A stretch of 51,676 nt of DNA, taken from Bacteroides sp. Lineage in GTDB: Bacteria; Bacteroidota; Bacteroidia; Bacteroidales; Bacteroidaceae. Positions 1 to 51,676 of this stretch are shown piece after piece. The notes under the pieces were generated by a model. It was not told where the DNA came from and made no database searches. It worked only from the letters and a program-made list of their open reading frames with translations. Where the stretch lies: the NCBI GenBank assembly GCA_017621035.1, contig JAGATY010000018.1, positions 1 through 51,676 of the forward strand, written 5' to 3'. The stretch's first letter is position 1, and each line of letters opens with the position of its first letter. The position numbers were made by a program, and so were the translations under genes.

Positions 1-205
1 AGGCCGTGTCGCTCGGCTATCTCGGAGAGTGTTTGTTTACCCTTTACATACTCTTCGTAAAGACTCTTAGGTGATGTACTACGGCGGGCTATTGGTAGTA
101 CAGAATGACGATGGCAGTTTGCACAAAAATACCGCTGTTTATCCCCGTTGTAGCCATGTCTGACGAGGGTTATTTGCCCACATTTTGGACAAACTTTTTA
201 TCCAT
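1..205 (-). pseudogene. Zinc-ribbon/HTH transposase, N-terminal part, frameshifted at its start
   Basis: Reading leftwards from about 197 there is an open frame containing CPKCGQ, then RYFCANCH, then a helix-turn-helix-like stretch KSLYEEYVKGKQTLSEIAER, and it runs off the window. Paired CxxC motifs followed by an HTH are typical of the N-terminus of IS1-like, IS1595-like or zinc-binding IS256-variant transposases; I cannot choose between these. The frame has no start codon of its own. The ATG at 205-203 gives MDKK and then leaves the frame. One more A in the A5 run (195-199) would join the two as MDKKVCPKC, so the start looks frameshifted by a one-base deletion. A ribosomal -1 slip on the AAAAAG sequence would give the same product. 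The rest of the element lies outside the window. Confidence 0.6.
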
Positions 206-295
206 TTCTAACACAAATACTGCAAATATAAGTAAATCAAACAATTGCCTCGATTTTATGTACTATTTTTGACCAATAAGCCGGGCTTTCTTTGT

Positions 296-2680
296 TTAAC
301 CCCCTTTCAAATTACGTTGTATAGCGAAGACTCCCAATACGCCATATACCATCACTTGAATCCATAGCGTAATCAGTTGTGGCCAAATGTCACTTAGTGA
401 AGCTCCCATAGAATGAATCTGCACGAATGCCAGTGTGGCCGGTGTTGCCGGAAACAGTGCATGTGCTACTTGCCAATACCAGGGCATCAATTCCAATGGA
501 TAGGAAATACCGGACAGGAAGATATATCCGACAGAAAAGAAAGTAATCATCAGCAAGGGGGCTTCTGCATCAGTAAACCAACGAGACATGGTCATGCCAA
601 AGAAGGCTGTTGCCAACAGAAAGGGTGTAAGCAGAATAAGAAGATTCCAAGCATTCCCGAGGTGAGGAATGGGAAACAAAGCCGGAAGCAATCCGAATAG
701 AAATAGAGAGAAAATGAGATAAAGCCCTACATACACACTGCTTCTTCCCACCAACAAGCGAAAAGCCATTATCCAATTACTTACCGAAACTCCTTTTTTC
801 TTCTTTGTTACTATCATATTCTTCTCTGCTATTGCTCTTCTCCTTTGCCTCTCCGCTTCCTCTCCTCGTACAATAGCAATGGCCATCAGCATGGTTTGAA
901 AGATGATGATGACAAGTACAGCCGGGATAAGATACGAACCATATCCACCGGTGATATTATAAAGAACCCTTCCTCTTATCGGTATGGGAGAAGCTGCGGC
1001 TATTGCTATCCATCCTTCGGGCGGCAGAAAGATGATTCCCTTTTCACGGTACGTCTCGTTCAATGCCAACATGACGTGGGTGGTTGCTTCTTGCAAGCTT
1101 TTGAAAGTGAGGAAGGCATCGGTATTGGCATAGAGTGTATAAACAGCTTGTTCTCCACGATTTACCCGTGTTTCAAAGTCAGAAGGAAGGTAAAGTATGC
1201 CATCAACCTTTCCCTCTTTCAGAAGTTTGCGTGCTTCCGGTAGGTTGGGAGTACGATAACGGACGTCGGTTTGAGGTGTGGCGTTCAACCAACGAATGTA
1301 TTGCCTGCTCAACGAAGAGTGGGAGAGGTCAACAACAGCAATAGGAACCTTCCGTACCACATTGGGTGCGTACATGTAGTTGTAGAGCACTCCGTAAAAG
1401 AGTACACCTCCTGAAAGTACCAATAAAACGGCCGGATTTTCAACTATTCGTCTCCATTCTTTATATATAATATGGTGCCACGTTGGGCTATGAATCTTCT
1501 CTTGAAACGATTGATGGGGTTGTTCTGATGGGATATCACTTCTTCTTTTTTCTTTGTTCATCCACCAATCCAACAGTGGAATCAATGCAATAGCTAATAG
1601 TGGAAATAGCATCAGTACTACCCAATTGGGCCAAATTGTTGCTATTCCTGCATTGAAATAACCAATGGCTTGGATGGACTCAGTGAAATGTCTGACCGGA
1701 AAGAGGTAAGAAAAGAGATACACCGGTTTGTACATGGCACTGACCGGAAACGTTATTCCACTCAGTGTGGCACCCAAAGAACCTATCATGGATACAATGC
1801 TGATGATAATTGCTATACGCGGAAAGAGTGAAAAGAGTATCAATGCCAATGCTTGTGTTGCAAGAATAAACAGAATAGTTGTAAGGTTCAGCAAGCCGAT
1901 ACTGCCGGCCAATGGAATGTGTAATGTACCAAAGAAGGTGTAATTGGCAGCAATGGCTATAGCTGAAAAGATACAACTGTATGGGAAAAGTTTACCGACA
2001 ACGGCTATTCCTAGGTTACCGTGTGCCGTTGCAAGCCACTCTTGGGTTGTGCGGAATTTCAGTTCGCTACCGAAAGTATAGACCGTGACTAACAGAATAA
2101 TTATCTGTAGCAACACGAAGAAGATAGGTTGACTCAGGTAGATGGAGTAATTCAAATCAGGATTGTGCAACGGATGGCTGTTTTCTTCTATAGGTAAAAG
2201 GAATGTCTCTATCTCTTCCGGTGTGACGCCTACTGCTTCAGCCTGCATGACGAGGGGTGCTACAGATACTCCGGCCAGACTTTTCTCAAAAGCTGCCATC
2301 AACTCACCACCCACCGATAACAGTGCATAGTGATAATAGTAAGTGAGGGAAGTTGCTTCTTGAGCAAACCGATGTGGGATAACCAAGTAACCGTAGATAT
2401 GTTTTTGTTGTACATCCCTGCGGGCAGTAACTTCATCTGAATAGATTTCGGTTACATGAAAAGTAGGAACACTCTCCATGCGACGGATGATTTCTCGGGA
2501 AGCTGCACTGTTATCCTTATCGACAATACCGACAGGAAGCTCTCTCATGGAACCGTTTCCGAAGATGGTTGCCATGAAGAAGAGAGCGAAAAGGGGAAGT
2601 ATCAGGCATACACCGAAGTAAAGACGACGAGAAGTCATGCGTCTCCACTCACGCATCAGGGTGGCATGGAAAGCATTCAT
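296..2680 (-). CDS. Fused two-domain ABC-2 type transporter permease
   Basis: This 794-residue inner-membrane protein consists of two ABC-2 permease units in tandem. Each begins with an amphipathic MREWRR/YKEWRR segment and one transmembrane helix, followed by a large periplasmic loop with the PVGIVDKDNSAASR or PIAVVDLSHSSLSR pattern, then about five helices. The second unit starts near residue 400. This is the YhhJ/YbhS-like arrangement of drug or lipid exporters, usually two separate permeases. The gene starts 1 bp after the hlyD-like stop and is the last gene of a TolC-HlyD-permease operon. No ATP-binding subunit is encoded in the window, so the ATPase must lie elsewhere or have been lost. 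The substrate is unknown. Confidence 0.88.
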   Translation of the reverse strand: MNAFHATLMREWRRMTSRRLYFGVCLILPLFALFFMATIFGNGSMRELPVGIVDKDNSAASREIIRRMESVPTFHVTEIYSDEVTARRDVQQKHIYGYLVIPHRFAQEATSLTYYYHYALLSVGGELMAAFEKSLAGVSVAPLVMQAEAVGVTPEEIETFLLPIEENSHPLHNPDLNYSIYLSQPIFFVLLQIIILLVTVYTFGSELKFRTTQEWLATAHGNLGIAVVGKLFPYSCIFSAIAIAANYTFFGTLHIPLAGSIGLLNLTTILFILATQALALILFSLFPRIAIIISIVSMIGSLGATLSGITFPVSAMYKPVYLFSYLFPVRHFTESIQAIGYFNAGIATIWPNWVVLMLFPLLAIALIPLLDWWMNKEKRRSDIPSEQPHQSFQEKIHSPTWHHIIYKEWRRIVENPAVLLVLSGGVLFYGVLYNYMYAPNVVRKVPIAVVDLSHSSLSRQYIRWLNATPQTDVRYRTPNLPEARKLLKEGKVDGILYLPSDFETRVNRGEQAVYTLYANTDAFLTFKSLQEATTHVMLALNETYREKGIIFLPPEGWIAIAAASPIPIRGRVLYNITGGYGSYLIPAVLVIIIFQTMLMAIAIVRGEEAERQRRRAIAEKNMIVTKKKKGVSVSNWIMAFRLLVGRSSVYVGLYLIFSLFLFGLLPALFPIPHLGNAWNLLILLTPFLLATAFFGMTMSRWFTDAEAPLLMITFFSVGYIFLSGISYPLELMPWYWQVAHALFPATPATLAFVQIHSMGASLSDIWPQLITLWIQVMVYGVLGVFAIQRNLKGG

Positions 2681-2681
2681 G

Positions 2682-3671
2682 TTACTTCTTTATTGGTATT
2701 AAGACAGACATTCCGGGGCGTAATCCCTCTGTGGGGAGAGTAGGACGGGCATGCAGTTCAAAAGTCTTCATGTCGTAACTACCGCTTTCTCGGGTAGATT
2801 GCCAAGTGGCAAAGCTGCCTAACGGACTGATGTAATAGACAGAGAACTCCACTTCTTTCCCTCCGATGGCGGGTATTCTCCCTTTGAAGGTTGTACCTAG
2901 AGGGAAAAGGGAAAGCAAATCCTCCCTGACATTCAGCACCAAATGAGCATCTTCTAACACGACCAAGCTTATGATGGGTGTACCGGGAGCTACCAGTTCT
3001 CCCCGTTTCGGATAGATGGCTGCTATCTCTCCGTTGGCCGGAGCTGTAAGACGGGCATCTACCAAGAGAGAGGAAACTTCCTCCACAGTGCTTCGAGCAG
3101 CATCTACCATACTACGTGAAGCGGCTTTATCCTCACTTCGAGCACCGGCAAGAGCCAGTTGGTACTGCTCGTAGGTAGCACGTTCGGCAGCCAATGCAGC
3201 TTTGTAAAGGGCTTCGGCTTCGTCGTAACGTTGGGTGGTTACTACACTATCGGTATATAATGTTTGAATGCGTCGGTAGGTTTTCTCAGCTAAAGCAAGG
3301 TCGCTCTCTGCTTTGTTCCATAGCTGACGAGCAGTGGCAATAAGTTGTTTGCGCGTTCCGGCATCCACTTTCTTATTCTCTTCTCGGGCAGCTTGTTCAA
3401 GTGCGTTCACTTGCCGATACTTGGCTTCTATGGTGGGACTATTGATAATGACCAGCGTATCTCCACGCTTTACCCGTTTCCCTTCGTTGACAAGGAAACT
3501 GTCCACACGTCCCGGAAGCTTTCCGCTAATACGTATTTCGGTAGCTTCAATCTCTCCTTGCAGGAGGATGGGCTGATGGTTCATACTAATCATTCCTATA
3601 ATGGAGATGATGACAATCAGTGCCAACATCCCGATGAAAGCCAGACTGAGGCTTTTGTTAGTAAGTTTCAT
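2682..3671 (-). CDS. HlyD/MFP-family periplasmic adaptor of a tripartite exporter
   Basis: This membrane fusion protein has one N-terminal anchor helix (SLSLAFIGMLALIVIISIIG), a biotinyl-lipoyl-like half starting ILLQGEIEATEIRISGKLPGRV, a long alpha-helical hairpin rich in Ala/Glu/Arg in the middle, and a second lipoyl half and beta-barrel after about residue 210. It would bridge the permease and the TolC channel. The frame stays open to 3695 with possible starts at 3695, 3677 and 3671. I favour 3671 (MKLTNKS), which overlaps the end of the tolC-like gene by 14 nt; 3677 is equally possible. The overlap and the 1-bp gap to the permease point to one transcript. Confidence 0.87.
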   Translation of the reverse strand: MKLTNKSLSLAFIGMLALIVIISIIGMISMNHQPILLQGEIEATEIRISGKLPGRVDSFLVNEGKRVKRGDTLVIINSPTIEAKYRQVNALEQAAREENKKVDAGTRKQLIATARQLWNKAESDLALAEKTYRRIQTLYTDSVVTTQRYDEAEALYKAALAAERATYEQYQLALAGARSEDKAASRSMVDAARSTVEEVSSLLVDARLTAPANGEIAAIYPKRGELVAPGTPIISLVVLEDAHLVLNVREDLLSLFPLGTTFKGRIPAIGGKEVEFSVYYISPLGSFATWQSTRESGSYDMKTFELHARPTLPTEGLRPGMSVLIPIKK

Positions 3672-5076
3672 AAGCATTATTTTGATAGTTTGCAAAGGTT
3701 TCGGTCATTCCACACAGTGCCAACAGATTCATTAAGACCACATCATATTCGTAGAAAGCAGCCAGTTTAGCCAGTTGAGCGTTGGCTAACATGGTTTCGG
3801 CATCTACAACTTCCGTTGAGGTGGCCATGCCTTCAGTAAATGCTTTCCGTCTCATACGCACTAATTCTTCACTGAGCAGGATGCTTGTTTTCAGGGCTTT
3901 CACACTGTTTTGTGCATTTTCCAGCTGTGCATAGAGCTTGTCGATGGCAACAGAAAACTCTTCGTTGGCTTTCTCTTCACCTAGTTGAAGGCTTTGTCCG
4001 GCCAATTTGGCTTGTCGAATCTGTTGTTCTCTTGCTAATCCGTCGAAAAGATTCCAGCTGAACCCGATGCCTATCACTGTGCGAGGAGCCAAGTTGGAGG
4101 GTAGACCGTGGGCATAAAGAGTCTGTTTGCCAAAGAGAGCAATGTTTGGAAAATAGGCACTTTGTGCTATGCGCAACCTACTTTGTTCCACATCTTTCAT
4201 TAACCGAAGTTGGTTTATAGCAGGATTGGCTGTTTGCATCATTCTGATAAATAGCGCTTTATCAGGCAGTTCTCGGTTGATGAATAAAGGTGAAGTCACC
4301 TGGATGAGGCAGCCTTCTTCTTCATGAATCAATGTGCGAAGGGCTTCTAGTAATACTTCGGTATCTCTCTGTGCCGCTTCAAGACTACGCTCAGCCTCCT
4401 CTAGATTTACTTGAGCCAACAGTCGACTGGCTTTGTCAATCATGCCTGCTTCCTCCAACTTTACGGCTTCGTGATAGTGACGACGTAAACTTCCGACGGT
4501 TTCCTGCCTGACTTGAACAACGGCTTCAGCTAGGTTAAGGCCGAAATAACGCTCAGCAAGTAATATTTGCTGGTTAGCATTTGTTTCTGCCTGGGCCTCT
4601 TGAGCAATGTCAACCAATCGGTCTCCTATCTTGCCGGCTTGCACACGTTTCCCTCCTGAAAAGAGAATCCATTCGGCAGACACCCCTATGCTGCTGATAT
4701 TTTGAGGTAAAAGTGGAAAACTAAGCGTTTGATTTCCTAACTGATTGAGCCATCCGGTTATAAACTGATTGTTGGGAAGTAACTGCTGAACCACCTCTTC
4801 GGCCGATTCTGCATAAGGTTTGAGCGATTGTCTCACTTCGATAGGTTGGGAAAAGTGAGCGTAAGCTCCCGATGCTTGCAAAGAGGGAAACCAGAGTGCA
4901 CGTATTTTTTCCCGTTCGGATTGGGCACTTTCCGTGTTCTTACGACTAATCTGGAGGCTGCGGTTTTCTTGTTTCATCAGTTTTTGAGCATCGTTGAAAC
5001 TGAGTGAGAGGCTATTCTGTGCCCACATCATTTGTCCTAAACAAACTATGTAGAGGTTGATTACTAAGCGTTTCAT
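3658..5076 (-). CDS. TolC-family outer-membrane efflux protein
   Basis: This 472-residue protein has a signal peptide (MKRLVINLYIVCLGQMMWAQ) and two homologous outer-membrane efflux protein repeats with long helical, Ala/Gln/Glu-rich coiled-coil segments (residues about 30-240 and 250-455). It is the expected outer-membrane channel for the HlyD and ABC permease encoded immediately downstream, and it is the first gene of the operon. I see no convincing Bacteroidales promoter in the 150 bp upstream; a TATTTTCG on the minus strand is only a weak -7 match. The substrate is unknown. Confidence 0.88.
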   Translation of the reverse strand: MKRLVINLYIVCLGQMMWAQNSLSLSFNDAQKLMKQENRSLQISRKNTESAQSEREKIRALWFPSLQASGAYAHFSQPIEVRQSLKPYAESAEEVVQQLLPNNQFITGWLNQLGNQTLSFPLLPQNISSIGVSAEWILFSGGKRVQAGKIGDRLVDIAQEAQAETNANQQILLAERYFGLNLAEAVVQVRQETVGSLRRHYHEAVKLEEAGMIDKASRLLAQVNLEEAERSLEAAQRDTEVLLEALRTLIHEEEGCLIQVTSPLFINRELPDKALFIRMMQTANPAINQLRLMKDVEQSRLRIAQSAYFPNIALFGKQTLYAHGLPSNLAPRTVIGIGFSWNLFDGLAREQQIRQAKLAGQSLQLGEEKANEEFSVAIDKLYAQLENAQNSVKALKTSILLSEELVRMRRKAFTEGMATSTEVVDAETMLANAQLAKLAAFYEYDVVLMNLLALCGMTETFANYQNNAYETY

Positions 5077-5189
5077 TGGCTTATAGTTAAGGTTTGTATT
5101 GACAACGAAACATTTCTGATTTAAACTTTGTTCGTATGTAAGGCGAAAATAAATTTGAGCCTGCGGGTATCAGGTAACAATGATTTTAT

Positions 5190-5197
5190 TACCTTTG
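5190..5197 (+). promoter_or_regulatory. Probable -7 element of the tRNA-Gly promoter
   Basis: TACCTTTG matches the Bacteroidales -7 consensus TAnnTTTG and lies 34 bp before the tRNA. A clear -33 TTTG is not visible at the usual spacing. Confidence 0.5.
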
Positions 5198-5231
5198 CAC
5201 CGTTTTCATAGTAATTAGAATTTTGAGTTTT

Positions 5232-5304
5232 GCGGCAGTAGCTCAGTTGGCAGAGCATTAGCTTCCCAAGCTGAGGGTCGCGGGTTCGAGTCCCGTTTGC
5301 CGCT
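5232..5304 (+). tRNA. tRNA-Gly (anticodon CCC)
   Basis: The 73-nt sequence folds as a complete cloverleaf. The acceptor stem pairs GCGGCAG with TTGCCGC, the D arm contains AGCTCAGTTGGCAGAGC, the anticodon stem pairs TTAGC with GCTGA around loop TTCCCAA, and the T arm is GCGGG-TTCGAGT-CCCGT. Loop positions 34-36 read CCC, which gives glycine. The 3' CCA is not encoded. Confidence 0.95.
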
Positions 5305-5311
5305 CCTTCGG

Positions 5312-5345
5312 AAATCAGATAGTTACGAAAGTTTCTATCTGATTT
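5312..5345 (+). terminator. Hairpin downstream of tRNA-Gly
   Basis: AAATCAGATAG (5312-5322) pairs with CTATCTGATTT (5335-5345) around a 12-nt loop, seven bases after the tRNA. The following T-tract is weak, so it may act as a processing or termination hairpin. Confidence 0.55.
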
Positions 5346-5398
5346 CTGCTTTTATAGGGTGGCTATCTTAACTATAATAAGAGTAGTATAAGGTAATA

Positions 5399-5441
5399 AA
5401 AAAGAGTAGTACTTTGGGGGAATCAAAGTACTACTCTTTTT
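5399..5441. terminator. Bidirectional Rho-independent terminator
   Basis: An 18-bp perfect stem (5399-5416 with 5424-5441) is flanked by A5 and T5 runs, so it can end transcription from the tRNA side and from the zinc metallopeptidase gene on the minus strand. Confidence 0.85.
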
Positions 5442-5486
5442 TTATCTAGTCACCTTTGGGTAGCTACAGAGCCCACGGTGGGTGGT

Positions 5487-6182
5487 TCAGTCTCTGCGAT
5501 TGAGGAATATCATCACGTAGTAGATGAGGGTGGCAAGCGAGCTGAGGGCGGCTACCACATAGGTGTAGGCAGCGGAACGGAGGGCATCTTCGGCCTGCTT
5601 GTGGTTGTAAACGTTGGTGATGCCTGCGTTACTGAGCCATACAAGTGCGCGTTGGCTAGCGTTGATTTCCACGGGCAGGGTGATGAAGCTGAACAGAGTG
5701 GTCAGCGCAAAGAGGATGATGCCGGCCAGTAACACTTGTGGAAAGGAGTTGATGAGAAGGATACCTGCCAGCAGTACCCAGGAGAGGATGTTGGAACTGA
5801 AGGATACTACGGGGACGAGCTTACTGCGCAGAGTCAGTGGTGCATAAGCACGGGCGTGTTGCACAGCGTGTCCGCACTCGTGGGCAGCAACGGCTGCAGC
5901 CATGATGCTGGCACTGTTGTAGACGCCATCGCTCAGATTCACGGTCTTGTCCAACGGGTTATAGTGGTCGGTCAGTCGGCCGGGTGTGTGGGTAACGGTG
6001 ACATCGTAGATACCATTGTCTTGCAGCATTTTGCGTGCCACGTCGGCTCCAGTCATGCCGTTTCCGGTGGGTACTTTGGAGTATTTCTTGAACTTGTTTT
6101 GCAGATTCATCTGTACGAGCCAACTGAGGATGGCTACTCCGATAAAGATAATCCATTGAATGGGAATCATTGCTGTTGTCAT
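5487..6182 (-). CDS. Membrane zinc metallopeptidase, YugP-like (Zn_peptidase_2)
   Basis: This 231-residue membrane protein has an N-terminal helix (residues 7-25), a cytosolic or peripheral domain with zinc-binding HECGH at residues 101-105, and two or three further helices between about 120 and 225. The order (NGMTGADVARKML, then HTPGRLTDHYNPLDKTVNLS, then AAHECGHAVQHA) is that of the YugP family, whose physiological substrate is not established. The gene stands alone: the purA terminator lies upstream and a bidirectional terminator downstream. Confidence 0.9.
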   Translation of the reverse strand: MTTAMIPIQWIIFIGVAILSWLVQMNLQNKFKKYSKVPTGNGMTGADVARKMLQDNGIYDVTVTHTPGRLTDHYNPLDKTVNLSDGVYNSASIMAAAVAAHECGHAVQHARAYAPLTLRSKLVPVVSFSSNILSWVLLAGILLINSFPQVLLAGIILFALTTLFSFITLPVEINASQRALVWLSNAGITNVYNHKQAEDALRSAAYTYVVAALSSLATLIYYVMIFLNRRD

Positions 6183-6261
6183 AATTGGTTTGTCTTTAAA
6201 ATGTTAATAGCGGATGAATAGTTTATCTGTTTTAATCGTTACAAAGAGTTTGCCAAAAAGA

Positions 6262-6294
6262 GAGGGAAGCTATGTTTTGCCGACAGCTTCCCTC
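6262..6294 (-). terminator. Terminator of the fur-purA transcript
   Basis: GAGGGAAGCT (6262-6271) pairs with AGCTTCCCTC (6285-6294). Read on the minus strand the stem is followed by a T5 tract, just after the purA stop. Confidence 0.8.
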
Positions 6295-6318
6295 GTTTTT
6301 TAGTATGTTTTAAGATGT

Positions 6319-7593
6319 TTATGCCTCTTCGGTGTAACGTTCGATAGTTTGTGCGCGGTCGGGACCTACGGAAACAATTTTGATTGGTACTTCGAGCTGC
6401 TCTTCGAGGAAGCTGAGGTAGGCGTTGAACTCTTCGGGGAACTCATCTTCGCTCTGCATCTTGGTCATGTCGGTCTGCCAACCGGGTAGTTCTACGTAAA
6501 CGGGTTCCACTCCTTCTGCTATGTCGAAGGGGAAGTGGTCAATTTCTTCACCGTTCATCTTGTAAGCAACGCAGGCTTTGATGGTTTCGAAGGTATCGAG
6601 CACATCGCTCTTCATCATGATGAGTTTGGTAACTCCGTCTACCATGATGGCGTATTTAAGAGCTACTAGGTCAATCCATCCACAACGACGTTTGCGTCCG
6701 GTAACCGAACCGAACTCATGTCCCAGGGTACAAATCTTGTCGCCGGTCTCATCAAACAACTCGGTGGGGAAGGGACCTGAACCTACACGGGTACAGTATG
6801 CTTTGAAGATGCCATACACTTCGCCAATCTTATTAGGGGCAACGCCCAGTCCTGTGCAAGCACCTGCACAAACGGTGTTGGAGGAAGTAACAAAGGGATA
6901 AGAGCCAAAGTCGATGTCGAGCATGGTTCCTTGTGCGCCTTCGCAAAGTACCGATTTGCCCTCTTTCAGCAGGCTATTGATTTCATGTTCGCTATCTACA
7001 AAGGTGAATTGCTTCAGGTATTCGATGCCTTCCATCCAAGCTTTCTCCAGTTCGGTCAGGTCATAGTCGTAGTTCAGACTTTTAAGAATCTGTTCGTGAC
7101 GGGCTTTGGCTGCAGCATATTTCTTATCGAAGTCCAGCAAGATGTCACCCACACGCACACCGTTACGACTGATTTTGTCTGTATAAGTCGGGCCGATACC
7201 CTTTCCGGTAGTGCCTACTTTGGCATCTCCCTTAGCGGCCTCGTAGGCTGCATCAAGGATTCGGTGGGTAGGTAGGATGAGGTGTGTCTTCTTGGAAATG
7301 TGTAGACGGCTCTTCAAGTCGTGACCCGATGCCTCCAGTGCTTCGGCTTCTGCCTTGAACAGTGCGGGGTCCAGTACCACACCGTTGCCTATGATGTTAA
7401 CTTTATCTCCTTGGAAAATACCGGAAGGAATGGAACGGAGCACGTATTTCTGTCCTTCAAACTCAAGTGTGTGTCCGGCATTGGGGCCGCCTTGGAAGCG
7501 TGCCACTACATCATACTTGGGAGTTAATACGTCGACGACTTTACCTTTACCTTCGTCGCCCCATTGTAATCCTAATAGAACATCTACTTTCAT
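6319..7593 (-). CDS. purA: Adenylosuccinate synthetase
   Basis: PurA condenses IMP and aspartate using GTP, the first committed step from IMP to AMP. The 424-residue length is normal. The signature GLQWGDEGKGKVVD is at residues 8-21, with catalytic Asp13; GGPNAGHT carries His41, the residue used in other PurA enzymes. TTGKGIGPTY and GTMLDIDFGSYPFVTSSNT follow in the expected order, and KRRCGWIDLVALKY lies in the C-terminal half. The start codon overlaps the stop of the upstream Fur-family gene by 4 nt, so translation is probably coupled. Confidence 0.97.
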   Translation of the reverse strand: MKVDVLLGLQWGDEGKGKVVDVLTPKYDVVARFQGGPNAGHTLEFEGQKYVLRSIPSGIFQGDKVNIIGNGVVLDPALFKAEAEALEASGHDLKSRLHISKKTHLILPTHRILDAAYEAAKGDAKVGTTGKGIGPTYTDKISRNGVRVGDILLDFDKKYAAAKARHEQILKSLNYDYDLTELEKAWMEGIEYLKQFTFVDSEHEINSLLKEGKSVLCEGAQGTMLDIDFGSYPFVTSSNTVCAGACTGLGVAPNKIGEVYGIFKAYCTRVGSGPFPTELFDETGDKICTLGHEFGSVTGRKRRCGWIDLVALKYAIMVDGVTKLIMMKSDVLDTFETIKACVAYKMNGEEIDHFPFDIAEGVEPVYVELPGWQTDMTKMQSEDEFPEEFNAYLSFLEEQLEVPIKIVSVGPDRAQTIERYTEEA

Positions 7594-8081
7594 TTTTCTT
7601 TCTTTATGTTGTTATTACTTTTTTTCTTGCTTTTATTGGCGCGGTCGCACTTGCTGCACAGGCCATATATATATAAGGTGTAGTGCGTAAGGTTGAAACG
7701 TTTCAGTTTGGTGTTACCGATGGCTTGCTGTAATTCATCGCTCAGAAACTCGGTAACCTTACCACACTGGGTACAGATTTGATGATGGTGAGTGGTACGA
7801 TTGTACGACTTTTCATACTGTGAAGAGTTTCCGAACTGATGTTTGATGACGAGCCGTGCGTTGAGTAGCAGGATGATGGTGTTGTAAAGAGTAGCACGGC
7901 TGACGCGGAACTTGCCCTGCTCGGCCATCATAGAGTAGAGAGTATCTATGTCGAAGTGGCCTTCAATGGAGTAGATAGTTTCAAGTATGGCATAACGTTC
8001 GGGTGTCTTCCGATGCCCGTTCGTGTTCAGGTATTCCGTGAATATCTGTTTAACCGTATCTTTCACTTGTTGATTTTCCAT
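7590..8081 (-). CDS. Fur-family metal-dependent transcriptional regulator
   Basis: This 163-residue Fur-family repressor has an N-terminal winged helix (residues about 8-85, recognition segment VSRATLYNTI) and a C-terminal dimerisation and metal domain. The metal motif THHHQICTQCGKV is at residues 97-109, and the two structural CxxC pairs are Cys103/Cys106 and Cys142/Cys145. The lysine/asparagine-rich tail after residue 148 is poorly conserved in the family. It overlaps purA by 4 nt and sits behind its own promoter, so a metal- or redox-responsive repressor and AMP synthesis share one transcript. Whether it is Fur, PerR or Zur cannot be decided from sequence alone. Confidence 0.92.
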   Translation of the reverse strand: MENQQVKDTVKQIFTEYLNTNGHRKTPERYAILETIYSIEGHFDIDTLYSMMAEQGKFRVSRATLYNTIILLLNARLVIKHQFGNSSQYEKSYNRTTHHHQICTQCGKVTEFLSDELQQAIGNTKLKRFNLTHYTLYIYGLCSKCDRANKSKKKSNNNIKKEK

Positions 8082-8109
8082 CTCAGCTTTATGGCTTTTC
8101 CACGGCCGA

Positions 8110-8139
8110 CAAAGTTAAGTCTTTTTTATGGAAAGCAAT
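8110..8139 (-). promoter_or_regulatory. Promoter of the fur-purA operon
   Basis: On the minus strand TAACTTTG (8117-8110) matches the -7 consensus TAnnTTTG, with ATTG (8139-8136) 18 bp upstream as an imperfect -33. It lies 28 bp before the fur start codon. Confidence 0.6.
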
Positions 8140-8210
8140 AGCGAATACGGAAAATTTTCGCAACATGCGGCTAGAAATCGGGAGAAGTTGCTGCATCGGC
8201 CGGAATAACA

Positions 8211-8309
8211 GCGTGCTCTTTTTGTCGTAACAGTACGCACTTACAAGAAAAAGAGCACACACTTACAAGAAAAAGAGCACGCACTTCTGGTCGTAAGTGC
8301 GTGCTCTTT
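8211..8309. repeat. 22-bp tandem repeat with flanking inverted copies
   Basis: Two 22-bp units, 8237-8258 and 8259-8280 (GCACTTACAAGAAAAAGAGC followed by AC; the second starts AC instead of GC), are followed by a third diverged unit. Inverted versions at 8211-8230 and about 8293-8309 (GTGCTCTTT) make long hairpins possible. It lies between the fur promoter and the stop of the alkylation-repair gene, so it may double as that gene's terminator. Confidence 0.75.
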
Positions 8310-8331
8310 CAGTGGTTATCCAAAGGATGGA

Positions 8332-8997
8332 CTATAACTCTTCAGCCTCTTGCTTTACAAGGTTGTAGAGTTGTTGCTCTCTCTCCTTTTCCGAGTGGGC
8401 ATATTCATCCACCCGTCTGCATACCAGAAAGGCGTGCTCCTCGCTGTGTTGCATGAACTTGCGCAGGGCATTGGCTGCTGCATTGCGTACATGGTAACTA
8501 CCTGAGAGAATGGCGACAATGGCCTGATCCAGAAACTCGTTGGCTACCCGTTCCTCCATGTCACCCTTCTTCATCAGCAGACGGGCGATGGTTAAGAAAC
8601 CGCATACCTGATAGAACTCACGTTCGTCAGCAATCCAGCGGAAGGATAGGGCAGGGGCGTAAGGCAGATGTTGGAACAGGTTCATGCAGGTAAGCTCGGC
8701 AATCTCGATGTTGTGGATATCTTCCATCCAGATGTCGGCAATCTCCGGGCAGAAACTTTCCAGCGGTTGCAGCAGTCCGGCCAGAATTTTGCTCTCGCGG
8801 ACATTTTCTTTCCAGAGGGCTTGTGCCAGTGCATGGTCTTTCTCAAACATGGCGGCAATCTGCTTGATGCGAGGCAGCTCTACCCCGAAGTTCAGCTTAT
8901 ACACCAGTCCTTTCTCGCGCATGCTTTGCGAGGCCACTCCGTTCATGGAGAGTCGGAGTTGTGTTTTTATCTCTTTGAGTTGTTCTTTCAGTTCCAC
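8332..8997 (-). CDS. DNA alkylation repair (AlkD-like) HEAT-repeat protein
   Basis: This 221-residue all-helical protein resembles the AlkC/AlkD DNA glycosylase superfamily, whose HEAT-like repeats cradle damaged DNA and excise alkylated bases. It shows KGLVYKLNFGVELPRIKQIA near the N-terminus, SKILAGLLQP near residue 70 and SYHVRNAAANALRKF near residue 170. No catalytic residue can be assigned with confidence, so the glycosylase activity is inference. It begins 27 bp after the stop of the upstream DPP III-like gene and is probably cotranscribed with it. Confidence 0.72.
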   Translation of the reverse strand: MELKEQLKEIKTQLRLSMNGVASQSMREKGLVYKLNFGVELPRIKQIAAMFEKDHALAQALWKENVRESKILAGLLQPLESFCPEIADIWMEDIHNIEIAELTCMNLFQHLPYAPALSFRWIADEREFYQVCGFLTIARLLMKKGDMEERVANEFLDQAIVAILSGSYHVRNAAANALRKFMQHSEEHAFLVCRRVDEYAHSEKEREQQLYNLVKQEAEEL

Positions 8998-9024
8998 GTT
9001 TTTATGCTTCGGATGCTTATTGGT

Positions 9025-11070
9025 TTATTTGTTTACAAACGGCAGGGTTGCGTACTCTTTGCTGTAGCGCAACATCTGCTCTGCATAGCCCTCGTTGTAG
9101 CTAACCTTTACGTCGGTGATGTTGCCGTTGGCATCTGTAACAGCTTCGTATACAGGGTTGACGAAACCTTTGTAAGGTGCCAGGTTCAGCTTCTTGTAGC
9201 GTTCCAATACTTCGGAATGAAGTACCGGATCAACTTTCACGGCATAGGCTTCCACCAGCTCACCGGCTGCTTTCAGGTCGCCGGTAGACTTGATGCGCTG
9301 TATTTCAGCCAACAGTTTGCCGAAGAGGGCACGCAACTTCTCGTAGTCGTTCACCTTGACGTAAGTCTTACCCTCCTTCTTCACCAGTTCCACCACCTTA
9401 TCAGCTGCTCCCTGCTCAAAAGCCCAGCGGGCAATGAGCTGACGGTTACGCATGTGAGCCTCTTCAATGTCGTTTCCCGGCTCAATGCGTACCAATTGAG
9501 TCATCAAACCGTTCATCAGATAGGTATAATATTCAGCCTTGTAAGCCTCAGCATTGGGTGTCAGTCCCAGTTCCACCAGCTTGGGGTCGGCAATGTAGTA
9601 CAAGCCGAACAGGTCGGCACGTGCCTCTTCAATGGTGGAGCCATATGCTTTCAGCGCATCGGGGTCAACGCCCGGAAGTAACTTGCCTGAGCCGTGACCC
9701 AAACACTCGTGCAGGTCGGTATGCAGATTGCCGGTCAGGTCACCATACTGATTCAGCAGTTGCAGTTCGGCATCGCTGTACACAAACTCTTCACTGAAAC
9801 CATTACCATGGGCAGCCTTGTTATAGGCATCGGTAATGTTGCCGATGGTTACCGACTTGGAGCCATGCTGGCTGCGAATCCAGTTAGAGTTGGGGAGGTT
9901 GATGCCAATAGCGGTTGAGGGATAGAGGTCACCTGCCAAGATGGCAGCTGTGATGACCTTGGCTGTAACGCCTTTCACCTCCTCCTTCTTGAATTGCTTA
10001 TCTACCGGAGAGTGGTCTTCAAACCACTGTGCGTTGTTGCTGATTAGTTCGGTGCGACGGGTAGCTTCCAAATCTTTGAAGTTGACCAATGATTCCCAGC
10101 TGGCCTTCATGCCGAGCGGGTCACCGTAGCTTTCGGTAAATCCATTTACAAAATCAATGCGAGAGTTCAGGTCTTTCACCCAAAGGATGGCATAGTCGTC
10201 AAAGGCTTTCAGGTCTCCACTCTGGTAGTACTCCATCAGTTTGTTGATGACGGCACGTTGCTCCGGTGTCTCAGCCACCCCTTCTGCTTTGTTCAGCCAG
10301 TAGCAGATTTTTTCCAGTGCCTCTCCATAGAGACCGCCTACTTTCCACACCCTTTCCTGAACCTTTCCATTCTCTTTTACCAGTCTGCTGTTCAATCCAA
10401 ACGATACGGGTGTCTCATCCTTCGGGTCTTTTAGAGCGTTGTAGTAGGCTTCGGCCTCTTGCTGTGTTACACCGTCGTAGTAGTTGCAGGCCGATGTCAG
10501 TACAATGTCCTCACCGGCAGCCTGATTCACACGTTTGGGCATCACGGTCGGGTCAAAGATGACGGGGAATATCTCCTCGCAAAGTGCTTCTACGCTTTCC
10601 CCCTTACTCAGCGGAAGCGTGCTTGCATCCACACTGAGCAGAGCTTGCTTGAAGAACTCGGGAGTAAAGCCGGGCACAAACTTCTCACTTCCGTAATGGT
10701 GATGGATGCCGTTGGAGAACCATACACGCTTCAGGTACACCTCCAGTGCCTTGAAATCCGGGCTGTTCTTATCTCCTTGATAACCGGTATAAACGGCTTC
10801 CAGCATCTTGCGAATGCGCAGATTATACTTTCCGTTCTGGTCGAACAGGATGTCACGACCTTGCAGAGCAGCCTCTGTCAGGTAGTAAACTAACTCTTTT
10901 TGTTTCAGGCTCAGTTCCTCAAAGCCCGGTACGCGATAGCGTAAAATCTGTAAGTCAGCAAATTGTTCCACGTTATAATCAAATTTTTCTGCCTCCGTGG
11001 CAGTGGTTTGTTTGTTGCTGCATGCCGTTAGCAGTGTGAGGGCAGCAGCCATTGAAATGAAATGTTTCAT
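9025..11070 (-). CDS. Dipeptidyl-peptidase III-like (M49) zinc peptidase, lipoprotein
   Basis: M49 enzymes remove dipeptides from the N-terminus of oligopeptides. The family's HExxGH zinc motif is HECLGH at residues 454-459, and the third ligand is in EEARAD (Glu482). The downstream LFGLYYIADPKL stretch is also family-like. A lipoprotein signal peptide (MKHFISMAAALTLLTAC, Cys17) anchors it outside the inner membrane, as for other Bacteroides members. At 681 residues it has the usual length. An AraC-type regulator lies upstream on the same strand behind its own terminator; the alkylation-repair gene follows. Confidence 0.93.
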   Translation of the reverse strand: MKHFISMAAALTLLTACSNKQTTATEAEKFDYNVEQFADLQILRYRVPGFEELSLKQKELVYYLTEAALQGRDILFDQNGKYNLRIRKMLEAVYTGYQGDKNSPDFKALEVYLKRVWFSNGIHHHYGSEKFVPGFTPEFFKQALLSVDASTLPLSKGESVEALCEEIFPVIFDPTVMPKRVNQAAGEDIVLTSACNYYDGVTQQEAEAYYNALKDPKDETPVSFGLNSRLVKENGKVQERVWKVGGLYGEALEKICYWLNKAEGVAETPEQRAVINKLMEYYQSGDLKAFDDYAILWVKDLNSRIDFVNGFTESYGDPLGMKASWESLVNFKDLEATRRTELISNNAQWFEDHSPVDKQFKKEEVKGVTAKVITAAILAGDLYPSTAIGINLPNSNWIRSQHGSKSVTIGNITDAYNKAAHGNGFSEEFVYSDAELQLLNQYGDLTGNLHTDLHECLGHGSGKLLPGVDPDALKAYGSTIEEARADLFGLYYIADPKLVELGLTPNAEAYKAEYYTYLMNGLMTQLVRIEPGNDIEEAHMRNRQLIARWAFEQGAADKVVELVKKEGKTYVKVNDYEKLRALFGKLLAEIQRIKSTGDLKAAGELVEAYAVKVDPVLHSEVLERYKKLNLAPYKGFVNPVYEAVTDANGNITDVKVSYNEGYAEQMLRYSKEYATLPFVNK

Positions 11071-11159
11071 GATATATGAGTTGTTGTTATATTCGACATA
11101 AAGTCAGGCGTTAGATTAGCTTTCCGGTAACGCCTCGTAGCTCTACTATCAAACAAAAA

Positions 11160-11202
11160 GAAGGAAGCACCTCTTGTTGTTGAAGCTTGAGGCATTTCCT
11201 TC
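11160..11202 (-). terminator. Terminator of the small AraC-type regulator
   Basis: GAAGGAA pairs with TTCCTTC and CCTC with GAGG across an internal bulge. On the minus strand the stem is followed by a TTTTTG tract. Confidence 0.6.
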
Positions 11203-11230
11203 CCAATTTAATACAAAAAAAATGAATGCT

Positions 11231-11695
11231 TTATTTTCTTATTTCAGCATATTTCTTACGATAGTTGTTAGGAGTTTCTCCTACGTTCTTGTAGAATGCT
11301 GCATAGAACGATTGTCGGTTGGAGAAGCCTACCATATTACTAATCTCTTCTACATTCTTGTCTGCATACCGCTTGTCGGTCAGCAAGTGCATGGCCTCTT
11401 TGATGCGGTACTCGTTCAGCAGGCAAGAGTAGTTCATGCCAAAACGTGAATTAACCACAGCCGAAAGGTAGCGAGTGTTGGTTTTCAACTCTTGCGCCAA
11501 TTCTTTTGCGGAATAATCCTGATCTCTGTACTTCTTCTGCACAACAATAATATTCAAGATTTTGTCATACAGTTCGTCTGCCAGCTCCGGTCTGATTAAA
11601 GTGCGGTAAGCGGCATTCTTTTCTTTCTTTTCGCGCAGGTTATAAGGCAGTTTCTTCGGTGCCTGTTCCTGTGCTTTGTTTTCAATTTCACTCAT
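11231..11695 (-). CDS. AraC-type helix-turn-helix regulator (short)
   Basis: This 154-residue protein has a charged, Lys-rich N-terminus (residues 1-35) and a C-terminal AraC DNA-binding domain (about 45-150). The first HTH is YSAKELAQELKTNTRYLSAVVNSRFG and the second VEEISNMVGFSNRQSFYAAFYKNVGETPNNYRKKY. The latter has the GFSNRQSFYAAF pattern of the second AraC recognition helix. No ligand-binding domain is present, so it may respond through a partner or through its own level. The target is unknown; the DPP III-like gene downstream is a neighbour but is separated by a terminator. Confidence 0.85.
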   Translation of the reverse strand: MSEIENKAQEQAPKKLPYNLREKKEKNAAYRTLIRPELADELYDKILNIIVVQKKYRDQDYSAKELAQELKTNTRYLSAVVNSRFGMNYSCLLNEYRIKEAMHLLTDKRYADKNVEEISNMVGFSNRQSFYAAFYKNVGETPNNYRKKYAEIRK

Positions 11696-11945
11696 TGTAT
11701 CTACTGGTTAGGGTTGTTGTTGTCTATGGGAAACTATTTTCCATGACAAAAGTCTGACATTTTTTTCAATTATGCAACTTTAAAGCATATAAATTTAGAT
11801 TACTATCCCCTCAAAGTTTAATTTTGGAGGATTAAAGGGGTATCTTTCAAGAAAAATAACCGTTAAAATGGGGGTGGAGAGTGGAAAATGTGAGACCTGT
11901 CATCTCCTTTCTTGCCGGATCGGTGCCGAGGGTGAGGTAAATAAA

Positions 11946-11977
11946 TTTGTTTCAACTCGGGGTTTGCACTATCTTTG
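11946..11977 (+). promoter_or_regulatory. Bacteroidales-type promoter of recQ
   Basis: TTTG (11946-11949) and TATCTTTG (11970-11977) are separated by 20 bp, which fits the Bacteroidales -33/-7 consensus. The recQ start codon is about 65 bp downstream. I see nothing else in the 11696-12043 gap. Confidence 0.75.
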
Positions 11978-12043
11978 CGCCTTATTGATGATAAACTCCG
12001 GTTGGGTTGATAATACCCCTCAGTTTGAATTTAGGTGTCAGCT

Positions 12044-13864
<1,821 letters not shown>

Positions 13865-14204
13865 CGCCCCTCCCCACACTCCCTCTTTTGCACCCTACCG
13901 AACCCTCGCCCTGACCCTCGGCGACCTAGACCCCGACCCTCGGCGACCTTCGGCCCGACCCTTGGGAACCTTCAATATGGATGAGTGGAAAGTTGAAAGA
14001 TGAAAACAAAAAGATGAAAGCGAACCGCTCCGCTCATCAGTTTCGCAGTCCACTTTCAACTCTTAAAATGCCAGTTCTACTTATGGTCTGAAAGACCGGG
14101 CCGGAGGCTATAGTAGTCTTACAGACCGCGTCTTTACAGACGCAAGGTGTGTAAAAGTATCCTGAGCTCCCCCTCGGGGGGAGTTGTGGGGGCTAATAAC
14201 TCAT
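13865..14204. other. Repeat-rich convergent intergenic region
   Basis: No gene is supported in these 340 bp between recQ and the end of the fimbrial cluster. It holds a 22-bp repeat array, a heptamer-like GAAAG stretch (13986-14020), the motif GCTCATCAGTTTCGCAGTC (14032-14050), a GGTCTGAAAGACC palindrome (14085-14097), a GCGTCT/AGACGC hairpin (14128-14143) and a CTCCCCC/GGGGGAG hairpin (14167-14183) just after the last fimbrial gene. The last may be a terminator but lacks a T-tract. Confidence 0.75.
13891..13972 (+). repeat. 22-bp tandem repeat GACCCTCGGCGACCT, copy 1
   Basis: Two full 22-bp units (13913-13934 and 13935-13956) share the core GACCCTCGGCGACCT, flanked by diverged half units (ACCGAACCCTCG and GACCCTTGGGAACC). 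A second locus of the same family lies at 44977-45079. Both sit immediately after the stop codon of a plus-strand gene. Confidence 0.85.
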
Positions 14205-15092
14205 CTACCATCCCTGCACATCCTCATTCCATCCATCTTCCCAACCGCTGATGCTGCCGGACACATCGTCCAGACCGAAGGAGAGGAGAATGTTCAGGCC
14301 CACAGGCTCATCCTCGGCCTGTGTGTAGAAGCCTTGCAGCAGCTTGCCCACCGATTCTGTCAGGCTCTGGGTGGAGCCGTCGGTCAGGGTAGCGGTTACG
14401 GTCAGCTGCGGTTCACCGCTGTAGTCCAGACCCAGCAGACGTGCTTCGGCCTGGGTTGTGAGCGTGCCGTCAGACTGTGTCGATGGGGTGGGGAAGAGGC
14501 CGGTCAGTGTGCAGTTGCCACTACCGCAGTCGGCACAGAAGTACTTGGAGAGGTCACTCACATTGTTAACGTTCGTCAGGCTGTAGCTTACCGAGGCCAG
14601 TGCGTCAGCTGTGATACCTTGCAACTCCAGGTTAAACTTCACCAGACGTGTGTATGCCTCCGGTTTCAGCGTATAGGTGTGCTCCTCGTTGGCCTTCAAT
14701 GTAACCAGTGCGTGGGCGGCATGTACGTCCGGAGCACTGTCCACCGTCCCCTCCGTGCCTCGGGTAGAAGCGGTAGCGAGTTTCAGCTTGGTGCCGGTCA
14801 GTGTAGCGTTCTCGAAGGGAGTGTTTACTTTCAGGATGAGGTACTTGCCGGCCTCCACATCCACGGCGGTGTTGGGACTGAAGGTGGCCTTCAGTTGGTT
14901 ACCGTCTTCCGACAACAGATAGACGGTCAGACCGCTGGTCAGGCTGGCTTCCGTGTCGGTATTCACGGTGAGGCGTGTCGGGTTCTCAATGGGTTCATCG
15001 GTGCCCGGCATGGTTGGTACCTCATAAAACTTCTGCTTGCTGCATCCTGCCAACACTGTCAGCAGGGCAAAGGTTGTCAATATCTTCTTCAT
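14205..15092 (-). CDS. FimB/Mfa2-like fimbrial cluster lipoprotein
   Basis: This 295-residue lipoprotein (MKKILTTFALLTVLAGC, Cys17) has the beta-rich composition of minor fimbrial or anchor subunits: repeated Thr/Leu-rich strands, HTYTLKPEAYTRLVKFNLEL near residue 130, and a C-terminal strand LNILLSFGLDDVSGSISGWEDG. The family assignment rests on location and composition rather than a decisive motif. CADCGSGNC near residue 185 may form a disulphide pair. It is the last gene of the cluster and starts 3 bp after the DUF3575 gene stop. Confidence 0.6.
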   Translation of the reverse strand: MKKILTTFALLTVLAGCSKQKFYEVPTMPGTDEPIENPTRLTVNTDTEASLTSGLTVYLLSEDGNQLKATFSPNTAVDVEAGKYLILKVNTPFENATLTGTKLKLATASTRGTEGTVDSAPDVHAAHALVTLKANEEHTYTLKPEAYTRLVKFNLELQGITADALASVSYSLTNVNNVSDLSKYFCADCGSGNCTLTGLFPTPSTQSDGTLTTQAEARLLGLDYSGEPQLTVTATLTDGSTQSLTESVGKLLQGFYTQAEDEPVGLNILLSFGLDDVSGSISGWEDGWNEDVQGW

Positions 15093-15095
15093 GCT

Positions 15096-15749
15096 CTAGA
15101 ACTTATAAGTGATGGATACCTCGGCGGTGGTGATGCCGAATTTGTTCTTCTCGTTCGAGCCGGTGATGCGGTTCATCTGTGCCGGTTCGTACCAGCTATA
15201 TTTGTCATACTCCTTGTGTACAAAGCCTGCACCCAGCAGTGCATCCACACCCCAGTGGCCGCTCTTGTCCAGCGTGAATGAGTAGCCGCCGATGAGTCCG
15301 CCGGTGATGGCATCACCCTCCGTGCCGCCTTCCGAGGAGAAGAACTGCTCGTTGTAGTGGGTATAGCGGGCATCCACGCCCAAGAACCAGCCGCGTGAGT
15401 TGCTGGTGTACTCCAGCACACCATTGCGATTGACGTCACGACCGGTATGCTTTGTTCCGAAGGGACGGAAGTAGCGACGCAACTGTACGCCGGCTGTAAT
15501 GATGCGTACGCCTTCACAATCTTCACTCAAATCCCAGTTGCCGTAGGCACCGTCCACACCCACCTGCCAGCGGTTGCCGATGCTGAGGTCGATGCCGATG
15601 CCCGGTGCGCCCACTGCCCAGGTGAGCAGATTGGTGCGCAGGCCCAGTTGTACTGTATGCTTGGCCTCAGCCTCCTGCGCCTGTGCGGGGAGGGCGGCCG
15701 ACAGCCCCAGCGTCATGGCCAGGGCAATGCTTAATGCTGTTTTCTTCAT
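15096..15749 (-). CDS. DUF3575 outer-membrane beta-barrel protein
   Basis: This 217-residue protein has a signal peptide ending AQAQ and alternating hydrophobic strands that close with the Phe-terminated strand TTAEVSITYKF, typical of outer-membrane barrels. The opening LGLRTNLLTWAVGAPGIGIDLSIGNRWQVGVDGAYGNW is the DUF3575 signature. DUF3575 genes recur in Bacteroidales fimbrial loci, and a second one opens the fimbrial operon at 47775. It lies 24 bp downstream of the Mfa2/FimB-like lipoprotein gene and 3 bp upstream of the last gene. Its job (assembly, anchoring or stabilisation of the fimbria) is inferred from context only. Confidence 0.85.
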   Translation of the reverse strand: MKKTALSIALAMTLGLSAALPAQAQEAEAKHTVQLGLRTNLLTWAVGAPGIGIDLSIGNRWQVGVDGAYGNWDLSEDCEGVRIITAGVQLRRYFRPFGTKHTGRDVNRNGVLEYTSNSRGWFLGVDARYTHYNEQFFSSEGGTEGDAITGGLIGGYSFTLDKSGHWGVDALLGAGFVHKEYDKYSWYEPAQMNRITGSNEKNKFGITTAEVSITYKF

Positions 15750-15773
15750 ATCGTTGCTTTTTATCTGATTATC

Positions 15774-17114
15774 TTATTCGGTTGCTAACTTCACTTTGAC
15801 GGTGCGCACGGCGCGGAGGTTGTACGTGCTGCTTGCGCTGACTGCTAAGGCAATGACAGATGCATTGCCGCTGGAAATGAAATACTTGATGGTCTCACCA
15901 TCCTTGCAGAGATACTTCTCCGATTGTGTCAATGCGTCTCCATCATTAGACTCCAGCAATTCGTTGATATTGCTGAAATTGTTTGTGTGGAAGACTGCCG
16001 GATTGATGGCCTTGGCTTCATTCACCGTCGGAATCCGCCAGTTCCCTATCGCTTTTTCCGCATAGGAGGCTATCGTTGCTTCGGCTTCCGAGGCCGAGGC
16101 GGTCCACTCCTGCAGACTGAGCAGCAACAGTTCTGTCGTACCGTCATCGGCGGTGGAGGTCTTGACCACCAAATGCTCCTCCCACATCTTCTTGGCGGCG
16201 GGGATTTCCGTTACCGTGTACACCGTCTCCTCCGTATCGGTAGTGCCGGAGTTGGTGGTGTCGTCGTCATCGGTAGCTCCCTCGCCAAAGGCAAAGCTGA
16301 TGGCCTGTCCCGACAACCAGCCGGCTGCCGTGAGCGAGGCATCCACCGTGAAGCCCGCCTTGTAGCTGCCCGTCAGTGTGTAGGGAGTGCCCTTCACCAG
16401 ATTGCCCGAGTGGGTGTAGCCGTAGGACTGTGTGCCCTCGGCCGTGGTCAGTGCGATGCTCAGCGTCAGGTCCGAGCTTTTGCCCGGCAGCACGTAGAAG
16501 GTAGGACTGCTCCAGCTGCCCGCCTCCGTGCCTTTTGTCAGACTGACGACGGCATTGGTCTCGCCGCCCGTCTCGCCGTCCAGCGTCAGAGTGCTGTAGA
16601 GCGAGCTGAGTGTCACCTGCACCGCCGTGACTTCCGTGGGGATGTCCTTCAGGGTGATGTCCACGCGCGCCACCTCGTAGCTCAGGGTGATGTTGGCCGT
16701 GGCATCCTGCGCCAGGGTGATGTCCACCGCACCGCGTTGCAGCGGCTGCGTCAGATAGCCGTTGGCGGGTACGGCCAGTGTGCTTTGGCGGGTCGGATTG
16801 TCGGCCAGCGATGCCCCGCCATTGGTGCCGCCCAGTGCCAACAACCGATAGGTGCCGGGCTGCAGGGTGAGCAGCAGTTCGTCGTCGGCCGAGGTGGCAG
16901 TGGCGGAGGCCGCAGCCGTGCCGTCGGCCGAGTCGAAGGCATAGAGCGTGAGCGGATAGCCCACCTCGCCATCGCCGGCCGACCGTGTGTTCACCACTAC
17001 CGTCCGTTTATCCGCCTCTTCCGGCTCCTCCGTCCCGATGCTGTTGGTGCATCCCGCACACACCAGCGCCAGGCAGAGCCCTGCGGCATATTTCCTAAGT
17101 GTATGTTTTGTCAT
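15774..17114 (-). CDS. FimB/Mfa2-family-like fimbrial lipoprotein
   Basis: This 446-residue lipoprotein (signal ending LALVCAGC, Cys22) has an Mfa2/FimB-like build. An N-terminal domain carries YPLTLYAFDSADG and LTLQPGTYRLLALGG, a pattern seen in fimbrial anchor proteins. A second beta domain contains VARVDITLKDIP and LKGTPYTLTGSYKAGF-like strands. An Asp/Thr-rich linker (TDDDDTTNSGTTDTEETV, about residues 285-305) precedes a C-terminal module with EWTASASEAEATIASYAEKAIGNWRIPTVNEAKAIN, which resembles a small lectin/DUF1566-like fold. The terminal module is unusual for a minor fimbrin. The gene is GC-rich like its neighbours. Confidence 0.65.
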   Translation of the reverse strand: MTKHTLRKYAAGLCLALVCAGCTNSIGTEEPEEADKRTVVVNTRSAGDGEVGYPLTLYAFDSADGTAAASATATSADDELLLTLQPGTYRLLALGGTNGGASLADNPTRQSTLAVPANGYLTQPLQRGAVDITLAQDATANITLSYEVARVDITLKDIPTEVTAVQVTLSSLYSTLTLDGETGGETNAVVSLTKGTEAGSWSSPTFYVLPGKSSDLTLSIALTTAEGTQSYGYTHSGNLVKGTPYTLTGSYKAGFTVDASLTAAGWLSGQAISFAFGEGATDDDDTTNSGTTDTEETVYTVTEIPAAKKMWEEHLVVKTSTADDGTTELLLLSLQEWTASASEAEATIASYAEKAIGNWRIPTVNEAKAINPAVFHTNNFSNINELLESNDGDALTQSEKYLCKDGETIKYFISSGNASVIALAVSASSTYNLRAVRTVKVKLATE

Positions 17115-17147
17115 AATCTGTATGTTTTCATTACGCTTTTTTGTGGT

Positions 17148-17183
17148 AGCCTCCCCGTCCCTCGCGGGGAGGGACGGGGTGGG
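17148..17183. repeat. GC-rich palindromic element
   Basis: CTCCCCGTCCC pairs with GGGACGGGG around CTCGCGGGGA. It is one of several GC-rich palindromes in the cluster and occupies most of the short gap between two genes. Confidence 0.6.
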
Positions 17184-17236
17184 TCTCCTTTATATCTCAC
17201 TCTCATCTCCCCAGTCCGGCTTGGGGTCGGTGCCTG

Positions 17237-18355
17237 TCAGGGCGACGGTGTTGTGGAGGGGCTGATGCTGAGCGTCAGGGGGTGGCGGGTGCCGGGCTTC
17301 AGGGTGAGGCCGGTGCCGGCCGAGGTGTCCGTACCGCTGGTGAAGGGGAGGTCGAGGGTGAAGGTCACAGCACTCTCTCCCGTGCCGCACTGCATCACGG
17401 CTTTGAAGCCGGTGAGCTTGTAGGTGCTGTCTGCCCAGACGATGGCTTGCAGGTACCCGGTGCTGTTGATGGTGACTTTGGTAAGGGGGGAATATGAAAT
17501 AGTACTTCCATCATTTACTACAGCCCAGAGGGTGGCGAGTGTGGGGTTGGTGTACTCCTTATCGTCGACGAAGTAGGTACCTTGGGCAACCGTTACACCT
17601 GCTACGGGGAGGCGGAGCAGAGCGTACCGATGCTTCAAGTTGACGGTCATGGCTCCGAGGGTGGGACTGTTGATATCGGTGTCCACAGTGACAATGCCGT
17701 CACCGGCGGCTATGTTTTCGGCATCGGCGGAAGCTGAGAGTTGATCGCTCTCTATTATGGAATTCGCTTGGGGAACATCTCCCTGCACCACGCCCATAGC
17801 CTCGGCAATGGCAGCATAGTTTTCATCATCATCAGACACATCTCCATCAGACATATTGACAAATCCTATGTAAAGGTCCTCCCACTTTTCCCCTTCGGCA
17901 GGACGGATGGTGATGGAAGTGCCGTTCTTATCCTGAACGTCCCAGCCTGTCGTAGTCTTGACAAAGCAGGCGGAAAGGCCATTGCTTCCATCGAAACCTC
18001 CCTTAAAGTTGTATTCCATATTCAGCTTATCGCCCACCTCGAATCCGGTGATGGTGCGGTTATAGGGATAGGTGTGTGATGCCGTTTCCTCATACGCCAC
18101 GCGGGTGGCCGGGCTTCTGCCGTCGATGGTGACGGAGGCGATGTGGAGAGAGTTGCTCGGGCTCGGCTCGATGCTCTCGCTCTCGCAAGAGTACAGAGCG
18201 AGGGAGAGAGTACAGAGTACAGAGAACAGAGTACAGAGTGTCATCCACCGTAGGGGCAGGGTCTGCCTGCCCTTGTTGGCGGTGACGTGGATGTGTTCGG
18301 GCGGGCGAACCCCGCCCCTACCGTTATATGTATTTATTGTCTTCATTGTTTTCAT
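17237..18355 (-). CDS. Fimbrillin-family lipoprotein with repeat-derived leader
   Basis: From residue about 75 this is a fimbrillin (Mfa_like) protein: RVAYEETASHTYPYNRTITGFEVGDKL, then YIGFVNMSDGDVSD, LKHRYALLRLPVAGV and a C-terminal LTLKPGTRHPLTLSISPS strand. The lipobox is LALYSC, followed by the ESESIEPS tag shared with two neighbours. The 372-residue frame begins MKTMKTINTYN and then reads through a palindromic intergenic-type element (18245-18322) before the hydrophobic core CTLFSVLCTLSLALYSC, which is encoded by a 7-bp repeat. An internal Met (MTLCTLFSV) could be an alternative start. The listed start lies 37 bp after the previous stop, as expected within an operon. Confidence 0.75.
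   Translation of the reverse strand: MKTMKTINTYNGRGGVRPPEHIHVTANKGRQTLPLRWMTLCTLFSVLCTLSLALYSCESESIEPSPSNSLHIASVTIDGRSPATRVAYEETASHTYPYNRTITGFEVGDKLNMEYNFKGGFDGSNGLSACFVKTTTGWDVQDKNGTSITIRPAEGEKWEDLYIGFVNMSDGDVSDDDENYAAIAEAMGVVQGDVPQANSIIESDQLSASADAENIAAGDGIVTVDTDINSPTLGAMTVNLKHRYALLRLPVAGVTVAQGTYFVDDKEYTNPTLATLWAVVNDGSTISYSPLTKVTINSTGYLQAIVWADSTYKLTGFKAVMQCGTGESAVTFTLDLPFTSGTDTSAGTGLTLKPGTRHPLTLSISPSTTPSP
18191..18240 (-). repeat. Degenerate 7-bp tandem repeat (ACAGAGT type), in frame
   Basis: Five to six recognisable heptamers (ACAGAGT/ACAGAGA on the plus strand) lie inside the signal-peptide region of the fimbrillin at 17237-18355. On the coding strand they give the hydrophobic LFSVLCT cycle. 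Confidence 0.85.
18245..18322. repeat. GC-rich palindromic element, GGGGCAGGGTCTGCC type
   Basis: GGGGCAGG...CCTGCCC and GGGCGGGCGAACCCCGCCCC inverted repeats lie at the two ends. A longer relative is at 21650-21812. Here the element lies in frame in the 5' part of a fimbrillin ORF. Confidence 0.8.
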
Positions 18356-18392
18356 TGTTTACGCGTTAATACCAATTTTATTCGCTTCACTT

Positions 18393-19577
18393 TCAACTTT
18401 CAACTTCCCCGATGTTTATCTCACCGCCTTCCGACCAGTTGCCGATGCTGACGGCATCCTGGCTGAGGTTGATGATGCGCTCGATGCCCAGGGTGATGGT
18501 GAAGGTGTAGAACTTGCCGGCTTCCAGCTTCAGCGTACCGGAGTAGTTTACGGTCCAGGTGAAGAGTTCGCCTTTGGGGACGTAGTTCCGGGCATCATCG
18601 CTCCACTCGAAGCCGTCGGGGCTGTGGTGGATGGTGAAGAGCGTCCACGGGGCGGTGGGGGTGACGGGGGACAGCTCGCCGCGACCGTCCGGGATTACCT
18701 CCGTCAGCGTGGCGGGATAGGTGCCGGGGGTGAAGCCGCCTCTGACTTCTGCAGGCGAATACAGTTGGTCGTCAAACTCGCTCAAGATTATCGGGTCGTT
18801 CTTGCCCATGGGGTACTTCTTGATGTCCTCATCATACCAATAGTCGTTGAAGCTACACAGCCCGTCGTAAGAGCATAGGTAGCTGAGGTCGAAGCTACTA
18901 ACCGTGATGTCCTCTCCGTTGGCATCCTTCAGCTTCACCTGCACGGCGGCGGTCATGGGCGTGAGGGGTGCGCCGGGGGTGAAAGTACCCTCCTCGTCCA
19001 CGGTGATGTAACCACGGTAGCCGTAGCGGGCATTGATGATGCCGGGCATGGTGTCGGTCTTTTTGAAAACGGCCCAGGCGGTGATGCCGGCATAGTACTG
19101 GCCGGGGCCGTTCTGCACCACGGGGGCATTGCTGGGTGTAGTACTCCATTGGGACACGGTGAAAGAATAATACCCGCTGTTCTCTCCCTGCTGATTGCCC
19201 TCTGCATCCAGCATATAAAGATTGATGGCGGCATTGTCCACCGCACTGCCCTGTGCTCCTATCACCGAGCGGCTGGTGGCACTTGCGGTCACTTCGCCCA
19301 GCTCAATGCGGGGGGTGGTGAGGGTGATGGGGGCGTAGCTCGGCTCGATGCTCTCGCTCGTGCAAGAGTACAGAGTACAGAGTACAGAGAACAGAGTAGC
19401 CATGCGGAGTGTTGCTATCACGGCTCCCCTCCTTCTGGAAGGAGGGGTGGCACGCAGTGACGGGGTGGTAGGTAGGCTCGCGTTTTCACCTACCACCTCC
19501 CCCTTCGGGTACTCCTCCTTCCGGAAGGAGGAGAGCTGAGTTACTATAGTATTCATATTCTTTTTCATATCGTTCAT
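18393..19577 (-). CDS. Fimbrillin-family lipoprotein with repeat-derived leader
   Basis: The mature part has fimbrillin traits: SATSRSVIGAQGSAVDNAAINLYMLDAEG, AWAVFKKTDTMPGI, and a C-terminal GKFYTFTITLGIERIINLSQDAVSIGNW that matches the last strands of Mfa-like domains. The lipobox is LYSC, followed by TSESIEPS. The 394-residue frame starts MNDMKKNMNTIVTQ and then reads through a full palindromic element (19422-19544) encoding a Pro/Arg-rich stretch. The heptamer-encoded core LFSVLCTLYSC follows. The start codon lies 3 bp after the upstream stop, which supports its use; an internal Met (MATLFSVLC) is the alternative. Without the element the gene would encode an ordinary lipoprotein. Confidence 0.75.
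   Translation of the reverse strand: MNDMKKNMNTIVTQLSSFRKEEYPKGEVVGENASLPTTPSLRATPPSRRRGAVIATLRMATLFSVLCTLYSCTSESIEPSYAPITLTTPRIELGEVTASATSRSVIGAQGSAVDNAAINLYMLDAEGNQQGENSGYYSFTVSQWSTTPSNAPVVQNGPGQYYAGITAWAVFKKTDTMPGIINARYGYRGYITVDEEGTFTPGAPLTPMTAAVQVKLKDANGEDITVSSFDLSYLCSYDGLCSFNDYWYDEDIKKYPMGKNDPIILSEFDDQLYSPAEVRGGFTPGTYPATLTEVIPDGRGELSPVTPTAPWTLFTIHHSPDGFEWSDDARNYVPKGELFTWTVNYSGTLKLEAGKFYTFTITLGIERIINLSQDAVSIGNWSEGGEINIGEVES
19367..19399 (-). repeat. Degenerate 7-bp tandem repeat (ACAGAGT type), in frame
   Basis: About four heptamers encode the LFSVLCT hydrophobic core of the lipoprotein signal sequence in the gene at 18393-19577. Confidence 0.85.
19422..19544. repeat. Palindromic element A, copy 1 (in coding frame)
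   Basis: Three nested palindromes make up this 123-bp element: CCCCTCC/GGAGGGG, GGTGGTAGGT/ACCTACCACC and CTCCTCC/GGAGGAG. Copies 2 and 3 lie at 22719-22850 and 25318-25440 and are nearly identical outside a short variable centre. Confidence 0.88.
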
Positions 19578-19580
19578 AGT

Positions 19581-21833
19581 TTATTCGTTAGTACTTGGGG
19601 TGATGATGATTTCTTTCCAGACGCAGCCGGCCCAGGTGCGATCGGTTTCCGAGGCATCGGGGGCGGCGGCGGTCACGTCATTGTCGGTGAGTACGCCCCA
19701 AAAGTCCAGCATCTTCTGCCCTTCGGCGAGGGTGAGGGTGCAGGTTGTAGTGCTGGCATTCTCGAACGTATTCCCGACCACGCTCGTCAGCACCGAGCCG
19801 AAGGTAAGGCCGGTAAGGGCGGTGCAGCTGCCGAAAGTATACCCCTCTACCGTGGTGACCAAGGGCAGGCTCACGGTGCTGAGGGCGGTGCAGCCTTTGA
19901 AAACATACTTCCCTATCGAGGTGGCCGCAGGCAGCTCTATGCCGGTGAGGGCGGTGCAGTCTTCGAAAACATTATCCCCTATCGTGGTGGCCTTGGGCAG
20001 GCTCACGCCGGTGAGGGAGGTGCAGCTGCTAAAAGCTGTAGCTCCTATCGTGGTGGCCTTGGGCAGGCTCACGCCGGTGAGGGAGGTGCAGCTGCTAAAA
20101 GCTATAGTTCCTATCGAGGTGGCCTCGGGCAGGCTCACGCTGCTGAGGGAAGAGCAGTCGCTGAAAGTATATTGCCCTATCTTGGTGAGCTTGGGAGCCG
20201 AGACGCTACGCAAGATTGTGCAGTCTTTAAATGCCCAGTCCTGAAGCTCGGTGACATCGGGCAGGATAAGGTCGATGGAGCCGGCGGGCACTTCGCCATT
20301 CCGCACAAGGGTGGAAGAAACATCAGCGAAGCAGCTGTAAACTGCATTCACCGCCAGCGTGGTGCCCGTCACCACGAGGGCGCCACCCTTTTCAGCAGCT
20401 TCCTTAATAATAGCCTTCCACACCTCCTCATCAGTAGTTGAGCCATCCACCGTGGGCAGGGCACTCGGGTCCCCTCCCAGCGTCGCCTCGGCCTCGGTGT
20501 AGTTCCAGCTGGCCAGTTGGGCGGTGCCGGTGGCGAGGCGGTTGTGGTCCAGGGTGACGGTAATGACGTAGTGAGTTCCTAAGTTGAAAGATGAAAGTGG
20601 AAAGTTCTGTTCTGCACTTTCATCTGTCATCTTTCCACTTTCCACTTGAATGTCTTTCAGCTTCAGCGTGTAGGTGCCGGTGGTGAGGGGGCCGTCGCCG
20701 TCGGGGTCTTGCTTCACGGTGATGGTGAGCTTCTCGTCGCCGGTGAAGGAGGGGTTTTCGATGGGGAAGTAGCGCGTGGCAGAAACTCCCGGTGCCGTCT
20801 CTTCCTTCGTGTGCGTGGCGGTGGGGGGCACGATGTTGCTGAGTTCGTTGCCCTTTTCGCCGCAGTACTTCTTACTGCCGTCGGCCGACTTCATGACTTT
20901 CAAGATGTGCTTCAGCGGCTTGTCCTCATACTTAAACACCGCCAGGGCGAAGTCGTCGGAGGTGATGGCCTCGTCGGCCGCAAGGGTGGTGATGCCTTCG
21001 CCGCAATAGACGTCGAACAGCGTGCCGTTCCCCGCCTCGTCCGTCAGGTAGATGGGGGTGACAGCGGTGCGGAAGGGAAAGTGGAGAGTGTCTTCGCGGA
21101 TTTGATTGCCGTTATCGTCCAGCACGGGCACGGGGTCTCCCTGGCTGGTCACCACCCGGATGGTCACCTTGGTGCTGGCGTGTGTCAGCTCGCCATAGTC
21201 CAGCACGGGCTTGCCGTCGGCACCGGCCTCCAGGCGGGCGAAGCCGAAGAGACAGTCTGCGTCATTATTGGCTTCGAGGTATGTCCAGCGGGAGACGCAG
21301 CGGCCGTCGCCCTCCGTCAGGTTGAAGTCCTTCAGCTGCAGCTGGGAGAACGGCTCGGTGTTGGGCAGGTTCTGGATGGAGGCGCCGTAGTTGTTGAGCC
21401 ACGTTTCATCGCTTCCGCCCGGCATAGCCAGCTTCAAGGCAATACCCTCCGTTGTGAGGTGGATTTCGTTGTCGGCATAGTAGGTTTCGCTTGCGGCGCG
21501 GGTGTGGAGGGCGGAGATTTGGGCGGAGATGCTTATCGGGGTTTCGGCGGGCATTTCAGCCAGGGCGTCGCGCTGCACGCTCGGAACTACGTCCTCGCTC
21601 GTGCAAGATGAAAGTTGAAAGATGAAAGATGAAAGTAGGAGGATGACCGTCCACGGTAGGGGCAGACCGATGTGTCTGCCCGGGGTACCCATCCACGGTA
21701 GGGGCAGGGTCTGCCTGCCCTTGGCGGTGGTGTGGGTGTATTCGGGCGGGCAAACCCCGCCCCTACGGGTGTGTGCGCTATCGGGCGAACACATCGGTTC
21801 GCCCCTACGGGTACATATAAATATCTTTTTCAT
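19581..21833 (-). CDS. Fimbrillin/BspA-type LRR fusion lipoprotein
   Basis: The 750-residue frame has three parts. The first is a leader (residues 1-80) that reads MKKIFI, then a translated palindromic element, then VILLLSSFIFQLSSC ending in the lipobox Cys. The second is a fimbrillin-like region (about 90-480) with AEMPAETPISISAQI and LTITVKQDPDGDG. The third is a BspA/TpLRR solenoid (about 530-690) with six or seven 22-residue repeats of the form LTGVSLPKATTIGATAFSSCTS. A C-terminal cap WAGCVWKEIIITP resembles the cap of the paralogue at 23086. BspA repeats commonly mediate adhesion; whether this protein sits at a fimbrial tip is inference. A repeat-derived insertion also interrupts the fimbrillin part near 20581-20650. 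It starts 21 bp after the DUF6261 gene stop. Confidence 0.8.
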   Translation of the reverse strand: MKKIFICTRRGEPMCSPDSAHTRRGGVCPPEYTHTTAKGRQTLPLPWMGTPGRHIGLPLPWTVILLLSSFIFQLSSCTSEDVVPSVQRDALAEMPAETPISISAQISALHTRAASETYYADNEIHLTTEGIALKLAMPGGSDETWLNNYGASIQNLPNTEPFSQLQLKDFNLTEGDGRCVSRWTYLEANNDADCLFGFARLEAGADGKPVLDYGELTHASTKVTIRVVTSQGDPVPVLDDNGNQIREDTLHFPFRTAVTPIYLTDEAGNGTLFDVYCGEGITTLAADEAITSDDFALAVFKYEDKPLKHILKVMKSADGSKKYCGEKGNELSNIVPPTATHTKEETAPGVSATRYFPIENPSFTGDEKLTITVKQDPDGDGPLTTGTYTLKLKDIQVESGKMTDESAEQNFPLSSFNLGTHYVITVTLDHNRLATGTAQLASWNYTEAEATLGGDPSALPTVDGSTTDEEVWKAIIKEAAEKGGALVVTGTTLAVNAVYSCFADVSSTLVRNGEVPAGSIDLILPDVTELQDWAFKDCTILRSVSAPKLTKIGQYTFSDCSSLSSVSLPEATSIGTIAFSSCTSLTGVSLPKATTIGATAFSSCTSLTGVSLPKATTIGDNVFEDCTALTGIELPAATSIGKYVFKGCTALSTVSLPLVTTVEGYTFGSCTALTGLTFGSVLTSVVGNTFENASTTTCTLTLAEGQKMLDFWGVLTDNDVTAAAPDASETDRTWAGCVWKEIIITPSTNE
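19813..20240 (-). repeat. 66-bp LRR-encoding tandem repeats
   Basis: About six to seven units of 66 bp encode the BspA repeats of the fusion protein. Adjacent units near 19980-20100 are almost identical, which points to recent duplication. Confidence 0.8.
20581..20650. repeat. Inverted heptamer repeat inside a coding region
   Basis: GAAAGATG and AAAGTG pair with CACTTT and CATCTTTC further right. The sequence is the same GAAAGAT heptamer family that fills non-coding DNA elsewhere in the window. It adds roughly 20 residues (SGKMTDESAEQNFPLSSFNL) to the fimbrillin domain. Confidence 0.75.
21607..21638 (-). repeat. Degenerate 7-bp tandem repeat (GAAAGAT type), in frame
   Basis: Four and a half heptamers (GAAAGTT, GAAAGAT, GAAAGAT, GAAAGTA) encode the lipoprotein core LLSSFIFQLSSC of the gene at 19581-21833. 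This family differs in sequence from the ACAGAGT family used by three neighbours. Confidence 0.85.
21650..21812. repeat. Compound GC-rich palindromic element (in coding frame)
   Basis: Two GGTAGGGGCAG half-elements (about 21655 and 21697) and two GGGCGAAC/CCCGCCCC ends form a compound version of the element at 18245-18322. It is read in frame between MKKIFI and the hydrophobic core. Confidence 0.8.
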
Positions 21834-21854
21834 AACTATCCTTTCCTTTATAAG

Positions 21855-22664
21855 TTATTCAATCGTGATGCCTTCGTCGCTGGAGGTGCTGTCGCCGTCC
21901 GTGGTGGTGCTGCTGTCGCCGGTGGTGGTGTCCTCGGTCTTGGTGGAGGAGGACTTGCCGGTATTGGCAGCGATGGTGCGATACGTTTCCACAATACCGT
22001 TCAGCTCCGTGATGAAGGTGGTGAGCGTGTCGGTGGGCTGGATGAGGGCGTAGGCGTTCATCAGCTGCACCATCTCGTTGTAGAGGTTGTCGCAGGCCAG
22101 GCGGGCGTCGTCGGAGCTGATGTCGCTCTTGGGGGCGCGGGTGGCCACTTCGGCGGTCTTCTTGTCGAACTCCACGGAGAACTGTGCGTTGGCCAGGGCC
22201 AGCTGTTCCACCTCGGTGGTGAGGCCCAGCAGGGCGATGTACTTGGCGCCGTCGGTGGTGCTGAGGGCGGTGACGAGGCCGTTCACTTCGCTGGTCTGGC
22301 GGCTGTATTCGTGGGCGGCGATGCCCTTGTAGGGGGCGATGACGGCGCTGAGGTAGTTGTATGCTTCGGCTTTCTCGGCGATGGGGTTGTAGGCGTGTGC
22401 CTGCACCACGCTGTTGACGACGCCCAGCAGGTGGTCGCGCGTCTTGTCGGCCTGCTTCATTATTTCGGTGGCCACAAAGGTGGTTTCGCGCTTCACCAGC
22501 GAAGCTTCCACGGCCACGGCCTCGGCATACTGTGCGGCCTGGGTGGCGACGTGCAGTTCTTCGGCACCGGTGGCGGTGATGAGGTTGTTCACGCGGGTAT
22601 GAAAGTCACTGTGTGAGCCAAGAGTGAGCTGGCTCATCGGAAGAGAATTGATTGTTGTAGCCAT
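21855..22664 (-). CDS. DUF6261 family protein
   Basis: This 269-residue protein begins MATTINSLPMSQLTLGSHSDFHTRVNNLI. The FHTRVNNLI motif, KRETTFVATEIMKQADKTRD, HAYNPIAEKAEAYNYLSAVIAPYKGIAAHEYSRQTSEV and the GLTTEVEQL segment are in the order I know from DUF6261, a Bacteroidales helical family of unknown function. The C-terminus is an Asp/Ser/Thr-rich tail. There is no signal peptide, which is odd inside a surface-structure cluster. The frame extends upstream to 22802 through a palindromic element, but the ATG at 22664 begins the conserved part. It is GC-rich like its neighbours and lies 21 bp upstream of a fimbrillin/LRR gene. Confidence 0.8.
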   Translation of the reverse strand: MATTINSLPMSQLTLGSHSDFHTRVNNLITATGAEELHVATQAAQYAEAVAVEASLVKRETTFVATEIMKQADKTRDHLLGVVNSVVQAHAYNPIAEKAEAYNYLSAVIAPYKGIAAHEYSRQTSEVNGLVTALSTTDGAKYIALLGLTTEVEQLALANAQFSVEFDKKTAEVATRAPKSDISSDDARLACDNLYNEMVQLMNAYALIQPTDTLTTFITELNGIVETYRTIAANTGKSSSTKTEDTTTGDSSTTTDGDSTSSDEGITIE

Positions 22665-22718
22665 ATGCTTTTGATTTTTGATTTCTGATTTCTGATTTAT
22701 TGTTTCTATTTGGGTTGC

Positions 22719-22850
22719 GGCTCCCCTCCTTCGGGAAGGAGGGGTGGCACGCAGTGACGGGGTGGTAGGTAGAGTGGCACGGTGTGTGTGTTCACCTACC
22801 ACCTCCCCCTACGGGTACTCCTCCTTCCCGAAGGAGGAGAGCTGAGTTAC
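22719..22850. repeat. Palindromic element A, copy 2 (non-coding)
   Basis: This copy is almost the same as 19422-19544 and 25318-25440, but it lies in a 5' leader rather than in a coding frame. The start of the reading frame extends through it, yet the gene has its own ATG further on. Confidence 0.88.
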
Positions 22851-22974
22851 ACCCCCCCTGTGAGGCCGACCAAGGGGTTGGTCGGGGCAAACACCCCCCC
22901 CTGTGAGGCCGACCAAGGGGTTGGCCGAGGCAAACACCCCCCCCTGTTTGACCCGGCCAAGGGGTTGGTCGCCC
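22849..22974. repeat. GC-rich 42-43 bp tandem repeat, three units
   Basis: Units begin ACACCCCCCC at 22849, 22891 and 22934 and each contains CCAAGGGGTTGG, itself a palindrome. The third unit is diverged. Related CAAGGGGTTGG sequences continue to about 23020. Confidence 0.85.
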
Positions 22975-23085
22975 TTCTTGGGGGGGTCGGTCGGGGGTAG
23001 CAAGGGGTTGGCCGCCCTTTCCGGGGGGGGTGCTTGGGGTTTCAAAGGGGTTTCTCTGCTTCATGGGGTGGAGTTTTGGGGGTTA

Positions 23086-25503
23086 TTACTGCGTGGAGAA
23101 TTTGATTTCCTGCCAGGTGTTGCCGGCCCATTCTTTGTTTTCGCCTTCCTCGGCTGGATAGTCGGTGCTGTCAGCCTGCCCTGGGTTCAGGGTGAGGGTG
23201 CAGGTCGAGGTGCTGGCGTTATTGAACGGACTGCTGCCCACGCTCGTCACCACCGAACCGAAGGTCACGCTGGTGAGGCCGGTGCAGCCGTTGAAAGCTT
23301 CCTTCCCTATCGTGGTGGCCACAGGCAGATTCACGCTGCTGAGGGCGGTGCAGTAGTAGAAAGCAGACTGTCCTATCGAGGTGGCCGCAGGCAGCTCTAT
23401 GCCGGTGAGGCCGGTGCAGCCGCCGAAAGCTTCCTTCCCTATCGTGGTGGCCACAGGCAGATTCACGCTGCTGAGGGCGGTGCAGTTGGCGAAAGCAGAC
23501 TGTCCTATCGAGGTGGCCGCAGGCAGCTCTATGCCGGTGAGGCTGGTGCAGCCGTTGAAAGCAGAGTGTACTATCTCGGTGGCCGCAGGCAGATTCACGC
23601 TGCTGAGGGCGGTGCAGTAGTAGAAAGCACTGCTCGCTATCGAGGTGGCCGCAGGCAGGCTGATGCCGGTGAGGCCGGTGCAGCTGTAGAAAGCATTGTT
23701 CCCTATCGAGGTGGCCGCTTGCAGGGTCACGGTGGTGAGGCCGGTGCAGTTGGCGAAAGCAGACATCCCTATCGTGGTGGCCTTGGGCAGGTTCACGCTT
23801 TTGAGATTGGTGCATTTGGCGAAAGCAGATTGTCCTATCTCGGTGGCCGCAGGCAGCTCTATGCCGGCGAGGCCGGTGCAAGCTTGGAAAGCCTGCTGCC
23901 CTACCGTCTCGACCTTGGGAGCCGAGACGCTCCGCAAGATTGGGCAGCTGTTGAAAGCGTCTTCCGGCAGCGCGGTGGCGTCGGGCAGGATGAGGTCGAT
24001 GGAGCCGGCGGGCGCTATACTGCTATCGAAATATACTTTTCCCGTTATGTTGTCGCCCGTCAGCACGAGGGATACGCCCCTGTCGTAGGCGGCTTGGGTG
24101 GCGAAATCCAGTGCATTTAGATTGGCGGCATCCAGCGTAATGTTTCCGTCGCTGTCCACATACACAATGTTGCGCCACGTCTTGCCCGCCCAGGTGTTGC
24201 CGCTGACGGGCCAGGTGGTGTCCGTAGCAAACGCTTCGGGCAGCGTGAGGTCGACGTTCTCGGTGGGGAAATCCACCACGATTTCAAGTGTATTGTCCTT
24301 GGCGTAGGCATCGAGCCAGGCCTGCAGGCCGTAGCGGTTGGTCACGGTGTAGGTCTTGCCGTCGGCAGAGATGGTGTATCCCGGGTTGGTGGTTCCGCCC
24401 AGCTCGGCGGTGTAGTCGGTGGTGGCGGCGGCGGTGAAGTCGGTAATCTCGATGCTTCCCGGCTTGTCCAGCTGGGTGAGGGAGAGGCGGACGGTGAGGG
24501 TGAGGCTCTGTCCGGCCGGGAACTCATTGGCCTTCCGCCCCGTGGCGCTGCCGTCCTGGTTCAGCACGTCCACGGTGCTGAGGTCCAGCGTCCAGGTCTT
24601 GTTATACTCCTCGGCCTCGATGGTGAGGGTGGCATCGGCCAGTGTTTGCGGGGCGAGGTAGAAACAGACTCCATCTTCGATGTTCACGGTTTCTGCCGCC
24701 CCACCTGTAGTGGGCCATTCGAGCTGGGTGACGTCGGCAGTCTCGGCCGCCGGCACCACTTTCATGGTGGCGGTGAAGGTGGGGTATTCCTCGAAGTTAT
24801 GCTCCGACTCTACCACCAGCCAGAACGCAGCCTTGCGGTAGGCCATCTGTCCGAAGGCGATTTCGCTGCCATGCGCGGCCGTGGCGGTGGCCCACATGGG
24901 CACTCCGTCGTTGCTTTCGGCCGTGAGGTAGAAGGTGCAGTTGTCTTCCTTGGCCACCTGCCCCCACAGCAGGTTCTCGGCAGCGTTCTCGCTTCCCCAC
25001 GAGGTGGTGAAGGAGAAGGTGCCGTCGATGGAGTTGCCGGTGATGTTCTCATCGGGCACGGTGCATTCGGCCAGTTCATTGGTCTTGGCGGCGGTGTAGT
25101 GCAGGGTGAGTCCGGTGGCAGCCTGCGGCATGGCGCGGGTGAGGGTGGCAAGGTTCTTGGGCATTTCGGCGGTGGCGGTGATGGCTTCGCCACTCATGCT
25201 CGGCTCGATTCTCTCGCTGTCGCAGGAGGAGAGAGTACAGAGTACAGAGAACAGAGTACAGAGAACGGAGAACGGAGTACAGAGAACAGAGAACAGAGTA
25301 CAGCGTGATGCTATCTCGGCTCCCCTCCTTCTGGAAGGAGGGGTGGCACGCAGTGACGGGGTGGTAGGTAAGCTCGCGTTTTCACCTACCACCTCCCCCT
25401 TCGGGTACTCCTCCTTCCCGAAGGAGGAGAGTCGTGTTACCATCTGCCTCCCCGTTAGGGCTGGGGAGGAGTTTATAAATGTATATTTCGTCATTGCTTT
25501 CAT
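23086..25503 (-). CDS. Fimbrillin/BspA-type LRR fusion lipoprotein
   Basis: This 805-residue frame begins MKAMTKYTF and reads through two palindromic elements and about nine heptamers, encoding CTLFSVLCTPFSVLCTLFSV, to the lipobox LSSC at about residue 95. A DSERIEPS tag follows. A fimbrillin-like region (about 95-480) comes next, then a BspA/TpLRR solenoid (about 525-770) with ten or eleven 22-residue repeats such as LTGIELPAATSIGQSAFANC, and a cap WAGNTWQEIKF. Unlike its paralogues it has no ATG, GTG or TTG between the element and the hydrophobic core, so a secreted product requires translation through the element. The first ATG lies 43 bp after the upstream gene's stop. The likely role is adhesion. 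Confidence 0.8.
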   Translation of the reverse strand: MKAMTKYTFINSSPALTGRQMVTRLSSFGKEEYPKGEVVGENASLPTTPSLRATPPSRRRGAEIASRCTLFSVLCTPFSVLCTLFSVLCTLSSCDSERIEPSMSGEAITATAEMPKNLATLTRAMPQAATGLTLHYTAAKTNELAECTVPDENITGNSIDGTFSFTTSWGSENAAENLLWGQVAKEDNCTFYLTAESNDGVPMWATATAAHGSEIAFGQMAYRKAAFWLVVESEHNFEEYPTFTATMKVVPAAETADVTQLEWPTTGGAAETVNIEDGVCFYLAPQTLADATLTIEAEEYNKTWTLDLSTVDVLNQDGSATGRKANEFPAGQSLTLTVRLSLTQLDKPGSIEITDFTAAATTDYTAELGGTTNPGYTISADGKTYTVTNRYGLQAWLDAYAKDNTLEIVVDFPTENVDLTLPEAFATDTTWPVSGNTWAGKTWRNIVYVDSDGNITLDAANLNALDFATQAAYDRGVSLVLTGDNITGKVYFDSSIAPAGSIDLILPDATALPEDAFNSCPILRSVSAPKVETVGQQAFQACTGLAGIELPAATEIGQSAFAKCTNLKSVNLPKATTIGMSAFANCTGLTTVTLQAATSIGNNAFYSCTGLTGISLPAATSIASSAFYYCTALSSVNLPAATEIVHSAFNGCTSLTGIELPAATSIGQSAFANCTALSSVNLPVATTIGKEAFGGCTGLTGIELPAATSIGQSAFYYCTALSSVNLPVATTIGKEAFNGCTGLTSVTFGSVVTSVGSSPFNNASTSTCTLTLNPGQADSTDYPAEEGENKEWAGNTWQEIKFSTQ
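23255..23930 (-). repeat. 66/132-bp LRR-encoding tandem repeats
   Basis: About ten 66-bp units occur. Several alternate in pairs, so that a 132-bp block (ELPAATSIGQSAF with NLPVATTIGKEAF) recurs almost unchanged near 23300-23520. Such blocks can expand or contract by recombination without shifting the frame. Confidence 0.85.
25229..25304 (-). repeat. Longest 7-bp tandem array (ACAGAGT type), in frame
   Basis: Nine full heptamers, ACAGAGT, ACAGAGA or ACGGAGA/T, run from 25236. They encode the hydrophobic signal core of the gene at 23086-25503 as repeats of LFSVLCT. Confidence 0.9.
25318..25440. repeat. Palindromic element A, copy 3 (in coding frame)
   Basis: This copy has the same three nested palindromes as copies 1 and 2. 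It is read in frame as a Pro/Arg-rich stretch (ATPPSRRRG) of the 23086-25503 ORF, and another palindrome (CTCCCCGTTAGGGCTGGGGAG, at about 25447) lies immediately before it. Confidence 0.88.
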
Positions 25504-25546
25504 ATATATACCTTATTATATTTATATACCTTATTATATATATAGC

Positions 25547-28520
25547 TTATTCCGCCCAGTCGGGAGTCATGCTGCCCGAGCCGTTTACCGTTGTCCAATC
25601 GGCGATTTCGGCCTTGATGCCTACGCTGGTTTCGCTGACGGTGAGGGTGATGGCGTAGTGCTTGCCGGCCTCCACCTTGCCGCCGGTGAAGAGGGCGGCG
25701 GTGCCGTTCATCAGCTCACTGAGCTTCACGGTGTAAGTGTTGCCGTTACTGCGTGTCAGCGTGATGACATTGGCATCGGTCAGGGTTTGCGGGGCGAAGT
25801 GCATCGCGGCGTCGGCAATGGTGTATGTCTCGCTGCCCAAGGCGATGGTCTTGGTGAAGGCGGCTACCTCGGCATCGGTAATGGAGGCGCCGTCGCCCTT
25901 GAAGGTGAAACTCATCTTGGCGGTGGTGTGGCTGAGGGTGAAGCTCAGCTCGCTGCCGTAGGTGGCTCCGGTGAGGGTGCCGGTGAGCTTGTCTTCCACG
26001 GGCGTGGTCTTGGTGGCGAAGATGTACTCGGCCGAGAAGGTGCCGGTGAAGGTGTTCTTGGCGATGTCGTCCCAGTAGAGCGGTGCGTTGCTGGCCCATG
26101 CGCCGGCGGTGTAGGTGTAGGTGGCGGTGAGGTCGGTGCCGTAGGCGATGGTGAGCCGGTCGCCCTCGGCAGCGGTGATGCTGACGGTGCCGTCGGTGAT
26201 TCCGGCCAGCTTCACTTCGGCGGAAGCAGCGGCGGTGCCCCAATCAGTTACGGTAGTCTTGATGCCTGCGGCGGTGGGCTTCAGCGTCAGGGTGAGGGTG
26301 GTGTTCTTTCCGGCCTCCAGGGTCACGGCCTCGGCCAGTGCGGCCTCGTAGGTGTTGCCGTTACTCAGCTTCACGGAGAAGACGCTTCCGGCGGCGATGG
26401 TCTGCGGCACTACGAGGTGAGCCTCTTCATCGGCGATGGTGTAGGTGGTGGTTTCGGTGCCGGCCGCAAAGTAGAGCAGGCCGTCGGCATCGGTGTTCAT
26501 CCTGGCGCTCTTGGCCAGGGCGGGCGTGGTGACGGTGGCTCCGGCGAGGTCAGGCGTGAAGCCCGCGCCCTTGGCCGTCTTCACGGTGAGCTGTGCCAGT
26601 GCGTGGCGGAACTCGATGGCTGCCGCTCCGCCCTTGATGGCAACGGGGCCGGCCACGAGCGCATCCTTCAGTCCGGTCACTTCGTCCAGGATGTCAGCGC
26701 CCTCGGCATCGGTGTTGTAGACGTTGGCGTAGACCACGGCCGTGGCGGGCAGCTCGTCCAGGTAGATGGGGTTCGTGCTCTTCCATGCGCCGTCGGCATA
26801 CTCATACGCGTAGGTGGTTCCCAGCCGCGCGCCGGAAGTGGCACTGCTGAAGTTCTTCACCGGTGCCTCCGCCAGCTGCAGGCTGAGGGCAGTGAAGGTG
26901 GGGGCGCTGCCTTGCGGGGTGTCGGGGGTGCCGGTGATTACCAATGCCAGCTGGGCAGAAGCCTCGGTTCCCGTCTCCCACTCCTTCACGCTGAGGGCGA
27001 TGGCGGTAGCGGTGGGGTCGAGGGTCAGGGCCAGCGTGTTGGTAGTGCCCTGTTTCAGTTCCACGGCCTCGGCCAAGGTGGTGCGGTAGCTGTTGCCATT
27101 CTTCAGGTTGACGGTGACGGCCGTTCCGGCGGCCAGTGTCTGCGGTACTATTATATAAGGTGTAGCGGCGGAGAGGGTCAACGTCTTGGCATCGCCCGTG
27201 GCGGTGGTCACGTTGGCGTCGTCGAACTCAGCTTCCGGCTTCACGCCCGGCAGGGTGATGGTGGCTCCCTCCAGCGATACGCTCTCGGGGAAGTTCGTGC
27301 CGTGTGCCACGGTGATGTTCAGCCGTGCCATCAGGTGCTCCAGGGTGAGGGCGATGCCGCCATCCTTCACAGCCACACCGGTGGTGTTGCCCAGTACGTC
27401 GGCCAAGCCCGTCACGGCATCGGTAGCCTCGGGGGTGTGGCGGGCAAAGAAGAGGGCATCTTCTTTCAGACCCTCCAAATAGAAAGGAGTTGTTGTGTTC
27501 CATGCTTCGGCAGTGGCATCCCAGGTGTAGGTTACTTTGGCATCTGCCTTGTCGGCCAACCAGAGCTGAAGGCTTTCCACTTCTGCAAGGTTGCCGTCTG
27601 TGCCGGCGGTGGTCAGCTTCAGACTTTCCAGGTCGACAGTCACACCGGTGGTCCAGTCTTCAACCGAAGCTTCCACGGTGGCCTCGGTGCGGTTGAGGTG
27701 TACCTTCAGCGTGTTCTTGGTGCCGGCTTTCAGCGCCATGCCGGCGGTGAAAGGTACGTCGAAGGCATACTCGCCGGCGGTGATGACCAACTTCACATCC
27801 TTGGCATCACCCGGCAGCACGATGGCCGTACCGGAGAGCGTGTTGGAAGTGGCGTTGTGGTTCACCGGAATGGCGATGGCCTTTACCGAAGAGGCATCGG
27901 TGGTAAGTGTGGCGGCAATCAGGTCCCACGTAGCAGTGGTAGCTGTTCCGTGCAGAGCAACAGCAGCCTTGGAGAGGTCTACTCCCTCGGCCGACTCGTT
28001 GCAGTCTACAGTAAGCTCCAGCTTCACCAACTTGTGGCGGAAGGCGAGCGATACCTCGGCATCGGTGGCACTCTTGTCCGTCACCTTGTCGGCCACCATC
28101 AGGTCGATGGCAGCGAGCTTGGTTTGGTCGGATACGTTGACGGGAACCACGGTCTCACCGGTCAGTTCGGTGTAGGGATAGAAGGCAACGATGTCTGCCT
28201 TCTTGTTCTGCGTGGGATAGTAGAGGGTGTTGGCCTTGTCGGCAGGGGCAAAGGCTCCGGTGCCGTCGGCGGTTACATACTTGCCGGCCAAGGGATTGCC
28301 GGTGACGGTGGTCGTACTGCCTGCCTCCAGCATGGTGATGCCGATGGCATCTCCCGCTTCCCAGGCATTGTCGGTGGCACGGGTAACTGTACGTCCGGCG
28401 ATGGTGGTGTTACTTACTGTGAGGGCGGTGCGACCGTTGTCCTCCATTCTCATTGCTTTCGCTACATGCTGCCAAGGTTATGAACGCTGTGGCTGCCCAG
28501 AATAATCTTGTGGCCTTCAT
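25547..28520 (-). pseudogene. Four-domain fimbrillin lipoprotein, frameshifted after the signal peptide
   Basis: The body frame (to 28453) encodes 968 residues without a signal peptide. It holds an Mfa_like/fimbrillin domain with RATDNAWEAGDAIGI (about residues 1-275) and three further related domains (about 275-505, 505-740 and 740-968). Each ends in a KQGTTNTLALTLDPT- or EAGKHYAITLTVSE-like strand followed by a WETG- or WTTV-like motif. Directly upstream, in another frame, an ATG at 28520 opens a perfect lipoprotein signal, MKATRLFWAATAFITLAAC-SESNE. One extra A near 28448 separates the two; removing it gives SESNEMEDNGR, continuous with the body. The gene is thus one base away from an intact first gene of the cluster. 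It may be a true mutation, an off-state or an assembly error. Confidence 0.8.
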
Positions 28521-28583
28521 TTGTTGTAGATATTGTTTTTTTATTATTGTTTTTCACTGAGTTACGCTATAAAAATAAGTTTG

Positions 28584-28591
28584 CAAAGGTA
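28584..28591 (-). promoter_or_regulatory. -7 element of the fimbrial cluster promoter, with overlapping inverted repeat
   Basis: On the minus strand TACCTTTG matches the -7 consensus and lies about 64 bp before the signal-peptide ATG. No good -33 TTTG is present at 19 bp. An 8-bp inverted repeat, GCAAAGGT (28583-28590) and ACCTTTGC (28599-28606), overlaps the element and could be an operator. Confidence 0.55.
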
Positions 28592-29146
28592 TGCGTTGAC
28601 CTTTGCGAACTTATGTGTGTTCGTTTGATAGTTGCTTCTGCCTCTTGTATGATAGGATCTGTATGTGGATATGTATAGTGAAGTATTTTATTATATAGAT
28701 GCAAATTTAGCTTATTTTTGGGAAATAATGCAAGAAAAGCATGAACTTTTTTATCAGAAAGTATAAGAAATTGCTTAGATTTTATTTAAAAGTTATTTTT
28801 CAGACTTCTTTGAAGTCTCTTTTCGGCCTCTTTCCCTTCTCTTCTTCGTCACATGTCCCGGTATTGGCCTTTATCTCCCTAACCTGAATCGATATAAGAA
28901 GGTCTTTCAGACCATCTATCGAACTGACGTTCCCTATATCTCCTTTTAGCTCCCTACATAAATCTCCTTCTATCTTTCTTTATCGCCATTGTTCATTATT
29001 CGTTTTCTGCTTATTTGTTGCAAACATTTACTATTGTTAGGCTTTAACAATTGGAAAAGTTGGTAAAAATGAAGGTTCATCGGTTGAAATTAGGGATTGT
29101 TTTAAATAGTTGATAGATAGTAAAATACAGCTCTTTTGAAAATGCG

Positions 29147-29194
29147 AGGGTTCATTTTTTAGGGTTCACTTTCTATTAGCCCTTCGTTGGAGGT
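29147..29194 (+). repeat. Long inverted repeat, left arm
   Basis: The 34-bp core at 29161-29194 (AGGGTTCACTTTCTATTAGC then CCTTCGTTGGAGGT) is matched at 32 of 34 positions by the reverse complement of 29897-29930. Each arm has a second outer AGGGTTCA, here at 29147-29154. Confidence 0.85.
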
Positions 29195-29360
29195 CAATTT
29201 GTTAAAAAGAAGAATTGGACTGTGTGAATATTTTGAAGTGGTTGAATCGGCAAGTAGTTAAAGTAGTTAAGTAGTTATTGCTGTGCTAGGGGGTAAGAAG
29301 TAGAGGATTAGAGTAGTTATCAGCTCTTCGAGCCTAGGAGTTTTTAGCCGATACATGAAA

Positions 29361-29456
29361 GTTTAAAACTTCTTGCCTATTGGTTTAAAACTAATGTCTA
29401 AAAGGTTTTAAACCAATAGATTACTAGTTTTAAACTTCTGAGATGGTAGTTTTAAA
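29361..29456. repeat. Phased array of TTTAAA palindromes, 22-23 bp period
   Basis: Five TTTAAA-centred sites (GTTTAAAAC or GTTTTAAAC) start at 29362, 29384, 29407, 29429 and 29451, that is, spaced 22, 23, 22 and 22 bp. Two of them also form a hairpin, CTATTGGTTTAAAAC with GTTTTAAACCAATAG. Confidence 0.8.
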
Positions 29457-29509
29457 GGTTATTTGAGTTTTACAAGCTCAACTTTCAGTAGTCAAGGAGT
29501 TAAAGGATG

Positions 29510-29670
29510 AATGAAGAATTAAGAATTAAGAATGATGAATTAAGAATTCAACTTTATTCGCTTACGCTCATCAGCTTCGCAGTCATCTTTCAACTATCAA
29601 CTATCAACTATCATCTTTCATCTTTCATCTTTCAACTATCAACTATCAACTATCATCTTTCAACTATCAA
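29510..29670. repeat. Mixed 7-bp tandem repeat arrays
   Basis: GAATTAA-type heptamers (29514-29550) are followed by the motif GCTCATCAGCTTCGCAGTCA (29566-29585), then a long run of CAACTAT, CATCTTT and CAACTAT heptamers to about 29670. The arrays are non-coding here. Confidence 0.85.
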
Positions 29671-29896
29671 CTATTTTAAGTATTGGCCTTTATCTACCCA
29701 AAGAACGAAGCGATATCTCCATTTAACTCCTTTATCTCCATAGAGTTTCACTTGCGAAACTTAAATCATAAATATTAACATATTGCATTAGATAGTTGGA
29801 ACAAAGAGATAAAATATTGCTCAGAAACATTTTATTGCTTTTAAAAGATAGTTTTCTGATAATTAGATTTATAACTTGTTTTTGTGTCATGGAATT

Positions 29897-29943
29897 ACCT
29901 CCAACGAAGGGCCAATAGAGAGTGAACCCTAGAGGTGAACCCT
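29897..29943 (-). repeat. Long inverted repeat, right arm
   Basis: This is the reverse-complement partner of 29147-29194, with core 29897-29930 and outer TGAACCCT at 29936-29943. The arms enclose about 700 bp. Confidence 0.85.
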
Positions 29944-29993
29944 AACAGGTGAATGGAAATGGTAATTTTATCTTACTTAACTTCTGCAAGTAA

Positions 29994-30024
29994 TTTGTTT
30001 TGCCGCAGATTTACCCTATCTTTG
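29994..30024 (+). promoter_or_regulatory. Bacteroidales-type promoter of the GH133-like gene
   Basis: TTTG (29994-29997) and TATCTTTG (30017-30024) are separated by 19 bp, an exact consensus match, 60 bp before the start codon. Confidence 0.8.
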
Positions 30025-30084
30025 CAGCCATCTATTCACTTTCAAAGTTAGTTGCGCTTGCGAAACATATTAAAACAACAAGAT

Positions 30085-32232
30085 ATGAAACACACATTTT
30101 TCCTTTTTCTGGCTTTGCCGCTGTTGCAGGCTTGTACTTCGGCAGATAAGCGTATCTCGTCGCTCTCGGTAGACGAATTGGCCGTCAGTGTTACGGCAGA
30201 TGAAAATCGAGAATACTCCTATACCGACAAGAAGGCCGGTTATTGGTATGGACGTACCCATCAGGATGAACCCACCGACTGGTATGCCGGCTGGAATCAG
30301 GCCAAACGACGTCTGCTTTCCGACTATGCACTGGCGGTAGACGAAAAGCCTCTGTTGCGTCGTGAGGCAGAAGTTATCGTATCACCGCACAGCCTGACAC
30401 GTAGGTGGGGTGGGATAGAGGAACAGTTACTGTTGGTAGATGACATGCCTTTGCTGCTGGTGCAGTTGCTGGCTCCCGAGGCAGACACTATTTCGCTGAC
30501 GCTGAACGAAACCCTCTTGGAACGTGTCACTCCACAGGCCGACGCCCTCTGTTGTATTCCGACGGAGTCACCTGCCGAAATCATCAAACTGGTGCCTCTG
30601 AAAGCAATGCCTGTTGCAACAACCGGAAACACGATGAAAGTGTCGGCTCTGGCCGAAGGCTTTCTGCTGGCTTATGGCAGCGAGGAGGAGTGCGATGCCC
30701 TCATTACCCGTTTCCGTACCGAGAAGGATGTCCTATTGGCCTCCCGTAAGGAACGTATGAACAGCCTGATACAGGAGAACAATCCGCTGAAGAGTAATCT
30801 CCCAGAGCTGGATCGCTCATTGGCATGGATTACACTCACCATGGATCAGTTGATTACCGAACAGCAAGGCAAGGGCATCTATGCCGGACTGCCTTGGTTT
30901 AACGAATATTGGGGGCGCGACATGTTCATAGCCATGCCCGGCGCCACACTGGTAACCGGACAGTTTGACTATACCAAAGAGATTCTGAAAGACTTTGCCA
31001 AGCTGCAAGACACTGACCCGGCTTCGGAAACCTGTGGACGCATACCTAATCGCGCCAATTTGGAAAACATTCTCTATAACACCACAGACGGTACACCCCG
31101 TTATGTAATCGAGGCAGAAGAACTGCTGGCCTATTCGGGTGACCGTAGCTTCTTGAAAGATATCTATCCCTCGGTAGTGCTCAGCATCGACAAGAGTATA
31201 GAGAATTACACCGACGAGAAAGGTTATCTGCTTCATGCCGATGCAGATACCTGGATGGATGTAAAACGCAACGGCATCCCCGGTTCACCTCGTGGCAATC
31301 GTGCTAACGACATTCAGTATCTCTGGTACAAGCAACTGACTGCTGGTGCCCATCTGGCTAAACTGATGGACGATGCTGCCCATGCCGAAGCTTGGCTGAA
31401 GGTGGCCAATCGCTTGGCACAGAACTTTGAGACTGATTACTGTGATAAGGAGAATATCTTGATTTACGACCACCTGAATGCTGACGGCACTCCGGATTTG
31501 CAGTTCCGTCCCAATCAGCTCTTCTGTTTTGAACTGATTAAGGATGAAACCTTCAAGCAAAAGGTAACCCGTCGCGTGTGGGAAGAACTGGTCTATCCGT
31601 GGGGTGTGGCCTCGCTGGCACAGTGGGACTTGCAGTTTCACCCGCAACACGAGAACTGGCACTACTATCACAAGGATGATGCCTATCATAACGGAACCAT
31701 CTGGCTCTGGAACAACGGTATAGCCATGCAACGCATGATAGAGTATGGCGAGGTGGAGACGGCATGGAAACTCTTCTGCAACATGAATCGTCAGGCTTTG
31801 CACGAAGGAGCAGTGGGTAGCCTGAGTGAAAATGCTGATGCTCATCCACGGGAAGGAAAGCAGTGGGTGAACCGCTCGGGTACCTTCTTGCAAGCATGGA
31901 GTAACTCGGAACAGTTGCGCGTGTGGTATCAATACTTCTTAGGCATTCGTCCGGATCTGATGAATGGCCGTGTGATAGTGGAACCCAAACTTCCGGCAGC
32001 CATTACCGAACTGGAAACTTCGGTGAAGATAGGAGAGGGTACACTGACTTATATATATAAAAAAGGTGTATTTGATATTCGCCTGCAGGGAGTGGAGGCG
32101 GAGTTGAAGGTAATATTGCCTACAGAACATCAGGCTAACCCTATCTTTGAGGGTGTGGATTTCTGTACTCCTCGTCCCTTGGAGAAATATCCCTGCTTCA
32201 ACACCTATTATGAAGTGGCGTTGAGTTACTAG
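30085..32232 (+). CDS. Amylo-alpha-1,6-glucosidase-like (GH133/GDE C-terminal type) lipoprotein
   Basis: The protein is related to the glucosidase part of glycogen-debranching enzyme, an (alpha/alpha)6 barrel hydrolysing alpha-1,6 branch glucose. The ATG at 30085 starts a lipoprotein signal MKHTFFLFLALPLLQAC (Cys17); the frame is open a little further upstream. An N-terminal beta-sandwich (about residues 25-235) precedes the catalytic barrel, with GLPWFNEYWGRDMFIAMPG, GRIPNRANLENILYNT, HADADTWMDVKRNG and YHNGTIWLWNNGIAMQRM in the expected order. Lipidation suggests a periplasmic or surface role in glycan breakdown rather than cytosolic glycogen turnover. It is monocistronic; its stop codon is followed at once by heptamer repeats. 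Confidence 0.85.
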   Translation: MKHTFFLFLALPLLQACTSADKRISSLSVDELAVSVTADENREYSYTDKKAGYWYGRTHQDEPTDWYAGWNQAKRRLLSDYALAVDEKPLLRREAEVIVSPHSLTRRWGGIEEQLLLVDDMPLLLVQLLAPEADTISLTLNETLLERVTPQADALCCIPTESPAEIIKLVPLKAMPVATTGNTMKVSALAEGFLLAYGSEEECDALITRFRTEKDVLLASRKERMNSLIQENNPLKSNLPELDRSLAWITLTMDQLITEQQGKGIYAGLPWFNEYWGRDMFIAMPGATLVTGQFDYTKEILKDFAKLQDTDPASETCGRIPNRANLENILYNTTDGTPRYVIEAEELLAYSGDRSFLKDIYPSVVLSIDKSIENYTDEKGYLLHADADTWMDVKRNGIPGSPRGNRANDIQYLWYKQLTAGAHLAKLMDDAAHAEAWLKVANRLAQNFETDYCDKENILIYDHLNADGTPDLQFRPNQLFCFELIKDETFKQKVTRRVWEELVYPWGVASLAQWDLQFHPQHENWHYYHKDDAYHNGTIWLWNNGIAMQRMIEYGEVETAWKLFCNMNRQALHEGAVGSLSENADAHPREGKQWVNRSGTFLQAWSNSEQLRVWYQYFLGIRPDLMNGRVIVEPKLPAAITELETSVKIGEGTLTYIYKKGVFDIRLQGVEAELKVILPTEHQANPIFEGVDFCTPRPLEKYPCFNTYYEVALSY

Positions 32233-32320
32233 TGGAAAGTGGAAAGATGAAAGTGGAAAGATGAAAGTTGAAAGTTGAAAGAGGAAAGTGATTTGCTTCA
32301 CTCATCAGCTTCGCAGTCAT
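32232..32320 (+). repeat. 7-bp tandem array followed by CTCATCAGCTTCGCAGTC motif
   Basis: Eight heptamers (GTGGAAA, GATGAAA, GTTGAAA, GAGGAAA) start at the stop codon of the GH133-like gene, and CTCATCAGCTTCGCAGTCAT follows at 32301-32320. The same two-part arrangement occurs near 13986-14050 and 29510-29586. Confidence 0.85.
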
Positions 32321-32430
32321 AATTACTCGCTATTTCTGTTTTTCTGGTGAAAAAAGGTAAAATCTTTATCATTTTATCATTATTTAAGAGAATATTTTCA
32401 AGAAAGTATGGCTTATATGAAAAAGTTCCC

Positions 32431-32438
32431 TATATTTG
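32431..32438 (+). promoter_or_regulatory. -7 element of the gdhA promoter
   Basis: TATATTTG matches TAnnTTTG, 74 bp before the start codon. No clear -33 TTTG is visible. The only other feature in the leader is a run of eight bases, CCCCCAAAAACGGGGG (32469-32484), that can form a small hairpin. Confidence 0.55.
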
Positions 32439-32512
32439 CAACGTTGTTTGATGACAATTTGTACAGACAACTCCCCCAAAAACGGGGGGATAACCTTTAA
32501 TTTAGTAATATT

Positions 32513-33850
32513 ATGAATATCGAACGTATCATGGCCTCTTTGGAGGCAAAGCATCCCGGCGAGTCTGAATATCTTCAAGCCGTAAAGGAAGTTCTTCTTT
32601 CTATCGAAGATATCTACAATCAACATCCCGAGTTCGAGAAAGCAAAAATCATAGAACGATTAGTTGAACCTGACCGTATTTTCACTTTCCGTGTAACATG
32701 GGTCGACGATAAAGGTGAGGTACAAACCAACCTTGGTTATCGTGTGCAGTTCAACAACGCCATTGGTCCTTACAAGGGTGGTATCCGTTTCCACGCATCC
32801 GTTAATCTTTCCATCTTGAAGTTCTTAGGTTTTGAACAGACCTTTAAGAATGCCTTGACTACATTGCCTATGGGCGGTGGTAAGGGTGGTTCTGACTTCT
32901 CTCCTCGCGGAAAGAGCGATGCAGAAATTATGCGTTTCTGCCAGGCATTCATCCTTGAATTGTGGCGTCACTTAGGCCCCGATATGGATGTTCCTGCCGG
33001 TGACATTGGCGTAGGCGGTCGCGAAGTAGGTTATATGTTTGGTATGTACAAGAAGCTGACACGCGAATTTACCGGTACATTCACCGGCAAGGGTCTGGAA
33101 TTCGGTGGTTCACTGATTCGTCCTGAGGCAACAGGTTTCGGCGGTTTGTACTTTGTAAACCAAATGTTGGAAACTAAGGGCATCGACATTAAGGGTAAGA
33201 CCGTAGCAATCTCCGGTTTCGGTAACGTGGCATGGGGTGCTGCTACCAAGGCTACTCAGTTGGGTGCTAAGGTGGTTACTATCTCCGGTCCTGATGGTTA
33301 CATCTATGATCCGAATGGTATCAGCGGTGAAAAGATTGACTACATGTTGGAACTTCGCTCATCAGGTAACGATATCGTTGCTCCGTATGCAGACGAATTC
33401 CCCGGTTCTACTTTCGTTCCCGGCAAGCGTCCTTGGGAAGTGAAGGCCGACATTGCACTACCTTGTGCAACTCAAAACGAATTGAATGGCGAAGATGCTC
33501 GTCACTTGATAGATAATAAAGTATTGTGTGTAGGTGAAATCTCTAACATGGGATGTACACCGGAAGCAATCGACCTCTTCATTGAAAACAAGATTATGTA
33601 TGCACCGGGCAAGGCTGTAAATGCCGGTGGTGTGGCAACATCCGGTTTGGAAATGTCACAAAACGCTATGCACCTGAGCTGGAGTGCAGAAGAGGTAGAC
33701 GAAAAGTTACACACCATCATGCACGGTATTCATGCTCAATGCGTAAAATATGGGTCAGAACCTGACGGTTACATCAATTATGTGAAGGGAGCCAATATTG
33801 CAGGCTTCATGAAGGTGGCTCACGCGATGATGGGTCAGGGAATTATTTAA
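32513..33850 (+). CDS. gdhA: Glutamate dehydrogenase (hexameric, NADP-type)
   Basis: GdhA makes glutamate from 2-oxoglutarate and ammonium. The 445-residue length is that of hexameric enzymes. The substrate domain has GPYKGGIRF (Lys88), GFEQTFKNAL (Lys112) and PMGGGKGGSDF with catalytic-type Lys124, then DIGVGGREVGYM. The nucleotide domain has the Rossmann-like SGFGNVAWGAATKATQLGAKVV. The whole order is that of the E. coli GdhA type, so NADPH use is likely but not proven. It has its own promoter and terminator. Confidence 0.96.
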   Translation: MNIERIMASLEAKHPGESEYLQAVKEVLLSIEDIYNQHPEFEKAKIIERLVEPDRIFTFRVTWVDDKGEVQTNLGYRVQFNNAIGPYKGGIRFHASVNLSILKFLGFEQTFKNALTTLPMGGGKGGSDFSPRGKSDAEIMRFCQAFILELWRHLGPDMDVPAGDIGVGGREVGYMFGMYKKLTREFTGTFTGKGLEFGGSLIRPEATGFGGLYFVNQMLETKGIDIKGKTVAISGFGNVAWGAATKATQLGAKVVTISGPDGYIYDPNGISGEKIDYMLELRSSGNDIVAPYADEFPGSTFVPGKRPWEVKADIALPCATQNELNGEDARHLIDNKVLCVGEISNMGCTPEAIDLFIENKIMYAPGKAVNAGGVATSGLEMSQNAMHLSWSAEEVDEKLHTIMHGIHAQCVKYGSEPDGYINYVKGANIAGFMKVAHAMMGQGII

Positions 33851-33889
33851 AAGAAACTTTGTTTAGTTGTATTTGTATTTGTGGTTTGT

Positions 33890-33930
33890 GCTGCCCGCGC
33901 CTGTGAAGGTTATCGGGCAGCCTTTTTTTT
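33890..33930 (+). terminator. Rho-independent terminator of gdhA
   Basis: GCTGCCCG (33890-33897) pairs with CGGGCAGC (33914-33921), followed by eight T residues. Confidence 0.9.
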
Positions 33931-34018
33931 ATGGTTATGCTTTGCTAGAAGAGTTGAGAGTTGAAAGATGAAACCAAATAAATAACAACATATTGGCAGA
34001 TAAAAAGAAGATTTTCTA

Positions 34019-34026
34019 TACATTTG
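34019..34026 (+). promoter_or_regulatory. -7 element upstream of the receiver/PPDK_N gene
   Basis: TACATTTG matches TAnnTTTG, 29 bp before the start codon. A TTGG at 33993-33996 is a poor -33. A short GAGAGTTGAAAGATGAAA heptamer stretch (33952-33971) lies just upstream. Confidence 0.5.
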
Positions 34027-34054
34027 CATCTTGAAATCCAATCTAGAGGTTAAT

Positions 34055-37027
34055 ATGCTTAGCAAATATAAATTAAATCAACTCTATTTTAAAGATACGC
34101 AGTTCGTCAACTTGATGACACGTCGTATTTTCAATGTGTTGCTGATGGCCAATCCTTACGATGCCTTCATGCTGGAAGATGATGGACGTATTGAAGAAAA
34201 GATTTTCAATGAATATAGTTCACTTTCACTACGTTATCCGCCTCGGTTTACTCAGGTAAGTACGGTGGAGGAGGCAATGGAACAGTTGGCTTCCCTCTCT
34301 TACGACCTGATTATCTGTATGCCGGGTACGGGCGAGAATGAGGGCTTTGAGGTGGCACATCAGATAAAGTTGCAGTTTGAGCATATCCCTATGGTGATAT
34401 TGACTCCTTTCAGTCATGGTATTACACAACGTATCGAACATGAGGACCTTTCCCCCTTTGAATATGTCTTCTGCTGGTTGGGAAACACCGATTTGTTGGT
34501 CTCCATCATCAAGCTGATTGAGGATAAGATGAATCTGGAACACGATGTCAACGAGGTGGGTGTACAACTCATTCTGTTGGTGGAAGACAGCATCCGCTTC
34601 TACTCTTCCGTGCTGCCCAATCTCTATAAGTTTGTGTTGAAGCAGAGTCAGGAGTTTTCTACCGAGGCATTGAATGCTCACCAGCGTATGTTACGTATGC
34701 GTGGACGCCCCAAGATTGTGCTGGCACGTAACTATCAGGAGGCTTTTGGTATCTATCAGAAGTACAAGCATAACATATTGGGAGTGATTACTGATGTACG
34801 TTTCCCGTATGAGGATAGGGGAGAGAAAGACGGGTTAGCCGGCATCAAACTCTGTGCAGCCATTCGTGAGGAAGATCCCTTTGTGCCTCTTATCATCCAG
34901 TCCAGCGAGACACAGAATGCTGCCTATGCTTCTAAGTATGAGGCCGCTTTCATAGACAAGAACTCCAAGAAGATGGATGTAGACCTGCGACGGACGGTAA
35001 TGGCAAACTTTGGCTTTGGTGATTTTGTCTTCCGTAATCCGAATACCTTAGAAGAAATAGCCCGTGTAAAGAATCTGAAGGAGTTGCAGAATATCTTGTT
35101 TGCATTGCCGGCAGAGTCCTTCCTCTATCATATCAGTCGTAACCACATCAGTCGTTGGCTCTACTCGCGCGCTATGTTCCCCATTGGTGAGTTTTTGCGT
35201 CCTATCACATGGAACAGTTTGCAGGATGTGGATGCCCACCGAAAGATTATTCTGGAAGCCATTGTGAAGTATCGTAAGATGAAGAACCAGGGTGTGGTGG
35301 CTGTCTTCCGACGCGACAGATTTGACCGCTACTCCAACTTTGCCCGGATTGGTGAAGGTTCGCTGGGAGGTAAAGGACGTGGCTTGGCCTTTATGGACAA
35401 CCTTGTGAAGCGTCATCCGGAGTTTGAGGAGTTTGAAAATGCACGAGTGGCTATTCCCAAGACCATAGTCCTCTGTACCGATGTGTTCGACGAATTCATG
35501 GACACGAACAACCTCTATCAGATTGCTTTGTCTGATGCAGATGATGATGTTATTTTGCGCTACTTCCTGAAGGCGAAGTTGCCGGAACGTTTGAACGGTG
35601 ACTTCTTTACCTTCTTTGATGTGGTGAAGTCTCCTATTGCCATCCGTTCATCATCGCTGTTGGAAGACTCACATTACCAGCCTTTTGCAGGAATCTATAA
35701 TACCTATATGATTCCCTATCTGGATGATAAGAAAGAGATGCTTCGGATGCTTTGTGATGCCATAAAAGGAGTTTATGCGTCAGTCTTCTTCCGTGACTCG
35801 AAAGCATACATGCAGGCCACTCGAAATGTTATCGACCAGGAGAAGATGGCCGTTATTCTGCAGGAGGTGGTGGGCAATTATTATGGCGACCGCTATTATC
35901 CCAGCATGTCGGGGGTAGCCCGCTCGCTGAACTACTATCCCATTGGTGATGAGCGTCCCGAAGAGGGTATTGTAAATCTGGCATTGGGATTGGGTAAATA
36001 TATTGTAGACGGTGGACTGACACTTCGCTTCTCACCTTATCATCCCAATCAGGTGTTACAAACCAGTGAGATGGAGATTGCATTGCGGGAGACCCAAACT
36101 AAATTCTATGCCCTTGACTTGCGTAACAGTGGAGAGAACTTCTCTATTGACGATGGCTTCAATCTCTTGAAACTGAATGTGAAGGAGGCAGATAAAGATG
36201 GGGCACTGAACTACATAGCCTCTACCTATGACCCTTACGACCAGATTATCCGTGACGGTCTCTATCCGGGAGGGCGTAAGGTGATAACCTTTGCCAACAT
36301 TCTTCAGCACGATGTGTTCCCTCTGCCACGTATCTTGCAACTGGCATTGAAATATGGGCAGCAGGAGATGCGTAGACCTGTAGAGATAGAGTTTGCTGCC
36401 ACCATGAGCAGGGAGAATGACAAGACCGGTACTTTCTATCTTCTGCAGATACGTCCTATCGTAGACAGTAAAAAGATGTTGGACGAGAACCTGGCTGTAA
36501 TACCGGAGGAGGAGTTGCTGTTGCGTTCGTACAACTCACTCGGGCATGGCATCATGAACGAGATACAGGACATTGTCTATGTAAAGACCGACAATTACAG
36601 TGCCGCTCATAACCAGGAGATTGCCTATGAGATAGAGCAACTGAACCGGCAGTTCCTTGATGAGGGCAAAAACTATATCTTGATAGGACCGGGACGTTGG
36701 GGAAGCAGTGATACGTGGTTGGGCATTCCCGTGAAGTGGCCACACATCAGTGCGGCACGCATCATTGTGGAGGCGGGACTGACCAACTACCGTGTGGATC
36801 CCAGTCAGGGTACTCACTTCTTCCAGAATTTGACCTCTTTTGGGGTCGGTTATTTCACCATCAACGCATACATGAATGATGGTAGTTACAATCAGGCATT
36901 TCTCAACGCCCAACCTGCTGTGCATGAGACTAAATACCTTCGACATGTACACTTCAACACGTCTCTGCTGGTAAAGATGGATGGCAAGAAGAAGATTGGA
37001 GTGGTAATGTTGCCGAGTGAAGGATAA
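34055..37027 (+). CDS. Receiver-domain/PPDK_N (PEP synthase N-terminal) fusion protein
   Basis: This 990-residue protein joins signalling and PEP-synthase-like parts. Residues about 20-165 are a degenerate receiver (YDLIICMPG, phospho-acceptor Asp apparently absent). Residues about 168-330 are a receiver that looks intact (LLVEDS from about 173, acceptor-type Asp247 in ITDVRFP, Lys302 in FIDKNS). Residues about 440-855 form a PPDK_N/PEP-utilising ATP-grasp region with GEGSLGGKGRGLAF, catalytic-type Arg531 in AIRSSSLLED and YLLQIRPI. The phosphohistidine and PEP-binding domains of PEP synthase are missing, so it cannot complete that reaction alone. The ATG at 34055 was chosen over an in-frame upstream TTG. 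It is a single-gene transcript. Its function is unknown. Confidence 0.82.
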   Translation: MLSKYKLNQLYFKDTQFVNLMTRRIFNVLLMANPYDAFMLEDDGRIEEKIFNEYSSLSLRYPPRFTQVSTVEEAMEQLASLSYDLIICMPGTGENEGFEVAHQIKLQFEHIPMVILTPFSHGITQRIEHEDLSPFEYVFCWLGNTDLLVSIIKLIEDKMNLEHDVNEVGVQLILLVEDSIRFYSSVLPNLYKFVLKQSQEFSTEALNAHQRMLRMRGRPKIVLARNYQEAFGIYQKYKHNILGVITDVRFPYEDRGEKDGLAGIKLCAAIREEDPFVPLIIQSSETQNAAYASKYEAAFIDKNSKKMDVDLRRTVMANFGFGDFVFRNPNTLEEIARVKNLKELQNILFALPAESFLYHISRNHISRWLYSRAMFPIGEFLRPITWNSLQDVDAHRKIILEAIVKYRKMKNQGVVAVFRRDRFDRYSNFARIGEGSLGGKGRGLAFMDNLVKRHPEFEEFENARVAIPKTIVLCTDVFDEFMDTNNLYQIALSDADDDVILRYFLKAKLPERLNGDFFTFFDVVKSPIAIRSSSLLEDSHYQPFAGIYNTYMIPYLDDKKEMLRMLCDAIKGVYASVFFRDSKAYMQATRNVIDQEKMAVILQEVVGNYYGDRYYPSMSGVARSLNYYPIGDERPEEGIVNLALGLGKYIVDGGLTLRFSPYHPNQVLQTSEMEIALRETQTKFYALDLRNSGENFSIDDGFNLLKLNVKEADKDGALNYIASTYDPYDQIIRDGLYPGGRKVITFANILQHDVFPLPRILQLALKYGQQEMRRPVEIEFAATMSRENDKTGTFYLLQIRPIVDSKKMLDENLAVIPEEELLLRSYNSLGHGIMNEIQDIVYVKTDNYSAAHNQEIAYEIEQLNRQFLDEGKNYILIGPGRWGSSDTWLGIPVKWPHISAARIIVEAGLTNYRVDPSQGTHFFQNLTSFGVGYFTINAYMNDGSYNQAFLNAQPAVHETKYLRHVHFNTSLLVKMDGKKKIGVVMLPSEG

Positions 37028-37083
37028 GTTCTTTAACCCCTCTAACTCCTTAGATTTTCTTCTTGGGAGCTTTCCGAAAAACA

Positions 37084-37119
37084 AATCAGGCTGTCCCTTG
37101 GATGAGGAACAGCCTGATT
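37084..37119. terminator. Hairpin between convergent genes
   Basis: AATCAGGCTGT (37084-37094) pairs with ACAGCCTGATT (37109-37119). It lies 57 bp after the plus-strand stop and 35 bp after the minus-strand stop, so it can serve both. Confidence 0.75.
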
Positions 37120-37153
37120 GCCTATTTGTATGAGATGAGAATTGTTGGGGAAG

Positions 37154-38860
37154 TTACTTGCGGTAGCTTTCCAACTCTTCAGCTTTGAACTTGCGGATGA
37201 AGTTGAAGTGCTTCTCTACTTCAGCTTCTGCATAGTTTACATACACCTCAGCTGATTTAGCAAACATCTCGGGAGCGTTGGTAGCATCCTGGATGATGAG
37301 GTGAGACATGACGCATACTGCAGCCATCTCATAGAGACGACGGGCAACGAAGTCCAGCAACTCTTGGTTCTGAGCCTCCTTGGTTGCGTTGGTAGCAGCT
37401 TCAAACTTGCTGGTCATCTCTTTCACACGATCCATCAGCGGTTGCATAGCCTCACTGCAAGGTACAGCTTCAAAGTCACGCAGGGTTGCTGCATATGAAC
37501 CATTGGTTACATAGCGAATGGCAGCTACGGTCTGCAGCTGAGTAGTACCCTCGTAGATGGAAGTGATGCGGGCATCACGATAGATGCGTTGACAAGCATA
37601 TTCCAACATAAAGCCTGAACCACCGTGAATCTGGATACAGTCGTAAGCATTTTGGTTACAGTATTCTGAGTTCATACCCTTAGCCAACGGTGTGAAGGCA
37701 TCTGCCAACTTAGCATACTTCTTCTGCTCCTGACGCTCTTCGGGAGTGAGCTTACGTTCGCGAGCGATGTCATCCAGTGCTTTGTAGATGTCTACATAGC
37801 GTGAAGTTTGATACAACAAGGCACGGCCGGCATCCAACTTAGCCTTCATAATGGCGAGCATGTCATACACAGCAGGGAACTCGATGATAGCCTTACCAAA
37901 CTGCTTACGATCCTTGGCGTAAGCCAAACCTTCGTTGTAGGCAGCCTGAGAAAGACCTACTGATTGAGCGGCAATACCCAGACGGGCACCGTTCATCAAA
38001 GCCATCACATACTTAATCAAACCGAGCTTGCGGTCGCCACAGAGTTCACATTTGGCATTCTTATAAACCAATTCACAAGTGGGAGAACCGTGAATACCCA
38101 GCTTATTTTCAATACGACGAACGTTGACGCCACCGTCACGCTTGTCATAGATAAACATAGAAAGACCGCGACCATCCTTAGTACCTTCTTCTGAACGAGC
38201 CAGTACGAGGTGGAGGTCTGCGTCACCGTTGGTGATGAAACGCTTCACACCATTCAGACGCCAGCAGTTGTTCTCTTCATCGTAAGTAGCCTTCAGCATT
38301 ACACTCTGGAGGTCAGAGCCGGCATCCGGTTCGGTCAAGTCCATAGACATGGTTTCACCTGCACAGATACGAGGGATGAAGCGGCTGTGTTGGTCTTCGT
38401 TACCGAACTCATAGAGAGTCTCGATACAGTCTTGCAGAGACCAGATGTTACCGAAACCTGCATCGGCTGCTGCCACGATTTCAGCGCACATAGTGTAGGG
38501 AGTGATGGGGAAATTCAGACCGCCATAACGACGGGGCATAGTCATACCGTTGAGTCCGGCCTTTACCATGGCATCCAGGTTTTGAGTGGTACCGCTGGCA
38601 TAAGTCACACGGCCATTCTCACATTTAGGTCCTTCTGCGTCCACGCCTTCAGCGTTGGGAGCAATTATCTCTCCGGTAATCTCACCGGTGATTTCCAGTA
38701 CTTTATCGTATGAGTCCATTGCGTCAGCAAAGTCTTGCGGAGCATAGTCATACTTATCTTTGTCTTCGTATCCACGTTCTTTCAACTCACAGATACGCTG
38801 CATCATCGGGTTATTCAGATGATACTTCAGTTCGGGATGTTCGCTATAATAATTAGCCAT
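37154..38860 (-). CDS. Acyl-CoA dehydrogenase (FAD-dependent)
   Basis: This 568-residue member of the acyl-CoA dehydrogenase family has an N-terminal helical domain, a beta middle domain (SMDLTEPDAGSDLQSVMLKA, RLNGVKRFITNGDA) and a C-terminal helical domain (AYAKDRKQFGKAI, DCIQIHGGSGFMLEYACQRIYRDARITSIYEGTTQLQ). The Glu in IYEGTTQ is at the catalytic-base position used by medium-chain enzymes. A further helical extension of about 110 residues follows. The long form is like enzymes that use EtfAB. It is the last gene of an etfB-etfA-TonB_C operon, 7 bp after the preceding stop, which fits a flavin-linked electron pathway. The acyl-CoA substrate is unknown. Confidence 0.93.
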   Translation of the reverse strand: MANYYSEHPELKYHLNNPMMQRICELKERGYEDKDKYDYAPQDFADAMDSYDKVLEITGEITGEIIAPNAEGVDAEGPKCENGRVTYASGTTQNLDAMVKAGLNGMTMPRRYGGLNFPITPYTMCAEIVAAADAGFGNIWSLQDCIETLYEFGNEDQHSRFIPRICAGETMSMDLTEPDAGSDLQSVMLKATYDEENNCWRLNGVKRFITNGDADLHLVLARSEEGTKDGRGLSMFIYDKRDGGVNVRRIENKLGIHGSPTCELVYKNAKCELCGDRKLGLIKYVMALMNGARLGIAAQSVGLSQAAYNEGLAYAKDRKQFGKAIIEFPAVYDMLAIMKAKLDAGRALLYQTSRYVDIYKALDDIARERKLTPEERQEQKKYAKLADAFTPLAKGMNSEYCNQNAYDCIQIHGGSGFMLEYACQRIYRDARITSIYEGTTQLQTVAAIRYVTNGSYAATLRDFEAVPCSEAMQPLMDRVKEMTSKFEAATNATKEAQNQELLDFVARRLYEMAAVCVMSHLIIQDATNAPEMFAKSAEVYVNYAEAEVEKHFNFIRKFKAEELESYRK

Positions 38861-38867
38861 AAGTCTT

Positions 38868-39281
38868 TTAATTTAATTTCTTGAACTTAACTGGATATTC
38901 ATGTCTTGTCCGCACAATGATTCCCTTATTCTTTCCCGGTTCCCATTTGGGCATAGTGGATACCACTTTGATTGCTTCTGCATCAAGTTCGGGATCTACA
39001 CCTTTTCTGACTTTTACATTTGTGATGCTTCCGTCCTTTTCCACAACAAAGCGAACATAAACAGTCCCTTCAACTCCTTTCTGATAAGCATCCTTGGGAT
39101 ATTGTAGGTTTGCTTGTAAGTGTTTGTTGAGCTTTTCAGATGAAAGCCGAGCTTGTTGGTCTACTATGTACATACTGTATATAGTGGTGTCATTGGGCAT
39201 TACTTCTTTGTTTGTCTGCTGGGCAACAGAGAGCTGCGGCAGTGTCAAAATTAGTAGAAGTATAAAAGACAATCTTCTCAT
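38868..39281 (-). CDS. Periplasmic TonB C-terminal domain protein
   Basis: This 137-residue protein has a signal peptide (MRRLSFILLLILTLPQLSVA) and one TonB_C domain: NLQYPKDAYQKGVEGTVYVRFVVEKDGSITNVKVRKG and PKWEPGKNKGIIVRTRHEYPVKF. It lacks the N-terminal membrane anchor and Pro-rich spacer of true TonB, so it cannot transmit ExbBD energy by the usual route. It sits 4 bp after etfA and 7 bp before the acyl-CoA dehydrogenase, inside an otherwise cytosolic flavoprotein operon. I infer it is cotranscribed with that operon; a role there is not obvious. Confidence 0.85.
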   Translation of the reverse strand: MRRLSFILLLILTLPQLSVAQQTNKEVMPNDTTIYSMYIVDQQARLSSEKLNKHLQANLQYPKDAYQKGVEGTVYVRFVVEKDGSITNVKVRKGVDPELDAEAIKVVSTMPKWEPGKNKGIIVRTRHEYPVKFKKLN

Positions 39282-39285
39282 AACC

Positions 39286-40305
39286 TTACTTGCTGTTCTT
39301 CTTATAGTACTTGATAAGCTTTGGGATTACTTCTTCCACTGTACCATTGATTACATAGTCGGCAATGGTGTTGATGGGAGCATTCTCATCGTTGTTGATG
39401 GAGATGATGATACCTGCATCCTGCATACCGGCGATGTGCTGGATTTGTCCGGAGATACCGCAAGCAATGTAGAGCTTGGGGTGAACGGTTACACCAGTCT
39501 GGCCAATCTGACGGTCGTGGTCAGCAAAGCCGGCATCCACAGCAGCACGGCTGGCACCTACTTCGGCATGAAGTTCCTTAGCCAACTCGAAGAGCTTGTC
39601 AAAACCTTCCTTGCTACCCATACCATAGCCACCAGCAATCACGATGGGGGCACCCTTCAGGTTGTGTTTAGCCTTCTCAACGTGACGGTCGATAACCTTT
39701 ACTACATAGTCTGTCTCGGGAACATACTTGGCAACGTCGTGCTTCACCACTTCGCCCTTGTAGTTTTCATCCAGGATTTCTTTCTTCATCACACCTTCAC
39801 GAACGGTAGCCATTTGCGGACGGTGCTCAGGGTTCACGATGGTAGCAACGATGTTACCGCCGAATGCCGGACGAATCTGGTAGAGCAGGTTCTCATAGGT
39901 AACACCATTCTTCTTATCTTCGTGTGAACCAATCTCAAGCTGTGTACAGTCGGCAGTCAAACCGCTGGTCAGTGCAGAAGAAACACGCGGGCCAAGGTCG
40001 CGACCGATAACGGTAGCACCCATCAGGCAGATTTGCGGTTTTTCTTCTTTGAAGAGATTCACCAAGATAGAGGTGTGCGGGAGAGAGGTATAGGGGAACA
40101 AGCCCGGTGCATCAAATACATGCAGTTTGTCTACACCAAAAGGCATAACTTGTTTTTCAATTCCATCGAGGCCGGTACCGGCAGCAATGGCTTCCAACTG
40201 GCAGCCCAACTGATTAGCCAGCTTACGACCTTTGGTCAACAGTTCGAGACTTACATCGGCTACATTGGCGCCTTCAAGTTCCAGATATACAAATACGTTA
40301 TTCAT
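39286..40305 (-). CDS. etfA: Electron transfer flavoprotein subunit alpha
   Basis: EtfA carries the FAD of the EtfAB heterodimer, which passes electrons between acyl-CoA dehydrogenases and the membrane quinone pool or ferredoxin. The 339-residue protein has the N-terminal subunit-interface domain (NNVFVYLELEGANVADVSLELL) and the C-terminal FAD signature (VGASRAAVDAGFADHDRQIGQTGVTVHPKLYIACGISGQIQHIAGM...NDENAPI). It begins 2 bp after the etfB stop. In this operon its partner is the acyl-CoA dehydrogenase; an alternative partner or a bifurcating role cannot be excluded. Confidence 0.96.
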   Translation of the reverse strand: MNNVFVYLELEGANVADVSLELLTKGRKLANQLGCQLEAIAAGTGLDGIEKQVMPFGVDKLHVFDAPGLFPYTSLPHTSILVNLFKEEKPQICLMGATVIGRDLGPRVSSALTSGLTADCTQLEIGSHEDKKNGVTYENLLYQIRPAFGGNIVATIVNPEHRPQMATVREGVMKKEILDENYKGEVVKHDVAKYVPETDYVVKVIDRHVEKAKHNLKGAPIVIAGGYGMGSKEGFDKLFELAKELHAEVGASRAAVDAGFADHDRQIGQTGVTVHPKLYIACGISGQIQHIAGMQDAGIIISINNDENAPINTIADYVINGTVEEVIPKLIKYYKKNSK

Positions 40306-40307
40306 AA

Positions 40308-41201
40308 TTATCCAATCGTGTGGTTAGCTAACAGTTCAACAATCAGTTCTTCTACATCAGCATCGCTTCCGGTCAGTGTCTTGCTCTCCTTGGCTTGGAA
40401 GATGATGTTCTCAATTTTCTTCACTTTGGTAGGTGAGCCGCTGAGACCGCACTGCTTGGTGTCGCCTTCTACGTCAGCCACACTCCATTCTGTGATGTTC
40501 AGGTAAGGAGTGGTTTCGTAGAGTGTTGCGTACGGAAGTTCAGCACCCTCTTTGGTGATGGCAGCTTTCTCTTGTGCACCGAGGGCACGTTTGTACTTCA
40601 TCACCAGTTTGGCATTGCGCGGGCGGCAGGGAGCTGCACTACCGTTTACGGTCAGTACGATGGGCAGCGGGCCTTCTACAGTCTCTACGCCACCATCGAT
40701 GTGACGCTTTACGGTGATGCGTTTAGCCTCTTCATCCACCTTCAGCACCTCTTCAGTGTAAGTGATTTGGGTAAGCCCCAACTTCTCTGCTACCTGAGGA
40801 CCTACCTGAGCTGTGTCACCGTCGATTGCTTGACGACCACCCACGATGAGGTCATAGTCACCAATCTTCTTGATGGCAGTAGCCAATGCGTACGAAGTAG
40901 CCAGGGTGTCGGCACCAGCAAAGGCACGGTCTGTCAGCAGGTAACCGTTGTCGGCACCGCGATAGAGTCCTTCACGAATAATTTCTGCTGCACGTCCGGG
41001 TCCCATTGTCAAGATGGTTACGGTAGAACCGGGATGAGCATCTTTCAAGCGGAGTGCTTGTTCCAATGCATTCAAATCTTCAGGATTGAAGATCGCTGGA
41101 AGTGCCGCACGGTTGATTGTTCCGTCGGCGTTCATGGCATCTTTCCCTACGTTGCGAGTGTCGGGAACCTGTTTTGCCAATACTACGATTTTTAAACTCA
41201 T
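40308..41201 (-). CDS. etfB: Electron transfer flavoprotein subunit beta
   Basis: EtfB binds the second cofactor (AMP or, in bifurcating forms, FAD) of the EtfAB dimer. The 297-residue length suits the family. It contains LKIVVLAKQVPDTRNV at the N-terminus, NPEDLNALEQALRLKD, ADTLATSYALATAIKKIGDYDLIVGGRQAIDGDTAQVGPQVAEKLGL and the GPLPIVLTVNGSAAPCRPRNAKLVMKYKRA signature near residue 190. It is the first gene of the four-gene operon, behind its own Bacteroidales promoter. Confidence 0.96.
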   Translation of the reverse strand: MSLKIVVLAKQVPDTRNVGKDAMNADGTINRAALPAIFNPEDLNALEQALRLKDAHPGSTVTILTMGPGRAAEIIREGLYRGADNGYLLTDRAFAGADTLATSYALATAIKKIGDYDLIVGGRQAIDGDTAQVGPQVAEKLGLTQITYTEEVLKVDEEAKRITVKRHIDGGVETVEGPLPIVLTVNGSAAPCRPRNAKLVMKYKRALGAQEKAAITKEGAELPYATLYETTPYLNITEWSVADVEGDTKQCGLSGSPTKVKKIENIIFQAKESKTLTGSDADVEELIVELLANHTIG

Positions 41202-41250
41202 GCTATTAAATTTACTATTAGTATTCTTAAGTTTATATCTTATTAGCCTG

Positions 41251-41280
41251 CAAATTTACAGAAACTGTCGGGCTTGACAA
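41251..41280 (-). promoter_or_regulatory. Promoter of the etfBA-TonB_C-acd operon
   Basis: On the minus strand TAAATTTG (41258-41251) matches the -7 consensus; TTGT (41280-41277), 18 bp upstream, is a one-mismatch -33. It lies 50 bp before etfB. Confidence 0.65.
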
Positions 41281-41332
41281 GGAAAAGTGAGGAAAAATGC
41301 ACATTTTTGCCCAATTTGAGCAAGGAAGGTGC

Positions 41333-42673
41333 TTATTTCATCTCTCTAAGTACCTTCAGGCAGATGGGAACGGAGAGAATGAAGGCTAAAAAGTCTGAGA
41401 TACATTGGGCTGTTTCCAAACCTCTAAACCCACACAGCATCACGCCTATATAGAGGGTAGGAATCAGGAAAAGACCCTGTCTTGCCGAGGCAACAAGTAT
41501 GGCAAGGCGGGTACGACGAATGTTTTGCAGGTACATGTTTGTCATGATGACAAAACCTATAAAGGGGTAGGCCAGACATTGCCAGCGTAACAGAATGCTT
41601 CCGATGCGGATAACTTCGGCATCGTCGGCACGGAACAGACGAATGATGTCTGGCGCAAAGAGGATTCCGAGCAAGGCAATGAGGGTACAGTAGACGGTAG
41701 AGATGCGCACACAGCTCCAGAAGGCTGTGCGAACCCTGTTGTAGAGTCGGGCACCATAGTTGAAGCCACAAACCGGTTGAAATCCTTGTCCGTACCCAAT
41801 CATGGCAGCTCCAACAAAAAGAACAAAACGGTTGACGATGGAAATGGCAGCCACTGTTGCATCCCCATACTGGGCGGCAACCTGATTCAGACAGATGGCT
41901 ACCACGGCTCCCAACCCTTGTCTTACCAGTGAGGGGGAACCTCCGGCTGCAATCTCTCGGAACAGTACTGCCGTAGGCTTGAAGCGGGAGAGCCGTATGC
42001 CCACACCACCCCGTTTACCGGCCATGTGCAATAGGATGAAGAAGCTTACTGCTTGTGATAGGCAGGTTGCCACTCCGGCTCCTTCCACACCCATTCCCAG
42101 GGTGAAGATGAAGAGCGGGTCGATGAGGATGTTAAGGATGGCTCCGGAAGCGATACCTATCATAGACATCAGTGCATTGCCCTGTTGCCGCATCTGGTTA
42201 TTCAGGGCAAAACAGCCAATAATAAAAGGAGTACCCGGCAGAATCCAGCGGAAGTAGGCCTCTGCATAGGGGAGGATGGTTTCGGTGGAGCCGAAAAAAC
42301 GAAGTATCGGTTGTGTAAATAGCAGGCCGATGGCAGCCACGACACTTCCCAGCAACATGGCTGAGAGCAGTCCCACTGTGGCCATGATTTCGGCACGCTC
42401 ACCCTCTTTGCGTCCCAATGCACGGGAGATGTAGTTCCCCGAGCCTTGTCCAAAAAAGAAGGCTATGGCCTGCACCATTGCCATATAAGAGAAGACAATT
42501 CCCAGTGCGGCAGTCGATTGGGTGTCGATGCGTCCCACAAAGAAGGTGTCTGCCATGTTGTAGACATTGCTGATGAGCATCGTCACAATGGAGGGCAGTG
42601 CCATCTTAGCCACAAGCTTACCGGGGGCGGTTGTGGTCATTTCCAGGTATTTGGCTTCTCGGGGAGTGGTCAT
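41333..42673 (-). CDS. MATE-family multidrug and toxin efflux protein
   Basis: This 446-residue inner-membrane protein has about twelve hydrophobic helices in two homologous halves, starting VAKMALPSIVTMLISNVYNMADTFFVGRI (the NorM/MATE opening motif). FGQGSGNYISRALG follows in the first half and ISIVNRFVLFVGAAMIGYGQGFQPVCGFNYGA in the second. MATE proteins expel drugs using Na+ or H+; the substrate here is unknown. It ends only 55 bp before the etfB promoter and is separated from the C1 peptidase gene by a terminator, so it is probably single. Confidence 0.92.
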   Translation of the reverse strand: MTTPREAKYLEMTTTAPGKLVAKMALPSIVTMLISNVYNMADTFFVGRIDTQSTAALGIVFSYMAMVQAIAFFFGQGSGNYISRALGRKEGERAEIMATVGLLSAMLLGSVVAAIGLLFTQPILRFFGSTETILPYAEAYFRWILPGTPFIIGCFALNNQMRQQGNALMSMIGIASGAILNILIDPLFIFTLGMGVEGAGVATCLSQAVSFFILLHMAGKRGGVGIRLSRFKPTAVLFREIAAGGSPSLVRQGLGAVVAICLNQVAAQYGDATVAAISIVNRFVLFVGAAMIGYGQGFQPVCGFNYGARLYNRVRTAFWSCVRISTVYCTLIALLGILFAPDIIRLFRADDAEVIRIGSILLRWQCLAYPFIGFVIMTNMYLQNIRRTRLAILVASARQGLFLIPTLYIGVMLCGFRGLETAQCISDFLAFILSVPICLKVLREMK

Positions 42674-42693
42674 GGGCAGGTAGATAATAAAAA

Positions 42694-42745
42694 ACAGAAG
42701 AGAAGGTGGGGGAGTCTTGTGTCCTTTTGTTCACCTCTCTTCTGT
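42694..42745 (-). terminator. Terminator of the C1 peptidase gene
   Basis: ACAGAAGAGA(A)GGTG (42694-42708) pairs with CACCTCTCTTCTGT (42732-42745); on the minus strand a TTTTTTATT tract follows. Confidence 0.8.
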
Positions 42746-42775
42746 CATGCTATGTGTTTGTTGTCGGGGAAATCT

Positions 42776-43981
42776 TTATTTGATGCCGAGCTTCTTCTTG
42801 ATGTCCTTCGGGAGTGCATCCTTGTGAACCACAATGTTCATGGTCTTGTAGCGGGCGAATGCTTTAGAGGCATACCAGATACCTTCATACTTACCGGCCT
42901 TACCCCAAGAGTTCTTAACCATGTAGTACTCGTTGCCTTCCTGGTCTTTGGCAATACCATAGATTACCATACCGTGGTCATCGGTGGTTTCCCAGTTGTC
43001 GTAAGCCTTTTGGCGCTCTTCCTGAGTGCACCACTTCTGCGGTTGCGGCTTGGTATTGAGCTTCTTCTCTTCCGGTTTCATCTTCAGCCAGTGAGCCATG
43101 TCGCTGCCACTCAGTTCCTGAACCTTATCTACGTCCGGCATAACGGCTACTCCGTTACGGGTGAAGCCCTGCTCACTTACGTCACTACCCCAAGCAATGG
43201 TGTAGCCGTTCATGATGGCATTGTCAAACACCTGCATCAGCTCGTCGATAGGCAAGTTGTAGGACTGTGCCCAACGCCAGTTGTCCTGAATCTCCAGCAC
43301 AAATTGGCTGTAGAAAGGGTGATGGGTGTAAGAGGTCAGAGATACATAGTCGTCTGCATTCAAACCGGTTGATTCATAGAATGACATCGGTGTGTACTCC
43401 TTACCTTTGTAAGTGAACTTTTCGGGAGCTTTGCCCAGATAGATTTCATGGATGGCCTCGATGGCTTTCTTCCAAAGCGGGTTGCCATCGTTGTCGGTCT
43501 GCAGGCTACGAAGCTTACCCTTTGCAATGGCTGCCACAACAGCATCGCTCACGGCAGACAGCTCGGTGTGGTTGCTCAGTGTGTCACCATACATAACACC
43601 CGGGCGCATCTCCTCTTCGGGAACCAAGCCGTAGTGCTTCATACCATACAATACGTCGTAGAAAGAACCACCTTGTGAGAATGAGGCGTCACCGTGGGTA
43701 CGAACCGCTTTGTCGGCACGATCCAGGTAAGTCTTCTGCACGGTGTACATCTCGGCAAAGTCATACTCACCCTTGCCCATACGGAGCAGTTCGGCTTCCA
43801 GGAAACCGAAGCTGGAGTAGCACCAGCATGTTCCGGCACGATTCTGATTCTTTACGCTAGTGATGGGGTTTTCCTTTACCACGGTAAATACAAAGCCCTC
43901 ATCTTCCTTCTTGGGGGCATCCTGAGCCAGTGCGTTGAGGCTCATCAGACCCAATGATGCAATAAGCAGTGTCTTTTTCAT
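42776..43981 (-). CDS. C1 family cysteine peptidase (PepC/bleomycin hydrolase type), secreted
   Basis: This papain-fold peptidase has a signal peptide (MKKTLLIASLGLMSLNALAQ). The catalytic triad is visible as Gln46 and Cys52 in QNRAGTCWC, His in DDHGMVIYG and Asn in VKNSWGKAG. The overall order is that of PepC/bleomycin hydrolase aminopeptidases, and the 401-residue length is slightly shorter than the cytosolic family. Unlike those, it is exported and should act in the periplasm or at the surface. The N-terminal signal and the absence of a pro-domain are notable. It is monocistronic behind its own promoter. Confidence 0.9.
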   Translation of the reverse strand: MKKTLLIASLGLMSLNALAQDAPKKEDEGFVFTVVKENPITSVKNQNRAGTCWCYSSFGFLEAELLRMGKGEYDFAEMYTVQKTYLDRADKAVRTHGDASFSQGGSFYDVLYGMKHYGLVPEEEMRPGVMYGDTLSNHTELSAVSDAVVAAIAKGKLRSLQTDNDGNPLWKKAIEAIHEIYLGKAPEKFTYKGKEYTPMSFYESTGLNADDYVSLTSYTHHPFYSQFVLEIQDNWRWAQSYNLPIDELMQVFDNAIMNGYTIAWGSDVSEQGFTRNGVAVMPDVDKVQELSGSDMAHWLKMKPEEKKLNTKPQPQKWCTQEERQKAYDNWETTDDHGMVIYGIAKDQEGNEYYMVKNSWGKAGKYEGIWYASKAFARYKTMNIVVHKDALPKDIKKKLGIK

Positions 43982-44018
43982 TTCGATAAAATTGTTATAG
44001 ATTTCTAATTACGTGCCA

Positions 44019-44026
44019 CAAAGATA
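44019..44026 (-). promoter_or_regulatory. -7 element of the C1 peptidase promoter
   Basis: TATCTTTG on the minus strand matches the -7 consensus, 37 bp before the start codon. A TTTG lies 16 bp further upstream, a little closer than usual. Confidence 0.6.
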
Positions 44027-44097
44027 AGCAGAATATCGTAAACAAAGCTAACTTTGGCGCGTTAATTAGAAGATTTGTGTTGGAAAAGAGAAAACCA

Positions 44098-44976
44098 ATG
44101 AGTGAAAACAGTGAGAAAATAGAGACCCAAAGAGAGACATTTCAGATAACCGAAGAGGCTGGGCTGGTGCTGGAAGGTGGCGGAATGCGTGGGGTGTTTA
44201 CCTGCGGTGTGCTGGATAACTTTATGGATCGCGGCATACGCTTCCCTTACACCATTGGTGTCAGTGCCGGAGCTTGTAACGGTCTGTCTTACATGTCGAA
44301 ACAGCGCGGACGAGCCAAGTATAGCAACATCGACTTGTTGCAGCAGTACAACTACATAGGCTTGAAATATCTTCTGAAGAAGCGCAACATCATGGACTTC
44401 GACCTTCTTTTCCACACCTTTCCTAATAAGATTATTCCTTATGACTACGAGGGGTATGCCCACTGTCCGGAACGTTACGAGATGGTCACTACCAGCTGTG
44501 AAACCGGTGAAGCCTGCTACTACGAGGAGAAGCAGAGTCCCAAACGCATCATTGACATCGTGAAGGCCTCCAGCAGTCTCCCCTTTGTCTGTCCCATTGC
44601 TTACGTGGATGGGAAACCCATGCTGGATGGGGGCATTGCCGACTCCATTCCCCTGCTACGGGCACGAAGTTTGGGATATACCAAAAATGTGGTGGTGCTG
44701 ACCCGCAACCCCGGCTACCGGAAAACCATCAAGGGAACCAAGGTGCCTCCCTTCATCTACAAGCAATATCCCCGTTTGCGGGAAGCCATCAATCGCCGCA
44801 GCCATCTCTATAATGAGCAGCTTGAGTTGGTAGAACGCCTGGAGGCTGCCGGTGAGGTGCTGGTCATTCGTCCGCAGAAACCCTTGGAGGTGGATCGTAT
44901 CGAGAAGGACATCGACAAGCTGCTGGCACTCTATAACGAGGGGTATCAGCTGGCCTCCCAAATAGACTTCATTTGA
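44098..44976 (+). CDS. Patatin-like phospholipase (YjjU type)
   Basis: This serine acyl hydrolase has the Ser-Asp dyad of patatins. The oxyanion motif EGGGMRGVF is at residues 26-34, the nucleophile elbow GVSAG carries Ser56, and the partner Asp177 is in MLDGGIADSIP. The 292-residue size and the C-terminal VLTRNPGYRKT and QYPRLREAINRR segments resemble the YjjU subgroup of unknown physiological substrate. The ATG at 44098 was chosen over an in-frame GTG at 44077, since MSENSEK begins the conserved region. No signal peptide is visible, so it is likely cytosolic. It has no close partner: a minus-strand gene lies upstream and a repeat region downstream. Confidence 0.92.
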   Translation: MSENSEKIETQRETFQITEEAGLVLEGGGMRGVFTCGVLDNFMDRGIRFPYTIGVSAGACNGLSYMSKQRGRAKYSNIDLLQQYNYIGLKYLLKKRNIMDFDLLFHTFPNKIIPYDYEGYAHCPERYEMVTTSCETGEACYYEEKQSPKRIIDIVKASSSLPFVCPIAYVDGKPMLDGGIADSIPLLRARSLGYTKNVVVLTRNPGYRKTIKGTKVPPFIYKQYPRLREAINRRSHLYNEQLELVERLEAAGEVLVIRPQKPLEVDRIEKDIDKLLALYNEGYQLASQIDFI

Positions 44977-45079
44977 CACCCTTCGGAACCCTCGCTTTGA
45001 CCCTCGGCGACCTAGGCCTCGACCCTCGGCGACCTAAGGCCCGACCCTCGGCGACCTTCGGGGAGACCCTTCCGAACCT
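44977..45079 (+). repeat. 22-bp tandem repeat GACCCTCGGCGACCT, copy 2
   Basis: Three full 22-bp units (44999-45020, 45021-45042 and 45043-45064) lie between diverged half units. The array starts at the patatin stop codon, as the related array at 13891-13972 starts 27 bp after the recQ stop. This copy has one unit more. Confidence 0.88.
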
Positions 45080-45294
45080 ATCAGTTGACAAGGTGAGAAG
45101 TAGATGAATTGACAAGGTGGGGGAGGATCGTTATCTACTCGTTAACTCGTCCCCTATCAACCCGTCATCTCGTCCCTTGTCAACTTGTCAACCCGTCTCT
45201 TGTCAACTTACATATTTCTTCTATTTCCTTTGGCAGATAGAGAAATTAGTTGTTCCTTTGTATGTAAACTGTAAAACTTCAAACAAACAATATC
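45080..45294. other. Intergenic stretch with TTGTCAAC repeats
   Basis: TTGACAAGG occurs twice (45086 and 45110) and TTGTCAAC three times in the opposite sense (45178, 45186 and 45200), so the segment is rich in short inverted repeats. The glutamine synthetase promoter lies at its end. No gene is supported. Confidence 0.65.
45229..45260 (+). promoter_or_regulatory. Probable promoter of the glutamine synthetase gene
   Basis: TTTG (45229-45232) and TTCCTTTG (45253-45260, one mismatch to TAnnTTTG) are 20 bp apart, 35 bp before the start codon. Confidence 0.55.
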
Positions 45295-46797
45295 ATGAAT
45301 ACAGACATTGCACTAAGTGCCAACCCGCTGGTGGCTTACCTGCAGAAACCCTCTGCAGAGTTTACTAAGGCAGACATCATCCGCTACATCACGGAAAATG
45401 AAATCCGCATGGTAAACTTTATGTACCCTGCAGGCGATGGACGCCTGAAGACGCTGAACTTCGTTATCAATAATCTTACTTACCTGGAAACCATACTCAC
45501 CTGTGGTGAGCGTGTGGATGGTTCCAGCCTCTTCCCCTTTATCGAGGCGGGCAGTAGCGACCTCTATGTGGTGCCCCGTTTCCGTACCGCCTTCCGAGAC
45601 CCCTTTGCCGAAATTCCTACCCTTGCCATGCTCTGCTCTTTCTTCAACAAAGATGGCGAGCCGCTGGAAAGCTCTCCCGAGTACACCCTGCACAAGGCTT
45701 GTAAGGCTTTCCGCGAAGTGACCGGCATGGAGTTTCAGGCCATGGGTGAGTTGGAGTATTATGTAATAGATAAGGTGTCGCCCCTCTTTCCGGCTACCGA
45801 CCAGAAGGGCTATCACGAGTCTGCCCCCTTTGCCAAGTTCAACGACTTCCGCACTCGTTGCATGGATTACATTGCCAAGGCAGGCGGGCAAATCAAGTAT
45901 GGACACTCGGAAGTGGGCAACTTCACGCTGGGGGACATGAGTTATGAGCAGAATGAGATTGAGTTTCTGCCCGTGGCTGCCGAAGATGCGGCCGACCAGC
46001 TGGTATTGGCCAAATGGATCATTCGCAACTTGGCTTGCAGAGAATCGTTGGACGTGACCTTCGCTCCCAAGATTACGGTGGGAAAGGCCGGCTCGGGACT
46101 GCACATCCACATGCGTATCATGAAAGAGGGTGTCAACCAGATGCTGAAGGAGGGTGCGCTTTCTGAAACCGCCCGTCGAGCCATTGCCGGCATGATGCAG
46201 CTGGCTCCCTCTATTACAGCATTCGGTAATACCAATCCTACCTCATACTTCCGCCTTGTACCCCATCAGGAGGCACCTACCAACATCTGCTGGGGTGACC
46301 GCAACCGCTCGGTGCTGGTGCGTGTGCCACTGGGATGGACGGCCAAGAGTGATATGTCGCATCTGGCCAACCCGTTGGAAGCTGAATGTCTGTATGATAC
46401 CACCCAAAAACAGACGGTGGAGATGCGTTCACCGGATGGCTCGGCCGACCTCTATCAGCTGATTGCCGGCTTGGCAGTGGCTTGTCGCCACGGTTTCGAG
46501 CTGGAGAATGCTTTGGAAATTGCAGACAGAACCTACGTCAATGTGAACATCCACCGGCAAGAGAATGCCGACAAGCTGAAGTCTCTGGAACAACTTCCGG
46601 ACAGTTGTGAGGCTTCGGCCGATTGCTTGGAACGTCAGCGTGCCATCTTTGAACAGCACAAAGTCTTCTCTCCGGCCATGATTGACGGCATCATTGCCAA
46701 GCTTCGTGCTTATGGAGATCGCACCCTGCGTCACGACCTGGAAGGCAAACCCAACGAGATGATGGCCCTGGTGAAACGCTACTTCTACTGCGGATAA
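45295..46797 (+). CDS. Glutamine synthetase family protein
   Basis: This 500-residue enzyme belongs to the glutamine synthetase/gamma-glutamyl ligase fold. The beta-grasp domain holds MVNFMYPAGDGRLK and the catalytic domain holds MGELEYYVIDK, NEIEFLP, AGSGLHIHMRI, GNTNPTSYFRLVPHQEAPTNICWGDRNRSVLVRVPLG and VEMRSPDGSADLY, which include the expected metal-binding Glu and His and the substrate Arg positions. It differs from the classical type I GlnA, and no adenylylation Tyr motif could be recognised. Glutamine synthesis from glutamate and ammonium is the likely reaction, though related proteins act on other amines. It is monocistronic. Confidence 0.9.
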   Translation: MNTDIALSANPLVAYLQKPSAEFTKADIIRYITENEIRMVNFMYPAGDGRLKTLNFVINNLTYLETILTCGERVDGSSLFPFIEAGSSDLYVVPRFRTAFRDPFAEIPTLAMLCSFFNKDGEPLESSPEYTLHKACKAFREVTGMEFQAMGELEYYVIDKVSPLFPATDQKGYHESAPFAKFNDFRTRCMDYIAKAGGQIKYGHSEVGNFTLGDMSYEQNEIEFLPVAAEDAADQLVLAKWIIRNLACRESLDVTFAPKITVGKAGSGLHIHMRIMKEGVNQMLKEGALSETARRAIAGMMQLAPSITAFGNTNPTSYFRLVPHQEAPTNICWGDRNRSVLVRVPLGWTAKSDMSHLANPLEAECLYDTTQKQTVEMRSPDGSADLYQLIAGLAVACRHGFELENALEIADRTYVNVNIHRQENADKLKSLEQLPDSCEASADCLERQRAIFEQHKVFSPAMIDGIIAKLRAYGDRTLRHDLEGKPNEMMALVKRYFYCG

Positions 46798-46814
46798 TCC
46801 CTGCTTTGAGATAC

Positions 46815-46852
46815 AAAAAACGCCCCGTCTTCTTTCAGACGAGGCGTTTTTT
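46815..46852. terminator. Bidirectional Rho-independent terminator
   Basis: AAAACGCC(C)CGTCT pairs with AGACGAGGCGTTTT around TCTTTC, with A and T runs at both sides. It serves the glutamine synthetase gene and, on the minus strand, the small membrane protein. Confidence 0.88.
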
Positions 46853-46905
46853 AATGGCTGCTTTGTATTCTTCTAAATATAATCAAAACAGCTTCTTCTA
46901 GAGGA

Positions 46906-47094
46906 TTACTTTAACATCTTCGGCAGGTTCTCGCGACCCCAGAAGTAGTAAACTGCAATACCCACCCAGCTTGTCAGCAGGATAACGATGGCAACCAACA
47001 GTTTCTTTACACCGTCAACCGGCCACTTCATGATTTCCAACACGGCCTTTACAGCCAGAACCAAACCGATAATCCAAACGATAAATCCAATCAT
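46906..47094 (-). CDS. Small membrane protein with two helices (PLDc_N-like)
   Basis: This 62-residue protein has a first helix (IGFIVWIIGLVLAVKAVLEIM), a short charged loop (KWPVDGVKK) and a second helix (LLVAIVILLTSWVGIAVYYFWG), ending RENLPKMLK. The YYFWGR ending of the second helix resembles the short N-terminal membrane module (PLDc_N) found alone in small proteins. No function can be assigned. It has a terminator at its end and a gap of about 330 bp before the fimbrial promoter. Confidence 0.7.
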   Translation of the reverse strand: MIGFIVWIIGLVLAVKAVLEIMKWPVDGVKKLLVAIVILLTSWVGIAVYYFWGRENLPKMLK

Positions 47095-47404
47095 AGTGCT
47101 ATTATAGATTAGTTAAACAATAGAAGTTTCAGGCCAAAAGTACGCATTATAATTGAAACCCGGAAACTTTTCTGTCTAAAAGTCAGTTTCCTTACCCACT
47201 ATTACCCTCTTTTCCCACATCGGCTTGCCAAATTCTCAATCAGTCAGCTTGTTCGTGTGCCTGTTTGCTGACTTTTTCTCTTCTACTTTACCGGTTTTTT
47301 TCTCATCGGTCGGAAGTGTGTAAAAGAACACTTTACACTTTTTGCCTATAGGAAGCATTTTGAATAACTTTTACTCTCTTTTTAGGAAAAAAGTTGAATG
47401 TTTA

Positions 47405-47436
47405 TTTGAAAGTTATCAAAATACTATCTATTTTTG
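47405..47436 (+). promoter_or_regulatory. Promoter of the Mfa1-type fimbrial operon
   Basis: TTTG (47405-47408) and TATTTTTG (47429-47436) are 20 bp apart and match the Bacteroidales consensus. Transcription should begin near 47443, leaving a leader of about 330 nt before the first gene. Confidence 0.75.
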
Positions 47437-47442
47437 CAGCAT

Positions 47443-47774
47443 CCGAAGCTAGCCCGGAGGGGTTAGCGGGTATTGGTTTTTTGAAAAAGGCGTTTACGAA
47501 CGTTATCTTCTAAGTCCAAATCTCGCAAATTTGTATCTACAAGAAGATGCGGCAACGGAAACGTCCATGGAAGATGTGTATATGTACACACCACGTGAGG
47601 TGGTGTCTCTTATAACATCTTGGCGTGGGCTAGCTCTCGTTGCTTATCCTTGTAGATGGGCAATGCGAGAGCCTGGGCTTGGGATAAGCAGAGTACAGAC
47701 TCCCATGCCTTTTTTGTTGATTAGACCGAATCCGAGGAGTCTATAAGGTCGACAAAATACAAATAGGAACTGCT
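47443..47774 (+). promoter_or_regulatory. Long structured 5' leader of the fimbrial operon
   Basis: Three hairpins can be drawn: GCTAGCCC with GGGGTTAGC (47448-47467), ACACCAC with GTGGTGT (47588-47606) and GCTCTCG with CGAGAGC extended by TTGC/GCAA (47633-47672). A competing pairing, GCTTATCC (47642-47649) with GGATAAGC (47682-47689), overlaps the third stem and would make a pseudoknot or an alternative fold. No T-tract terminator follows. Short open frames inside have no family resemblance. Confidence 0.6.
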
Positions 47775-48419
47775 ATGAAGAGTTGCTGTCAGGAACAGGC
47801 CCACTTCTCCACACACATCTCTGCTCATCGTCTGCCAATATGCAGATGGGCATTCTCTATCCTGCTTCTCATTGGAGTTTTCATGCCGCTCAAGGCACAA
47901 GACATAGCCGTCAAGAGCAACCTCCTTTACGATGCCACAGCCACTGTCAACCTGGGCATTGAGTTTCCGCTTGCAGCCAAGTGGACGTTTGACCTTTCCG
48001 GTAACTACATGGGCTGGAAGATTACCGACAGCAGTCGCTGGAAACACTGGATGTTGCAACCCGAAGCGCGTTACTGGTTCTGCGATCGCTTTGTAGGACA
48101 CTTCCTGGGAGTGCATGCCCACGGGGGTAAGTACAACATCGGGGGAATAGACAACGGCATCAATTTCTTAGGTACAGATTTCTCCCAACTTTCTGACTAT
48201 CGCTACCAAGGCTGGTTCCTCGGAGCCGGTATCGGTTACGGCTACTCCTGGATTCTGAACAAACACTGGAACCTGGAGGCTGAAATCGGTTTGGGTTATG
48301 CCTATACCCGTTACGACAAGTTCCCGTGTGCCAACTGTGGTGACAAACTTGCCGAAGACGAACCTCATCACTATGTCGGCCCTACCAAGGCAGCCGTCAG
48401 TCTTATTTACTCATTCTAA
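47775..48419 (+). CDS. DUF3575 outer-membrane beta-barrel protein
   Basis: This 214-residue protein has an extended, Cys/His-containing N-region (residues 1-24), a signal helix (WAFSILLLIGVFMPLKAQ) and the DUF3575 core from DIAVKSNLLYDATATVNLGIEF. Its barrel-like strands end in AAVSLIYSF with a terminal Phe. Alternation of hydrophobic and polar residues suggests an eight-stranded outer-membrane barrel. It is the first gene of an Mfa1-type operon, 12 bp before the DUF3868 gene. A distant relative ends the cluster at 15096. Its role in fimbria production is inferred from this recurrent position. Confidence 0.88.
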   Translation: MKSCCQEQAHFSTHISAHRLPICRWAFSILLLIGVFMPLKAQDIAVKSNLLYDATATVNLGIEFPLAAKWTFDLSGNYMGWKITDSSRWKHWMLQPEARYWFCDRFVGHFLGVHAHGGKYNIGGIDNGINFLGTDFSQLSDYRYQGWFLGAGIGYGYSWILNKHWNLEAEIGLGYAYTRYDKFPCANCGDKLAEDEPHHYVGPTKAAVSLIYSF

Positions 48420-48431
48420 AACAGGGCAGCT

Positions 48432-49886
48432 ATGAAGAATAAAATTCGTTTCAGTTTACTGGCGCTATTATATATAATAGGTGTAAAGGCTCAAGAGAGT
48501 GGGGTAGCCATGCAGAGCATTATGGGCGGGCAGGTGAAAGTTTCCAACCTGAACGTGGCTCGCAATGATGACAAGCTGTTTGTTTCTATGCAGCTGGACT
48601 TCTCTGCCCTCCACCTGAAGAGCAATCATGAGTTGCTGCTCACACCCACCATCATGGCCGACGAAGATACCCTTCAGCTGAAGTCAATCCTGGTGGCCGG
48701 TCGTAACCGTTACTACCTGCATCAGCGGAACGATGGCAAGAGTGTGGACTATGCCCTCTATCGGGCCGGCAGTACCAATGCTGTGGAGTATCAGACACTG
48801 GTTACTTATCAGGAGTGGATGGGCCTGGCACAACTCTCCTTGCAGGAAGACCTCTGCGGATGTCACAACATACTGCTAGACAATAGCGAAAGTCCACTTC
48901 TGGCACTAGATCTTCAGCCGGAAGTCTACCAACCTATGTTTGTCTACGAGCCTCCCAAGCGTGAGGCTGTCAAGTTGCGTGCTGTAACCGGACAGGCGTT
49001 TATCGACTTCCCGGTTAGCCAGACCGTTATCTATGAAGACTATCGGAACAATCCGCGTGAGTTGCAGAAGATTATCGCCACCATCGATGTGGTAAAGAAT
49101 GACCCCGATGTGCGCATCACGGCCATGAGTTTCAAGGGACATGCCTCTCCCGAAAGCCCCTATAGCAACAATACTCGCTTGGCTAAGGGGCGTACCGAGG
49201 CGCTGAAAAAGTATGTACAACGTCTCTATAGCTTCTCCGACACCCTGATTACCACCTCTTATGAGCCGGAAGACTGGGCAGGCCTGCGTGCCTATGTGGA
49301 GCAGTCGGGCTTGGAGCATAAGCAAGAGATACTGGCCATCATCGACAGCTCTCGTGAACCCGATAACAAAGAGTGGGTGCTGAAGAAGAGCTACCCCGAA
49401 GAGTACCGCTTCCTGCTGCAGAATTGTTACCCGGCCTTGCGTCACTCCGACTACCGCATCGAGTACATCGTTCGCCCCTACAACAACCTGGAAGAGGCTC
49501 GTCGGGTCATGAAGGAGGCTCCCGGAAAACTCTCTCTGCAAGAGATGTATATGGTTGCCAACAGCTACGAACCGGGTAGTGAAGAGTATAATGATGTGTT
49601 CGAGACCATGGGACGCCTCTATCCGAACGACCCCGTGGCCAACCTCAATGCAGCCAATGCAGCAATGGGACGTGGCGACCTGGTGGGAGCTAAGAAGTAC
49701 CTGACAAAGGCCGGCGAGGGCGGACAAGCTTACTATGCCCGTGGTGTGCTGGCCGGTCTGGAGGGTGACTATCCAGCAGCCAAAGCCTACTTCCGAAAGG
49801 CTCAGGAACTGGGCATTGCCGAGGCCGAGGGTAGCCTCCGAAGCATCGAAGAGCTGGAAAAGAAGACAACAAACTTGGGAAAATAA
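48432..49886 (+). CDS. DUF3868 protein with OmpA-like and TPR-like regions
   Basis: This 484-residue protein has a signal peptide ending GVKAQ, an N-terminal DUF3868 domain (about residues 25-165) and an OmpA-like region (about 195-360). The latter carries ITAMSFKGHASPESPYSNNTRLAKGRTEALKKYVQ, in which SFKGHASPESPY.N..LA..R matches the peptidoglycan-binding loop. A C-terminal TPR-like part (about 370-470) contains PNDPVANLNAANAAMGRGDLVGAKKYL. Such proteins accompany Mfa1 fimbriae and may link the fimbrial base to the cell wall or outer membrane. It is 12 bp after the DUF3575 gene and 32 bp before the major fimbrillin. Confidence 0.88.
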   Translation: MKNKIRFSLLALLYIIGVKAQESGVAMQSIMGGQVKVSNLNVARNDDKLFVSMQLDFSALHLKSNHELLLTPTIMADEDTLQLKSILVAGRNRYYLHQRNDGKSVDYALYRAGSTNAVEYQTLVTYQEWMGLAQLSLQEDLCGCHNILLDNSESPLLALDLQPEVYQPMFVYEPPKREAVKLRAVTGQAFIDFPVSQTVIYEDYRNNPRELQKIIATIDVVKNDPDVRITAMSFKGHASPESPYSNNTRLAKGRTEALKKYVQRLYSFSDTLITTSYEPEDWAGLRAYVEQSGLEHKQEILAIIDSSREPDNKEWVLKKSYPEEYRFLLQNCYPALRHSDYRIEYIVRPYNNLEEARRVMKEAPGKLSLQEMYMVANSYEPGSEEYNDVFETMGRLYPNDPVANLNAANAAMGRGDLVGAKKYLTKAGEGGQAYYARGVLAGLEGDYPAAKAYFRKAQELGIAEAEGSLRSIEELEKKTTNLGK

Positions 49887-49918
49887 TTAACTAATTGTAT
49901 AACTAAACACGCTTTAAA

Positions 49919-51589
49919 ATGATGAAAAGTTTTAGTAAATTGATGTTCGCAGCCCTACTAGTCACAGGCTTCTGGGCTTGCAGTGACGAGGTGGATGTGC
50001 CGGACAATGGCGGTACAGAAACTAAGGACAAGGTGTACATGTCGTTTGACTTACAGTTGCCGACAGCAACACGTAGTGCAACGGATGCTACGGGTACAAC
50101 AAACTCTGATGCCAATCCTGATTCAGAGGAAGGTTCTGATGCAGAAAATGCAGTTTCTTCTATGTGTGTTGTTTTGGCAACTAAAGATAATTCTAATAAT
50201 TTTACACAAGCTGCAACTTCAAATCTTCTAAAGCCACAATCTATAGATAATCCTGATGGATATACAGGTTCTGGCGATGGCCCTTATATCGCAACTTTTG
50301 AAGAAGATGCATTGAATATTCCAGAAGGTACAAGTGTAACTGTTTTTGTTGTATGTAATCCTGACGTGGATGCAACTGGAAATCCTGACGTGTCTAATTT
50401 GTTCACTAAAACAGGAACTGTTGCTGAGAACGATAAGGAATTGACTTCAACTATTGCCAAAGCAAATAACTTTTTGATGACCAATGCAAAGGCAACTACA
50501 ACAATTACAATGCCTTCTACAGCAGTATTAAATGCTAGTACAAAGAGTAACCCAATAGATTTGGGTGAAGTACAGGTAGAGCGTGTAGCAGCACGTTTCG
50601 ACTATAAAGATGGTTCTCCTGCAGATACAGATGATCATACTTACCCTATTGAAAATACAGGAGTAAACGTAGTCTTGACAGATATTGCTTTAATGAACTT
50701 GAGTAAAAACTATTATTATCTACGTCGTGTATCACCAGGTAGTTCTAGTAATGCAAATCAGTACACTGCAGAATCTTATACAATTGCAGGAACAGAATTG
50801 AACAATAATTTTGTGGTAGATACCGATGCTGCTGATAAATTGAAAGGAAGTGATTTGTCTGCAAATTATTTCTACCATGTTGGTTCTGGAGATGTAATTG
50901 ACCCAACCTCTTCGAGCTTTGACTATAAGCAATTGTCAACTCTTTCTACCGATGATAAGTGGTCAGGTGCTGATGGTTATAAAGTATGGCGTTATGCAAC
51001 AGAAAATACAATGCCTAGCGTTAATAGCCAGCTTCATAAATATACAACTGGTGTCATCTTTAAAGGTAAACTTACTGAGACAACTACAGATGAAAATACT
51101 AAGTTGTTAGATGGAACTAATGCTGTTTATGTGTTTGGTAATAAATTGTATGGTTCATGGGCAAAAGTAGGGGCTGCAGCAAAAGCAACAGATGCTGATG
51201 CAAGTCTGAAAGCTGCTTATGAAAGTATAGCTAATGGAGATACAGCTCCGGACAAGAGTGATGCAGCTAATGTAGGCTTTACAGTTTACGAGCCTACGGA
51301 TGATGGTGTTTATAATGTATATTATTACTATTGGAACCGTCATAATGATAATGCCACTTCAAATGATAAAAAAGAAACAGAAATGGGTATCATGGAGTAT
51401 GCAGTAGTTCGTAACAATGTTTATAAGCTGTCTGTAACTGGTATCAATCTCTTTGGTCACCCTGCAGATCCTGAAGGTGACCCGGATCCGGAAGACCCGG
51501 AAGATCCGGACGAAGAAAAGATTACTTATTTAAGAGTCTCTGTTCGCGTCCTCCCCTGGGTCGTTCGTGTTAACAACATTGAATTCTAA
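49919..51589 (+). CDS. Major fimbrillin, Mfa1 type lipoprotein precursor
   Basis: This 556-residue precursor is the likely shaft subunit of a type V fimbria. A lipobox (LLVTGFWAC, Cys20) is followed by KVYMSFDLQLPTATRSATDA, where ATRS is a plausible Arg-specific processing site as in other fimbrillins. NPIDLGEVQVERVAARFDYKDG, NYYYLRRVSPG and the C-terminal donor-strand-like EKITYLRVSVRVLPWVVRVNNIEF mark the Mfa1 fold. The acidic repeat DPEGDPDPEDPEDPDEE precedes the last strand. Composition changes sharply inside the gene: the first ~180 nt and the last ~100 nt are GC-balanced like the neighbours, while the middle is clearly AT-rich. This pattern suggests replacement of a variable central cassette. 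It lies 32 bp after the DUF3868 gene. Confidence 0.9.
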   Translation: MMKSFSKLMFAALLVTGFWACSDEVDVPDNGGTETKDKVYMSFDLQLPTATRSATDATGTTNSDANPDSEEGSDAENAVSSMCVVLATKDNSNNFTQAATSNLLKPQSIDNPDGYTGSGDGPYIATFEEDALNIPEGTSVTVFVVCNPDVDATGNPDVSNLFTKTGTVAENDKELTSTIAKANNFLMTNAKATTTITMPSTAVLNASTKSNPIDLGEVQVERVAARFDYKDGSPADTDDHTYPIENTGVNVVLTDIALMNLSKNYYYLRRVSPGSSSNANQYTAESYTIAGTELNNNFVVDTDAADKLKGSDLSANYFYHVGSGDVIDPTSSSFDYKQLSTLSTDDKWSGADGYKVWRYATENTMPSVNSQLHKYTTGVIFKGKLTETTTDENTKLLDGTNAVYVFGNKLYGSWAKVGAAAKATDADASLKAAYESIANGDTAPDKSDAANVGFTVYEPTDDGVYNVYYYYWNRHNDNATSNDKKETEMGIMEYAVVRNNVYKLSVTGINLFGHPADPEGDPDPEDPEDPDEEKITYLRVSVRVLPWVVRVNNIEF

Positions 51590-51603
51590 AAACAATTTCA
51601 TCA

Positions 51604-51676
51604 ATGATGAAGCATAGCAACATATCATCAATCATGAGTGCGGCACTGGCTGCCGTACTCATGATGCTTGCTGCTG
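51604..51676 (+). CDS. Start of the next fimbrial gene (partial)
   Basis: An ATG 15 bp after the fimbrillin stop opens MMKHSNISSIMSAALAAVLM and a further hydrophobic run, a typical signal peptide. The frame runs off the window. By position it should be the Mfa2/FimB-like anchor of the operon, but the sequence seen is too short to prove this. Confidence 0.65.
   Translation, partial: MMKHSNISSIMSAALAAVLMMLAA

Follow-up and report, generated by a model that had tools for sequence, protein, structure and literature searches.

In the window, that is, the whole 51,676-nt stretch of Bacteroides sp. DNA analysed here, four genes on the reverse strand are predicted to encode lipoproteins.

17237..18355 (-): P0001, 372-aa predicted lipoprotein, lipobox Cys at codon 57, no Pfam family
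18393..19577 (-): P0002, 394-aa predicted lipoprotein, lipobox Cys at codon 72, Mfa_like_1 only below the cut-off (E 0.023)
19581..21833 (-): P0003, 750-aa predicted BspA-type LRR lipoprotein (PF13306), lipobox Cys at codon 77
23086..25503 (-): P0004, 805-aa predicted BspA-type LRR lipoprotein (PF13306), lipobox Cys at codon 94

The Cys positions come from a rule-based scan, which found SPase II substrate features (a basic n-region, a hydrophobic core, and a lipobox Cys) in all four proteins. Among the 70 lipoproteins called by my own rules (63 in a 626-kb sample of the same genome and 7 in the window), the four cores are weakly hydrophobic, ranking 5, 7, 9, and 11 from the bottom. An earlier note on this DNA had described four neighbouring genes; they do form one cluster, but a DUF6261 gene (ATG at 22664) separates P0003 from P0004. 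In the first gene of the cluster, the leader and the body lie in different frames. Apart from one tRNA, Rfam at gathering scores gave nothing in the window.

A periodicity scan of the window (threshold 16) found eight arrays of period 7. Lag 7 was the sole lag among 2-13 to give arrays; lags 2-6 and 8-13 gave none at the same threshold.

18207..18239 (-): ACAGAGT-type array, whose coding strand gives TLCTLFSVLCTL of the P0001 signal peptide
19365..19396 (-): ACAGAGT-type array, TLFSVLCTLYS ahead of the P0002 lipobox Cys
21605..21635 (-): GAAAGAT-type array, LSSFIFQLSSC, reaching the P0003 lipobox Cys
25232..25303 (-): ACAGAGT-type array of about 10 degenerate units, RCTLFSVLCTPFSVLCTLFSVLCTL ahead of the P0004 lipobox Cys
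22669..22698 (+): GATTTCT-type array directly upstream of the DUF6261 gene ATG, adjoining a copy of element A (22718-22850; see below)
29509-29548: intergenic heptamer array of the GAATTAA family or the TCAACTA/TCATCTT family, on one side of a 28-bp core
29557..29584 (+): the 28-bp repeated core
29583-29674: intergenic heptamer array of the GAATTAA family or the TCAACTA/TCATCTT family, on the other side of the core
32231..32288 (+): GAAAGAT-type array in likely non-coding DNA, starting where the 30052-32232 ORF ends

Four of the eight arrays are thus placed in signal peptides, against about 0.9% of the window taken by lipoprotein signal regions (by my own arithmetic, seven regions of about 66 bp each); since the four leaders have sequence in common, these four are not independent. 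The central claim of the earlier note, that in four lipoprotein ORFs heptamer arrays write the core of the signal peptide, was borne out: the arrays sit exactly at the core and are open in all frames. Some details needed correction. The P0001 array, given as 18191-18240, is periodic from 18207 to 18239, while 18191-18206 lies outside the periodic stretch. The GAAAGAT family does occur in non-coding DNA at 32231-32288, but 29510-29670, assigned to the same family, consists of two arrays of the GAATTAA and TCAACTA/TCATCTT families around the repeated core. The earlier note made no mention of the 22669-22698 array, the palindromic elements, the common cassette, or the association of arrays with the repeated core.

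A tandem repeat whose unit is not divisible by three is present within the signal-peptide coding region of four lipoprotein ORFs. On the coding strand of these four arrays, all three frames are open, and the encoded peptides are variants of LFSVLCT or LSSFIFQ that are hydrophobic in every frame. The opposite strand of the ACAGAGT arrays is stop-free except for a single TAG, which lies at one edge of the P0002 stretch, and that of the GAAAGAT signal-peptide array has several stops. It had been claimed that the heptapeptide cycle is the same in all three frames; the arrays are stop-free and cyclic, but because the units are degenerate, the three frames give similar, non-identical cycles (LYSVLCT beside LFSVLCT). 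Any stop-free heptamer array encodes one peptide cycle in all frames, so that frame-agnosticism is a matter of arithmetic, and the property is common to every stop-free repeat with a unit that is not a multiple of three.

Is this a contingency switch? By analogy with the CTCTT repeats of opa, 7-bp slippage would turn each lipoprotein on or off while the core stays hydrophobic in every frame. Such a reading fits the unit length, the open and hydrophobic frames, the fimbrillin/BspA type of the predicted surface proteins, and the finding that out-of-frame reading in the four genes runs into a stop 5-54 codons from the Cys; the accessible parts of the reports on Neisseria opa supply a precedent (PMC3745409, PMC3960869). 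However, the perfect tracts in the four arrays are at most 18-25 bp (2.6-3.6 units) and the units are mixed, P0001-P0004 are all in frame in the present assembly, and most arrays of this genome sit where no frame is switchable. Mixed repeat units normally damp slippage. I regard the switch as unlikely. A bolder version, slightly less probable again, would be a Bacteroides-like contingency cluster, in which a recombining cassette of palindromic element and frame-agnostic array switches several surface lipoproteins independently in 7-bp steps; it would be the heptamer equivalent of opa, arising from interspersed repeats that bring hydrophobic, stop-free tracts ready-made.

The leaders ahead of the Cys are 56-93 codons long, and in all four of them a palindromic element sits between a native-looking start and the array.

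18245..18330 (-): element B, palindromic, in the P0001 leader
19421..19544 (-): element A, palindromic, in the P0002 leader, 96% identical to the P0004 copy
21693..21766 (-): element B, palindromic, in the P0003 leader, 88% identical to the P0001 copy
25315..25440 (-): element A, palindromic, in the P0004 leader

Element A, in frame inside P0002 and P0004, has 35 matches, several copies being counted in both orientations, while just two copies of element B were found genome-wide. Since element A is shared by P0002 and P0004, element B by P0001 and P0003, and the array types are divided 3:1, the leaders appear to be mosaic. What they have in common ends about 10 codons past the lipobox Cys: in all six gene pairs, ungapped identity is 63-87% over the 30 nt that begin at the Cys and 30-38% over the following 60 nt. 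Y1 transposase (Y1_Tnp, REP-type), a possible mover of palindromes, had no match in this draft genome (91% complete); the control search matched in 5 of 14 genomes.

The native-looking starts (MKTMKTIN, MNDMKKNMN, MKKIFI, and MKAMTKYTFI for P0001-P0004) lie 37, 3, 21, and 43 nt, respectively, after the upstream stop, which for P0002 is the stop of P0003. The P0003 ATG is preceded by AAAGGAAAGGA. If these upstream ATGs were unused, the palindromes would be 5′ untranslated DNA and the proteins would begin at array-adjacent internal codons. Internal ATGs or GTGs could indeed give shorter signal peptides, since they precede the Cys by 19 codons in P0001, by 19 and 13 in P0002, and by 29 in P0003, and in two loci of the genome_contigs search (L229 and L262) an array lies, by eye, immediately before an apparent lipoprotein start. 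In contrast, P0004 has no ATG, GTG, or TTG between codon 38 (within the element) and Cys 94, so that translation from whichever of these codons is used must pass through the array. In all four genes the upstream start keeps the frame of the body through element and array, even though the inserts differ in length; the chance of this would be 1 in 81 if the genes were independent and unconstrained, although independence is doubtful because the leaders have common sequence. Even from the internal starts, the core of P0001, P0002, and P0003 would be array-encoded. Untranslated palindromes thus seem improbable.

Where else do the heptamers occur in this genome? The source is a single draft assembly (93 contigs, 91% complete). 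In the 626-kb sample, lag 7 was the commonest below 14, with 15 arrays against 0-3 at lags 4-6 and 8-13; a separate repeat of lag 22 gave 37 arrays. Tandem 7-nt units exceed other short periods and are mostly intergenic, as in the LSSR/STRR repeats: 17 of the 19 arrays in the sample and 68 of 84 in all own-genome stretches examined (partly chosen for arrays) are intergenic. The sample consists of 37 stretches, 20 of them contig starts chosen by number and 17 on contigs known for arrays or elements, at places avoiding the known ones, including the case on contig C6 described below. Since the sample was steered away from known arrays, the density of arrays and the count of zero in signal peptides given below may both be too low.

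This genome contains 19 copies of the 28-bp core, which frequently precedes an array, and none of 157 congeners has it. A scored array lies directly 3′ of the core in 8 of 18 distinct copies, against 11 of 2,974 random positions. ACAGAGT arrays were never seen beside the core, so the idea that they are tails of the core repeat is unsupported. The ACAGAG family is present in this genome and in none of the 157 congeners, with many other phyla among the matches listed. The GAAAG family has 39 matches in this genome, 1-9 in each of nine congeners, and none in 148; its backward control is uninformative because GAAAG is identical when reversed.

Signal-peptide arrays did not prove general across lipoproteins, a possibility that the earlier note had raised. 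In the 626-kb sample, none of 63 rule-called lipoproteins had an array in its signal peptide, and none of the 19 arrays lay in one. The leader is array-free in all 12 other Mfa-like genes with a readable start, whose Cys lies at codons 16-32; the start of a 13th (C20) is unreadable. One further case was found on another contig (C6:38799). P0007 (Mfa2/DUF6562) has the order native start, 25-bp stretch, array, and lipobox, with a repeat different from those of the four window genes; its array (score 13) falls below the threshold of the 84-array scan, and the 25-bp stretch matches 16 more times, in nine other stretches of the own genome. This fifth case also bears on the assembly. In a draft of 93 contigs, repeats are difficult to assemble and could have been collapsed or misjoined, and the first cluster gene with its two frames might hint at this. 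However, the four ORFs stay open through varied combinations of element and array with two array families, and P0007 lies on a separate contig, which makes an artefact very improbable.

Beyond this genome, at least 270 arrays were found in at least 148 loci (119 in genome_contigs and 29 in the genus search, the latter partly overlapping or from the own genome). A lipobox filter left 19 rows from 15 loci, and among the listed loci one, L207 from a Rickettsiales MAG, has by eye a plausible array-written core (P0006, no Pfam family). A P0003 scan of genome_contigs gave no relatives, and P0001 matched in none of 98 other genomes of the genus. In viral_contigs, there were six 18-mer matches with no array within 200 bp; the 28-bp core gave no match, and plasmids had nothing matching 17237-19600. 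A segment search of 158 genomes, with two candidates scored per genome, found no empty site; outside the own contig it gave mainly pieces of element A and weak body matches. This limit on scoring could have hidden a sister locus, so the insertion itself is inferred.

It looks like repeat DNA has been recruited into genes, with seven-base repeats in four leaders of a gut-type bacterium. I consider it probable (about 0.6) that repeat DNA invaded the 5′ ends and gave a new hydrophobic core, and that the cassette then spread among neighbours. The arrays would represent one version of a repeat that carries degenerate heptamer tracts and is spread over the whole genome, and such tracts, together with element A or B, would have entered the lipoprotein 5′ ends in a cluster of fimbrillin/BspA-type surface proteins. 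Translation would then run from the native ATG through the palindromic element, now part of the leader, and the heptamer array to the original lipobox Cys. Since Leu, Phe, Ser, Val, Cys, and Thr predominate in the peptide read from the pyrimidine-rich strand of the array, the array would serve as the signal-peptide core, and the cassette may later have been copied or recombined between neighbouring genes. I infer insertion and recombination as the route, the use of the upstream starts, and the lipoprotein-signal function. Slippage-driven length change may also take place, as a putative role at most. At this locus one can read how repeat DNA probably became a working part of a protein. Pyrimidine-rich heptamers can lack stops and encode hydrophobic residues whichever frame is read, so the signal-peptide core may be among the few coding sites that tolerate such insertions. 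No description of heptamers in Bacteroides signal peptides was found among titles and the beginnings of abstracts, as far as the search terms reach.

How does the arrangement compare with known systems? The opa repeat of Neisseria encodes the hydrophobic core in all frames, and opa-type switching relies on a long pure tract of identical units. According to the accessible parts of two reports, CTCTT pentamers lie in the leader-coding region of these surface proteins, and switching occurs at about 1e-3 per cell per generation (PMC3745409, PMC3960869). Like opa, the genes described here have a short tandem repeat with a unit indivisible by three in a surface-protein leader; unlike opa, the four arrays have 7-bp units, are degenerate and short, with 18-25 bp of perfect tract instead of long pure ones, and the products are predicted lipoproteins. 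The heptanucleotides of Calothrix are named STRR. The LSSR heptanucleotides (in Calothrix, and as TAACTGA in Beggiatoaceae, Cyanobacteria, and some Bacteroidetes) are described in the available portions of the literature as tandem, mostly intergenic, and patchy between species (PMC4679880, PMC4692102). MacGregor (2015), in the part accessible, noted that TAACTGA has stops on one strand and an open, repeating LSVISYQ on the other, which is tolerable at the start or end of a protein (PMC4679880). The present heptamers are likewise tandem and mostly intergenic, but several unit families coexist here, some arrays follow the 28-bp core, and heptamers write signal-peptide cores, a feature that the available portions of the two LSSR papers do not describe (PMC4679880, PMC4692102). 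For Bacteroides surface switching, the mechanism named in the accessible text is invertase-mediated (PMC11868660); if array lengths vary in populations, slippage-based switching of surface lipoproteins would be added beside it. Finally, Rickettsia palindromic elements (RPE) and in-frame MITEs are, in the accessible part of their description, palindromic repeats that sit inside protein-coding genes and keep the reading frame (PMC10969869). Elements A and B are likewise palindromes in frame inside ORFs, and element A is multi-copy; unlike RPE, they lie in the leader before the lipobox, so that the mature protein would stay untouched.

The draft genome is 2.64 Mb in 93 contigs and 91% complete, with the window as its contig C44, and the genus set comprises 158 species genomes. 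Its Mfa-like and BspA genes, together with genome sizes in the genus, suggest Bacteroides or a close neighbour. When the window was compared with itself at lags 2-24, lag 7 was the only one below 14 to give arrays, eight in all; the remaining matches were at lags 14 and 21 or at 18, 22, and 23 bp. As the earlier note had described, heptamers lie in four lipoprotein ORFs: four of the eight arrays are within the minus-strand ORFs P0001, P0002, P0003, and P0004, directly 5′ of the lipobox Cys. In all four, a native-looking start, 3-43 nt from the preceding gene, is followed by a palindromic element, the array, and the lipobox. The palindromic elements are of two kinds:

Element A, in the leaders of P0002 and P0004
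Element B, in the leaders of P0001 and P0003

Among full-length matches to the element A copy in P0004, the P0002 copy ranks first (96%; runner-up, 86%), and no place for element B was found beyond its two leaders. Identity between the four genes is 63-87% over 30 nt from the Cys and 30-38% over the following 60 nt. Judged from these sequences, the leader looks like a cassette exchanged among otherwise unlike genes. The P0003 coding region also holds an inverted pair of GAAAG-type heptamer tracts (20581-20647, read as QVESGKMTDESAEQNFPLSSFNLG), which places a hairpin-like repeat in the middle of the protein.

The cluster's first gene is:

25547-28453, Mfa_like_1

It has an ordinary lipoprotein leader from 28520, MKATRLFWAATAFITLAAC, where an array is absent. 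The leader is open for 17 codons beyond the Cys, with a stop near 28410, and the body is in a different frame. Thus, the gene is broken in this assembly.

It had been proposed that each array encodes one heptapeptide cycle in all three frames. All three are open on the coding strand, but the hydrophobic cycles are similar, not identical. Any stop-free heptamer array is open with a similar cycle in every frame, because its unit length is not a multiple of 3. That the pyrimidine-rich strand lacks stops and encodes much Leu, Phe, Ser, and Val does not follow from this arithmetic; in the GAAAGAT type, the purine-rich strand carries stops. A passage of MacGregor 2015 (PMC4679880) makes a comparable argument for TAACTGA repeats. 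On/off switching of the lipoproteins by slippage in the arrays is compatible with these observations, but the perfect tracts are just 2.6-3.6 units long. Out-of-frame translation of P0001-P0004 would hit a stop 5-54 codons from the Cys.

Is this common in the genome? I sampled 626 kb in 37 stretches (20 contig starts and 17 spots on array-bearing contigs avoiding arrays already seen). None of the 19 arrays lies in a signal peptide; 17 are intergenic, one is at a gene 3′ end, and one is in a doubtful 123-aa ORF. One further case lies elsewhere in the genome:

C6:38799, P0007, Mfa2/DUF6562 lipoprotein, lipobox Cys at codon 58

Here, a native-looking start is followed by a 25-bp stretch, a GAAAG-type array (TFIFHLSTF), and the lipobox. 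The stretch has period 8, reads NTETQRHRE, and has 16 more matches across nine other stretches of the genome. Therefore, the order of start, interspersed repeat, array, and lipobox is seen at two places with different repeats.

At a stricter threshold, the sample holds 15 arrays at lag 7 versus 0-3 at other lags of 4-13; the 37 arrays at lag 22 stem from a different repeat. Of 84 distinct arrays counted in own-genome stretches, some of which had been picked for their arrays, 68 are intergenic. In at least three genes, an array starts within the final codons (KLKVES, ELKVES, EKVES) and provides the stop; the P0002 C-terminus is GEVES. Three DUF6261 genes (PF19775; 21855-22664, L091 688-1581, and L108 712-1509) have a heptamer array at the border or, in L091, within the 3′ part. 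Tandem 43-bp repeats with C and G runs lie between the first of these and P0004 (22852-23052). In the congener G157, the longest ORF of a radical SAM gene (PF04055) opens with codons supplied by a heptamer array (L281 1497-1531), MNFQLSTFNFQL.

A 28-bp core, TTCGCTTACGCTCATCAGCTTCGCAGTC, occurs at 29557-29584 (+) and at 18 other places in the genome (L357-L375; 19 in all), and in none of 157 congeners with up to 3 mismatches allowed. A scored array lies directly 3′ of the core in 8 of 18 distinct copies judged, versus 11 of 2,974 random positions, and its unit varies from copy to copy. The whole resembles an interspersed element whose heptamer tails vary. Thus, many arrays belong to interspersed repeats and are not products of local slippage alone.

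I prefer the reading that repeats landing in a leader are tolerated because they can serve as a signal-peptide core. Against it, the four array cores rank low in hydrophobicity (5, 7, 9, and 11 of 70), three of the P0001-P0004 genes contain internal starts, and an empty, array-free version of the site was not found. In the literature searched, no description was found of heptamers and palindromes combined in lipoprotein leaders; taken singly, heptamer repeats, palindromes within ORFs, and leader repeats are already known.
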